From contig NC_054740.1 of assembly GCF_018143015.1 (NCBI RefSeq), forward strand, positions 43,045,180 through 43,109,179: DNA of 64,000 nucleotides, given 5' to 3'. Position numbers and translations under genes: made by a program. The stretch comes from Lytechinus variegatus. Its lineage: Eukaryota > Echinodermata > Echinoidea > Temnopleuroida > Toxopneustidae. Position 1 is the first letter of the stretch, and each line of letters begins with the position of its first letter. Shown in pieces: positions 1 through 64,000 of the stretch. Under the pieces are notes generated by a model. That model ran no database searches and was not told the origin of the DNA. It saw nothing but the letters and a program-made list of their open reading frames with translations.

Positions 1-345
1 ACTGTTAGCTCCATGGTCAAAGTGTGCATGCCACCACCGCAAATTGTAAACATTCACTCAAAACGTGGGGAAAATAATGAGACAGTCAAAGCGTGCCACC
101 ACCGCAAACTGTAAACATTAATGACCACTGACATGACCCGAATTATGTTTGAGTCGACCCAGCTGCTGATCTGACAGTCCAATAACACACGTGTCGGTGC
201 CACTGATCTGTGGTCGGTGCGCACGTGGTTGACAGTTATAAGCAAATTGCGTAATGTCTTGTCAGTGCGCCTGTGGCCCTAGCTAGCCCGGAATTTTAAC
301 TTTCAGTTTCACTCTCTCTCCCTCTCTCGTAACTCTGAACATTAT

Positions 346-376
346 GATATCACCAAGGAGATATCTCCTTGATATC
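346..376. repeat. GATATC...AAGGAGATATCTCCTT...GATATC palindrome
   Basis: A 16-bp perfect palindrome at 355-370 flanked by GATATC on both sides. No function can be assigned. Confidence 0.9.
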
Positions 377-1780
377 ACTACTACTGAGAAAAGTGAATAC
401 TATCTTATCAGAGAAGCTTATTAGGAAATTTACACAAGATTAGTCCCGGCGGCCGGCACTTCGCATCGAAACAACAAACTCATTTTTTCTTTAATCATGA
501 ATTACTTTCGATCGAGAAAACATTATTTGAATAGATACTCAGACTATTCACAGTAAAAAAATATTTTGAACAACTATTTAAATATTAAGAAACATTGTTT
601 AAGCCAGTCAATATACAACTGTTTTTAAACTATTAAACCAATAGAATTTTTTTTAAACTTTAAACAGTTTGTTTTTAAATATTTTTTGCAATTTCCAACG
701 ATATCATTTAAAACTGTTAATATCATTGATAATTTGTTTGATGCATTTAACAACATATTTTTACAACATATAGGGTATGATATGTCTTTCAAAACAATGT
801 TGTTTCAAAGTTTAAACAACGCCACTTTAAACATCGCCAATTCTAACAGCGTTTTGGTACAATTTTATAATTTAAGTCGAAATATATCTAGGAGAAATGA
901 TTTGACCATAGAGCTATTAACAGCTCCATGATTTGACCGACTGGTTTGCAATTGTAAACATCAAGTCAACAGATGACAGATGGTCCCCAGTCGTGAACGA
1001 CCAAGCACTTCCCGTAACCTCCCCTTCTCTCTCTCTCTCTCTCTCTCCCGGCTCTAACCAGCTGAAACATGATGCGCATTCGTCTAGTTGTTATTTGCAA
1101 ACCCTTTCGCAAAAAAATACCCCAACAAATACAATCATCACAAAATTAATGGCGACTTTTTTTAAATGACTAAATTTGCAAATACTCATAGATCATCATC
1201 GTCAATTGTTAGTAAATTATTTCATGATAAATTCACTAGTCCATACATATCGTAGCAGATTCAACTCGAAAGTATGGGGTAAATGAATGACTCAGTAAAA
1301 CGAACTGAGGTGAAAGAGGTCTGCACATGAGACTATACAGTAGACGATTGTTGTCTGCGCAGATCTCTCGGAGCCGTGTGCAAAGCTAGATTGCGTGCAT
1401 GCTCATGCGATCGACGAGTACAGATTGCGTAATATTTCGAGGTGCATGTGCACACAGCCAGTTGAAACTAAATTGTTCTCTCGTATTTCGTAAGTACAAA
1501 AACTAATTAGGGAAATATTACAACATGAATTTGGCCATTATTGATTTTATTTTCCTGCCGGGATACGGTCTAAGTTGATTGATCCCGGAACCGTCTCGGA
1601 ACCGTCTCGGAGCCTCAGACCGCCGGGAATTCATCCCGATCCCGGACCGACTGACAACACTAGCACTACCCTAGAAGCCTCCTGGCTACACGTGAATGGA
1701 TAGGAATTAGTCTTGAGGACTCTGTGAGCATATTTTTTATGATTTTGATATTGTCATAACTCACAGACTCTTGACAATGA

Positions 1781-1836
1781 CCCGCTTCAACCACTAAACT
1801 AGAAATACGTATTTTCAGTTCAGTGGTTGAAGCGGG
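1781..1836. repeat. Hairpin with 15-bp perfect arms
   Basis: CCCGCTTCAACCACT (1781-1795) pairs with AGTGGTTGAAGCGGG (1822-1836). The preceding block GAGGACTCTGTGAGCATA ... ATGATTTTGATAT (about 1714-1770) recurs at about 3407-3460 in front of another hairpin (CGATCGGCCATTTTTGTTATG / CATAACAAAATGGCCAATCG), so both belong to one dispersed family. Confidence 0.7.
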
Positions 1837-2099
1837 ACATTTTAGCACTTTTTAATCTAGCAACGCTCGTGATTTTGCCGCCCTCTACACGCGTCACGTA
1901 ACTAGGTTGCATTAACAATGGATCAAAGATGGCGATGACAACAAATGTGAGTAAACTCTCTTCTACTTTTATTTTTCTATCGCACTTCTGCGACAGTTTT
2001 TAACCATAACTATCCATTTTTTGCCAAACGTTGCCAACCGATATTTTTACCCATGTACAGAAGTGTTAACCTCAGATTCTAAACATAACTAGCAGTTTG

Positions 2100-2851
2100 T
2101 AGGGACAGTGATTTTCCGCGATTGCGGAAAACGGACGGAATTCACGGAATCGGCTGTTTGAAACAGAAAGTGTCTTTTCAAACGGAAAATCACGGAAAAC
2201 ATGTTTTTTCTCAAAATGCACAAAAAAGCAACAGAAATTAATCTCAAATCCTCAACAAAATACGAATATCAACTGAAAAACACGATCTCACTTTGCAACA
2301 ACAATCATGACAATCAACACGTCGTAACTACACTCGAGCCTCTCCATCACTCGATCGTATCCAAATTAGTTTACACTTACGTCCGCATAGAAGGCAGAAT
2401 CCGGCCGTGTGTTGCTGCCCTCTACGTTCGGTCGTAATATAATGATCACGGTGATTCATCAAATCCAAAATGGCGGATATTCGGAAGTCATCGACTGCTC
2501 AAAACGATGTCTGAAAAGTCCCCAAATCAGCGATAAAATCCCATTTAACAATAAAATAATGCTAATAATATGAAAGGTAAGAATATATTCATGTTGATTA
2601 TGTTTCCCTAAATATTTTATGAGCTCGAATCTCTTCGATTAATATGGATTTTAAAGCGATTTTAGTACATTGGTAGATGCAAATTTTGAGCAGCGCTAGC
2701 ATTTTGACATCGCTACTCGTTGCGTATTGGTTTTCTTGTACACAAAGTCTATGGGGAAACAGAATTTCCGTTTTCAGACATGCTGAAACAGAATTTGAGA
2801 TTTTCTGAAACGGAAAAGGCAATTTTTAGAAACGGAAAATCACTGTCCCTA
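2100..2851. mobile_element. Non-autonomous DNA transposon with 19-bp inverted repeats
   Basis: The ends TAGGGACAGTGATTTTCCG (2100-2118) and its exact complement (2833-2851) are flanked by a 6-bp direct repeat AGTTTG (2094-2099, 2852-2857). The interior repeats CGGAAAA-type motifs and has no transposase. A hAT-like origin is possible from the ends, although hAT target duplications are usually 8 bp. Confidence 0.85.
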
Positions 2852-2857
2852 AGTTTG

Positions 2858-3884
2858 GTGCATTTTTATAGTTGCTTTTTCTCTTGGTGTGTGGGAGCCT
2901 ACATATTCGAGCCCCAGGCGTTAGGGGAGTAACCTACGAAGGTAGAAGACTTTACTCCCCAGACGCCTCCAGGCTTGGATAGGGGTACAGTGTAGTTGTC
3001 CGGGAGGGGGGTGGGGGAGGGTAATTGTCCAGGGGGGGTGGGGGTAATCGTCCAGGGGAAGTTCAAGTTGCCATGGAACCAAATATATCATATGCCAATA
3101 TATCAAATCAATCTGAGCACTTCAAGATAAATAAAAAGATTGTGCAATAATTCCCCATAAGCTATGTGTGTTATAAATGTGCCATGCCCAAAACAAAGAG
3201 AATAATAAGATTTCGCAATCTTCATTTGTCCACAAAAAGCCCTGTTTTTTCATCACAAAGATGACAATAACTCGACTTCTAGATATTGGAACTTAAAAAT
3301 TCAAACAGTTTTGTGAATCGTAGATATTGGGCCTCATTGTGAATGTGAGCCTATCATCAATATGCTGGAACAGCCTTTCCTAATTTTCACCTGAAGTGCC
3401 TACTAGAGGACTCAGTGATCATATATTTTATGATTTTGATATTTGTCATTTGATCACTGAGCCTAGACAAGGCTCGATATGTAGGTCTCGATCGGCCATT
3501 TTTGTTATGAATCATAACAAAATGGCCAATCGAGACTGGGGAAGTGGGGTAGAAGAAGAGAAATTTTCGTTTTTTTGAGGTTCCAGTCTGTGCCTTGATG
3601 TCAGGATACTATCACCATATGCCGACCACTCAGCATTCTCATACTTTATGTCCCAACAGATTTTCGATCTCGATTTCTTACCACTGGCTGTTCAAAACCT
3701 TGTCACTTATCATAACCTCGTCACTTAATTAAATTCATCCGCGGTGAAATTCATACACGGAAGCTAATTACTTTCCCCTTGTTTTTTAAAGTCAAGCCGC
3801 ACATACCTTCTTCCAAATACGATTTCAGCTTGACAGCTAGCCATGTACATTCATGAGATCTCAAAACGATTTATTAACCTTAAA
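2858..3884. other. No gene; G-rich and hairpin-bearing spacer
   Basis: A G-rich tract (2999-3060) and two small hairpins (about 3407-3460, 3485-3530) are visible. CATACTTTATGTCCCAACA at 3640-3660 is related to the array motif that follows. Confidence 0.6.
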
Positions 3885-5010
3885 AGCCAGCCATCATCTC
3901 TCTTAATATACTCACACTTTAATGCCATGGTCACATTTGTTCTACGGCGGCCGTACGGCGAGTCGAAAACAGCCGTTTCAACATTTTTTGTCCAAATACA
4001 TATAGGTGGTTTGAATCAAAATTGATAAAACGGTTGTTTTCGACTCGCCGTACGGCCGCCGTAGAACAAATGTGACCATGGTATCAGTCCCCCACCTCCG
4101 TTTTAACCCTGTTGGATAGGGAAACCTTGATACCAAATTCCTTCATCTCTCTTAATATACTCATACTTTATGTCCCCCACCCCCATTCACACTATGTTTA
4201 TTCCCGCGCATTTAATCTTGTTGGCTAAACCTTGAAAACAAAACTTCATCTCTGTTGATATACTCATACTTTATGTCCCCCACCCCCAATCACACTATGT
4301 TTATTCCGCGCATTTAATCTTGTTGGCTAAACCTTGAAAACAAAACTTAATCTCTGTTAATATACTCATAGTTTATGTCCCCCACCCCCATTCACACTAT
4401 CAGCGCATGTAATCTTGCTGGCTAAAACGTTGAAAACAAAACTTCATCTCTCTTAATATACTCATACTTTTTGTCCCCTACCCGCATTCACACTATGTTT
4501 ATTCCGCGCATTTAATCTTGTTGACTAAACCTTGTAAACAAAACTTCATCTCTCTTAATATACTCATACTTTATGTCCCCCACCCTCATTCACACAATGC
4601 GCATTTCACACATTTAATCTTGCTGGCTAAGCCTTGAAAATGAAATTTCATCTCTCTTATTTATACTCATACTTTATGTCCCCCACTTTTTGCTAAATTA
4701 ATTTGCTGTAATCAGCACGTGTATATTATAAACCCCATTTTCCCCTTGTTTTTCAATTCAAGCCGCACTTACCGTCTTCCTAATACGAGTTTAGCTTGAC
4801 AGCTAGCCATGTATATTCATGAGATCTCAAAATGATTCATTCACCTTGATAGCAAATTCCTTCTACTCTCTTTACTCATACTTTATGTCCCCCACCCTGG
4901 CCTATCATTCACACTATGCGCATTCATTTATTAATCTTGTTGGCTAAACCTGACAACCAAACTCCATCTCTCTTAATAATAATATACTCATACTTTATAT
5001 CCCCAATCCC
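3885..5010. repeat. Tandem array, unit about 100-110 bp
   Basis: At least eight degenerate units contain CTCATACTTTATGTCCCCCAC, ATTCACACTATG, CGCGCATTTAATCTTG and TTGGCTAAACCTTG. A ~110-bp flanking block (CTTGACAGCTAGCCATGTA ... GAGATCTCAAAA) occurs before it at about 3790-3880 and again at about 4750-4850, so a larger block was duplicated as well. No coding potential is seen. Confidence 0.85.
3925..4081. mobile_element. 157-bp foldback (MITE-like) with ~54-bp arms
   Basis: The arms run from CCATGGTCACATTTGTTC inward to GGCGGCCGTACGGCGAGTCG and match their complement to 4081 with about one mismatch. It sits inside the 3.9-5.0 kb tandem array, so it inserted after that array formed or was captured with one unit. 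Confidence 0.85.
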
Positions 5011-8000
5011 CATTCACACTATAGTAGACATAACGCGCACCATAGGCGCGCACAGTGCAATTTCTTTGTTGGGACATAAAAAGAGTATAAGAGAGTTGAT
5101 TCTGGATTCCCAGGTCATGTACGTGCAGTCGCCGCTGGCTAACGTCAGCTTAATGGACGACACCATATTGCCAGATTCTGGCCAGATTTGGCCCGCGCCC
5201 TCACCGGCTAACGTTGAGCGCCATTCATCTATACACTAATTCCTCTTGATTACCATTGATAAAACCTCGTTCAAATCTTTTCCAGAATTCTTATGAATTA
5301 GCGATGGATGTTTTTCCGTTAATCAAATATCCGTTATTACACCCATATTTTTGTGATATTTATAACATTTTCATTTTAATCACAATTTCAGTCCAAACAC
5401 GGGTCAGTTTTTGAGAACCCACGTTGTTTCTGCATGCCCACGTATGGTCTTATGCGTATTGAAAGGAATGATGTTGGGTCGCACAACAGAATATTGTTGT
5501 GATTGTTTGTTCAGTGTTTGTTGGGGATGAAGCTATGATGGCGACCAGTCACGTTTGAAAGTACCACCAAATCGTTAAGATTAATTAATTAAGGTCAAGG
5601 TGAGATAAGAGAAATGAGCATGGCGCTTTATGGGGGGAGAGAGGGGGGGGAGTGACCCAGTGGGAATACAGTTTCATCATGCAGTACTGGGCGTCGATGA
5701 ACACCTTAATTTTTTTTCTCAAAGTGACAGAAAAATCAGAAAAAGGTTAATTGGTTCTGATTTTGAAAAAAAAACAGAATTTATCAAGATTGCTCTTATT
5801 CTTCATCATGGTTGAAGAATTTAATTTAGTTTATTATAAGTATAATTCTTTCAAACAACTCAAATTGTGATTAATCGTATTGGATTTATTTCACTCTTTT
5901 CTTTCGCCTTGTTTTTTTTTCTTCCAAAAAATCAGGGAGCTGAAAAATATGAGAGCTAGAACATAAAGATATGGTGTAGCTATGGCGTTGGAGAGGGGGC
6001 AGCCCCATGCACTTGCAGATCCAGATCGATTTTCATGGGGGACACTTAGAGTGCCCCTATTTCTTCAGTATTATTTTTACACGCAAAAAAAAAGTCAAAG
6101 AAGACATCATGCCACCAACAGCTGCCACGTCAAAGGGGGGCGGTCAATTATTTTGAACATTATATTTTCATTTTGTCCTCGATAGGGGAGCGGGGGGGGG
6201 GGGGGGGTGGGTCAATTCGTTTTATATACATTTTTATTGTGTTTATATATGGGGGAGGGATCTGCTACTGAGCATGCTTTTACAAGGGCTTAATACAACA
6301 GAAATGGCATGATTTAACACAATAAAATGTATCACGGAGGTTATTACTAAATTAATACATAATTAATAATTGTTTTAATTGAAAATGAAAATAATAAAGG
6401 CACCCATAGATCTTAAAAACATCTTATAAATACAGGCCTAATCCTGTATTTGAAGTTGAACAGGCATAAAGTATATGTTTAACTATAGCTGATGCTTTGA
6501 TCCCGCAACCAAATAATGTTGGCATAAACTAGCTGTTATATCAGTGGCGTAACGAGCGAAAAAATTGAGGGTTATATACGATATGGCGTATCAGGCAAAA
6601 TTTTGAAAAGTACTTAGTTGCAAGCAAGCAACATGAGCATAATTTTGATGTTTTTGTTACAAAAATCCAATTGAACAATTTCGCAAGATTCTCTTTCCTT
6701 TTCCTCTTTTTTTTCTTGTTCGTGAATTGGGGCATGCAAGACCCCCCCCATAATTATAAAGCACCACTCTTTGACTTTGTTATGCCACTGTCTAAAATTG
6801 GATTTAAACTTTTAGAATTTTAATTTCTTATCTAATTAATCTAAAGGGATAAGACAAAAAATAGTTGCAGATTACTTATTTCAAAGTATTTTTACCTAAC
6901 TCCCCAACTCTGCTCTTGCTTCAATGCACGTAACGACCTTCCACCAAAGGGCCTGGCCGACTCGCCCCGTGAGCAAGTGACCGCATTCGCGTAAGTTCAC
7001 ACGAAGCCATGACTAAATTCTGACCATAAACATCACCTAACTAATCACTCTCTGACAATATTTCAAAGTGTATTTTATTACAGTCGATCCTTTGGGCCAT
7101 TACACGATAATATTTCCAATGTTATGACAAATAATTTTAATGAGATATAAGCACGAAATGGCACCAGATATATCATCAAACATACAGCGCAGCGTTCGCG
7201 ACTGGTGAGTGGTACGGCTCGCTTGGAGTTTTCACCCCGACGAATTTGGCGAAAACGTTACCATTGCGCTGTGCGAATGTTCAATCTGCGGCTCTCAATC
7301 AGAGACTTGAATGTCTCTTTTTGCATTATCGAAAATCAATCATAGACTCTGTTTGATTTATTTACAAGTAAGTTGCATATCCGTCGTGATAAATAGGAAA
7401 ATCCATGATGTCTTCTTCTAATTCTGTAAAACTTACGTCTTCAAAATGCCTGTGTCAGAAAATTGCCGGAAATCATAAAAACTTGCCTAAAAAATCTTTT
7501 TGAAAGTTCATCCATGGTCTGGAAAAAATGTTATAACTTATGTAGACGTATACCGTAAACAAATACACCCTCGATCACTGAAATGAAGTGTTTGCTAAGC
7601 TTTTTTAATTCAGACCATGTTACCATGGCAACTTGGGAAAACCCTTATTTTTTCGAAAAAAAAATTTGGTTTTAAGGGTCATTTAAGAGACATAAAACTA
7701 ACCCAATTTTGAAGAATTGTGTTTAAATTTCACATAAAACTGAATTATCTATGTTTATACTTTCGTATATGAATATTCATATTTCTTATAGAATCTTAGT
7801 TTTTGATTGGTCAATGTTTCAGTCATGGATAATGACTGACCGTAAAAAAATCTGAAAATGCGCATTTAATATCGGCAACCAACAAGCAAGATGGCGGAAC
7901 ACATTAAGTTGGCGCTTTGCACGTACGTCATGTACGTGAGGTCAGCCAACTGTCTAGACAGGAATAACCGTCGTTTCTGGGGATTTATTCAACAATTTCT

Positions 8001-8018
8001 GACATTTTACTGTAATCC
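5011..8018. other. No gene; low-complexity tracts
   Basis: GTTGGGACATAAA at about 5072 mirrors the array motif on the other strand. Poly-G tracts occur at 5633-5652 and 6188-6210. Apart from the element at 6542-6790 nothing is recognised. Confidence 0.55.
6542..6790. mobile_element. Small element with CAGTGGCRTAAC inverted ends
   Basis: The ends CAGTGGCGTAAC and GTTATGCCACTG are complementary save one base. No target duplication can be seen. The ends match the family of larger elements at 21-26 kb. Confidence 0.6.
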
Positions 8019-8023
8019 CCATT

Positions 8024-8471
8024 CAGTAGAGGCGCACGGCCAATATGGGAGACTCTCTCCAATAGGGGAGACAATCTCCCACATTGGAGACTTGCTTTGC
8101 AAAAGGACAAAAGAAACAACACCAACAAAAGCATGATTTTTTTCCACCCAAAATTTTGTCTCACTGAGGTCAGAAGCCCATTTGTTTTGTGTGTGATTGA
8201 CAACAAAAATCCTTATCAAAACAAAAGTAGACGGTGAATTTTTAAAGTAGACGGTGAAAAGGGGTAATTTTTTATGAGGAATCTGCTTATCACATTTTTA
8301 TTTGCCGCCAAGGTAATCCTTTTGCAGCAAATGTAAACAAAGGAAATTGGTCTCCCAAACTGGAGACTGTCTCTGAAATTGGATACCCAAATTCTTTACA
8401 AAAGTCTCTGATATTGGAGATAATCTCCCACATTGGAGACAGTCTCCAATATTGGCCGTGCGCCTCTACTG
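8024..8471. mobile_element. 448-bp inverted-repeat element with 5-bp target duplication
   Basis: The ends CAGTAGAGGCGCACGGCCAA and the complement at 8452-8471 are exact, flanked by CCATT at 8019-8023 and 8472-8476. The interior has many GGGAGAC/GTCTCCC blocks (for example GGGAGACAATCTCCC), making further hairpins. It has no transposase. Confidence 0.85.
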
Positions 8472-8476
8472 CCATT

Positions 8477-9822
8477 CATAGTATGGTGAGTGGAGCCAAC
8501 GTAGCAGAACAACCAAAATACAGAGACTGAAGCTTTTGGTCTACCAACTGTCTTAATGCGCGTTCCGCGCATCTAACACTCCACAGTGAAGTTCACCTTT
8601 AAAGTTTAAGTTGAAGCTAGCTAAAATAAAACGTAAACATTGCCATGATTGCGCCGGAACTACTTAGGCCGCCTACTTTCTTTCATTTGGGTTGACGGAG
8701 AAAGGTCATCGTTTTCAATGGTAAGTTTGTTGGGACATAAAGTATGAGAATGCCGATTCCTTGTCCCGTGAGTATGGGTAAATACGCGGTGAGCTCCTGC
8801 CTGGGACCTGGGTTATGCTTATGGGCTGCGTAAACTGACAAGTCAAGAGTCAAGTCAATTGTCAATACCCGGTACGCATGATACGGTACCGTACATGCAT
8901 TGCAACTGCAAAAAACGAAACAGACGAGATGCCACTAGGCCTACAATTTATAATTCCTTGATACTCACTTTATTTGCAGACATACTCTCTAGTTACCAGG
9001 CTCGAAAAGTCACATCCACATTTGGCCTTTAGTTGTAAAATCTGTGATAAAAAGACGCTCTTAGCTCCTCTCAAGTCATTCTGCAAAAAGTCGCTTGCCA
9101 GCTCTTCTAATTCTCTCATCTCAGTCTTTTTTTCTTTGCAATCGATTCTGTAATTCTGCTTAGAGGGCGCTGTACAGAAATTGTTGAAGAGGTGATGAGA
9201 CATCATAGAGATTGTGAATGACGAGATCATCTGTAAAATCAAGTTTTTTTTTGTTTTTTTTAATGCAGACATTCCAGTTCAAGTTCGTTTTTTTTTAGAT
9301 CTATTTGACTTGCAAACATAACAGAAAAAAATGATAGCATAGATCTACAGTAATCTTTAAAATGTATATCAAAAGAACAATATGAATGGTAGTACCCGGT
9401 AGTACCGGTTAGCCTTCATGCCCTTGGAAGTTGAGCAGAGCTTGTGTAATACTCATAGTTCATAGTTCATTCATTCTTCATTTCACAAAAACATTAATAC
9501 ACGGTAGTTACAAAACAAATGATGATAAAATAAATATCAAGATTAAAAAAATAGATTGTCAGCGTATAAACATAGATTGCGGCCGTTACATTAATCATAT
9601 CTTTTACGAGGCCTTCATCTTCGTAATTCATAATCTTGTTTTGGAAAAATATATAACATATCTTGTTGATATTTATTTACAATATTTACACTATGCGACT
9701 ATTTTCATTTTGTTATAATTATGTATTACCTTTGTATATATTGTATATATGCATTTTGTAATTCTGATACTGATGTGAATGCAGAAATAGATCAAATCAA
9801 ATATCATTTACATTATACAGAG
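8477..9822. other. No gene supported
   Basis: TTGTTGGGACATAAAGTATGAGAATGCCGA at about 8727-8757 is the complement of the 3633-3660 motif. A 100-codon minus-strand frame (8970-9272) is open but unrecognised and borderless. Confidence 0.5.
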
Positions 9823-10081
9823 TACTCTCTTAATTCCCGAGACTTAAAATTTAAACCTTATGTGAGACTTGTAATTATTTAAGTCGTAAGGACTTATTTT
9901 AGTGATGCCTTGATTTAAAATTTCTCGGACGTTCCGCGAAAACAATCGATGTTTTAATTCTTTTGGAAAGACTTAAAACTTTAACCAATCATATTGCAAT
10001 GAATTGGAATCACGTGACCAGAGCAAAACTTCCAACGCCGCCATAATTTCTCTCTCATAATGGCTGCGATCCCGGGCTGCG

Positions 10082-13000
10082 ATGGAAGAATATTTGACCA
10101 AAAGCGTTCCGGAGGACATTATTGCAAAATTAAAAGGTATGCTCGAAGTTATATATGTATAATGATGAATATGTTGATATTTATTTTATTGTGATTCGTC
10201 GTAGAAAACTTCTTAGAATCAGATGTTTTTGGTGTCACCATTGTCATTGACAACGTGATGTTAAACTTAGCCGCTTAGCGTTAGACTCTACCGGTACCTA
10301 ACCCAGGCCAGGAAGCTCCGGCCCGCGAAGCGGCTCCGTCCCGCTTCGCGGGCAGGAGCTCCCTGGGTTAGACTACTTTAGACTAGACATGATGTACCGT
10401 ATATTAATTTGTTGTGCATGTGTCCGGACGGGTTGTTTATCTGGGCAGTCAATTTTTAATAGTCATTTAAAAGTAACAGGCAATGCCTTTTATAATTGTT
10501 AGAACAAATATTAAGCAGAGATGCCAAGTTCAAAGACCAGCTAGGCCCTATGGGCTTTGGCTATGCGTGAGATTTTTTGTGAATCTGAATGAGATCACAG
10601 ACATTGTGTACAATGTATATAGGCCTATTATGGGGATAGGCTGTGTTAGTTGCGTGAGACAGAGATTTGAGGGGATGAACAAGAGTACAAAATGCTTGAG
10701 TCTCACACATAATGCGTGAGACTTGGTAGCTATGAAATAGGTCCAAGAACAGTTATTGAAAACAGCGCATAGAGTCTAGATCTACAAAAGACTACACTAC
10801 AGTAGTTTTTGTTAAATCAAACTCAAGAAGGCAGTTTCATTTTTTAATTTTATTCTGTCCCGACACCCACCCCCTATTCCTACATGATGAGCTACTACTA
10901 CGGCAGCCCGAACGCTTGACTGTAGTTGGCGTTCGTGGCAGCGTCCCAGCCGGCCCGGGGCTACACATGCATGCGTGCAGTCTCCTAGACCTTGGAATTA
11001 CACTCATTTTATGCGCACTTGGTCAATATGTTATTGTTGGAATTGGTATGATTTTTTTTCTGTGTGTGTACTAGACCTATCTACTAGATCTAGTCACTCT
11101 AGTGTAGTGAAATCAGCTGAACTCACTTGTTAGTGTTTTGGTATCACTTCAGTCAGTGGATTAGTCTAGTCTAGATTCTAGATCTAACGTTAGATCTTCA
11201 TGTATGGTCTGAAGCCCCTTGTCTGCGCATATACATGTAACTTCGCAATTCTAACAGTAACATCATAAAGATGCAACGGACACCATCATCTTTAAATCAA
11301 TTTTTGCGATACGTATGTCACTGAAAAAATGAGAAAAGAGGACTACTTTATTTTTCACTCGCATGCCTTGAAAATGCCACTTTCATGCAAAAAATCCCAA
11401 ACTGCATGTAAATTGTAAAGTGAATGAGTGGGCAGACAAGGGCACTGTCCTTTTTTGCGTCAAATTTACATCATCGCCTTTTCTGGTAAAAAATCACATC
11501 ATTCTTGTTCGCATTTTGATGAGATTTTCTGTAGATAGTACATAAAGTTAGATCTATTTCTGACATGTAGAGTAAACTACCCGAAATTCAACCGCTTAAG
11601 TTTTTCTGCAATATTTAAATGCGCTGCACCATATACATGGTTGTCCATCGCAGAGGTTCCGGCGCCCATCAGTACTCCCCTTGCGGTCGAATGCAGGCCA
11701 GCGGGGACTTGCATTTAACTTCGGCAGAACCGGAGGGTTTGGGTTTTTTATTTGTTTTTCGCCAATACCATCACCCTCGGAGCTTGCGATAAATGAAAAT
11801 CTTGTCACAAACTGCAGATTTCTTTATTTTTTGCGCATTTTTTGCAACCATGTTTCTTAGCAGTATAAGCTTTGGAAACATTGGAAATAGGGTGCCTATT
11901 TTGCATAAATTATGAAACCAAAATGATCAAAATATGGCCTTTATGTGGATTACGGGACTTGTGAGTGACATGTCTCTAGACTAGTGTGTATTGAAGTGAT
12001 TTGCGTGTGTTGTGGAGCAGCATGACACATTGGTTAGATTAAAACAAATATGCCATGCTGTTTTCTTTTTTTTACCTTACTATAATCAAATAACAACTTA
12101 AAATAATCATTTATTAGAATACTATATGAGGCACACAATCCCAAACGTAAACATGGTAAATGTTATTCATTAATGCCTTTTTAGTAAAGAGAGGAAGGGA
12201 GTTTTTTTTATCTGTAATTTGTAAAGGAAAAAAAGTAGTTAAACAAATTAATGACATTCATTTTAAATCTAAATACAGGAAGTGCTCTATTGTGATGGAG
12301 AAGGGTTCCTCCAAACTTGTCTTAAGAACTCCAGAATGTCACAGCAACAGGAGAAGAAAATGAGGAAACCGAAGAAGACCAGCGATGAAAAAGAAGATGA
12401 AGCAGGTATAGATGATGCACTATTGGAAGACACTGATGCAAAGAAAATGGTAAGCCCTTATTAACAACAGGGTCAGTAGCGGGGTGAATATTCTTCCAAA
12501 AAGCTGCTTTATCACTTGATAATTTTGCACTTCGCTATTAAAGATTTTGAAACCTAATGAAATAGGATTGTGGAAGATTTTGATCTAATCACAAAAGCAA
12601 TTTAGGAACATCAATTTTCTCGAAGAATATTCACCCTGGCCCAATGGAAATTCATTTTGCAGGATTTTCTTTTTAAGAGCCAAATCTCGTAACTCAGTTA
12701 CTAAAGATGCAGCTGCAGAAAACCTAGTATTTTAACCAAGCATATGCTGACCCTAGTTACTTGGAAATCAATCAACTCATGTTTAATACCAATCAATACA
12801 ATTTGTATGGTAAATCTGATTCCCCTTCTAACTTAAAAACCCCATGCTATCCATCAAACTGTAAGAATTAAGTTTTTATTATGCTTTACTACCTTGTGAT
12901 TCTGAAGATTATAAGTGCTTCTCTCCCCGCCTATAGTTATATTGGTTCATATCTACCGTATTTTGACTTTGTAGGTTGAATGAATGAAGTATGCCAGCCC

Positions 13001-15219
13001 AACCAAAGAAAACTTACCAACAATAAGAAAATACTTTCAGCGAACTTATGAGTATCGGCAGGCACAGGTCAAAGGGGAACTCTCTATTACCGAGCTCATA
13101 GACCTGTATCCATGATACAAGGATTAATCCAACTTGGTAAGAAACATAGATGGTTCTGTAGAATGTGCCAATTAGTTTATTATACAGTTTATACCCCCTG
13201 ATGTACATGTAGTGCTTTAGAAATCTGTATCATATAATGTGGACATCTACAATTTCTTTATCATTATTTCACCTTTTAAAAAAATCTACAACGTACCAAA
13301 ATGTTTGCAGAGTAGGCAGAGCCACTGCATTCATTAAAAGTTATTATGCAAAATTGAACCTCTCACTTTTTTTTGCTGTGCACTCTTGCAGCCAATCACG
13401 TGGTAGTGTGTGAGTTGCTAACTTGATGCACTGCACTATCACATCACAAAAAAGTTGTGAAAGGAGTGGAGGATTTTACTTAGGCAATTCCTTGTGAAGG
13501 AATACAGCAGTCGATTGCTGGAAAGGTACTTCATGATTTCTAAGGATCCAAACTTTAACCATTAGCTGAAACATGCATGGTCTTCCCATTGTCAGACTTT
13601 GGCATGGCTTCTCCATTTTTCAGAGACTGTGCCTAAAAAACATGTCTCCAATTCAAACACACTCCTGTGTTGTGCAAGCATGCCACATTGTCCCAATCTC
13701 TACCTTGGCCAGGCAGGGATATAAGTTTGCGGCACCCTGCGTAAATCCATTTGGATTCTCACAGAGGAGTTTTGCGCGAATCCACAGATAATCATGAAAC
13801 GGTGGTATTAATTAGTTTGTGTTTTATTTTATTCCAGATCAATGTTGAATTTGCACTTATGTTTCCTAAGGAGTCTGGGAATTTTCTGAAAAAATGGGGG
13901 ACTACCTTCAGGGAGATCATCACCACTGCCAAGGAGGATTATGCTACAATACAACAGGTCATGAAAGATGAAGCTTCTGACAGTAAGCTGCCATTTTTTA
14001 TGTTATTAAAACTGCCAAAATTGGAACACTGATGTGATCAAACATCATGAAATATGCATCCAACTTAGGAATGTTGTGTCACTTACTTGCATTCCAGCCA
14101 GATTTGCATTTTCATTAGTGTACTTTTTTGAAATTGAATAATTAGGAGGTTGTTTTCATGTTTTAATTTTAATTAAATCTTGTTGTAGTGCAAATGCAGT
14201 AGACTTACTTTTTTTTTCACTGGAGTGAATTGTGCCTTTGTCAGGTAACAATGAACAGCTTGCAAGGCTTAATTGGCGGGTCTTGTGAGTTGGATATCTT
14301 ATATGTATTCAGAGTTTCAGCGATTTCATCACTTGACCTAAACTCTTAGGCAAGCTGTGTGCATCCGTAAGAGACCAACGTTGTGTGATGTAGACCAACA
14401 AAATCACTCGAATTCTGAATGCACCCTTTTAAGTGGCTTTAGCTGAGCTTTCGATTGTAACAGTCTTTTTCAGTTCTAGACCTCAAAAGAACTCCCGCTT
14501 CATTTGGCAAAAGTCTTTTTGTTGGATATATATCTTGTTTATTAAAAACGTCCATTAAACTCAATTTTTTTCAGATCGAAATATCAAAATTTTCAGCACG
14601 AGCTTCGCACTCGCATCTATTTTTTTTTTTAGATACCCATCTTAATCATTGGTAGCAAAAATGCTCAGAATATCAAGTTTTCAGATCAGAATATGTAAAG
14701 AAATTGTGTGGGGAGCTCTAGGCGAATGATGTCAATATTCAGAGATGCCAGTCTTCAATAGGATTCACCGTACAGGGTTGGGGTTTTTTGCATTTCAGGT
14801 TTTTGAACAGTAATGACTGGCAGCTCTGAATATTATCCTGTTATTAGACCAAATTAAGGCGAGTGATAAAAAGCTTGCTGCAAATGACAAGGCCTGATAT
14901 ATTCCTTTGCTGAAATAGATGATGGATATGGTTTTTACTGATTTCTTTAAATTTGTAATATTTCAGGAAGGAACTGATTTGAGGATGACAGCTGGAAATG
15001 GAGAAAATGTTCAGCCAACCTTTCCTTTTGAAGAAGAGCAAGCGACACTACTTGGTGTTGGACCAAAATGTCCTTGTGGCAGGTGATACCTTTGTTGATA
15101 CATTTGACAGGCTCTTCAAAGCCCATTACTGTTTCGATGTCCACTTTGCCCAAGTTTTGGCACCATTTAATGAATATTTAGCAGCCTACATATATGGGGT
15201 GTTCACCCATCCAAGGTGA
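10082..15219 (+). pseudogene. Broken gene of a multi-copy uncharacterised SAM-like (SAMD3-like) animal family
   Basis: Four coding pieces are visible. The first is an ATG exon, 10082-10136 (MEEYLTKSVPEDIIAKLK, donor GTATGC), resembling the start of a SAM-type helix bundle. The second is 12279-12448 (GEGFLQTCLKNSRMSQQ, then a charged Lys/Glu linker ending DTDAKKM). It splices in phase 0 to the third, 13838-13982 (INVEFALMFPKESGNFLKKW ...), typical of the family's middle domain. The fourth, about 14967-15219, gives HYLVLDQNVLV, DTFVDTFDRLFKAHY and YLAAYIYGVF, the family's C-terminal domain. Exon 1 (phase 1) does not join exon 12279 (phase 0), and 13982 (phase 1) does not join 14967. The last piece also changes frame near 15020 and reads TGA at 15217. 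Missing exons or decay are therefore likely. These proteins are widespread and multi-copy in fish and marine invertebrates, with no known function that I can name. The gene lies just inside the inverted repeats at 9823 and 19401. Confidence 0.55.
10298..10371. repeat. Strong GC-rich hairpin
   Basis: CTAACCCAGG at the left pairs with CCTGGGTTAG at the right; inner arms GGAGCTCC-like and CCCGCGAAGCGG / CCCGCTTCGCGGG also pair. It lies in the intron after the SAM-like first exon. It may be a small foldback repeat. Confidence 0.7.
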
Positions 15220-15504
15220 GACCTGCAGTGCGCTCACTTGCATCAGTTATTATGTCTGATCAGTACTAGTAATCCGTACAAACTGAACCCTCTTCGTGTT
15301 AGACCAAAATGTTATAATTTGATCATCACTAAATAGGCAGGCCAATTCACAACGTGAATTGATATAGGAAAGTACTGAACACAGTACAACTGCAGCAGAC
15401 GCAGCTTCTGTCTTACGCAGCTTCTGTCTTACATGCGCATCAGTGTCTATGATGTACGTGTGAGTAGGATTACCTTGCGCACAGATGAAGAAAAGCCTCA
15501 CATT

Positions 15505-15596
15505 TCCTGCCTGTTTAGTGATAATCAAAGTAGAGTAGGAGGTGATGGCTTTGTTGAATTATTTGACAGGCTATTAGAAGCCCATTTTGTTGTTTT
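15505..15596 (+). pseudogene. Tandem decayed copy of the SAM-like gene's last-exon domain
   Basis: The frame reads GGDGFVELFDRLLEAHFV, a diverged repeat of AGDTFVDTFDRLFKAHY at about 15080-15130; the DNA (TTTGACAGGCT...AGCCCATT) is also recognisably similar. It is cut off at a TTAA where a foldback element begins (15599). It shows a local duplication of the last exon, later broken by insertion. Confidence 0.6.
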
Positions 15597-15598
15597 AA

Positions 15599-16170
15599 AG
15601 GGATGGTCCGGGTTAAAAATATTTATACATGTATCTGAATACATAGAGTAGAATTCATTGAGAAAAATGCCGAAGATTTCATCAAAATCGGATAACAAAT
15701 AATAAAGTTATTGAAGTTTAAATTTCAGCAATATTTTGTGAAAACAGTTGTCATGGTTATTCATTAGGTAGGTTGATGATGTCACATCTCCACTTTCCGT
15801 TTTCTCATGTTATTAAATAAAATCATATTTCTTTCATTATTTCATACTTGTGTGAATCTCCCTTATAATGAAGTTGCAGCAATAAATATCTAATGCACAG
15901 AATCAGTTATCCACTTTTTCTAGTTCTTGGTTGAAAAAATTAGAATAAACCTGATTTTATATAATAAAATACAAAAGAACAAGTGGAGATGTGATATCAT
16001 CAGCCCACCTAATGAATATTCATGACGATTGTTTTGACAAAATATTGCTGAAGTTTAAAATTCAATAACTTTGTTATTTGATATCCGATTTTGATAAAAT
16101 TTTCGGCATTTTGCTCAGTGAATTCTACTCTATATATTACGTTTACATACTTTCAGCCCGGACCATCCCT
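15599..16170. mobile_element. TTAA-flanked foldback element 1
   Basis: The 572-bp element starts AGGGATGGTCCGGG and ends CCCGGACCATCCCT, with TTAA at 15595-15598 and 16171-16174. Complementarity continues deep inside both arms (for example ATCAAAATCGGAT against ATCCGATTTTGAT). It has no ORF of note. The termini fit a TTAA-targeting non-autonomous DNA element. Confidence 0.85.
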
Positions 16171-16174
16171 TTAA

Positions 16175-16760
16175 AGGTCAAGTCCACCTCAGAAAAATGT
16201 TCATTTGAATCAATAGAGAAAAATCAGACAAGAACAATGCTGAAAATTTCATCAAAATCGGATGTAAAATAACAAAGTTATGACATTTCAAAGTTTCGCT
16301 TATTTTTTAACAAAACAGTTACTTGAACGAGCCAGTTACATTCAAATGAGAGAGTCGATGATGTCACTCACTATTTCTTTTGTTTTTTATTGTTTGAATT
16401 ATACAATATTTCAATTTTTACGAATTTGATGATTGGGACCTCCTTGCCTGAAACACAAAATGTTAAAATAATGGAATTCCATGTGTTTAGGGAGGAATGA
16501 AACTTCATTTCTCATGACAATGACGAGAAAATAAAAATATTTCATAAAATAAAATACAAAAGAAATAGTGAGTGAGTGATGTCATCAGTTCCCTCATTCG
16601 CCCGAGATGTGCATATATCTGTTTTGTGAAATGAAGCGAAACTTTAAAATGTCATAACTTTCATATTTTACATCTGATTTTGATGAAATTTTCAGTGTTA
16701 CGCCTGTTGAATTTTTCTCTTTTTATTCAAATCAAGTTTTTGTTGGGGTGGACTTGTCCT
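16175..16760. mobile_element. TTAA-flanked foldback element 2, abutting element 1
   Basis: The 586-bp element starts AGGTCAAGTCCACC and ends GGTGGACTTGTCCT, with TTAA at 16171-16174 (shared with element 1) and 16761-16764. The long internal arms are again complementary (TTTCATCAAAATCGGATGT and its complement). This is an abundant repeat type that I associate with sea urchins. Confidence 0.85.
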
Positions 16761-18114
16761 TTAAGGCCACATTCCCTAACCATAAGACTGATAACGAGGT
16801 CTGCCATGTTTACTGGAAATTTTAGCTGGTTTACACTTGTTGGATTTACAGTTTTTGAATACAGAAAGATGGAAATCATCTTGGTATATCAATCATTAAA
16901 GTTGTTTTATATGATAATTCTTCCAATTACTAATTGATTAGTCCAATTAAAATTGCACTACATGCGACTTTTCAGTAGCTAGCAGCCATTTTTATCAAAC
17001 ACTAGTAGAGTTTCCAGTTGAATTGCCAATTGATTTTATCTTAAAGAAGGGGGAGAAACATTTTTTTTTTTAATTACCCCTCGAAGGGGTAAAATGAAAT
17101 GCAGTTTATTTGACAAGTCATTGAAATAACTGTATGGTATATTTCACACAATTTTGATGAAATTTTGGTTCAGTATAGGAGGGTCAAAAAAGTTTTTACA
17201 TGTAAAAAAATTCAACCCAGCCCTACCAAAGTATTCATGAACACTCCCTCAAAATTTGTTGTAATCCGTACAAATATGCAGTTGATCCAAGTTAACATTT
17301 CCGCCAGTGTCAGGGACAAATTTTAACATGGATTAGGTTAGGTAAACTTTATCTCATTTTGATTTTGGATGTAACATTATAATGTGCCTCTATACAGTCC
17401 ACACTGCTGTTTTCATTGCATCTTTTTAGCCCCTCAACATATTTTTGCATTATATCCGGAATATGAAAAGTTCACGCCTGACGTTTGATAACCGAAATTG
17501 CGCAACATTTTATAAGCACGTCGGACCCAAAATTGCTCAAAAACATGATTTCATGTACAAATCCAATGCAAATTCTGTTTCTAGCCAAAATTCATAAATG
17601 AATCAATAATTTCATGTCGAAAAAAGAAATAAGAAATTTAAAACACAATAAAATACATAGGAACAAAAAAAAATTGATACCACCATTTTTGGGATGTACA
17701 TTTGATGAGAATGCTGAAAAGAGTGTTTAGACATAATTTAGCAGTTTTGGACCTGTATGTACAGATGTACAGCTGAATTCTAATTTCATGCATAAATTAG
17801 CAGAATTGAAAAAAAATTGAATAATTATGTAATTATACAATTTTTGAGATTACGTTGTGGAAAACGTGTATGCCTATTTACGTTGCGATCGATGGCCAAG
17901 ATCGGGGGGGGGGGGGGGCAAATATGCCCCCCACCCCACCCTGGGCTATGCAGTTTCAAAAAAGCCCATGTTATATAAGGTTAAGATAGAAGCTGATGAA
18001 CTGCAAAATTGTAATTTGGCAAGTGTGCAGATCTACTCAATCCATGAATACACCAAAAGTTTTAGATTCTTTCGATTTTTTGTTTTTTAGCTACAGGTAA
18101 TTTAACATGGCCAG

Positions 18115-18363
18115 TTAGCGGTTTCTGAGAACGTTGTAAATTGTGCCCAGTGCAGCGACTCTGACTGGCCTTCCTGGACGGGGGTCGTATTCCAAGCTCT
18201 CCTTGCCATGTTTGAATTCAGGCCACTTCTTAACCATTCTGTAGGAAGGGGCAGTATCTCCAAATATGGTCTCCATGTTCTTGTTGATTTCTGTTGGTGT
18301 TAAGCCCTTGAGACCAGGGCAACGGATGACCGCACAGTGCCAGATTTTGGAATTTTGTCCCAA
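18115..18363 (-). pseudogene. Mariner-type transposase N-terminal fragment
   Basis: The minus-strand frame contains GLTPTEINKNMETIFGD, APSYRMVKKW, EFKHGKESLEYDPRPGRP, the paired helix-turn-helix N-terminus of mariner/Mos1-type transposases. The catalytic DDD domain is absent, and the frame stops soon after the PRPGRP motif. This is a dead fragment. Confidence 0.85.
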
Positions 18364-19401
18364 ATCTCATGGTAAAAAGGGTTAAAAACCGATGACTAAC
18401 TATATATTTTTTAAATTAGCTGTACCTAAAAAAAGACGAGAAATGGCACTAACTATAAATGAATGAGAGGATCTGCACACTTCTGCCACAAACTCATTGA
18501 ACACCCTTTTACTGTAAAATGTTTTATGAGTAAATGGCAAGAAATCCTGAATTAGTAGGCCTGATTATTAGAGATTAGTAAATGATATAAATCCAAATGA
18601 TGTACATTCACTGATTGGATTGCTGTTGTTGCTTACTTGCATTTTGTACACACATCAAAAGATAGGGCAATTACTGAATTACCACAGCAAAAGGAAGTGT
18701 TGACCATAATTTTTGACCAATTTTACCATTTTACTTGGCATAAACTTCCACATACCAAAATACTTTGTAGTTTTTTATTATGCATCATCGGTTTATCTGT
18801 TTATATACCAATTTGAGCTATGAATTCGCAAAAAAATAAAATGAATCGTACAAAATATAGTTTTTGCTTTATAACTCGTAAACTATTTTATGGTCAGTAC
18901 TTTTGTCGTGGTAAGGCAGTATATAACAGATTGATATTGTAAAAAGGTAATGAACTGGTTTGAATTTGCATATGTTGGTTTATTGTGGAATTGAAATTCT
19001 ACATTATCTTATAATTGACTATTTCATGGAAAAATAAATGTTTATGAATTTGAAGTACTTGTATCGTGTTTCATTTGAAGTTCAATATTTTTAATTCTAA
19101 GAAGGACTTGAAAACAACCCTTACATGATTTGTTTTTATGTTGCGATTTACCATTCATATTTAAACCTGTAGAAAGACTTAAACTGCAGTAAATCCTGAT
19201 GGTACTTAAAAATGAATCCAGAAAGATTTAAATTTCAAGTCCAAACGACTTAAAATTTAAAACTTCTACAGACTTAAACTTTTAAGTCTAAGGATAGTTT
19301 TGTTTTTAAATCCAAGGGTTTTGTCATTTTAACCAGTCTCTCTTGGACTTAAAATATAAGTCTTTTGGACTTAAAAATAAGTCTTTGGAATTAAGAGAGT
19401 A

Positions 19402-21165
19402 GGATTACGGAGAAAAAGTTACACAAAATTTCACATTTTGAAAAAAAGAGGAGACCTTAAAAACTAGGCTTGTCAAGACAAGGTCCCCAATAAGGATACG
19501 ATGTATACATACTTTGAATAAGACTACACATCTAAATCTACATAATGGAAAGAAAAGGAAATACAGAGAGTATTATAGCAAAAGAAGGAAAGAGTGAGTA
19601 TATAAATGAATTTATATACAGAATGAAAAAGACATAAGGAACGATAAGAAAGAGATTATGAAATGAGGAGAAAGGGTTTATAAACAACTGAAGGAAGAAA
19701 AGGGGTTTGTCAGGAGCCCAACCCCTCTTTTCATTCAATATTACAAACAGTGCACGTTTCCCGGTACGTTTGCTGTCTGATCCGAGTCTGATCGGGTCTG
19801 ATCTTTTATCCGTAATCATGAAAAGGATAAACTTGGCTGCAGATTAACAACTGCATGCACACTTTATCCCGTAGATCCGATGTAAAGGTATATAGGCCTC
19901 AGGATATATAATAATGCGAGAGCGAAGCTTGATCTGGAGAAGATGCAGGATCCCACTATAATTTAATTTTTGCAACAACATTAAGAATTAGGTAAATCAT
20001 ATGAGAGCGACATTATCGGTTGTAACAGGCCCTACCTGAAACCGAATATTACCATGAACAGGGTTTTTGTCATCATTAGGGGGATTCAAAAAATAAGTTT
20101 CTGAGAGCGAAACGAGAGCTGATTTACATAGTAAAACACGCTGTTTTTTATACAGCTGATTAATAGATGAACTTACAGTATATACATTTTGTTTAAACAG
20201 TTTAAACTCGTGTATACAATCTTAGACAAAAATACGTTTGATAATTTGCATACTTATCATGCTTATCAATACTTTCAAAATGGTTGTGAAAAAAAATCGT
20301 ATCCTATATGAAAGAGTCACTAGAAATTTGAAAGCGCTTTTGACAAAAACAAACAAATTTAGAGGTATAAAACTTCAACCAAGCGGCATTTGGTAGGCCC
20401 ATTGTTATAGATAAAGTAGGGGGTTTGAAAAAAAAAATTGCAAGGTATCGCAGGGGATCATTGACTTGCTATACTAGCCCTTAAAGTACCGCTTATACTG
20501 CATCTACAGATTGTTTTTTTTTTATAGCTATTGCAAATGGGCCCACGAGCTAGTAAACGCTTTTATAGAGTACTTGACGAACAAGATCAGGGGCAATGGA
20601 AAAGGAAAAGGACAGGGGGCACTTCCACCTCCCAATTCCTCGGTGGAAAAAATGCCCCCAAAATGCCCTTTCACAAAATAAAAAGTGTCTTTTTTCAAAA
20701 TGTTTTTTTTTTCTGGTCAGTATATTAAAACTTTCACTTTTTATTATTGACCAAAGTTTAAACAACTTCAGATTTTTTTTTCAAGACCGCTCAGTCGCTA
20801 CACTCTTTCGCGAAAAAACATGAAAGTCTTTTAAGACTTTCAAATATATATCTGATCAATCAGAAATATCACTTCAGAAAGGCTTTCCGTCCGATCGGTC
20901 AACTTGATTACGACAAAACACCTATTCCACGTAAATGATCTCATGGTGAAAATATCCGTTTGCAGCAAAATCCCAATTTTAACATGTACAGTCGAGGCCA
21001 GAGGTATACACCCAGGAAATTCAAAGAAAAGTTGACACTTGCGAAACATCATAACATTTATTTGTGTTATCATGACGAATTTGATATCAAATGAATAAGT
21101 ACGTTATGCCCCTCATCACACTGTTTAGTCATCAGGAGCTGACAAATATTTAGGTGTCATTTTCC
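19402..21165. other. No gene supported
   Basis: AT-rich DNA between the inverted-repeat segment and the first hAT-like element. A palindromic GGCACTTCC/GGTGGAAAAAATGCC stretch lies near 20618-20660. No exon is recognised. Confidence 0.5.
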
Positions 21166-22500
21166 CCAATATCCAGGGGCGTAGAAAGCGGGGGGATGGG
21201 GGGATGCATCCCCCCAGAATTTTAGGTGGGGGGGATGGTGTGTACAATCATCCCCCCAGGTTTCTGTGGGGGAAGAAGCAAAACTATACAGTAATAAAGC
21301 AATGAATGCTAGTTAAAATCAATCAATAATAATTGCAGTAATAATCATAACGTACAGCAATGACAAACATGATCAAAATTGGACTTTTATTCAGAGTCAA
21401 TCATCATATATGCATTAACAACTTGCAAGTTTTAAGTAATAACAGCTGTCTTGCGTCGTCATATACATTTAAGGATCGTTATTCAGAGTTTCACCAAGTA
21501 CATTTCCTTATAATAATTATGTATTTGCAAAGGAGATAAGTTCAAAATATTTCATTACAGATTTAAGAAAGTGTCGCTTTATTACTCCCTTTCAGAGCAA
21601 TTGCTTTCCTAACACATTAACACTGTTCAAATGAATTAATAAGAAATTACCTATACACATACACTGACCCTTTTCCCTGCTGGCCATGTCCTCAACCCCT
21701 ACTTTGCAAAGGAAAGGTGAAAATTTTCAGTCTCTAAGGAGCGAATTAGTAAATGAATGATTTTGGAATGAAAGTGCAAATTTTGGATGGCCTCAGTGAT
21801 ATCCGAGGTTTTTTCACTCAATATTTTTGGCGCAATGTATTTTGGAATTACTTATACCAGTGATTTCTGTACGTGCGCAGTCTTCTAGGTTTGAAGGTTA
21901 TAAACTGTTACATTTCCTTACCTATGTTTTTATCATAATCATCATAACAAGGTACATAATAAGAAATGAATCGAAATTATAACAAGTTACTATCTATACA
22001 GTTTACTTCCGACAACCCGGTGAGGTTTATTTCATTTCCATACTTAATTCAATCAAGCCTTTGTAATCATGGTAATTTTAAACAGAGTGTGCTTATCATT
22101 TTAGTGTCCGCATATCTGCACGTGGATAAGAAATATAACGTTGAGCTTTTTTTATTTTACCCCTATTACTATAATTGTAATTGATATTTTTTTTTAGTTA
22201 TTTGGCTGTTTATTTGTTTATTCCTTTAGTTGTTGATTCATTCGTTTGATCATTAACAATATCGCTACTTTTAAAAGAGTATACTAGTAAAATAAGGAAT
22301 ACTAGTTATTCTAGATCATGTTTAGCAGGACTGTCATGACCAAGATGATAACTAGACATCCGACAAATGACATTTCTCTTATGATCATCTTTACTCCTTG
22401 TCATTGATCAAACAAAAGATTACTGCCATGAAAAATATGCAAGGAAGTTTCGTTATTACTGGATGCCCTGTTTATTGCTGAAAGCTAAGTGAATGCTTAA

Positions 22501-23086
22501 AGGAGAATGAAACCATTGGAACAATATAGCTTGTGTGAAAACAGAAAAATCAAAGAAACAGATCAACAAAAGTTTGAGAAAAATCGGACAATAAATGAGA
22601 AAGTTATGAGCATTTAAATATTGCAATCACTAATGCTATGGAGATCCTCCCATTGGCAATGCAACAACAATGTGTGATGTCACTGATGAACAACTCTCCC
22701 CATTACTTTAGTATATATTTCACTTGAATTGCCTCTTTTATCACATCTATCCATAGATCATGTGTTCTTTCTACATGAGGGCATGTAATACATATTTTTT
22801 TTAAATACATCATGGATACAGAGTTTGTATCATCATAATAAAAAGCAAAAAGAGACATTTTGAGGCTTATTTTATAGTCCACCAAAAGAAAAGTTGTTCA
22901 TCAGTGACATCACACATCCTTGTCGCATTGCCAAAAGGAGGATCTCCATAGCATTAGTGATTGCAATATTTAAATGCTCATAACTTTCTCACTATTTGTC
23001 CGATTTTTCTCAAACTTTCTTTATTCTTATTCTTTGATTTTTCTGTTTCTACACAAGCCTATTTGTTCCAAAGCTTTCATTCCCCT
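22501..23086. mobile_element. TTAA-flanked foldback element 3
   Basis: The 586-bp element starts AGGAGAATGAAACC and ends GCTTTCATTCCCCT, between TTAA 22497-22500 and 23087-23090. The arms are complementary over most of their length (CAGAAAAATCAAAGAA / TTCTTTGATTTTTCTG-like). It lies inside the larger hAT-like element 21174-23487. Confidence 0.85.
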
Positions 23087-23214
23087 TTAAAAGACACACG
23101 AGATAATCCATGAGGCAGATCGTGTTATTTTGTTATCTTTAACTCGTCTGCTTTGGCCCATGATATTTTGTTTTTATCGAGTACGTTATCTCCTTCATTC
23201 TTTATATTTATATA

Positions 23215-23218
<4 letters not shown>

Positions 23219-23297
<79 letters not shown>
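23219..23297. repeat. (AT)n microsatellite
   Basis: About 79 bases of almost pure alternating AT. A second such tract lies at about 23391-23438. Confidence 0.95.
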
Positions 23298-23303
<6 letters not shown>

Positions 23304-23383
23304 AAGCTTGATGAAGACGGGTATTGACCTTGCTACGGCCCTCTCCATACTACTGATCTCAAATATATATATACATATAGATA

Positions 23384-23440
<57 letters not shown>

Positions 23441-23495
23441 CAGCTAGGGATCATCCCCCCAGGTCTAAGGACCTGTCTACGCCACTGCCAATATC

Positions 23496-24613
23496 TTCCT
23501 ATTATAGATAAATAAAAAAAACTGGACAAAGGCATTTCATATTTTTTGCTAGTTACTTCTTTTTTCCCACCACGAAACATCTTATTTACATTTTTTATGA
23601 CATTACGGTAGAAATTGTAATATAAATAATGAATTTGACATTTATATATTTCTCTGAAGCGATGTTTGAAAATAAATTATAATAGCAAACAATAGAAAAC
23701 ATTTGGACAAATATTGCTTTTCTTTTCAAAGAAAATTCCACCTGAAATATATTTTAATCCCAATGGCATCCCAATCATTAGCTCTTTCATTTGATACCAA
23801 ATTCGTCATGATTGTATTTAGATTTCTGAAAAAATATAGTTAATTTAACGATGTTTGGCAAGCGAACAAATTTCGCTGAATTCCATGGGTGTATGTAAAC
23901 TGTTTGTCTCGACATAAGTGCCCTTTATTGCCCCCACCCCCAAAAAATAAAATACGTTCCGCCGCGCCCCCGTTGGCGATGAATGGAATACTGCATCGTT
24001 CAATATCGTCGCAGAATAGACCTATGCATGAAAGGTTTCCCAAGCCCCCCCCCCCCCGTAGTCCGTAGATATGTGTTGGGTAGAAGGTCCTACTAGCTAT
24101 CACGGATTTCCCATGTATTGATTTTTCTTATATTCAACATATTTATACAGGATAAAAAAGAACAATCGATTCAGCAATGCTGTTTTTCAACGACCAACGA
24201 TGTCCAGTTGAAACACATGTAGACGTACAAAAAATAATTTTCAGTTATGATTAACGATAGAGATCTCGAAATAAAGTAAAGTATAATATATTTGGATTAA
24301 AGGTAGATTGTGCAGGGTTAAATTAGGGACTATTAAGGACTGTACCCCTGTCCAACATAGAATGGATTAAATATGCATATAAGAAAAATATGCATTTGTA
24401 ATTTCTTTTGAAGGTGGGGAGATTTTGTCATTCATTTTGGAGAGATGGGCCTGAATATCGAAAAGATCTTTAATATATAGGCCTACAGCTCAGTGTTGGG
24501 TTTTGGTATATAGGACAACATTTAGTGACTCAGAGTTATAAACAGGGGTTGAACCCATGTATATCTCAGAATATTTCTATTTCATTACATAGTCTTACAG
24601 CTAGGGGCGTTAC
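23496..24613. other. No gene supported
   Basis: The sequence resembles the flank of element 21174-23487, with a C-rich tract at 24045-24058. Open frames are short and unrecognised. Confidence 0.5.
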
Positions 24614-24662
24614 CAGTGGCGTAACTACGGGAGGCATGGGGGGCACGTGCCTGCCCCCCCCC

Positions 24663-24697
<35 letters not shown>

Positions 24698-24985
24698 GGA
24701 GAAAAGGAAAAAAAGAGGGAGAAAGGAAGAGAAACGTAGTGGGAAAGAAGAAATTATTGTCATTTTATTGTACTTATCGCTGGCGTAAATCCCGGGGGAT
24801 TGGGGGGATATATCCCCCCACTTTTCGAGGAGGGGGGGATGGCCTGTACAAACATCCCCCACTTTTTACGAAAAAAATGAAAAAAAAAAATCACAAGAGA
24901 TAGTTGCTTTATTGGTAAACATTCTTCCTAAAATACCGCTTAACAAATAATAATATTTTTGGAGGGTATTTGCCATATGGACATA

Positions 24986-26153
24986 GAGTGGCGTAACTAC
25001 GGGGGGCACATACCCCCCCCCTCTCCATCGGCTGACCCCCCAAAAAGGGGAAAGGATAAAAGAGGGACAAAGGAAGAGAAACGTAGTGGGAAAGAAGAAA
25101 ATATTATTCATTATAATGTTATATTATAATTATGTTATGCTACATTACATAAGAAACATTTTTATCATAACTTTATGAAACATTATTTGCCCAGGGCCTA
25201 CGTCTTCATTGTTCCTGGTACTCGCATTGTCTGTTTAACGAGATATATAATCCTGAAGTACTAAAACATCCCGTTTTCAAGTCAATATAAACCAAATATA
25301 TTTCCTAGCACTTGAGTTATCATTGTTTTATGTAGTGACATATGCTTCTTTTACATGACTCAAAAAGTGATTGCCCCATGTTAAGGTCTTCATTTCATAT
25401 ATATGAAACATTTCCTGTCCGTGACTACGTTCGCATTAGTGGATTGGTGAGATATGTCTGCTCTTCATGAATTCCTAAAATCAGTCCTTAAAATGTCCCT
25501 TCTTCTGATCTGAATATCAAAAATTTTCAGCTCGCGCTTCGCGCTCGCATCATTTGACTAATGAAACACGAATGGTCCTAGTTACTTCCTACAAAGAAAC
25601 CTTAGAATGCCCCACTTCAGGTCAAAATTGTCTAAATTTTCAGCTCGCGCTTCGCGCTCGCAATATTTGATTAGTGAGATGCGTATGATACTCATGATTG
25701 CAATGACTACAAAAAGTGTTTCATGTGTTCAGATGTAATTCTAATAAAATCAGCAAGCGCTTGGCACTCGCATTAGATGACTATGGTGAGATATGCTTAC
25801 TATTAATGGATTCCTAAAATATATTCCTTAAAATCTCGCTGTTTGGGGTCAAAATATGCGAAAATTTCAGCTCGCGCTTCGCGCTCGCTTTATTTAGCAA
25901 GACAGGTACCTATCGTGATTACACAAATTTGATTATAATGTCCCTTTTTAGGTGTGAATATGAAAAAAAATCAGCTCGCGCTTCGCGCTAGCATTATTTG
26001 ATCAGTGAGATACATATCCGTTTAATGACATTGTCCTTAAAAAATTCTCAATTAGGTCAGTATAACTGTCATATGAGCGCCCTTTGCGCGCTCACTCAGT
26101 GATTCAAAAATTTTGCTGGTGCCCCGAATGCCGTGACCCACGGTACACCACTG
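24986..26153. mobile_element. hAT-like element with exact 8-bp target duplication, third nesting layer
   Basis: The left end (G)AGTGGCGTAACTACGGG and right end ACACCACTG are flanked by TGGACATA at 24978-24985 and 26154-26161. The interior carries the CTCGCGCTTCGCGCTCGC array (about 25500-26100). Confidence 0.8.
25500..26100. repeat. Degenerate ~110-bp array carrying GCTCGCGCTTCGCGCTCGC
   Basis: The motif TTTCAGCTCGCGCTTCGCGC or close variants appears near 25530, 25640, 25755, 25868, 25971 and 26072, each followed by CATTATTTGA and GTGAGATA-like text. It lies within the element 24986-26153. Related Cys-box-like GC clusters recur at 26690, 26905, 27080, 27365, 28272 and 28450. Confidence 0.85.
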
Positions 26154-26470
26154 TGGACATATCAATGACAATTCCTTGCATATCTAAATACATGATTGCA
26201 AAAAAATGCCAAAATATTTCAGGCATCCCCCCCACCCATCAACACGGATTTATGCCAGTGACTTATGTTATATTACATATAATTTGCTCAGGGCCTATGT
26301 CTTCATTGTTCCTGGTGCTTCTATTGTCTGTTTAACGAGATATTTAATCCTGTTGTGCTAAAACCTTCTGGTTTCAGTTATATACACCAAATTTTTTTCT
26401 CCAGACCCGATTACTTATTTCCTCGCACTTTGAGTTATTATTGTTTTATGTAGTGACATATGCTTATTAT

Positions 26471-28900
26471 CAGGCGCGTACGCAAGGGGGGGTTCGGGGG
26501 TTCAAACCCCCCCTTTTCGTTTCTTTTTTTTTTTTTTTGCTTGTCTCCCCAGAGGTCGGCCTGGTCAAGGAGTTATCGGGCAAGAGCCTGATAACTCCTT
26601 GGTCTGGTTACGGACAGTTCCCCTACCCAATAATGTATATGACAGCAATAATGAACAGAATCTCATGTTTCCGACGAAAAACACAGAAAAAAATTCCGCT
26701 CGCTTCGCTCGCTCCATTTTATTATATCTTTTATTTCCGCATGTCGCCGACATGATCACGGTATCGCCATTAACAAGGCCATACATGCTTATCATGATGT
26801 ATACTTATGAATACAAGTGAACCAAGACAAAGACATACGTTTTCTTACAAAATATGTTTTACCAATATGAAAACCAAAATGACGGAAAACGCTAAAATGT
26901 CGGTTAGCTCGCTCCGCTCGCTCGTAATAATTTATGAAATTCCATAAGTATCTAGTCTCCTGTTCAAGGCCGTATTATGAGTGTTACGAATAGAAGGACA
27001 TGTAGCATCGACTAATACTTGATTTACTAACAAACTATTGACAAGAAATGTATGTTTTGACGGGAAAACGCGAAAATTTCGGCTCGCTCACTCCGCTCGC
27101 TCGTAATCATTTATGAAATTTCTTAAGTTTCTAGTGTTCTGATCAAGGCCATATCCAGGCGCGTAGCCAGGGGGGCGGTCGCCCCCCAAAAAAACGTCCC
27201 CAAAAAGAAAAAAAAAGAAGGGAGAAAAGGAGAGGAGAAAAGGAAAAGGGAAGGAAGGAAAGGGAAGAAAGGTAGCTTTGTGTTTTTTCTATTTATTCTT
27301 TATTTTTTTCTCAAAAGAGAAACTCCTTCACTCTTCTTGCTTTAAATTCATATATGAATTTTGCTTCCGCGCTGCGCGCGGTTAAATGACAATATTGAAG
27401 TTCTCCATTGTTCCCCCACCTTTTCTCTAATCCTGTTTTTCCACCTCAGCTATGTGATTCTTGCCAGTTAAAGTTAAAATTGTATACATTAGGGCATGAA
27501 TTTGAGTAAGGTTAGGCCGAAGTAAATGTATGAAGTTATCTTTTTTTTCAATTGATCGCGCAACTTCTGGTCTGGTCGGCTCCGAGCGGGTAAAATCTTT
27601 ATATCAGTTTCTGCCGTCACCTCCATAAAGTCAGCTTCTCCCGCTTTTCAGCTCATTACTATAAACAACCATAATTTGGGGGCAAACAGGTTCCTAATTT
27701 AAAAAGAGGAAGGTATGGAATTCGTGTCGTATTAAATAAAAAAGTACAATATTTTTTTCATCAAATTGTATTAAACTTCATGTCATTTCCCTGTATACAT
27801 TCATCTCCTGTCCTGTTTTGCGCCCTCAGTTTGAAATTTTGAATGACACTTAAGTTTCTTTATATTCAAAATGAAGCGCTTCAGGATAAGTCAAAAAAAT
27901 TAATCATCCTTTATTATATAGATAGATAATTTCAATAAATCACAGAAGTTTCAACTTTATGCGCACTATTTTCCTTGTAATGAAGTTCAATAATCTTAGA
28001 AAATCAATTGAATTAGAGACGATTGGGTATTAGAGATATCTGCATTTGATGAAACGTCCGCCCTTTGAAATTTCAGAGTTTCAGTGCTCATCGCGGGGAG
28101 GAATATCTTCCTCTACCAATCTTCTCCTCTGTTTTGCGAGTTAAAAATATGCACTGATGCTAAATTGTTTGTAATCAAATCTGATCTTTCCAAAGAAAGT
28201 TTCAATACATCTTTGAGAATACCCTTTTCTCGGGACCCTTTTTATGGCAAGAAAAATTGATAAATCACTTTAGCTTCCGCGCTTCGCGCGGAGTTATTAT
28301 CATTTTAATTTCCTCCATTGTATACCTCTTTTGTGCGTTTACAATCACTTTTGAAAAACAAGGTTCAAAATCGCAATATAGTCAACCGAATTGGAGGTAC
28401 TAGAGACAAGAGAAACGGCTCCTCTTCATTTTGATTTATGAAACACTAAAAGCTTCGCGCTTCGCGCGGGAGTGGGAAACTCCCCCTCCCTGCACCCACC
28501 CCCTAGGGAGCGCTCTGTAAGTGTTGGCACGCTTCGCGTGCATTTACCGCCCCCTCCAAAATGAAATCCTGGCTACGCGGTTGGCCATATCATGAGTGCT
28601 ACGATCCGAAGGACATGTAGCATCGACTATGATACCAACAAACTATTGACAAAAAGGTTATGTTTTCAACGCAAAAACGAGAACATTTCTGCTCGCTCGC
28701 GGGTCATGACCGCACTGTTACATACCCATCCCCACTTAAATGTTATTGTCTTATTTGCAGCGCTGAAAAAAAAGGAAAAAAAAATCATCACCTACCCCCC
28801 CCCCCCCCCCCGCTCATCACTTTTTAGAGACTGGGCGGGAGATTTAAAAAAAAAAATCAGCTCGAAAACCCCCCTTTCAAAAATCCTGCGTACGCGTCTG
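26471..28900. mobile_element. hAT-like element with CAGGCGCGTACG ends, 2.4 kb
   Basis: The ends CAGGCGCGTACGCA and TGCGTACGCGTCTG pair, and exact 8-bp direct repeats CTTATTAT flank them (26463-26470, 28901-28908). No transposase is seen. It contains an inner element (27156-28583) and repeated blocks with TCAAGGCC, GAAGGACATGTAGCATCGAC and CAAACTATTGACA. Confidence 0.85.
27156..28583. mobile_element. hAT-like element nested inside 26471-28900
   Basis: The ends CAGGCGCGTAGCCAGG and CCTGGCTACGCGGTTG pair; GCCATATC repeats at 27148-27155 and 28584-28591. Removal restores the host repeat text (CAAGGCCATATC-ATGAGTGCTACG). It has no transposase. It contains GCTTCCGCGCTTCGCGCGG-type motifs. Confidence 0.85.
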
Positions 28901-28908
28901 CTTATTAT

Positions 28909-31417
28909 TATTGATTGATTCTTTTTCTTTCTAAAATTTAACAAAAGTTACAATGTAAAGCAAATCACAAAAATATAATATACAGAAATGAAAAGTATAT
29001 AATAATAATTTTTATTATTGATGTTGTTGTTATTATTGTTATCATTATTGTTAAGATGGGATACATCGGAAATTGGCCTATAATTATCCCTATCCCCTTG
29101 CCTTTATAATATAGGGGGTATAGGGGTAAAGTGTCCCGGGTAACGTGTGCCTATTTCCACTACAAAACCATTCATTATTGAGTAGTTCAAAATTTTGTTA
29201 ATTTTTTTGACAGAAGAGGTGCAGCAATATTGAGTTGCTGTAAATATCTATAATATTATGGCTGCTTTTTGTTGATTCTAAAAACGTCATCCTCAGAAAT
29301 TTCCGTAAATTAATTCAAGATTTTTCCATGCAATATGATTCTGTTCTTGGTTATACTTTGACCAACACTAAGGGATGAATTGTTTCATCTAGGTCGTTAT
29401 GAACTTTCTTTTCCGTTAAGAGTTACTGGCTCTACTGGCGGATCCAGGGGTAAGGTCAATAAAATGAAAGTGCCGTGTTAGAATGCCAAGTTTTTAATTC
29501 TTTTATTATCTATTTGTTTATTTCTTATATATATATATATATATATATATATACTTGGAGAATGATATCCTTGTAATTAAGAGTGCTCGATGTCTGTGAT
29601 GAGGCAGAGCATGAAATAAAATAAAAAGTTACACAGATAACGTGTGGTTCATCAGTACTTTATTGATTTGCAAATCAATAAAGTACTTTATAATAAGTAC
29701 TTATTATAAAGTACTTAAACAGTTTAAAGTACTTATTATAAAGTACTTAAACAGTTTAAAGTACTTATTATAAAGTACTTATTTGTTTATTTATTTATTT
29801 ATTCACTCATTTGATTCATCTCTTTATTGCATTAGGAATTTTCAGTCATTAACTTTTCATGCCACCCCATCATCCACAGACTTTTTGTTTAATTTCCGGC
29901 CATGCCATTATTATGCAGGTAAACTGTTTATAGATAATCCTCATAAAGATATTAGTATAATAAGATAATCTTTGAGATTAGACTAACTTGGGGCTGGGAA
30001 CAACATACACTGCATGATTTTCAGAATTAAATCACGTTCACGGCTTGAATATCGTTTTTTGTTGTTGCGCATTAGTTTAAGTGAAAGGTAACTCGGATTC
30101 GTTTTCATAATTATTAGATGACATTATTTTGTGTTCAGGGTGAATGTCTATATCAATGATAATTCCCGGCAATCTTATGAGCAGACTCCACATACAGTCC
30201 CTCGCGTGTATTATCGTGTAATATTACCAGCACTTTTGCTGCGGGAGAGATTCATGGTGAGATTCACTCACACGTATTGCGAGGTTAATATAGTAGTACT
30301 AGGTGAGATAACAAATAAATTGTAGGCCTAGTTAAATTACTTTTTCTAGTAGTTATCATCTAGGTGAAAAGTATTGATATCATTTTCAAGTTTTGACTCT
30401 GAAGTTTGACTAATGATGAGTCAGCTGTAGTGTACGTTAAGTATTCATTTATTTATTTATTTAGAAAGAATGAAAGAAAGTTAAAGAAAGCTAGAGGAAG
30501 GAAGGAAGGAAAGAAAGAAAGAAAAAAAGGGAGGGAGAGAGGAAGGATAGGACAAGTTAAGATTGTAAAGAAAAAAAATTCTACTTTTATAGATGCAACG
30601 TAGAATTGGGGAAAAATAGATTCTATTTACTTTGCATCTGTTTTCTTTACATCAGATCCTTTATTCTGATCGCATTCCTTCCTTCCTTCCTACTTTTTTT
30701 CTTTCCTCTGTTCATCCATTCAGGTTTTGATTTCCCCCTTTTTTTTACAGGGTTGCTTACTAGGGGTACCTGTTGGATCAATATAATTTGAAAGCGCACA
30801 TCAAATCCATTGATTTTGAACTGCACCTATCAGGAATAAGATCAGGACAGCGTGTGCGCTTTTTTGGAGAGTACTTCTTCAAGGTAGCAGAAACTAAACA
30901 AGTTGTGGCTCTTCATTGATTATGCAAAAAAGGAAGGATACTTAGATTGACTTTTGAGTTTTGATCTTCGTCATCCATGACTGATTAGAAACGGCTACAG
31001 GATTCTGCTGAAGACTAGTCTGTAGGCACAGGCATATAGACAATGATTGAAACATTGATCAACAAGTGGGTCTCAAATAAGACTAGCATAATTATGTGAT
31101 AAAGAAGAAGAAGAGGGCCTACAGTACACAAGTCATTTTGAGAGAAAGTTTGCCCAGCAGACTTGCCAAAGACCTGGTCCCATTCTTATGATATTGGGTC
31201 GCCGAAGAGGCGAAGACCCTAAGCAGACTTGGCCCATCCTGTGAAACTGAAAGAAAGAGGAGGGCAACAAATTTGTTGATTCTTCACTAAACATTATTAT
31301 AAAAAAATGAGAGTTATAGCTAATTCAGCTTATCTATAAGATGCGAAGAGGAATATTTTAAGCTGTTTTGTGAAATTCAGGTGACATTGTTGTAGATTAA
31401 GTGTATTGTTGTTTGAG
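28909..31417. other. Spacer upstream of the H2C2 gene; no gene seen
   Basis: It contains a TA microsatellite (about 29528-29552), the 32-bp repeat (29680-29782), a GGAA/GAAA tract (30466-30540) and a small inverted repeat AAAGCGCACATC ... GTGTGCGCTTTT (30791-30862). The promoter of the H2C2 gene should lie at its right end but no core motif is clear. Confidence 0.5.
29680..29782. repeat. 32-bp palindromic tandem repeat, about three units
   Basis: The unit contains AAGTACTTATTATAAAGTACTT followed by AAACAGTTTA; each half is itself a palindrome (AAGTACTT, TTATAA). Confidence 0.9.
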
Positions 31418-33286
31418 ATGGATGAGCAAGGGTATGGAGAAATTGTGTGTTTTCTCACCACCAAACAGTTTCCTGAACGAATCACGGGTAAGGAACCTGC
31501 CCATCGACTAGCACAGAATGCATTCAGGAAAAGAATAAAGAAATATGAATTATGTGGTAAGTCAGTTGAAAAAATAATGAATTCTGTGAGGGGGGTGGGG
31601 GATGGGGTTACCCCTTTTCATCAGGTAATTTCTACTAATGGTTAATAAAGTATGAAATTTACAAAAAACAACAATTTTTTCCTTTGGTTCAATTAAAATT
31701 CAATGTTATGTAATCTATTATATCGACCTCGGGAATTCCTGATAAATAAAAAATAACAAGTACCTTGTTATTTGTTTCAATTACAGTATAAAATATTTAC
31801 CGAAACAATTCATGAAAATATACGCTTGACTGAGTTGGATTCTTCCTCATTAGATATCATACGTCTAGGTATAGCAGATATTACATATTTCAGTATTTAC
31901 CTAAACTTTATAAGGCCCATTTCAATAATGAATTTGAACTGATAAAATTCACTGTTTTTTTTCTGTGAACTGAAAGATTTCAACAATAAGAGGAGTTATA
32001 TTCCAACTAGATGTACAGTATGAAAGTGAACGAAAATTACTCATCAAGTTCTTGATGCATTTCTGATAAATTTTTATTTTTTTATGTAGATGAAAAACTG
32101 TACTTTAGAAAAGGCATGACAAGATTAAAAGTAGTCCAAACTTCGGAAAGAGAGCAGTTGTTCAGAGAATTTCATGATTCTCCTTCTGGCGGTCATGGGG
32201 GCCTGAATGTGACCTTCAAGAAAATATCTCAGAGATATTATTGGAGAGGGCTGATGTCTTATCTTAAAGTCAAGGTGAGATAAAAGGATAATTGTTGTGA
32301 AATAACATTTTTATTTTCTTTGAGAGAGAGATACAAATCATGTCTGTTCTTGGAGCCCTGGCTTTGAAATCCGATGAATCCGTGTCATGAACCTTAAATT
32401 AATTGTTTGTCATTTATTATATATTCTTAAGCTCTTAGAGTGTTTTAGATGGAAACAAAAGAACATGAAAATGTTGAGAATTGTTAAAATGGAATCATAA
32501 TTTCCAATTGTATTTCCATGATGGTGATAGATGGGAGAATGAAATGCATTTCAAACATTAAAAGCTATTTTGAGAATTTAAAAGAAAAAGTTGATTTGGC
32601 AATAATGATGATGATGATGACGATGACGACAGTGACGACAATAATAATAGTAATAAAAGATAAAAGTAGTTTTAGCAGCAGTCATGGTAGTAGGTCTAGT
32701 TGTTATCATCATTATTTTTATTGTTATTTATCATTATTATCATCATCATCATTATTTTTATTATTATCATTATTATTATTATTATCATAATAATAATAAC
32801 AATAATAATGATAATGATAATAATAATAATAATGATTGTTATTATTGTTATTGATATTATTATTATTACAATTACAATTTTTATTATGATAATGATAACA
32901 TAACATGATTGATAGTAATAATGATAATAGCTAGTATGAGACTTTGTTTTGGCATTAGGCCAGTTCATTAATTGTTACAAAAGTTGATTCTTGTTGAATA
33001 TTTTTTTTCAAGGTGAAGCAGTGCCAGGTTTGCCAAAATAGAGAACTTTGGCCAAATATGACTTTAGCATTGAAAGAACAAAGACAAATAGGAAAGAGGA
33101 AAACATCTGTTAAAAAGGTATGAAAATGCTAAGTTTATATAATAGGCCTACTTTGTGTTGACAAGGAAAATCACTCATTTATGCTGTTTTATTTTTAAAA
33201 TCTAATAAAGTAGTTTTAGTGTGGTATTTACTCAGATCCTCGGAGGATGCACAAAGAAAACTGCATGCATGTCAAAAATTAATTAA
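31418..33286 (+). CDS. Host-type gene with gypsy-integrase H2C2 zinc domain (GIN1/KRBA2-like N-terminal part)
   Basis: Exons 31418-31556, 32090-32274 and 33013-33117 join cleanly (phases 1 and 0) to give 143 residues starting MDEQGYGEIVCFL. A fourth exon from acceptor 33235/33236 would add ILGGCTKKTACMSKIN and stop at TAA 33284. Residues about 68-108 form the integrase zinc-binding domain H-x6-H-x29-C-x2-C (FHDSPSGGH ... CQVC), with QRYYW in the middle as in Ty3/gypsy integrases. No DDE catalytic core follows. The domain is split by introns, unlike a mobile gypsy copy, which suggests a domesticated gene; vertebrate GIN1 and KRBA2 are known precedents. The last exon would overlap the first URAH exon in another frame, so this could instead be part of a longer or bicistronic transcript. 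The function is unknown; binding of nucleic acid or protein is only suggested by the domain. Confidence 0.7.
32598..32905. repeat. ATT/ATC/ATG trinucleotide microsatellite region
   Basis: Mixed GATGAT, AATAAT and ATTATC runs with both orientations present. It lies in the intron between exons 2 and 3 of the H2C2 gene. Ile-rich and Asn-rich frames across it are artefacts. Confidence 0.9.
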
Positions 33287-33347
33287 TGAAGGAAAACACA
33301 CTCAGTGTCTGATGCAAAGACTAGCCACAGTAATACAGAATCTAAAC

Positions 33348-36300
33348 ATGGGAAGCTGCCAACGTGTAGATGCCCTTAATTCTCATCTATCTGTTCCTGC
33401 AGAGGGAGGGAATATTGCCCTTGAGAATGTAGAGGTGAGTATTTTTAAGGTTGATAGTTTTTCTTGGAGAAAAGTTACTCAGATGGACTAAATATAGATG
33501 TGTAAATTGGTGATGCTCTTTTTGTACATGTCCCACATACTGAAATTCACGCAGGCCTGAGTGTAAATATGATTGATCAGGATTCATGATCACAGAAATA
33601 AAAGGAAGGAGAAATCTGGGGCCGATTGCATAGGCGGCGGAAGCGGGGGGATGGGGGACAGATCCCCCCAAAATTTGAGGTGGGTGGGGGATGGTCCCCC
33701 TAAATTGGGAAAGACTTCCATATATATGTCATGTATGTCCCCTCCACTATTAATTAAAAAAAATAGTTCCCCAAAACCCCTTCTGTCTTTCTCTTTTTTT
33801 CTAAGTTCCGGTGGGAACTTGGATTCGAACCCCTTGCTGCAGAACGAAGCATCTCCAGTCTGTCTCCTTACTCACTGAGCTAGCAGCAATTGTTGAAAGC
33901 CATGGGTTTCATAAAAATTATCAACCGATATAGTCTACTCTCCAAGAGTATTGGGTATTTATTTTTCTGACTAAATAAACCGATGCCATTGGGAATTACA
34001 CACACTCAAATTTTTGACGGAATAAAGCCATTGGTATGTATCCGACCTTTCCTTCTTAAATCTCTTAGATATATGTTAGATAATTCTTGATAAACCTCCA
34101 TATTTTTTTTTTTCAATTTTAGTGGAGGGGACATATGGAAGTCTTGCCCTAAAGGGTTCCCCCCTAAATTTTTAGTTGATAACCTTTTTTCTTTTTCTTT
34201 TTTTTGCTTGTCAATTTTGTTTCCTCCATCTCCCTAAATTCTAGTGAACCCCCCCTTTAAATGTCTCTTGTCCCCACTTTTTTTTTTTTGCTTGTCAAAT
34301 TTTTTAAAATGTTTCCATCACAAAATTTCAGGGAGACCCCCCCTTAATTTTTTTTTGCCCTGCCGCCAATGGCCGATTGCACGAAAGGGTCTTTGCAAGG
34401 ACCGTCTTTCGTGTCCCCTATCTTTTATGATGCGCCATGTGAAACATATTTTAATTAAATCATCTGCAAACATTTCATTCGTCCGTTCAAATAAACAAAA
34501 TATTTGTTTTTAAAATGATGTGATATATCATGAAATTGTAGGGGAGACCGGGGTTAGTTGGATCATGGGGTAGGTTGAAACATTGTAATTTTCTTTAACG
34601 CCTGTAAAGTAAATTTGTGCAATACTCCCCTTAATTTATTGCAATAATGATTCAACACTGTTGTGTTATTAATAGCAATAAATTGAGGGCAGTATTGCAT
34701 GGATTTATTTTAGAGGCTTTAAAATTCAAGAAATAGTTACCACATTGATGGCAAGTATCTAAACTGCAAAATGATGGACGAAAAAATGTAAAGTAGGCCT
34801 AGGCCAAGGGGTTTCGCCGGTATCGCGATCTCAAAATTCTATTCCGATCGGGGAATGTGCGCTGTGCTGGAAAACCATTCTGAAAAAGCGTGACCTAACT
34901 TCGTAGACTAAAGTTTTTGTGGAGATTTAAACAAAAGCTCAAGCTCAAAAAGTGACATATTTATATCAGATTGATGGCAAAATGCTATTGAATCAGTAAG
35001 TACCACATTTTTGATGATTTCTGCTTGAAAAATGGTGATATCGTCATGCTTGTTGAGAATATCAGATTTCTTCAAAACAGGCGCTAATGGTGACAAATTT
35101 GCCGATATTTTGTCAATATTTTTATGAATACTGAACTCATCCTAAAGAAATTTACACCAATAGTCCAAGGGGTAATTTTAAGTCGCTTTTCACGTTGATG
35201 ATGTAAGATTTTAAGGATATTGGCTAGTTTTTAAGATAATAACCGTCCACGAAGTATGGACAAGCGCGAAGTTTGGACTCACTGCCATAATTTTATTTGA
35301 AATTTTGAAAGGGAAAGTAATTGTAATCAATTACTTTTAATTACATTCAATTACTTTTCCATCAATTTAATAATTTATGTTTTAATTTCATGACCTTTGT
35401 CATGTCAACTGCTTCAGCATCAAAGAGTGTAATAAGCAGAATCCGTAACAAACCATCTTGTCAATTTCTTTATAATATAGAATTATATTGAAATAGTTCC
35501 ATGTTACTTACAGTCATTGGCGGCAGAGCAGAGGATTATCTTTTTTGTTTGGGGGGGACGCAACAATAGCCATCCCCCAAACACAAAAGATAATCCTTTG
35601 CTCCGCTGCCAATGCGTACAGTATACAAGTTGGTTTCATTCATGAATTTTATAGAAAGTAATTGTAATTGTAATTGACAAAAGTAATAGGTAATTATAAT
35701 TGAAAGTAATTCAATTGAAAAGTAATTGTACTTGAACATTTCTTCAATTACATACATGTAATTATGATTGTAATTGAGCCCCACCCTGCCTTTAGTGTTT
35801 ATCTGCAATGAACAAGTGTGATTTCAGGTAGGTTGGCTATAAATTTATTGATAATAATGATAACTACACAAAACAGAAATGTGCCTGTGTTTTCTGCATT
35901 TAACTGCACCAATATACAATAGTTTAATGACGTGGAATGACTTTTTAAATGTATGTGTACTCACCTTTTCTGTAAAGGCCTGGTATCACTGCCCGATCGT
36001 TGTTGGAGCGGAGAGAAAAAATCCTCACCACTCGCTACCTTTAACCATTTTCGATTTCGATTGTTTTTTTTTTTTTTTTTTTTCCCTAATTTTGTGAGCG
36101 AAATTCGACCGCCTCTCCCTACCGCTCCAACAATGCTCAGGCAGTGTGACCAGGCCTTAAGGTAGATTTTGGTAGAATAACGGCATTCGGCGAAACTAAA
36201 AAGCCTTCCCATTATTTTTATTTCTGTGATCATGCTCACCTAAGGCTTAGTCAGATTACCTTTTACTGATTCTTTGTTGAATTTTTTTTTCAATGGTTTT

Positions 36301-39300
36301 CCTATGTATCGGGATAATCAGGCCTTAGTGCAATTTCATGATTTTGCATTAATAGTGTTTTGGTGTTTTTGTACATGTGCATTAGAGCTTTATTGGATAA
36401 TTTTTAATCATTAATATTAAAATTTTTGTTGACTTTGACTAGAGTGCATGAGCCCCTGATTGCCATGAAATGAATGATTTGTTTATTATTTTCCTGCTTA
36501 TTTACCTGTATACATTTTTGGAATGCTAAATGAGTATTGCATTATTTATCAGTTGATTATATTAAAGAGAGTATTGCTAATGCTTTGTGCTTTAGCTTGT
36601 TAATTACATTTGTTCAACTCTAATGCTATGCTGTGAATCGATCTTGAAATGAAATTATTGTCATTATTGTTATTACATTACCACTTCTATTATTGTTATT
36701 AATAATTATCATAATTATTATTGTTGTTTTGTTATATTTGTTATTATTTCTATCATTATCATCATCACCATTATAATTATTTTTTTTTGTAGACTGCAAG
36801 AGGAAAGGCAAACAGCCCTCTAGCCATACATGTCTTGGACACTGCTAATCTCAGGATTGAATCCTACTATTATTGGTTCTAAATTTCTATTAATATTTCA
36901 AATTTTCAATTACTACTAGTCTCACTTTTGATATTACTGTCGCTATTGTTATTATCACTGTATTAATATCATTATTTGTAGACTGCAGGAGGAAAGGCAA
37001 ACAGCCCTCTAACCACCCATGTCCTGGACACTGCCAGGGGTTCGCCCGCTGCTAATCTCAGGATTGAAGCCTACTACATTATGGCTGGACAATGGAAGAA
37101 AATTGCAGAAGGGTGAGTTGAAGTATTACTTTGTAGAGGGCAATTCTTACAAGCAGCAATGTTGGAAATGGTTATTTTGATTGCTAATAAAGCATGAATG
37201 CCTGTAAGCAAGCAACCAACCAGAGGACCGATGGCTTAGGTCCCCTCCGAGGGACCTGGTAATGAGGATTAATGCCTTACCAAATAGCACTAGAGCACCA
37301 AGTGGGAATAGAACCCAGGTCACTGGAATCCAGACTTGCCAACTGTCCCGATTTTATCTGGATCGTCCCGATGTACAACTTTCAAAATGGCCAAAAATTG
37401 GGACGCCCCGACTTTTGAAATTTCATGTGAGAAAGAAAAATTGTAATCTTAACCGAAAGAGGGCATCACCATATTACTGGCGTATTTTATTCATGCTATG
37501 CTATGTACTGCGATTCACACAGCGCGTGTACAGTATGCACTCTGCAGTTTAGCATTCAGCAGTGCGTAATAGGTAAAACAGGTATTATGGTTTGCTGAAC
37601 CGAACTACGAGTAACGAAAAGTGACTTGGCCGTCGCGCACGGAACATGTGTTATTGTGTGTTTGTCGTCAAGTCACCATTTTGTTTTATTGTACCTACTT
37701 GGACTGCGTTCGATAACGCATTCGTTGCCCGGTTTATCGTGTAAAACAGAGACATTACATGCTACGCCGCTTCTTACAGTGTAAGTGTGCTCAAGAATGC
37801 AGACAGCCACGTACAACACACTCCATCAGAAGGAAGGTGCTTCAAGTTCCACAGAATAATATTTAAGTTAATTTTAAGTATATAGTGCGAATAGTGCAAA
37901 ATGTTGGGTAACATCAAAATTAAGAGACTTGCTGTTGTATTACAAATAAATTACAAATTATGAATACAAATAAATTACAAATGATAAAAGTGCAAGCCCA
38001 CTTTGATTACCGGTACACCACAGTGTATTTTAAAAGATTTTGCAACCTTCAATGCATTCATTTCAAGTATGAAAATTGTGTTCCCTTGGCCTTTAAAGTT
38101 GCTAAAATCCAAGGGGGCCCCCTGGACCCCCGGCCGGTGGTTGTCCAGATTTTGGGTTTCCAAATGTTGGTAGGTATGGGAATCCGAAAACCCTGGGGTG
38201 GTATTCTGGAACACTGTCAAAACTTTTGTCATATCTCTCCGAGATGTGACACCGCTATGATTGTCACAAATCGGTATTCTGAACATTGTCTTTTCCCTGT
38301 CATATCTCCCAAAGTTCCCGCCCATCTTTTCGGAAGCAATCCAATCAAAATCATCGTTAGTTCCCAGTGGGAGCCCTTCTAGCCAATAGGAAGGCCCTGT
38401 TACAGGTAGGGCGTATCCCCAATGCAGTTGCTGGCATCGCGCAACTACGCGAATATTGATGCGCTTAATTACAAAGAGAGACAGGAAGCTGTGAAGGATT
38501 TTAGAGGAGAAGTAGAAAAACTAACTAATTGTAGCATGAAAAAATAATTTTGAAAATTATGGATGATGAGTAAAACTAATACCACAATCTAATCTAAATA
38601 ATATAATTATTTGCTTGACATTCAGTCGGCAGGGTATCGGGATATTTGGTACTAAAAGATATGACAAAATTTATGACTGCTACCCCCCTGTCATAACTTT
38701 TGTCATATCCTTTGCTTGTATAAAAGGATTACGCGCATTTAAAGCTGCGTATTTTTTTTCACTTCACATGACCAAGGTCAAAGGTAATTTAGGGTCAATG
38801 AACTTTAGCCGATTTGGGGGTTTCTGTTGAATTACAATAAAAACTTTAAAAGTTTTTGTATCTGATTCATGAAACTTGGACATAATAGTAATAAAGTATC
38901 ACTGAACATCCTGTGCAAGGTTGAGGTCACATGATCAAAGTCAAAGGTCATTTAAGGTCAATGAACTTTGGCCGAATTGGGGGTATTTGTTGAATTACCA
39001 TCATAACTTTAAAAGTATGTTAGTCTAGTTCATAAAACTTGGACATAAGAGTAATCAAGTATCACTGAACATCCTTTGCGCATTTTAGGTCATATGACCA
39101 AGGTCAAAGGTCAATGAACTTTGGCAATAATGGGGGTATCTGTTGAATTACCATCATAACTTTGCCAGTTTATTGATCTGACTTTTGAAACTTGGACACA
39201 AGAGTAATCAAGTATCACTGAATATCCTGTGCAAGTTTCAGGTCACATGATCAAGGTCAAAGGTCATGTGAGGTCATTGAACTTTGGCCACATTGGTTGT

Positions 39301-41521
39301 ATTTGTTGAATTACCATCCTATCTCTGTAAACGTGGAAATAAGAGTAACCAAGTATCACTGAACATCTTGTGCGAGTTGTAGTAGTTTTCAAAGTCTGCA
39401 CTGCTGGTATGTTGAATCGTGTGATGCAGGTGAGACGGCCAGAGGCATTCCACTTGTTTTTTTTAAAGGGCACTAAAAATCTCCAAGCCAACGAGAGGGG
39501 CGTTGAAGCCAGTCAAAAGGGCATCCTTGGCTGTGACCTTGGATTAATTCAAGCCCTGTATTCTGATTTGATGGGCGCTATGTGAAAACAGATTATAATT
39601 ATTAAGTTTCCAAAGCCTTGGGGGAAAGATCATTTGCCTACTTATCCCTTAAGTTATGGAACAGCATCCTGAAGACATTAAAAACATATACATGTAACTT
39701 CTGAAACATTGTTCCATTCTTCGTTATTTTCCTTGAAAAGTCTTGAAAAGTACATTATGTACCTTGAGCACTCTACTAGTATAAAGTGGATTTGGCACAA
39801 TACAAGTAAAATTTAATATTATTGTCATAATCATCAACATCATTAATATTATTTTTAAAATTTTTGTTGTTGTTATTATATTGAATATAATAATAATGAT
39901 TACAATTCAAAACATTTTAATAACAATCAGTTTAGGAGTCTTAAATAGTGCAGTATAATATATACCGGTACTTCAATGAATAGTTTATACACAATATAAA
40001 TCTGTATTATTATTAATACTTGAGAAATCTTTTTTTTAAACTTTTAATAGGCAAACCAATTCTGATGGTAGATGTCCAGGTCTCCTAACCGCTGACCAAT
40101 TCCTCCCAGGAGTATATAAGCTCTACTTCGACACAGGCTCATATTTCACTGCAAATGACATCAAGGGATTCTATCCCTTTGTAGAGGTGAGATGTTTGTG
40201 AAAATATACATCTCTGTTTAAATGCATAGCGCAGCTATTGTGTTCTCTCTCTCTTTGTAACCTTTTCTTACTCTGAGGCAGTTCTGCAGCAGAGTTACTT
40301 ATGGGGCATTGCAAGAGAGTTGCAGACAATTGCTAGTGAATCTTGGGTCATAAGACTAAGTATAAGTCTCATAATTAATTGCAAGTTTGCACTTGATTGC
40401 TGGTCCGCTTCTTTGTATCTCGCAGTAAAAATCAAGCCTCAGCTCTTAGGGTATACGCCGCCTTCTTTAAACTTAACATGTACATGTTTACATTCTTCAT
40501 AACAAACTGATTTTTGTGTGAATTTATGTTTACGAAAAATGTAATGAAATTGAAGAAAAATAAATGTTCATTTCAATTGAATTGAATTGAATTTTTTTTC
40601 TATAGACACAGTTGATATATCAGTTGTAAATTTGCATCAGAAATTTGTAATATTTTCTTGCAACACCCCTTAAGAGTCGCAAATAAACAACATGGCTGCA
40701 CAATGATAATGCACCAGTATTATAATGTTAATAGCCAATTTAATAATTCAAGCAAGAAAACTGAGAAATGCTGCTCAGTAGTCAGTACTATTATTTCCAT
40801 AGCTCTACTTGGTTGATCAGAGGTTTTGAAAAACGTATGAAATTTTTGATATGGGCAATTCCATAAAGATGTACATCCGAACCCATGTATGTGGGACCTT
40901 CATGAAATTTGCTGTCTCTAATTTCTGGTTCTTTTGACAGTCTGTAATGTTCTCAAAGGACCATGACTTGGTCAGTTTATGAACTGAAGTAAAACTTGAG
41001 AGAATGGGGGTCGGATGTACAAAAAGGTTGATCATTTTATGGAATTACCCTGGTGTACATTAGATCAAGGAAAGGAAATACATGCTAAAAGTGATTGATA
41101 TTCATAGTCTTTGATGACATTTGATTTCTTATATATTTCTTTATTTCAGCAATCTGCGACAGAATACCATTCGTGGTCAGCGGTTAAAAAAATGACTTGG
41201 GAGGAGTCAGCCCTAATATACAGAATGGGTGCTCTGTCTTTAAGGGTAACCATTAAGTGAAGTAAACCCCTTCTAGAATAAGCATCTTTTGTGGAATGAT
41301 TTATATCTCAGAGATGTCATTCTGATGTATCAAGTGCTATTATTATTCAAGAACATTATTTATAACTGTTAGTAGTTCATTTTTGAATATCTTTTGATTT
41401 TTTTTATTTGTTTCTCTTGTTCTATTTACAGATCGTGTTCGAGATAGAAGACGTTAACCAGCACTACCATGTTCCTCTGCTTTTAAGTCCCTTCTCCTAT
41501 TCCACCTATAGAGGGAGTTGA
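33348..41521 (+). CDS. URAH: 5-hydroxyisourate hydrolase (transthyretin-related protein), four coding exons
   Basis: The enzyme hydrolyses 5-hydroxyisourate, the product of urate oxidase, to OHCU, normally in peroxisomes. Coding exons are 33348-33434, 36982-37112, 40051-40186 and 41432-41521, all with GT/AG sites and matching phase, giving 147 residues from ATG 33348 or 159 from ATG 33312. Family hallmarks are the N-terminal [66 protein letters not shown] and the diagnostic C-terminal YRGS. The active-site His (THVLD), Arg (DGRC) and His (HYHVP) are all present. The first exon carries RVDALNSHL, an exact R-V-x5-H-L peroxisomal PTS2 motif, which favours ATG 33348 or 33312 as the start. AATAAA at 41839 is a candidate poly(A) signal. 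The first intron holds several small transposons. An optional extra exon (41150-41245) and a decayed exon duplicate (36793-36882) are listed separately. Confidence 0.93.
33629..34371. mobile_element. hAT-like element with CATWGGCGGC ends in URAH intron 1
   Basis: The ends CATAGGCGGCGG and CTGCCGCCAATG are imperfect inverted repeats, flanked by an exact 8-bp repeat GCCGATTG (33621-33628, 34372-34379). It has G-rich and C-rich subterminal tracts. It contains a tRNA-like segment (33805-33890, minus). Confidence 0.8.
33805..33890 (-). repeat. tRNA-like (SINE-type) segment with A and B boxes
   Basis: Read on the minus strand, TAGCTCAGTGAGTAAGGA (A box type) is followed about 40 bases later by GGTTCGAATCC, a perfect B box. 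The stems do not form a convincing tRNA, so it is probably a tRNA-derived SINE head or tRNA relic carried in the surrounding element. Confidence 0.6.
35515..35614. mobile_element. 100-bp foldback with CATTGGCGGCAGAGC ends
   Basis: The whole element is nearly palindromic (GGATTATCTTTT... / ...AAAAGATAATCC). The flanks CTTACAGT (35507-35514) and CGTACAGT (35615-35622) match at 7 of 8 bases. The ends match those of 33629-34371, so it is probably a short derivative of the same family. Confidence 0.75.
35975..36158. mobile_element. 184-bp foldback element in URAH intron 1
   Basis: AAGGCCTGGTATCACTGCC at the left and GGCAGTGTGACCAGGCCTT at the right are inverted repeats; the arms continue through GTTGTTGGAGCGG. 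A poly-T tract lies in the loop. No clear target duplication is seen. Confidence 0.8.
36793..36882 (+). pseudogene. Decayed duplicate of URAH exon 2
   Basis: This sequence begins after its own TTTTTTTTGTAG acceptor and reads [18 protein letters not shown], almost the same as the true exon 2 that starts 189 bases downstream at 36982. The 15 bases encoding RGSPA are missing in frame, the text resumes NLRIESYY, and it ends in TAA at 36880-36882. It lacks the donor and the rest of the exon, so it cannot replace exon 2. The duplication includes the AT-rich intron sequence before the acceptor. Confidence 0.85.
37296..37325 (-). repeat. B-box-like (GGTTCTATTCC) motif in a dispersed repeat
   Basis: On the minus strand ACCTGGGTTCTATTCCC matches a pol III B box. 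It sits in a repeat-like stretch (about 37205-37330) in URAH intron 2. No A box is certain; it is possibly a SINE relic. Confidence 0.3.
38745..39400. repeat. ~160-bp tandem repeat, about four units, with AGGTCA direct repeats
   Basis: Units share GACCAAGGTCAAAGGTCA, GGTCAATGAACTTTGGCC, TTGAATTACCATCATAACTTT and AGTATCACTGAACATCCTGTG, spaced 154-162 bases apart (marker GTCAATGAACTTT near 38796, 38958, 39112, 39273). It lies in URAH intron 2, with no coding potential. Confidence 0.85.
40853..41050. mobile_element. ~200-bp foldback in URAH intron 3
   Basis: GGGCAATTCCATAAA ... TGTACATCCGA at the left pairs with TCGGATGTACA ... TTTATGGAATTACCC at the right. It ends about 100 bases before the possible cassette exon. 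No target duplication is evident. Confidence 0.7.
41150..41245 (+). other. URAH: Possible 96-nt phase 0-0 cassette exon in URAH
   Basis: The segment is preceded by a good acceptor (pyrimidine-rich TTTATTTCAG) and followed by GTAACC. It is open and exactly 32 codons long (starting QSATEYHSW, ending MGALSLR) and sits in phase 0 on both sides, between FYPFVE and IVFEIED. Including it would insert 32 residues into a normally continuous strand of the transthyretin fold. If the donor is skipped, the frame reads four more codons and stops at TGA 41258, giving a truncated protein. It may be a rare or regulatory exon or a chance ORF. Confidence 0.4.
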
Positions 41522-43823
41522 TAAGCTTGTGAATCGTAATCAAAGCAGAAATTCTCTTGGAAATTGAAAATGAACATTGAGAAATCAAAGACAGTAAAAG
41601 AAGGCATTGGATCGGAGCAGAAATGCAGGAAATGAATGTTTGTTACACACAAAAAATCCCAATTTTTTTTTTTTTTTTGGTTACTGCCTTGGTCTGCATC
41701 ATGGGATAAGCGCTAACATTGCAATAAATGGGAATATTCCAGGGCCCTTTAAGACATTTCTGGGGCAAAATCGCCCCATGCGTCTCCATGTAATTTTCCC
41801 CCTGGTTCATGATCCAATTCACCGACTCGATGGTACAGAATAAAAAGCTTTTCCTGAATGTATGTGTTACATGGACTTGCATTGTTTTTTTCACACGTCT
41901 GACTGACTTCACGAAACAAACACTTAATGTCATTCAGGGATCTTGCTTGAAATTGATAACAAACAAAAAATATCAACTAGACCTGGCCATTTTGCACCCC
42001 CAAATTTATTTTGTTCTCAAAGAGATGTCAATTTTACTATGGTATTAATCCTGTTGAAAATGCAGATTTCCCATATTATTATGCTCTGTTCTAACATTAA
42101 TTTAGTGCCATTTGACAAAGGTGCTCATTTAGAATTTGACTTGACATAATATTGCACACGCTGAAATATGCATAATTACGTACACAAAATCCGCCAAAAG
42201 TTTTGTACCATGGTACAACTGAATATGGGCCTATATGTGGGAAAGGTAAGGACTCTTTCTGTCATCTGATAAGAGTCCTTGCTGATTTGATAGGATTTGT
42301 ATGATTTTTTTCTACTTTTGGAAAAAAATAGGAATTTTTATTTGATTTTGAATCATTATTGCATATTCTGTTCTTTATGAACAAATTAACTTTTAATATT
42401 ACTTACAAAGAGAATGTCAACATATGATTCACTTGCAATCAAATCTAACTTCTATGATTATTGAATGTTGATTGATTGTATTATTAGCCAAAATTAGGTG
42501 TTATGTGATGAGGCCCATACTTTTCATTTTCCTTTATTTTAATACTAGGAATCATAACTAATACGATTGATGTTGCGAAATTCTCCCACATTGGAAGATG
42601 AAAAATATTGTGGGGCCCCATCGCATAAAGCATACCACAATGTACTTCTGGCTAGACAACCAAAAAATTGAAATCTAATCATGCGTTGCCAGTCTGGGTT
42701 CTAAAGATAGTGCATGTCATATAAGGAATTACAGGTGTTTTTATGGATATCCTACCTTTAATTGATCACTTTAAACAGGTATTTTGTATGATCATGGAAG
42801 TTCATCTGTGGTGGTTGAAAATAAGTAAAATTTTAACATTTTCTCACAACACAAAAAAATCCAAAGAATTGCCTCAAAATTTTCGGCTGCCTTCTTCAGC
42901 AATGCCAAAGTGACCCGATATGACCTAGTGACGTAGCGATCGATAATCTAGTTGTAGACACTCGGAAGCTTTAATTGTCCTCTGTCCCTATTGGATTTTC
43001 TTTGTGTTTTTCAGATTTTGCTTTGTTGTGAGCAAAAGTTTGAATTTTACTTAGTATTTTGTACGATTATTCTTTGAAAATCTGATTTTTCTCTTATGAT
43101 AAAACTAGTTATCGTAGGCTCTGTAACGCCAAAGTTAGTGTGAAACTGCAAACTATAATTTTTATGCATATCTTTATTTTCAACCAGTCTGGTCAGATGT
43201 AATTCCGTGATTCTGTGACAAAGCACATATGATATGTTGTAAAATGTTTACGATTTAGTACAATTTGGCATAATTGATTAAATCTAATGCCATATATGAT
43301 ATATGATGTTCAGCTTTGTCATTTGTCACTTTGGCTTATCGTGTGTATCTTCCTATCTCTTCCATTTCTTCACTAATACCAAAATAGGGAAACAAAGAGA
43401 AATCCCCCCCCCAAAAAAAAGAAGATAGAAGCAAATGAGTGAAAATATCAAAGAAACATTACTTTTTAAAATTTGTAATCATATGTGATGTGGCCAAATC
43501 AAAGTCCCCATAGCTATAGGATTTTTTTATTCAGGTCCTTCATGTACATGCATGCTCCCCCCAAAAAAAATAAATAAGAGTGACCAAAGAGAAAAGCAAT
43601 CCTCACAGATTTCTGTGTGAAGGGGAAATTTGCCACTTGGTCTCCTCCCACATGGTCTAATCCTGTTTTGTCCACAAACCAGTTCATCTACTAATCAGGC
43701 TACACCCATTTTGTCTGGTATCCACTTGGTCTAACATAACATCACTTAGGCTAAATTTTCATTTGGCAAATTGTAAAATAATGTAGATGAAGTGGAGATT
43801 GGACACTCTGGACATTAGTCCAT
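41522..43823. other. Intergenic, URAH 3' side; no gene seen
   Basis: A candidate poly(A) signal AATAAA occurs at 41839-41844. Beyond it the sequence is AT-rich, with a small inverted repeat near 42250-42290 (AAGGACTCTTTC ... AAGAGTCCTT) and CCACTTGGTCTAA-type dispersed repeat text at about 43640-43760. No coding exon is supported. Confidence 0.6.
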
Positions 43824-44031
43824 GGGGGGTGTTTCACAAAGACTTGGGTATGAGTCGAACTTAAACACCAAGTTGCGTACGGTATGAAAGGCTTGACCGC
43901 ATTGGTCAGATCGTGTCATGAGGTCGCGCACTACTGCGTATCCATAAAAAAGATTGTGCATTGCATATCATGTACGCTTCAGCATTTAAGTGTGACTTGA
44001 GTCATACTTGTATCTTTGTGAAACGCCCCCC
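43824..44031. mobile_element. 208-bp foldback element
   Basis: GGGGGGTGTTTCACAAAGA at the left and TCTTTGTGAAACGCCCCCC at the right are inverted repeats with one mismatch, continuing to GGTATGA / TCATAC. Confidence 0.8.
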
Positions 44032-44604
44032 TGGTGAGTATTATAGCCAAGTGATGGTTGGACCAAACGGTAATTAGACCAAGAGGGTTTAGCCATGATT
44101 GTGTTCGCACAGGTCGTTGATCTGAGAATTAGACCATCAGTTCATAGACCAAATGGATAAAAACAATGGAGGGCACCCTTCTTCACCTAAACATAAAGCA
44201 CCTCATTTTGAGGATATAAGAAACAATGAAGAGCATTAGAATTGGAAGTAAATTTCAATTATAATTTTAATAGAATTCCTGAATCAATACATTGATAATA
44301 CGTTTGAATCAACATTCATACAATCATAAAATTGAATGACATTTTAAAAGATGTTTATACATGTATATAAAAATATGGCAATAATCAGCAAATTCAGAGT
44401 AATTCAGTGAAGAAGTAAACATAGTAAGAAAAGTCTTAATTGCAGCAAAAAAAGAAAAAAAAGAAAAACACTTAATTGCATCAAATAAAGTAAAAATTAC
44501 CATAAGTTTGGAAAATTAGCAGCAATAAAAAATGTGTTCTCTATCTCAGGCAAGCTAATAAAACGTTTGGTAAATTGGTTCGAACTCTAATTTCGGACAA
44601 TCTG

Positions 44605-44880
44605 AGCCCCGTCTTACAAACAGTTACGATTGATCCCATCAATCGCAACTAGATGGCCAGCAGCGTCAACATCTATTATGCATGTTTGTTCAAAATATTT
44701 TTTAGCTATGATGTAGGCCTATATTCATGCATTCAATGTTTTCTTAAAAATTGAATGTGCTTCTCTTTGCATACAAAGGACATTGTACAAATGTTTCTAA
44801 GAAAAAATTATGAGACTGATGGATTTACTGTTGGATTTCCACGGTTATGATTGATCGTAACTCTTTGTAAGATGGGGCCC
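44605..44880. mobile_element. ~276-bp inverted-repeat element
   Basis: GCCCCGTCTTACAAACAGTT at the left and CTCTTTGTAAGATGGGGC at the right pair, with AGTTACGATTGATC inside both arms. A related right arm occurs at about 46965-47002 (CTTTGTAAGACGGGGCCC). Confidence 0.75.
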
Positions 44881-45000
44881 AGGAATCTTGTTATATCTGG
44901 GGCCAGTAACACAAGGCTAAGCATTAAATTGTACAATTGATTTGAATGCTTGATTGCATATCATGATCAATGAAACCAAACATAACAAGTCAGCCTGATG

Positions 45001-45649
45001 CCCGTTGGGGTCACTCAATATGACTTGGGGACCGCATGACCGTTACCAAAATCGCGGGAAAAGGGGTCAATTTCACGGAACGTCCGCGGACAGAACACTC
45101 CTCGAAGTAGTGAAAATAGGGGTGCTCACCGTCCTCGATCTGATGGAAATAGGGGTCAGGAAAAAGGGGAGAACGATTATGGGAAGTAAAATCCGTCGCC
45201 GAGTCACCAGCCGCAGAGGGCACGCGCATCATGCTCTATATCTTTATATGAACTCTACATTTATTTTTACAAAGAATTCTACTTTTCTTATTTTTCAAAG
45301 TTCTTTTGGATTATTGTATCAGTATGACTTGGCTCTTGGTCATCTTTAAGGACTGAGCACTCCGACGTCTGTGTTGCAATTTCCTCTAATAAGGAAAGGG
45401 TGTTAAATGCCCTGTCCTTGAAATACGGTAAATAGGGGTTAATTTGCGAAATGGGCAAAAGTGTCCTTACAATCTTATAATTAGGGGTGTTTCAAGGTAC
45501 CATTTTACCGCAATTTTGTCCTTGTTTCGCGTGAAAATAAGGGGGTAAATTTCACAAAATGTCCTTGAAATTGACTGCAATAGGGGGTCACTTGCATTTG
45601 TGGTAACGGTCATACTTGTCCCCCTCTGCGGCTGAGTGACCCCACCGGG
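45001..45649. mobile_element. 649-bp hAT-like MITE with exact 8-bp target duplication
   Basis: The ends CCCGTTGGGGTCACTCA and TGAGTGACCCCACCGGG pair with one mismatch. GCCTGATG repeats exactly at 44993-45000 and 45650-45657. Subterminal blocks CATGACCGTTACCA and TGGTAACGGTCAT also pair. It has no transposase; the open frame at 45005-45349 is a chance frame. Confidence 0.88.
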
Positions 45650-46186
45650 GCCTGATGATCACGCGCTGATCTGTGTTTTTGGGCACGGCCCAGAATATGA
45701 AGATTTTGAAATGAGGAAAGTAATAATGAATGCGGCCACTTGGATTGTGCTTGTGTCCGTGTTGTAAGGGGCTTTTAGAAAAAAAAGAAGAAATTTTTGG
45801 GTGCTACATTTCAAAACCAACTGCCTAAATCTGAAACATTGAATAAGCTTTAAACATCACAATGAATGGGGATTTTCTGGGGATCTTTCTGAACTGTCTA
45901 GGGCTCTTCAACGTTTCGGGGGTGAAGTGACCCTGAATTATATTTTTCCTGCATGGCGATTTAGCATCACCCAGGTCTTAGCTAAGTGTCAAGCCACAAG
46001 AAAACTAATGCCCAACATGCTGGAGTGTTATCGGGAAAACTGGATGAATAGTGGCAGATTTACGTAAATGACTTGCCAAAGGAAATAAGTTCTGCATTGA
46101 CATTTGAACCCAGGACCTTTTGCTTTACTTATCCACAACACTTCATACCTCATAACAGGAATATTTCTCTATAAATCTATTTGATA

Positions 46187-46445
46187 ACCCTTTCATAAAC
46201 CCAATTATGCGGCTAATAGCAGCATAATTTGGTTGTAAAATTGGAGGACCAGAGTTATCCGCATTATTTTGATGCTGCTATTATCCGCATAATAGCAGCA
46301 TCGGGACAAGATTTTGAGTTTATGAACGCATTTCCAAATAATGCGGATAATTGCCATGGTGCGGTCACAAGGTCACCCTTTTCCAACACAACCGCATCGG
46401 AGGGGGCATCTTAGGCGGCTAATTGGATAGGTTTATGAAAAGGGT
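46187..46445. mobile_element. ~260-bp inverted-repeat element
   Basis: ACCCTTTCATAAACC at the left and GGTTTATGAAAAGGGT at the right pair; GCGGCTAAT / ATTAGCCGC lies inside. Repeated TAATAGCAGCAT and ATCCGCATAA blocks fill the interior. Confidence 0.75.
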
Positions 46446-47002
46446 ATGAGTTTTCCCCATAACATTAAGGTATTGAAATTTGATATAAGTATAAAAAATG
46501 AAAAATGAAAATACAAAAACTTGAGATTAAACAGATTTTTTTTCCTTTGGAAATAACATTAAGAAACAAAATGGAATACAAACTATTAAAGAATATCAGA
46601 TAATGTATTATTCTTAACAAGATTTGTTCAGTAGCATCACTTTAAGTGATGATATATACAATGTTGCATTTGCCATTCAACTAAATTGCACTTCCCCTAT
46701 ATCTCCTCACACACTAAGATATAAATTTTCTTATATCAAACACAACGGCCCGTATTCTGAAGACCAGGGGCGCATCTTACATAGAGTAAAGCCAGCCCGT
46801 CAACAACTTAACGTTTCTTGAAAATATTTTTTATGAATGATCATAGTTCATATATTAACTGTTTTCTTGACAACTGAGTATGCTTCTATTTGTTTTCAAA
46901 GACAATGAACTAATTTCCTTGAGAAAAAATTATGACATTGGTGGATTTCTATAAATTTGAGATTGATTGGATCAATCTTAACTCTTTGTAAGACGGGGCC
47001 CA

Positions 47003-47168
47003 GGTGGGTGTATCATAATATTTTTTGTAAGTTGGGAGCGACTTTATGAACGACTGGTGATCCTTTCTTGTGGTAAATGATACACACCAGATTTCCATTG
47101 GTGTTGATGAAATTCCTAAGAAACAGATCACCATTCAAACTCACGAACAGCTTTATAAAACACCCACC
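47003..47168. mobile_element. 166-bp inverted-repeat element, with a related copy near 47431-47600
   Basis: GGTGGGTGTATCATAA and TTTATAAAACACCCACC pair. The interior GAGCGACTTTATGAACGACTGGTGA recurs in the second copy (GAGCGACTTTGAGAACGACTGGTGA). Confidence 0.75.
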
Positions 47169-48600
47169 AGTTCAAAGCCTGTGCTAAATTTATCAGAAGC
47201 TGAAAATGTCAAAATCAAGGCCTAAGTTAAACTGGACTTTAGAATGCAGGCATACATGTATGACATTCAATATCACCAGTCGTGACATCATAATGAAATC
47301 ATGATTTCATGAATTTTTCCTTAACAATTACCACTTTTTGAGACTTAAATTGTACCCTGCACACTCAGCATATGTGATCCCATACATGTCTCATCATGTA
47401 CTGTAAGAACACTATGAAAAACGTTTCAGGTGGGCGTTTCATAAAGCTGTTCGTTAGTTAAGAGCGACTTTGAGAACGACTGGTGAACATTTCTGAGGTG
47501 CTACATAATCACTGATGAATATTTAATGGTGAATATCATTTACCGCAAGAAAGGATCACCAATCATTCTTTAAGTCATTCTTAACTAGTGTCTGGTATTT
47601 CACAGTTTGTCAAGTACATTGTTATAACAAAATGCTTATGCATTCTCAGTATAAATGCAACAAATACCTTCATAGATTGTTCATTGGAGTGCAATTCTAG
47701 TCACCTGGTCTATTCAATTTCTTCAACCTGCTATGTTAGGCTTACTTACATAATATCTTGCCTTTAAATTTGCCTATCACAATGAAAGAAATGAAAGGTC
47801 ATTCAAACAAAATTGCCTATGAAGTAACTACCGGTACCGGTAACTAGCAAATGGTCTATTTTAACCAACTTGAACTTAAAATTCTAACAAATAAGACAAG
47901 TATGACAAAAATTGAATTAAAGAAGAGAATAATACCACTGCAGGTTAATACAGGGTTACAACAACTCTGGGTAGGGAAATTCCATAGGTTGGCAAGATCT
48001 TCAAATTAATCAACTACAACCTAAACCTTTATCTTATTCAAGCAAAAATATGTAGGGTCAAACTTAAAAGCAATCATTGCGCATGGTTGAGGGAAGGGGA
48101 TTGTTTAAGGGCGACCAGACATCACCAGTTAAGATGACGATTTTCGGAGGTTTGCCCTGAAGTTGGACACAATTTTGGTAGAGTTTGGCCAATTTGCTTT
48201 CAGCCTATTGCAGTTTCTTAAGAATTGAGCTTGCCTAACTTAGGAATATGCACCTCGATGATACCCATTGAAAACAAACCAGACAAACTATGTTACACAA
48301 GGACTTTTGATTGCATCCAAATTTGGGGGCAATAAACGCTGTGAATCACCATCAAGCCCCACAATTTGTGATCACCCCTTTAGAATAGAGATATTTTGAA
48401 CAGTCCCTTCTGGAAATGAAGCATACATGTAGGAATAAAACAGCAATATCACTTAGGATCTAAAAACAAGATAATTCATTTAGAATGGCCCCTCTGATAA
48501 ATAAGAAAGGTGTTTTTATATACCCCAATACCCTTTACTTGGAATACTTTATATCAAGTATGAAAATGGTCTTTGAGAACTGAAAAATAGTGTTTTCTTT

Positions 48601-48960
48601 AGTGGAAGCCCTACATGTATAATGATTCCATTTTGTGAACTGTCCATATGTAGAGCCTATTGTGTGTGTTCAATTTAATGGAGTTATCTAGAGTCAAGGA
48701 CATATTTTTCACTCTTATGAAAGTGGAGACCCTACAATGATTCCATCGTGCATTGTTCATGTGTAGAGCCCTAGATTTTAACTACATGACTTTTTTTAAA
48801 GCATGTTAATTGAAAGGATTTTTTTTTTAGTCACAGGTTATTTTTCACCCTTATCATAAAAGTGGAAGCTTTTGAATTGTCCACGTGTAGAGCCTTATTC
48901 TATTAAACTTTACAGTGTTTTAAACATGATTAATGAAGTTTTCTTTTCTATCGTATAAAA
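48601..48960. repeat. Degenerate tandem repeat, about three units of 110-150 bp
   Basis: The shared blocks are GTGGAAGCCCTACATG, AATGATTCCAT, TGTCCATATGTAGAGCC and TATTTTTCACTCTTAT. No coding potential is seen. Confidence 0.6.
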
Positions 48961-50394
48961 ATCTCTTAGCATTTTATAGATAAAGAATTGTTAGCTCATT
49001 TGAGGGAGGTTATTGACAGTCAAAGATCCAGTCGGATTAGAAACAATAGTTTTGAGAGGCTGACTATTGTGCAAAAGCATTATGGCCCCTGAAATGGCAT
49101 TGCGTCTAATCCAAATGGATCTGTGGCTAGATGTTGATGAGCATGTAATGATACAATAGGGTATTTTTGCGAAGTTAATGTGGAAGGGAGCTTTCGGGGT
49201 AGCCGTTGGTCGTGGTCACAACTACCTATATTTATGAATACAAACGTACACCATACACCATGCCTAGGTACTACCAGCGAGCAGACCAAAGTGGTGGCTA
49301 GTGGAACGGCATGGGAAACATGTTCAGTCACACAAATCAGGACTTGCATTCCATTGGACTTACATGTATATAGAAAATTAAGAGAAGTGTAGTAATGTAT
49401 TCCAAAGTATATATACATGTATGGAGGTGACAAATTATTGAGGTTTGCCATACACAGTGCCCACCTAATTAATTACCCTCCAATATCCCCATAGTTGACG
49501 CCAACATCCTGATCCAATGCCATTGACCAACCTTCCAACATTGACTCTGAAAGCTGCAATGTGCAGTATATGTAACAATGGTTAGATAAAAGACACAGTT
49601 GTTAGGAGGGGTTCATCGGTTCTATAACTATCTTCTCCAGACCTGAATAATGACATCCTCAGAGAGGAAGTTCAGGAGTTTGAAGAGCAGTCTACAGCAT
49701 TTAAGATCAATGCATGGTTTTATACTTTGTAAAAATTAAACCAATGAATTCAATTTTAAATGGTAAACAATAAATCACAGAATTGCCTATTATATGCATA
49801 TGTTCTCCCCAATTACTGATGGTAATCAAGAACTGTACATTGATTCTCCATGATTTCAGTCATTTGTTATCAACAGCACATACAATCTGTGAAATATTAA
49901 TGTCCAATTATGAACTGCTTTCAGGCCCTTCCCTCGCTCATAGGCCCAAAGCAGCCTAGTATGAAAAGAATGTTATTCAGATGACAATAACAGTTGCCTG
50001 ACCGGTTATAATGAATTTGTTATCTAACTGATGAATGTCCATCTCCTCATAGGTCCATGGTATCATACAGGTTGATACAAAATATCTGGTGCAAGGGCCA
50101 AAGCTAAGAAGTTTGAAGTAGGAGTTAGCGGAAAAACAAATGCCATCTGGTCGAATGGTGTTGACAAAAATAGAAAGGTGCAAGTATAATCAATTTGGTT
50201 TTACATTATTTTATAAATTTGTGGTTTGGTTACAGGTTTAGGATTACTAATGTGAGTAGAAACACTAAACTTCTCAAGAAACCTGTCCTCACTATTGACC
50301 AATCTGTATTCTTCAGTTTTCTAGATAATTTTCTTGAAGAAAATGTTTTGGAATATATTTGATACCTTTGCCCAAATTCTAAGTGGGTGGTTCG
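48961..50394. other. No gene supported
   Basis: Unique-looking AT-rich sequence. Open frames here (for example 49080-49451 minus) lack exon borders and family resemblance. The plus-strand text at 50243-50363 (NVSRNTKLLKKPVLTIDQ...) is open for about 40 codons and could be a small decayed ORF, but I cannot name it. Confidence 0.5.
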
Positions 50395-50699
50395 GCATAT
50401 TACAATGTTCCATAATCGAGCAATTGCTTCTCTTATTAAGAGATGGTTGAATGTACGATGATAAACTATGTCTTGTGTGTCCATTTTTTTTTCCTTCAAA
50501 CTGTATGATAAATATTTGTTCAAGATCAGTGAGTTCAGAATGTATTTGTCATATAGAAAGTGCAAGGTAATTGTTTGTGATATAGTGGACAGATATGAAC
50601 TTCTTGAGGGCCCACAGTACAACAGAGCATCAAAATATGTTTGCACACACTGTAAAAAAAGAATACATTCAACAAAGTAGTCTCTGCAAACATACTGAG

Positions 50700-51285
50700 C
50701 AACACCATGCAATGAGCCCAGCCAACAATGTACAAGAGGTAGCACTGTATTTCATCTTCAATTACAGCTCTGCAGCTCTTAGTAGATGTCTCTTGTGGAT
50801 GAACTTTGAAGATGCTACAAGGTTTGGAGATGGTGCCCACATTATCAGGCTTTATAAATACTTTCTTCTGTATTTCAAGCTTGAAGGAAAAACCAAGTAT
50901 GCCCTGCAGTCTCAGGCTACTTGCACAGGTCAAGTGTCTTCTTTCACCATGACTTGCAAACCAACTCATTTGGAATAGAGTAAATAATATGGGAAAACAA
51001 GACACAAATGTTGAACTAGATAGAGAGAATGAGCATCATAGCCATGTTTTCAAGGAAGAATTTTGACAATTTCACGGCATAGTATCCAAAGCAAGCATGG
51101 CACGAGTCAGTATGTAATTCTGCTCAAAATTCCAAGAGAATTTTAAGGTTGATAAAGGGACTCAGACTCAAGCAGACAAAGGTGTCAACAAGCATGGCAT
51201 GAGTCAGTAGATGTAATTCTGCTCAAAATTCCAAGATAATTTTAAGGTTGATAAAGGGACACAAAGGTGTAAACAAGAGGCAAGA
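50700..51285 (+). pseudogene. DUF6589-type gene fragment
   Basis: The frame reads NVQEVALYFIFNYSSAALSR, then ATRFGDGAHIIRLYKYF and LEGKTKYALQS. This is the DUF6589 pattern (D-A-T-R-x-x-D-G-x-R-I-x-R ... K-Y-A-x-E) found in large multi-copy invertebrate ORFs. The frame then shifts and fills with stops. A ~90-bp segment (CATGGCACGAGTCAGT ... GATAAAGGGAC) is tandemly duplicated at about 51095-51260. It is part of the insertion that splits copy A. Confidence 0.6.
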
Positions 51286-51317
51286 TTTTCATGAAGATTT
51301 GCAGAAATTGAATCATC

Positions 51318-52475
51318 ACCTGCACAAAGACTTTTGAGATATCTCATCCCTCCAGACAAACTGATGGACAAAACGTACAAGGAACTAGTGGAGAAGTTGA
51401 AGGAACACTATAATCCTATCCCCAGTGAAATTGTGCAGCGATGCAAGTTCAATAGTAGATTCAGGCAGGAAAATGAAGGCATAGCTAACTACATGGCATC
51501 TCTTCGGTCATTAGCAGAGTTCTACAATTATGGTTCGAGTCTGGATACTATGCTCTGTGATTGGCTGGTGTGCGGTGTGAACGACGGCCACATACAAAGA
51601 AGGCTTCTGGCAGAGCGGGGACTGGATCTAAAGAAAGCTGTGGACATCGCATCAAGCATTGAGATGGCAGAGAAAATTTTTTCAAGATCTCCAAGCACCA
51701 CAATCAAAGGAGATCGTCAACAAGATTGCCCCTGGCAAGCCGAGAAACGGTACAGAGAATGCCAAGCCTTGCTCCGGGTGTGGTAAAACCAATCATGCAC
51801 CTGAGAAGTGTAAATTCAAAGACAGCAACTGCCAGAAAAAAGGGCACTTAGCAGCTGTGTACCTGAGCAAAAAGAAAGGAATAAAGCCTGTAGCCTCTGT
51901 AAAGCTGTAGATGAAGTTGATAAATTGGAACCAGAGGAAACATATGAACTTCATCGACTAACTGGGAAGACCAGTATGCCACCAATTACGGCTTCACTGT
52001 TCTTGGATAACAAGGAAAAGGAGATCGAGATCGACACTGGAGCATTGATTTCATTGATCTCTGAGACAATATTCAACAAGTTTTGGCTAGGTCAACAGCT
52101 GAAGTCAAGGAAAATAAAACTTCGCACCAACACACAACAGGAAATCGATGTAGTTGGAAGCTTTGATGTTGAAGTTACTACTGATGGAAGGAAAGTGCAT
52201 ACCACTCCTTGTTGTGAAGCCAGATGGCCCAAGTCTGAGGGGAAGGGATTGGCTGTATGTTGTTAAGTTAAATTGGAATCAGATCATGCAGGTCAATTTT
52301 GTTCAGCACTTGGATCTACAGAGCGTGATCAATGACCACAAAGCGGTCTTCAAAGATGAGCTGGGCACACTGAAAGGCATCACAGAAAAAATCAATGTAG
52401 ATAAGGGTGCCACTCCCAGGATTTGCAAGGCTTGTGTCGTCCCCTATGCTATGAGGAAATTAGTTACTGCAGTTA
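51318..52475 (+). pseudogene. Ty3/gypsy retrotransposon gag-protease fragment
   Basis: The Gag-like frame 51334-51675 reads LMDKTYKELVEKLKEHYNP, RFRQENEGIANYMASLRSLA and ERGLDLKKAVDIASSIE. After a frameshift near 51670 comes a zinc knuckle CSGCGKTNHAPEKC (C-x2-C-x4-H-x4-C). A protease region (51925-52260) holds LFLDNKEKEIEIDTGALISL, with DTGA as active site. Another shift leads to a pre-RT stretch (HLDLQSVINDHKAVFKDELG) that ends abruptly at about 52475, where copy A resumes. RT, RNase H, integrase and LTRs are absent. It is dead. Confidence 0.85.
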
Positions 52476-54086
52476 GCCCAGGCACTGACCGAAGAGTGGG
52501 ATGCACTGCCACAGAAGAGCATCAACAACTTTGTGGACAGTATGACCAGGTGTGTGGACGCATTGATCCTGGTCAGACAAGAGGAAATGGAGGAAGAAAG
52601 GAGGACAGTCAAGAGAGAGTCTGGAAGAGAGATGGTAGGAGTATGGAGGACGAGATAGATGAAGAGATTATAGAAGTACGGAGGACGAGATAGATGAAGA
52701 GATTATAGAGGAACGAAGAAAATTAGAGGAAAGCAGGGAGAGGGAAGAAGAGGAGAAGCGATTGGACGAAGATGGAAAGTGGCTAGAAGAGAAATAGAAG
52801 ATAGAAGAGGAGGAGAGATTAGAGGAAGAAAGGAGGAAGTTAGAGAGGAGGAAACATTAAGAGGCAGCGAAGCAGGAGTTGGTGAAGAGAAGACTGGAAG
52901 AGAGATTGGAGGAAAAAAGTGAGTTGAAGAATAGACTAGAAGAGGAGGAGAGACTTAGGGAGGAGATCAGGAAGATTGAGGAGAGTGCAGAAAGCAAGAT
53001 AGAAGAGGAGAAACTGGAAAGTAGAGTGGGACGAAGATGGAAAGTGGCTAGAAGAGAAACAGACTAGAAGAGGAGAGAAGATTAGAGGAAGAAAGGAGGA
53101 AGTTAGAGAGGATGAAACATTAAGAGGCAGCGAAGCAGGAGTTGGCAAAGAGAAGACTAGAATAGGAGAGATTGGAGGAAGAAAGTGGGTTGAAGAATAG
53201 ACTAGAAGAGGAGAAGGACAAAGATGGAAAGTGGCTAGAAGAGAAACAGAAGATAGAAGAGGAGAGAAGATTAGAGGAAGAAAGGAGGAAGTTATAGAGG
53301 AGGAAACATTAAGAGGCAGCGAAGCAGGAGTTGGTGAAGAGAAGACTGGAAGAGGAGAGATTGGAGGAAGAAAGTGAGTTGAAGAATAGACTAGAAGAGG
53401 AGGAGAGACTTAGGGAGGAGATCAGGAAGATTGAGGAGAGTGCAGAAAGCAAGATAGAAGAGGAGAAACTGGAAAGTAGAGTTGTTGAACTTGTAAATGA
53501 TACTAAATGCATTTCCATTAAACTTCCCGAGTGCCAGGGTGGACAGATTCAGATAGTAACTAAGGTTACCATAGCGACGTCATACTACGTCAAGACCAAA
53601 CATGGCTATACACTAAAAAGAGGATTCATAGACTCACACTACTCGGAGACGAGACCCAAGACTGCGAAGTAATTTGAACTGTGAGTTATGTATTTTTATG
53701 ATCTTCATGTATTTTATGTTTAAGAATACTTATATGTACATGAATGAATATTCATGTATTCCTATATATTGATATTTAATGCTATTATAATATAGTCACT
53801 GGGACAGTGATTTATTTGCTGGGGGGTAGCGTGAAGGAAACCCCTTTTTCATGAAAAGAAAATCTAATCTTGAAACAAAATATTTAGATTTCCAAAATTT
53901 TGTTTTTATCTGGAACTTTCGTTGTTTACATCACGCAACTGAACGCCACTATATAATATCCATAATCAAGCAATTGCTTCTCTTTAAAGAGATAGTTGAA
54001 TATACGATGATTACCTATGTCTTTTTTGTCCGCTTTTTTTTCCTTCACACTTTATAATATCTGTTCAAGATCAGTGAGTTCAGAAT

Positions 54087-54941
54087 TTGGCATATAGAAA
54101 GTGCAAGGTAATTGTTTGTGATATAGTGGACAGATATGAACTTCTTGAGGGCCCACAGTACAACAGAGCATTGACCGAAGAGTGGGATGAACTGCCCCAG
54201 GAGAGCATCAACAACTTTGTGGACAGTATGACCAGGTGTGTGGAGACATTGATCCTGGTCAGACAAGAGGAAATGGAGGAAGTAAGGAGGAAGGAGGACA
54301 GTCAAGAAAGAGTCTGGAAGAGAGATGGTAGGAGTACGGCAGAGGACGAGATAGATGAAGAGATTATAGAGGAACAAAGAAAATTAGAAAGCAGGGAGAG
54401 GGAAGAAGAGGAGAAGCGATTGGACGAAGAAGGAATGTGGCTAGAAGAGAAACAGAAGATAGAAGAGGAGGAGAGAAGATTAGAGGAAGAAAGGAGGAAG
54501 TTAGAGAGGAGGAACCATGAAGAGGCAGCGAAGCAGGAGTTGGCAAAGAGAAGACTGGAAGAGGAAAGATTGGAGGAAGAAAGTGAGTTAGAGAAGAATA
54601 GACTAGAAGAGGAGAAGAGACTTAGGGAGGAGATCAGGAAGATTGAGGAGAGTGCAGAAAGCAAGATAGAAGAAGAGAAACTGGAAAGTAGAGTTGTTGA
54701 ACTTGTAAATGATACTAAATGCATTTCCATTAAACTTCCCGAGTGCCAGGGTGGACATATTCAGATAGTAACTAAGGTTACCATAGCGACGTCGTACTAC
54801 GTCAAGACGAAACATGGCTATACACTAAAAAGAAGATTCATAGACTCACACTACCCGGAGACGAGACCCAAGACTGCACTGTGTGTTATGTATTCTTACG
54901 ATCTTCATGTATTTTATGATCTTTATGTATTTTATGTTTAA
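54087..54941 (+). CDS. Copy B: Tc1-like transposase tail fused to a long coiled coil and a novel C-terminal segment
   Basis: This is an uninterrupted frame of 284 codons without an early ATG; the first in-frame ATG is 54228. Codons 28-50 read ALTEEWDELPQESINNFVDS, resembling the extreme C-terminus of Tc1-family transposases. Codons about 60-215 are a highly charged Glu/Arg/Leu coiled coil. A conserved-looking ending follows: VVELVNDTKCISIKLPE, IQIVTKVTIATSYYVKT and HGYTLKRRFIDSHY. Copy A ends the same way, so the C-terminal part is shared. I do not recognise that domain. The frame may continue from an upstream exon (an AG lies before the frame at 54071-54084, not tested). It is either a chimeric host gene or an internally coding repeat; expression is unknown. 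Confidence 0.45.
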   Translation: MAYRKCKVIVCDIVDRYELLEGPQYNRALTEEWDELPQESINNFVDSMTRCVETLILVRQEEMEEVRRKEDSQERVWKRDGRSTAEDEIDEEIIEEQRKLESREREEEEKRLDEEGMWLEEKQKIEEEERRLEEERRKLERRNHEEAAKQELAKRRLEEERLEEESELEKNRLEEEKRLREEIRKIEESAESKIEEEKLESRVVELVNDTKCISIKLPECQGGHIQIVTKVTIATSYYVKTKHGYTLKRRFIDSHYPETRPKTALCVMYSYDLHVFYDLYVFYV

Positions 54942-55329
54942 GAATACTTTTTTTATGTACATGAATGAAAATTCATGTATTCCTATAAATTGATATTTGA
55001 TATTATAATATAGTCACTGGGACAGTGACCTATTTGGTGGGGGTTAGTGTGAAAGAAACCCCTTTTTGGTGAAAAGAAAATCTAATCTTAAAACGAAATA
55101 TTTAGATTTCCAAAATTTCCTTTTTATCTGGAGCTTTGTTTTTATCACATAACTGAACGCCACTATATAATATCCATTACCGCAATGATAACATTTATGC
55201 AACAGGGCCCTGTACCCTTTAATGTAAGCAAGAGCTTACCATACTGCACACACAGTGGAAGCAAATTCCCATTACAGTTATTTTAATTGATGGTGTTTTT
55301 GTTAAGGTAGTGAACCAAGAGCACAGCTA

Positions 55330-55910
55330 CCCTTAAATGAAGTCACAATTCTGAGCATGGACAAGACTATATTCTTCAAATTGCAACCTAAGTGGTGCAT
55401 TTCTGTGGCAGCTAGTGGAAGCCATGCAGTTTATGCATGCATCTACCATCAGAGTGCGAAACTCATATGACCTCACACGAGTAAAATGCATCTGACTACA
55501 AATTTCACGTAGGAGTAATGGTGTGTGACATGAAAAACAATAAGAAGGTTACATAGATGTGTGCATTGCTCAGGAGAGAGGCTTTCAGCAGACATCTACA
55601 TGTATCAAGGATGCCGAGTGGGGAATATTATTACGACAATGAAATCTCCTACAAAGCAGTGGGTACACACTGACAGAATGGACCTGATGTCTGATCAGTC
55701 TATGTTGGAGGAATCTGTCACCTCACTTGTTGACTAGATGGACAAACATACCTCCCATCACTAAAGTGCTAAAGCTCAAGGTAATCTACATGCAACAGTG
55801 TCAAGAAAACTTGGATGAAAATACTGCCTTTGTGTTACTTAACTTCTCAGGGAACTAGATGATTTTGTCTTACATACAAGATGTAATACAGGGTTTTTAC
55901 TGGGTACCAC
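55330..55910 (+). pseudogene. Remnant of a multi-copy invertebrate ORF
   Basis: Scattered frames give SNCNLSGAFLWQLVEAMQF, then LLTRWTNIPPITKVLKLKVI, then QENLDENTAFVLLNFSGN, stop, and SYIQDVIQGFYWVP. The pattern 'xVLxDFxENxxFxxQDxxQGxHW' is one I recall from repeated uncharacterised genes in echinoderms and cnidarians. Several frameshifts and stops make it non-functional. The following stretch 55980-56430 is open in part but not recognised. Confidence 0.4.
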
Positions 55911-56739
55911 AGATTTGCTTGAAGAGCAAAGAAAGAAATACCTTGAATTATTTTAACCATTGAACAATTAATATTGCTAAAATCAGAGAAAGGATGCCAG
56001 CACTGCAGATGCTGCAAAGATGAGAGTCTATGGGACTCATAAAGTCAATCAACTTCATCCTACACTTGGTGTGCTACCAAGATCTTCTTGATAAAATGGG
56101 ACAGCTGTGCCTCACTTTTCAAGGTAACAACATTGCAGCAGCATCTGTGAGAAACTGTATGACGGGCACAATTTCATCAGTGAATGGAACAGAACATAAT
56201 CCAGACACAAGGTCGAAGGCAGTCCTTACTGACCGGATTGGATTCTTCGGCAATGCCGGATTCTCAAGTGTGGTGGGTGCAAAGACGGGAACGCTCATCA
56301 ACTTCTTGATGGCTCCTCTTCAGGAACATGAATATCAGTTTTTCCATTAGGAAGAAACATTGAACAAACCAATGTCAGATCTGTGATGAAGAAGACTTAT
56401 GCAATGGCCAAATACGATTGAACAGCTAATTTAAGAGTGTTTAAAGATCTCTCCCTAAATCCTACTTCACTATCACCAATAATACCATCTCTCCATCGTT
56501 TATTTCATTCTTCGTGTATAGTTCTTACTACCCTTGTTAACATGGAACTAAGCATGTTCATCAACATGTCTTATAAAGGAGATAAATCTGTTAATAAATC
56601 CATGATTGAGACCAGTGGAAGATTTAACATCTTGAACGATGAGCTCGAAGGTGATGCTGCCGTCTCTACTGGCCCAGCTAACCATGCTCCACCACTCCAC
56701 TTGGCATTACCTCAGCTGACAGTCCATCTTAAAGCTGCA

Positions 56740-57275
56740 ATGGAAAATTTCAAGAAAATAATTGAAAAGGATGTCAAGTCGATGCTGAATGGCATATTGA
56801 GGTCCAGAAGAACTTGGAATTTGAGAGTCACAGGATAACTGAATTAGAAAGGAAAAACTTGGACCTGGAGAAGTGCCTCAAGAGGCTAGAGAAGCCAAAC
56901 CAAGTGCTACAAAAGAGGGCTGCTAGCCAAGATGTTGAGGCGAACTTGGCTGAACGTATAGCGAAGAAAGACAACTTTCATGTTGTTGGATTGGATGAAG
57001 TAGAGGATGGCAAAGATGAGGATTGTATCAAGACTGTGGAAGAAATTCTTTCATCAAAGTTCAGACTAAAAAATTAAGGTAGAAAGTGCTCGACGTGTTG
57101 GGAGAAAAGGAGGAAAACCCAGACATATAGTGGTAAAAACTTGTTCTCATGAAGACAAAATTCAGGTTATGAAGGAGGCATGAGTTGCCCTAAAGAAAGA
57201 AGGCTTCTACTTTATAGATGATCTGACAAAGACTGATCTTGAGGAAAAGAAAAAAATACAACAGTCAAGATGTTG
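56740..57275 (+). pseudogene. Non-LTR retrotransposon ORF1p remnant (Transposase_22-like)
   Basis: A coiled-coil stretch (ITELERKNLDLEKCLKRLE, about 56830-56900) is followed by an RRM-like piece (NFHVVGLDEVEDGKDEDC). After a frameshift near 57075 come VESARRVGRKGGKPRHIVVK and EGFYFIDDLTKTDLEEKKK, the order seen in L1-type ORF1p. An in-frame TGA (57181) and the frameshifts show decay. No reverse transcriptase ORF follows. Confidence 0.75.
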
Positions 57276-57289
57276 AACCTCGTGCAAAT

Positions 57290-58706
57290 ATTTTAGTTCT
57301 TGAGTTTTCTCTCTTTTGGTATTTTGTAGATTAGTACATCCAATATATTCTATGTTAATAATCATAAGAATTCCAGGGCCCCACTCACAAGCTTTGCTTT
57401 TAAAGGGGTCCTTAAACCAATTAGTCTATGCCATAATCTAATTGATGTGTGTTTATGTACTCAATTACATTGTATGTATGTCTATTTTGATTATTATGTG
57501 ATGTTTTTGCTCTTAAATAAATAAAATGAACTAAAATTGAACATAAATAAGGCTCTACACATTCCATCACCGAGGTTTCATAGGGATATTGTTTATAGCC
57601 GACCTTGAAATAAGACTTAATGCTTTGGTGAAGTATGTGTTGTACGATACCATTATTCATGATTTCATTGTAATATTTGGGAGACATAATGTGTATACAT
57701 GGTCTTAATGCATCGTATGATTGCTTTTAAGGAGCCTAAGGAACAGGGAATAGAGGCTGTGGGGTAGTCGTACAGGGATCTTGCAATCTTCCCATTCTTT
57801 CCCAAGCTTCTCTAGATGTAAATGATGAATAATAGATTCATTACATTGACAGTGAAAAATTCTTTGTTCTAGCAAGAGTTAACGAAAGTTAACAAAAGGT
57901 AACTATTTATTATTCTAACCAGAGCTTTTTCTAATTCGCACATGAAACAGTTTTCATTCTTTCAGAAGATCAAAATTGCCACATCTATCTCTCTTCCAAG
58001 TAAATGCATTTGTACAGTTTCGTTTAAATATTTCTGAATAAATAGCAGTATAAATAGCAAAAATATAGGCCTTTATGGATTAACCCGTATAGACCAGTAA
58101 TAAGTACATATCTGAAATAACAATACCTGCTTCAATGCAATGCAATATTCACTTACTCTGTTACCTTAAGACTTGGTCAGATATGATGTGCTAAACTGCA
58201 ACAAAAACTTTTACATATTAATGATAGCATTGTATTCAATACAGCACTCATTTTTCAAGAGGGGGAATAGGTGAATCTTTATTTAATTTGAAGAGTGAAT
58301 GCATATTCCGCTTTTCCTTAATTTTGTTTTCAATTTGAATTTTACTGTGTACCAATTCTGAAACCAGAATTAAGGCATAACCAAAAGTCTAAAACTGAAT
58401 AACATGTATACTCCATGGTGCATTGCAAGAAAATCATGATTAATTGCACAATTTATCTTGTTTGGGTTCCCCAAATCAACCTTACATCTTGTAATCAATA
58501 GCCAGTCTGCTTCTTGCAACAAGGAGTTTAAAACTTATATTTGCTACAGATAACAGATTGTAAAATTGCAACAGAAATTGGCAATTGATTGAAAATAATA
58601 TCTTGCAACATCCTCTAAGGTTGGATTGCAATTAAAAATTTGAAATGGTTGGTTAGGGTTGTGTGACCAAATGCTGCAGTTTTACGTCATCGTATCTGAA
58701 CGAGCC
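57290..58706. other. Spacer between LINE remnant and the USP gene 3' end
   Basis: AT-rich with no credible exon. On the minus strand this is the 3' flank of the USP38-type gene, so the 3' UTR should begin at 58706 and run leftward. Confidence 0.6.
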
Positions 58707-61700
58707 TTAGAAGACGAGCCTATTGGAGGAGAGGCTTGGCCCTCCTCCACCCCCTCCCCCGCCGAGACCACACCCGCCAGGGGGGTCGTTCTTATCGTCA
58801 AAGTTCCTGGAGTAGAACGGCTTCGCTGTAGAGGCTGGCCGCTGTTTTCTTAAAGCAGCTTCACGGGCCTCAATCTCTCTTTCCTGCGAAAAATAACAAA
58901 GACACGAAGCAAACTGACAGAAAGATTTTACACATGAATGAAGCACAGATCCAAATTCCTATAATGTGATTTCTGAAAAGAAATTAGACGGGTTAATATA
59001 AAAAAAAAATATTTCCCTTTAAACATTGGATAATTCTTTTACCAATTTTATTGATTGACTTGAAAATACAATAATGACTAAATACAAGGGGTGGTATCTC
59101 AAACAAGTTAAGTCAGTGCTTAATACAGACAGTTCTATAAAATGCTAGGTTTTATCTCTTTACCTCATTCATTAAATAATCCAAAGAAAGACAATGTATT
59201 AGAGATTTCTTGGAAACCCAGTTCATACTTGCATAATGTTTTTACCATTTTTTTGTAAAAAAAATATCCTTTTTGAGAGATAATTTATTTCATTGTTAAT
59301 TCGTACTAGGTACTGTATTGCAACAGGCAACTCGAAAAGTGCTTGTGAAGTTCCGCCAGGGCTAACTTTGATATTGCATTCCCTCTATCATCAGAATAAA
59401 CTACATGCACATTACTCTTACCTGAATATAATGAAGATTGTCTTTTTGGATTGCATCTTGGAGATCTTTCCGCAAATGTTTCTCTTTCAAGACGGAAGGC
59501 ATGTATGAAGATGACGACGATGATGGCACAGCTTTCTGCATTACCGAATCAATAGAGTCACCACTCCCATATTCATCATCACACTTCCTATAAAACAGAA
59601 CATAAGCTGTGTCTCGTGGGAAACGCTGTGTAACCTTGCCAAAGGAGTCAAACCTGGAAGAAGTAACACGACTGTCATTAAACAGATACCATTTCTTGGG
59701 CAGATGATCTTCATCGGTCATTTCATTGGTTTTCGGATGGGTACCATCAACAGGGTTCCTTTCGCTCTTTTTCTGCCTCAGAAGCTGTCTCTGGATATCA
59801 TCAACATCGTCACATGCATAACAATAGTAGTGTCCGCTTTCAGATGACATCCCTGAGTGAACTATCACTGTACTGAGGACATACTGAACAGTCCTGTCAG
59901 AGTCTCTCTCTGTGGAACAGTGGGCAGTACCCATACTATTCTGTCGAGTCCTCTTTGTGCATGGTCCACCATGGTTCCCGTCCACACTGCAGTCACCATC
60001 GCAAGGATTCACATCCAGATGGAGAATTCTGGGATAGCGAACATCCTCCATGATCTTACATCGTCTCTGCAGTTTGACATCGTAGGAGAAGCGCAGGAGT
60101 GTGATGATCAGAATCTCTGGTGCATTGATAATTTCCAGAGACTTCTCAGCATCCTGCAAGCTCTGGCACTTGTCACAATGATACCTGTTATCTTTTACCA
60201 AGAGCTCTGGACTGAAGTAATGTCTCAGAAGGTCTTCAAGCGAAGTCTTTGTGGTGTTGGCTTCAGAACTGGAACCTGCCACACTCTGCACTTCACTTGT
60301 TGATCTGCTACCGCTATGAAGATCGGGTCCAACAGCAGCGGCTATGGCACTTGCACCTACAACACTCCGACTATCCTGAGCTAATTCCATGGCAGGATAA
60401 TCCGACTTCTCTGACTGCCTTTCTTCAGCTGGGGTATCACAACGTCCTCCAAGTAAATTTTCCCTTCCTTCTGTTCCAGGAAACCCAAGTGGCAAATCAA
60501 AAAATGTTTCCTTCCGACTCGACACTGTTCCACAATTCAAGCACCGGATGTGCGTTGCTGACTGTCCACCAAAGTGTTTCTCTACAATGCTCTCCTTTGA
60601 TGGTAATATATCATCTTTTTTCATCTTTGGTGACGACCATGATCTTGTCTGATTGTAGGATTTACTAGAGTCCTTGGCCATGCTGCCACTACTGCTGCAG
60701 GAGGCAGTATCTACTGAAAGACATGCACTATCAGTTGGATGACATGGCATCATGGAACCTGATAGAGAAAGAGAAGCTAGTGGGCCTGCACTAGATGAGG
60801 GTGAGCTGGACGAGGAATCGACAGTATCTGTTTCCATTTGCACATCACTTCTGTCAATACATTCCTATGGGTTAAGAATATGAACAAATGAAGAATTCAG
60901 TAAAAGAGCCTAAATTCAGTATAGGTTCAGATTCTAAGTAATACAACTGTAATTCTGGGAAGCTTTCATGAAATGACTTGTCAGATGTTGTATTTGGCAA
61001 TGTATGTTTTATTCAAACACAGGAACTGTGCTTGTCTAGTGATGGTAGCTCAATGCACCGGTGATGGTAGCTCGAGCTAAAGCCAGGGTAATAATAGCAA
61101 GCGCTTTGTATCCTCAGGCAAAAAGCGTTACAAAAATCCAGTTATTATTATTATCATTAATATTCTCAGAGAATATTTAATTCCTTGAATTCCAACTTGA
61201 CCCCACAGCACATAAATTACGTTTCTAGAATTCAACCAATAGCTACCTGATCATGTGCTTCAGGTCTCGGTGAAGAGGCTGTGGACGAGGATGGGGATGA
61301 AAGCGACGATGTGATGGATGCTGCCGCGTTCTTCATCATCTTTCTCCATCCCTTCTCCTCCTCATCCAGTCGGTCCAACAGGTACTTGAGGAACTCTGAA
61401 CAGTCCTGCTGAGAGCCAGGAGCAAACCAAGGGGGTCTTGACGCTCTCAGGAACTCCCTCGGAGCGTATGCTGCCCTCTGAAAGTACACAGAATGCAATG
61501 GATTAAAAAAAACAAGCCCAACCTACAAGCCCTGTGGGGCATACAAGTTCTCAGCTCAAGTGCTAGCTATGTATCAATCATTGGTCCACATTTTGACTGC
61601 CATGGTCTTAAACCTGTGTTGAAATCATAGGAAGCCTTTAAGTAAGGGGAATTACAACACCAATAAGTTATTCAAAAAATCCCACACCTCCCAACCAATG

Positions 61701-63066
61701 AAACTGGAAATAAGGATGACATTGCTAAAAAATGGGAAAACACGGCATTTCCCGTAGGGAAATCCTAATTTTCAAAGTGAAGCCACAAAGCTAAAACCCA
61801 TCAAATTGTAAATTGCTGATTGTTCTACTTTCCATTTGGTCTCATCCAACATGGTCATATTATACTTTGCCTAACAATCATTTCATCTACTAACCATTTC
61901 TTCTAATTTCCGTCTAGTCCATTTACCATTTGTCTAATATCAAATTAGGCTACAGATATATATAGCTTCTACTTGATCGAACGCCAATTATTATAATGGT
62001 ATTAGGTATGCAGTTTATGGACCAAAGTTTCATTAGACAATGTAAAAAATACTAAGTCAATAAATATAAAATTATACCGATCGGGTATGGCATTAGACTA
62101 AATGAGAATGAGAACAAGTGGGTATTATGCCAAGTATAGTTTAGCCCATGTGGTATCAGACTATCTGAGAATATGAACTCTTAAATTACCTACCTGAGTA
62201 TGAGCCAAGAATGCAAAGCAAAGTTGTAGATTATACATGATACTCTGTCTGCTGAAGAGTGGGTAGGTGATTATGTCACTGCAGAACCTACATGTGGAAA
62301 GGGCGCAAAGAATGAATGTTATGACTTCATGCATAAAGTAAATGAAGCATTCCAAATGTAATGAAATGATACATTAGGAAATTGTTACAATAACTGTGTA
62401 GTGACAAATGTAAACATTTCTTATTTGCACAAATGATATGCATCATCATGATCATCATATCATCACCACCACCACCATCAATTCATTATCACAATCATAA
62501 AAATAACCATCACCATCATCACCACCAGCATCCTCCTCATGTAAACATATCTTTTCAAAAGTCTGTGCCGCTACTGACAGGAATGACGCTTTGAAGGCAT
62601 TACCTGGTCTTCATAGCGGCTTTCCTGCATTCCTATTTTTATGCTATGATGGAGTGTGAGAAATGGTAATGAAATCTCGCTTGCAGAACTCCCGCCTGTA
62701 AGACAGGGCTCCGACTATTTACAAGGTACCTTACTGAACAGGGTTCCATAACACGAAGGTTAGCGATTAATCGTAAACTTGATTTTCACGATTGCTTGTA
62801 CATTGTAGTCAATGGAATCAATCGTAGACAATCATTGCTAAGCTTTGTGACACAGGCCCTAGGACTTACTTTGATGACATGTATAAAGCTTGTATGACAC
62901 TGTTCATGTAGCAGGTGTTTCCCAGGTTGACCAAGCCTGTTTTACCCGTATCAGAGCGGGGCTCGAACCTTGAAGAGAATTCTGTTCCAAGGCCACCTTT
63001 CTGTGATGTCCAGGCACTCTGCTTCAGCCTGGCCATCATACTCGTTTCACTGGGGCGGGGGAAACC
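58707..63066 (-). CDS. USP38: Ubiquitin carboxyl-terminal hydrolase 38/35 type, last five exons (5'-partial)
   Basis: This cysteine protease removes ubiquitin from proteins. Five minus-strand exons join in phase at GT/AG sites: 63066-62870, 62287-62194, 61477-61247, 60864-59422 and 58883-58707 (2142 nt, 713 residues plus stop). Visible motifs in order are the Cys box GLVNLGNTCYMNS (catalytic Cys codon near 62913), LCFAFLAHTQ, the QQD box GSQQDCSEFLKYLLD, zinc-type pairs CLNC and CDKC, the His box SSESGHYYCYACDD, and WYLFNDSRV followed by DTAYVLFYRK. The C-terminus DDKNDPPGGCG, a glycine run and RLVF is the signature I know from vertebrate USP38/USP35. Serine-rich low-complexity inserts lie between the QQD box and the first CxxC, where the family is variable. 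The N-terminal region typical of USP38 is missing because the gene runs off the right edge. USP35 and USP38 are vertebrate paralogues, so this is probably their common counterpart. No break is seen; the gene looks functional. Confidence 0.95.
62445..62531. repeat. CAT/CAC microsatellite in USP intron
   Basis: ATCATCATGATCATCATATC followed by CACCACCACC and CATCACCATCATCACCACC. Confidence 0.85.
62745..62862. mobile_element. Small inverted-repeat element beside the USP Cys-box exon
   Basis: GGGTTCCATAACACGAAGGTTAGCGATTA at the left loosely pairs with AATCATTGCTAAGCTTTGTGACACAGGCCC at the right; GATTGCTTGTAC is inside. It ends only about 8 bases from the intron donor at 62869. Pairing is imperfect. 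Confidence 0.4.
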
Positions 63067-64000
63067 CTGAACAGAAAAACAAGGTATACCTACACTGAGG
63101 CTTTGCAAGATACATAAATTTACAACTGCAGTGCTTAAATTAGCCTATAATCTTCGCCGAAGATGAACCACAGTTTGTCATTGGACTTCATCTGAACCGT
63201 CATACTAGCCAATTTTCGTTATAAAAAAAAATCAATTTCAAGATTTTTGCAGAAAATGAAAGTACAAGTCCTAATTTCATTCTACAGTGCGTATCAAAAA
63301 AAGTTTACACTTAGAAAAAATCCTGTAAAATTATACATTTGTAATATCCTGAAGATTTTTCCACATTTCAACGTTGGTACAGATCCATTTAAGCAAATGA
63401 CGATATAACTGTCGAAAAATATTTCTGCTTGAGTGAGCACCACTTACTTTTGAAAAGTCAGTGAAAAATGATTTGCGCAGAACTTTGAAATAGTTATGCG
63501 AATAAAAGTAGACCGTAATCATGAAGAACAGGTGGAATTTAGCTTGTGAAATTGATTTGAAGATATTTTTTACATTTTTAAACTTGTTTCCTTGCCAAAA
63601 ACACTTCGAAGAGTGCATTGCACCCCACACACCGAGGCCATTGCGACGATATTTGCTTCACACTGAGCTGTGACTTACATGAAATGGCATAGGCTTGATT
63701 TTCAATTTGATAATCATGGTCAAGCTTGGAAAAAGTGTGGAGAAATAATTATCATTACATGAAAAATGATATGTAAACCCACTTTAAATGATACAAAATT
63801 AGTGAAAATGCTAGAGATGTCTGATAAAACTTTTGTTCAGATTCATTTATTAGGTTATGTCCTCAGATCCAGCTGGCACATACATGTATAGGGTAAAGTT
63901 TGTGCTTAATAAGTGTCGAAATTCCAATTTGGGTGGCAAAATTGTTACGAAATGATTGAACGTATCCATTTCATTTCAATTGACTAAAAGTGCAAAGGAA
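63067..64000. other. USP intron or upstream sequence; no exon seen
   Basis: On the minus strand this precedes the Cys-box exon, so the missing N-terminal exons of the deubiquitinase lie beyond 64000. The open frame at 63331-63630 minus is unrecognised. Confidence 0.5.

Follow-up and report, generated by a model that had tools for sequence, protein, structure and literature searches.

The closest described systems to the element reported here are the animal Pack-TIRs, in which non-autonomous transposon ends surround gene sequence and repeated transposition has produced multiple copies, as set out in the excerpted text of PMC8277862. For one of them, Ssk-FB4, the same excerpt gives the helper enzyme as unknown (PMC8277862). 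According to the excerpted text of PMC6431247, a review, DNA transposition becomes less efficient above 6 kb of cargo and no Pack-MULE of one particular study is larger than 7 kb.

Here we describe a family of DNA transposons, one copy of which occupies positions 9823-19401 of a 64,000-nucleotide stretch of Lytechinus variegatus DNA, referred to as the window. The family is recognised by its inverted ends, a TA duplication and clustered GACTTAAA motifs. Our favoured reading, to which we assign a probability of about 0.85, is that it consists of large (7-14 kb per unit) non-autonomous DNA transposons moved by a transposase encoded elsewhere. Like the animal Pack-TIRs, it has non-autonomous ends around gene sequence and a copy number raised by repeated transposition; it differs from them in that no recent parental gene was found and in units of 7-14 kb with several introns. 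Given the 7 kb ceiling for the Pack-MULEs of one study and the drop in efficiency above 6 kb in the excerpted text of PMC6431247, recent units of this size are notable. The window copy is made up of the following features.

9823-9824, no strand: left copy of the TA target site, duplicate of 19400-19401; of the 9 complete copies, 8 have TA on either side.
9825-9837, plus strand: left terminal inverted repeat CTCTCTTAATTCC, from the end searches in genome and window.
9841-9977, no strand: left subterminal GACTTAAA/TTTAAGTC motifs, putative transposase-binding sites.
10082-10135, plus strand: first exon of the decayed gene (MEEYLTKSVPEDIIAKLK), with a GT donor behind it; each of the nine complete copies has it.
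12279-12449, plus strand: second exon-like stretch, with many charged residues; broken or absent in some copies.
12984-13145, plus strand: exon 4 of the decayed gene, its end predicted from a GT donor; TGA at 13113-13115.
13838-13990, plus strand: exon 5 of the decayed gene, its end likewise predicted from a GT donor.
14989-15219, plus strand: exon 6, whose frame is open in the window copy (FDRLFKAHY...), from copy comparison and assembly search.
15594-16175, no strand: short palindromic element nested in the family's units (inverted repeats I1 and I7).
16171-16764, no strand: second palindromic nested short element (inverted repeat I2).
18115-18366, minus strand: fragment resembling the first DNA-binding domain of the Mos1 transposase (HTH_48), below the Pfam cut-off.
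19176-19375, no strand: right subterminal GACTTAAA motifs, at higher density than on the left by motif counts.
19387-19399, minus strand: right terminal inverted repeat, from the end searches in genome and window.
19400-19401, no strand: right copy of the TA target site, from the junctions and unoccupied relatives.

Outside the element, the window holds open frames at 51295-52693 (plus strand) whose translation resembles gag-pol remnants of an LTR retroelement, and at 59401-60864 (minus strand) a 487-aa open frame resembling a ubiquitin-specific protease exon, which we take to be USP35/38-like. A search of the window against Rfam returned no match at gathering scores.

A 15-bp perfect inverted repeat had been claimed for the ends of the element, and TACTCTCTTAATTCC is indeed found exactly at 9823-9837 (plus strand) and 19387-19401 (minus strand). 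With up to two mismatches allowed, these two ends are its only matches in the window, where a mean of 0.21 is expected, and two matches were reached in just 2 of 100 shuffled windows. Extended past the 15-mer, left and right are identical at 22 of 24 positions. The left end CTCTCTTAATTCCCGAGACTTAAAATTTAAACC and the right end, read inverted, CTCTCTTAATTCCAAAGACTTATTTTTAAGTC are different from each other, and the same pair is found in all nine complete copies. Motif clusters near both ends, also part of the original prediction, are evident: the window holds 14 occurrences of GACTTAAA, compared with a shuffle mean of 3.8, and nine of them fall within 9841-9977 and 19176-19375. Across the nine full copies it is found 76 times in 3,780 terminal bp and twice in 89,711 interior bp, the terminal slices being 170 + 250 bp per copy, sizes picked after the motifs had been seen. 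These clusters are probably binding sites for a transposase.

To place the ends genome-wide we searched an assembly of 869,567,369 bases in 33 contigs. TACTCTCTTAATTCC is found exactly at 21 sites (11 forward, 10 reverse), compared with 3 for the reversed control. As expected of transposon ends by the original prediction, 16 of the 21 form inverted pairs: eight of them, 8.7-14.4 kb apart, where our arithmetic from the exact-end search gives a chance expectation of about 0.002. A ninth pair lies on contig C3, one of its ends carrying one changed base. The five remaining exact sites comprise one end of this ninth pair, three right ends without a partner (on C4, C6 and C10) and one site on C18. 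Searches with the left and right ends, whose counts are lower bounds, identified at least 13 and at least 17 loci, respectively, the latter from 19 rows of which three are one broken end on C18. Sorted by their ends, twelve loci have both, one has the left only and five have the right only. The left-only locus (L051) is an ordinary family copy interrupted by an array of ~49-bp units; a tandem array of this unit length is present in both L050 and L051 (C1:4.00 and 4.10 Mb).

The nine complete copies are spread over seven contigs, with the same boundaries and with flanks that are all different. Over aligned columns they are 91.8-99.7 % identical to one another, and therefore moved recently; the closest pair, E8 and E9, differs by 0.29 % over the 5,808 columns present in all nine copies. 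Two subfamilies can be distinguished, one comprising E2 (the window copy), E4, E5, E8 and E9 and the other E1, E3, E6 and E7.

Insertion at TA is apparent from the junctions, the single exception being E9 with CA on one side, and from unoccupied relatives, which were sought by joining the flanks and comparing them by script among loci retrieved from the assembly. A test for TA target duplication had been suggested for the element, and the duplication is seen in four copies (E1, E5, E6 and E4), for each of which a relative exists where the site is empty and TA stands once. E1 is inserted in another family copy, at a position where a single TA is found in both the window copy and L037; the host of E1 is 97.9 % identical to the window copy, and a short homology joins its left end to part of a third copy. 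E5 is inserted in a short repeat, for which three relatives are shown, one with TA and the others with TT and TG. E6 lies in a partly low-complexity repeat with one relative shown, carrying a single TA, and E4 in a palindromic repeat whose one relative, also with a single TA, is a weak match at 79 % identity. None of the loci retrieved offered an unoccupied sequence that spans the insertion site of the window copy. At least three family copies form a nested cluster at C1:4009261-4034340 (L023, L031, L032, L070), which contains a ~580-bp fold-back insertion and a left end fused through microhomology.

An inverted-end unit at unrelated sites, with TA duplicated relative to the unoccupied site, is what a cut-and-paste TIR transposon would show. 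Gene remains lie between the intact ends of the family; in a Pack-TIR the gene would be foreign to the transposon. Helitrons have neither inverted ends nor a target duplication, and a Helitron was excluded for an element that has inverted ends and a TA duplication.

Similar ends are not confined to the family. Searched as a bare 15-mer at up to two mismatches, the end shows no excess (3,129 sites against 4,577 in the reversed control), so the wider end class rests on motif-extended, variant and short-element searches. The end together with its first motif, at up to three mismatches, is found at 229 sites against 111 in the control, 26 of them exact and all of these family ends. A one-base variant of the end, TACTCTCTAAATTCC, has 28 sites against 2 in the control, with two inverted pairs 173 bp long. 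Short, inverted, TA-flanked elements with similar ends were found at L030 (1501-1680) and at L046 (1504-1743), the latter more diverged, with ends that deviate at several positions from those of the family. The exact end at C18:9757142, seemingly unrelated to the family, is similar to a short element from this end class. These short elements with TACTCTCTNAATTCC-like ends share with the large ones the tip of the inverted end and the TA flank, and some, by our reading, have GAYTTAAA-like motifs; they differ in being ~170-240 bp long, partly palindromic and devoid of a gene. The simplest reading is that one TA-inserting transposase serves short and large elements alike. Mariner elements typically duplicate a TA target, a trait not unique to the Tc1/mariner superfamily, and because of the TA duplication IS630/Tc1/mariner is the likeliest superfamily for the helper. 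Set against Tc1/mariner (IS630), the element has the TA duplication in common; no transposase was recognised in it, and no named family was matched by its ends.

We propose that a helper transposase made elsewhere in the genome would bind the 13-bp inverted ends and probably also the clustered GACTTAAA motifs. The whole unit would then be excised and inserted at a TA, with duplication of that TA, presumably by cut-and-paste. The helper may be a TA-inserting enzyme of the IS630/Tc1/mariner type that also serves the short similar-ended elements, and the enclosed gene would either be a passenger of long standing or what is left of a gene of the ancestral element.

The start of that gene had been placed about 250 bp inside the left end, which agrees with a first exon at 10082, about 257 bp inside. 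Exon-like pieces at 10082, 12279, 12984, 13838 and 14989 recur in the copies, not each piece in each copy, and together the exons occupy the left half of the element. The TGA of exon 4 follows the same residues in seven of the nine complete copies, where the aligned match extends so far; of the other two, E4 is frame-broken ahead of the TGA position and E7 is without the exon. Assembly-wide, a TGA is present in 11 of the 12 exon-4 matches within the family, and the remaining match has different stops. E4 and E5 have a frame break in exon 5 in common, as E1, E3 and E7 do in exon 6. Because the stop is shared across copies, the gene was probably broken before the present copies spread. Variants among the nine copies comprise 36 amino-acid-changing and 3 silent ones, with 27.6 % silent expected without selection, in a count that takes columns against the window copy, where frame-broken columns of other copies may inflate replacements. 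On these 36 replacement and 3 silent variants, purifying selection on the carried gene was rejected. Silent changes (3 of 39, window exons 10082-15177 against the eight other copies) are scarcer than under neutrality (P = 0.002), a shortage that may stem in part from frame-broken columns. In its present copies the carried gene looks like a dead passenger.

As to its identity, the gene may resemble multi-copy SAM-domain (SAMD3-like) proteins. Pfam searches with the exon pieces, single or joined, gave no match to a SAM model, of which the decayed gene may miss part, and the exon pieces matched no transposase domain in Pfam. The gene query matched no solved structure. Two homologue searches of a 5.8-billion protein set, the second with the joined exon sequence, gave one match each, both to nameless ENA proteins. 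Among the literature matches listed, no paper dealt with this transposon family or with transposons that carry SAMD3-type genes.

Exon 6 (76 aa) offers the clearest view of relatives in the assembly, with 46 matches from 53 candidates scored. By position, the 19 rows at 75 % identity or more fall within the 13 left-ended copies, at 13 places that correspond to the 13 left ends; the match at C1:4.09 Mb is 18.7 kb from its left end. The other 27 rows lie outside the family at 25-46 % identity, 23 with E < 0.01 and four with E above 0.01. The best of these outside relatives reaches 46 % amino-acid identity and no parental sequence was identified in the assembly, an argument against the gene having been captured from the host recently. 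The outside matches include sets of equal score on different contigs. Dispersed SAM-like sets of this kind lie at C4:4175156, C19:19014216, C7:39725297, C1:74600774, C6:39903470 and C10:28147678, and at C1:3733558, C1:6824721, C1:49844817, C6:34436838 and C11:21834254. In one set the starts of exons 4 and 5 are 841, 841, 841 and 845 bp apart (C4, C19, C1 and C7), and those of exons 5 and 6 are 1974, 1973 and 1977 bp apart (C4, C19 and C6) and 1241 bp apart on C7. The outside matches to exons 4 and 5 are weak (E 0.35 to 9.6) and draw their credibility from order and spacing. Such dispersed, near-identical sets were probably copied as DNA with their introns, possibly by another mobile carrier.

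The proposal that this gene family spread as cargo, or as an accessory gene, of a large DNA transposon thus divides in two. A large DNA transposon without a recognised transposase does enclose the gene, and gene-family copies outside it look dispersed by DNA-level duplication. That the whole family spread as cargo does not follow: the copies inside the transposon carry a decayed gene, and the 27 outside matches are at least about 276 kb from any exact family end, which agrees in part with the refuting outcome named in the original proposal, SAM-like copies elsewhere without these flanks.

An alternative to movement altogether, in which short repeats lie independently at random distances or the segment is a segmental duplication without a transposon, is consistent with just the rearranged nested cluster at C1:4.009-4.034 Mb. 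We discount it almost entirely, given nine copies on seven contigs that agree in their boundaries but not in their flanks, and given the single-TA unoccupied relatives. The lack of a known transposase, part of the original inference, is supported here: none was recognised in the copies by open frames or Pfam. The longest open frame among those of at least 75 aa in the nine copies is 225 aa. In Pfam, five of the long frames from other copies had no match, and six pieces of the window gave no transposase profile besides the sub-threshold HTH_48 of 18115-18366 (E 0.0011). This fragment might be the relic of a mariner-type transposase of the element's own. The TA duplication, typical of mariner, would fit, as would the persistence of the segment in each of the nine complete copies and, about 6 kb in, at the right-ended C3 locus. 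Besides the complete copies it is present at five further family places, the C3 locus among them, and twice on C9. Its 55-aa peptide matches the query at 100 % identity in 7 of the 14 places within the family. The match, however, is 19.5 bits, under the Pfam cut-off of 24.1, no catalytic part was seen beside it, and one C9 relative has only 275 bp in common with the element (86-92 % identity). That relative is without a catalytic part in the 1.1 kb read, and the fragment was dropped as a transposase. We consider the relic improbable and take the fragment for captured debris, with its conservation leaving some doubt. An autonomous partner of the family was not found. Right ends without a left end occur on C4 (20158968), C6 (38749530), C10 (26109451), C14 (25961896) and C3 (27323600), and four of these five loci could be larger relatives with another interior. 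The interiors on C4, C6 and C10 differ from that of the family over the about 9.7 kb read, and profile searches of four longer frames from these loci gave no transposase, two being without any match. Beside the C6 right end, L047 (C6:38749230-38759200) has matches to DUF3987 (28.1 bits, cut-off 27) and, in another frame, to a C-type lectin domain (31.6 bits, cut-off 22.6).

Two further readings concern the origin of the gene. We lean towards a Pack-TIR origin, in which a host gene was picked up long ago and its parent has since diverged or been lost. A decayed, intron-containing gene between transposon ends is what such capture would leave, and multi-copy cases are known in animals from the excerpted text of PMC8277862; against it stands the absence from the assembly of a high-identity parent gene (best 46 %). 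Alternatively the gene is native to the transposon lineage, as its transposase or an obligatory partner, and what survives are degraded descendants of an autonomous element in which it was encoded, a reading compatible with present copies that are non-autonomous. The start close to the left end, exons spanning the left half, the presence of exon 6 once in each of the 13 left-ended copies with nothing above 46 % identity outside, and other family members in dispersed near-identical sets of constant exon spacing all argue for this origin. It is nevertheless unlikely in our view: no exact family end lies near the other gene sets, the exon pieces show no transposase domain and matched no solved structure, and the short elements have similar ends without the gene.

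The favoured reading of large non-autonomous elements with a helper encoded elsewhere leaves room for a broader speculation, which we regard as doubtful. The SAM-like family might mark large TA-inserting animal transposons of an undescribed group, with the SAM-like protein as transposase or obligatory partner; the dispersed sets would then be intact autonomous relatives with other ends, and single-copy relatives in other animals would be domesticated transposon genes. As it stands, the family is a recently mobile DNA transposon, unusually large for a non-autonomous element, that carries exons and introns to new sites. If other dispersed SAM-like sets also sit between transposon ends, a multi-copy animal gene family would prove to be mobile DNA, and the helper or native transposase could be found.
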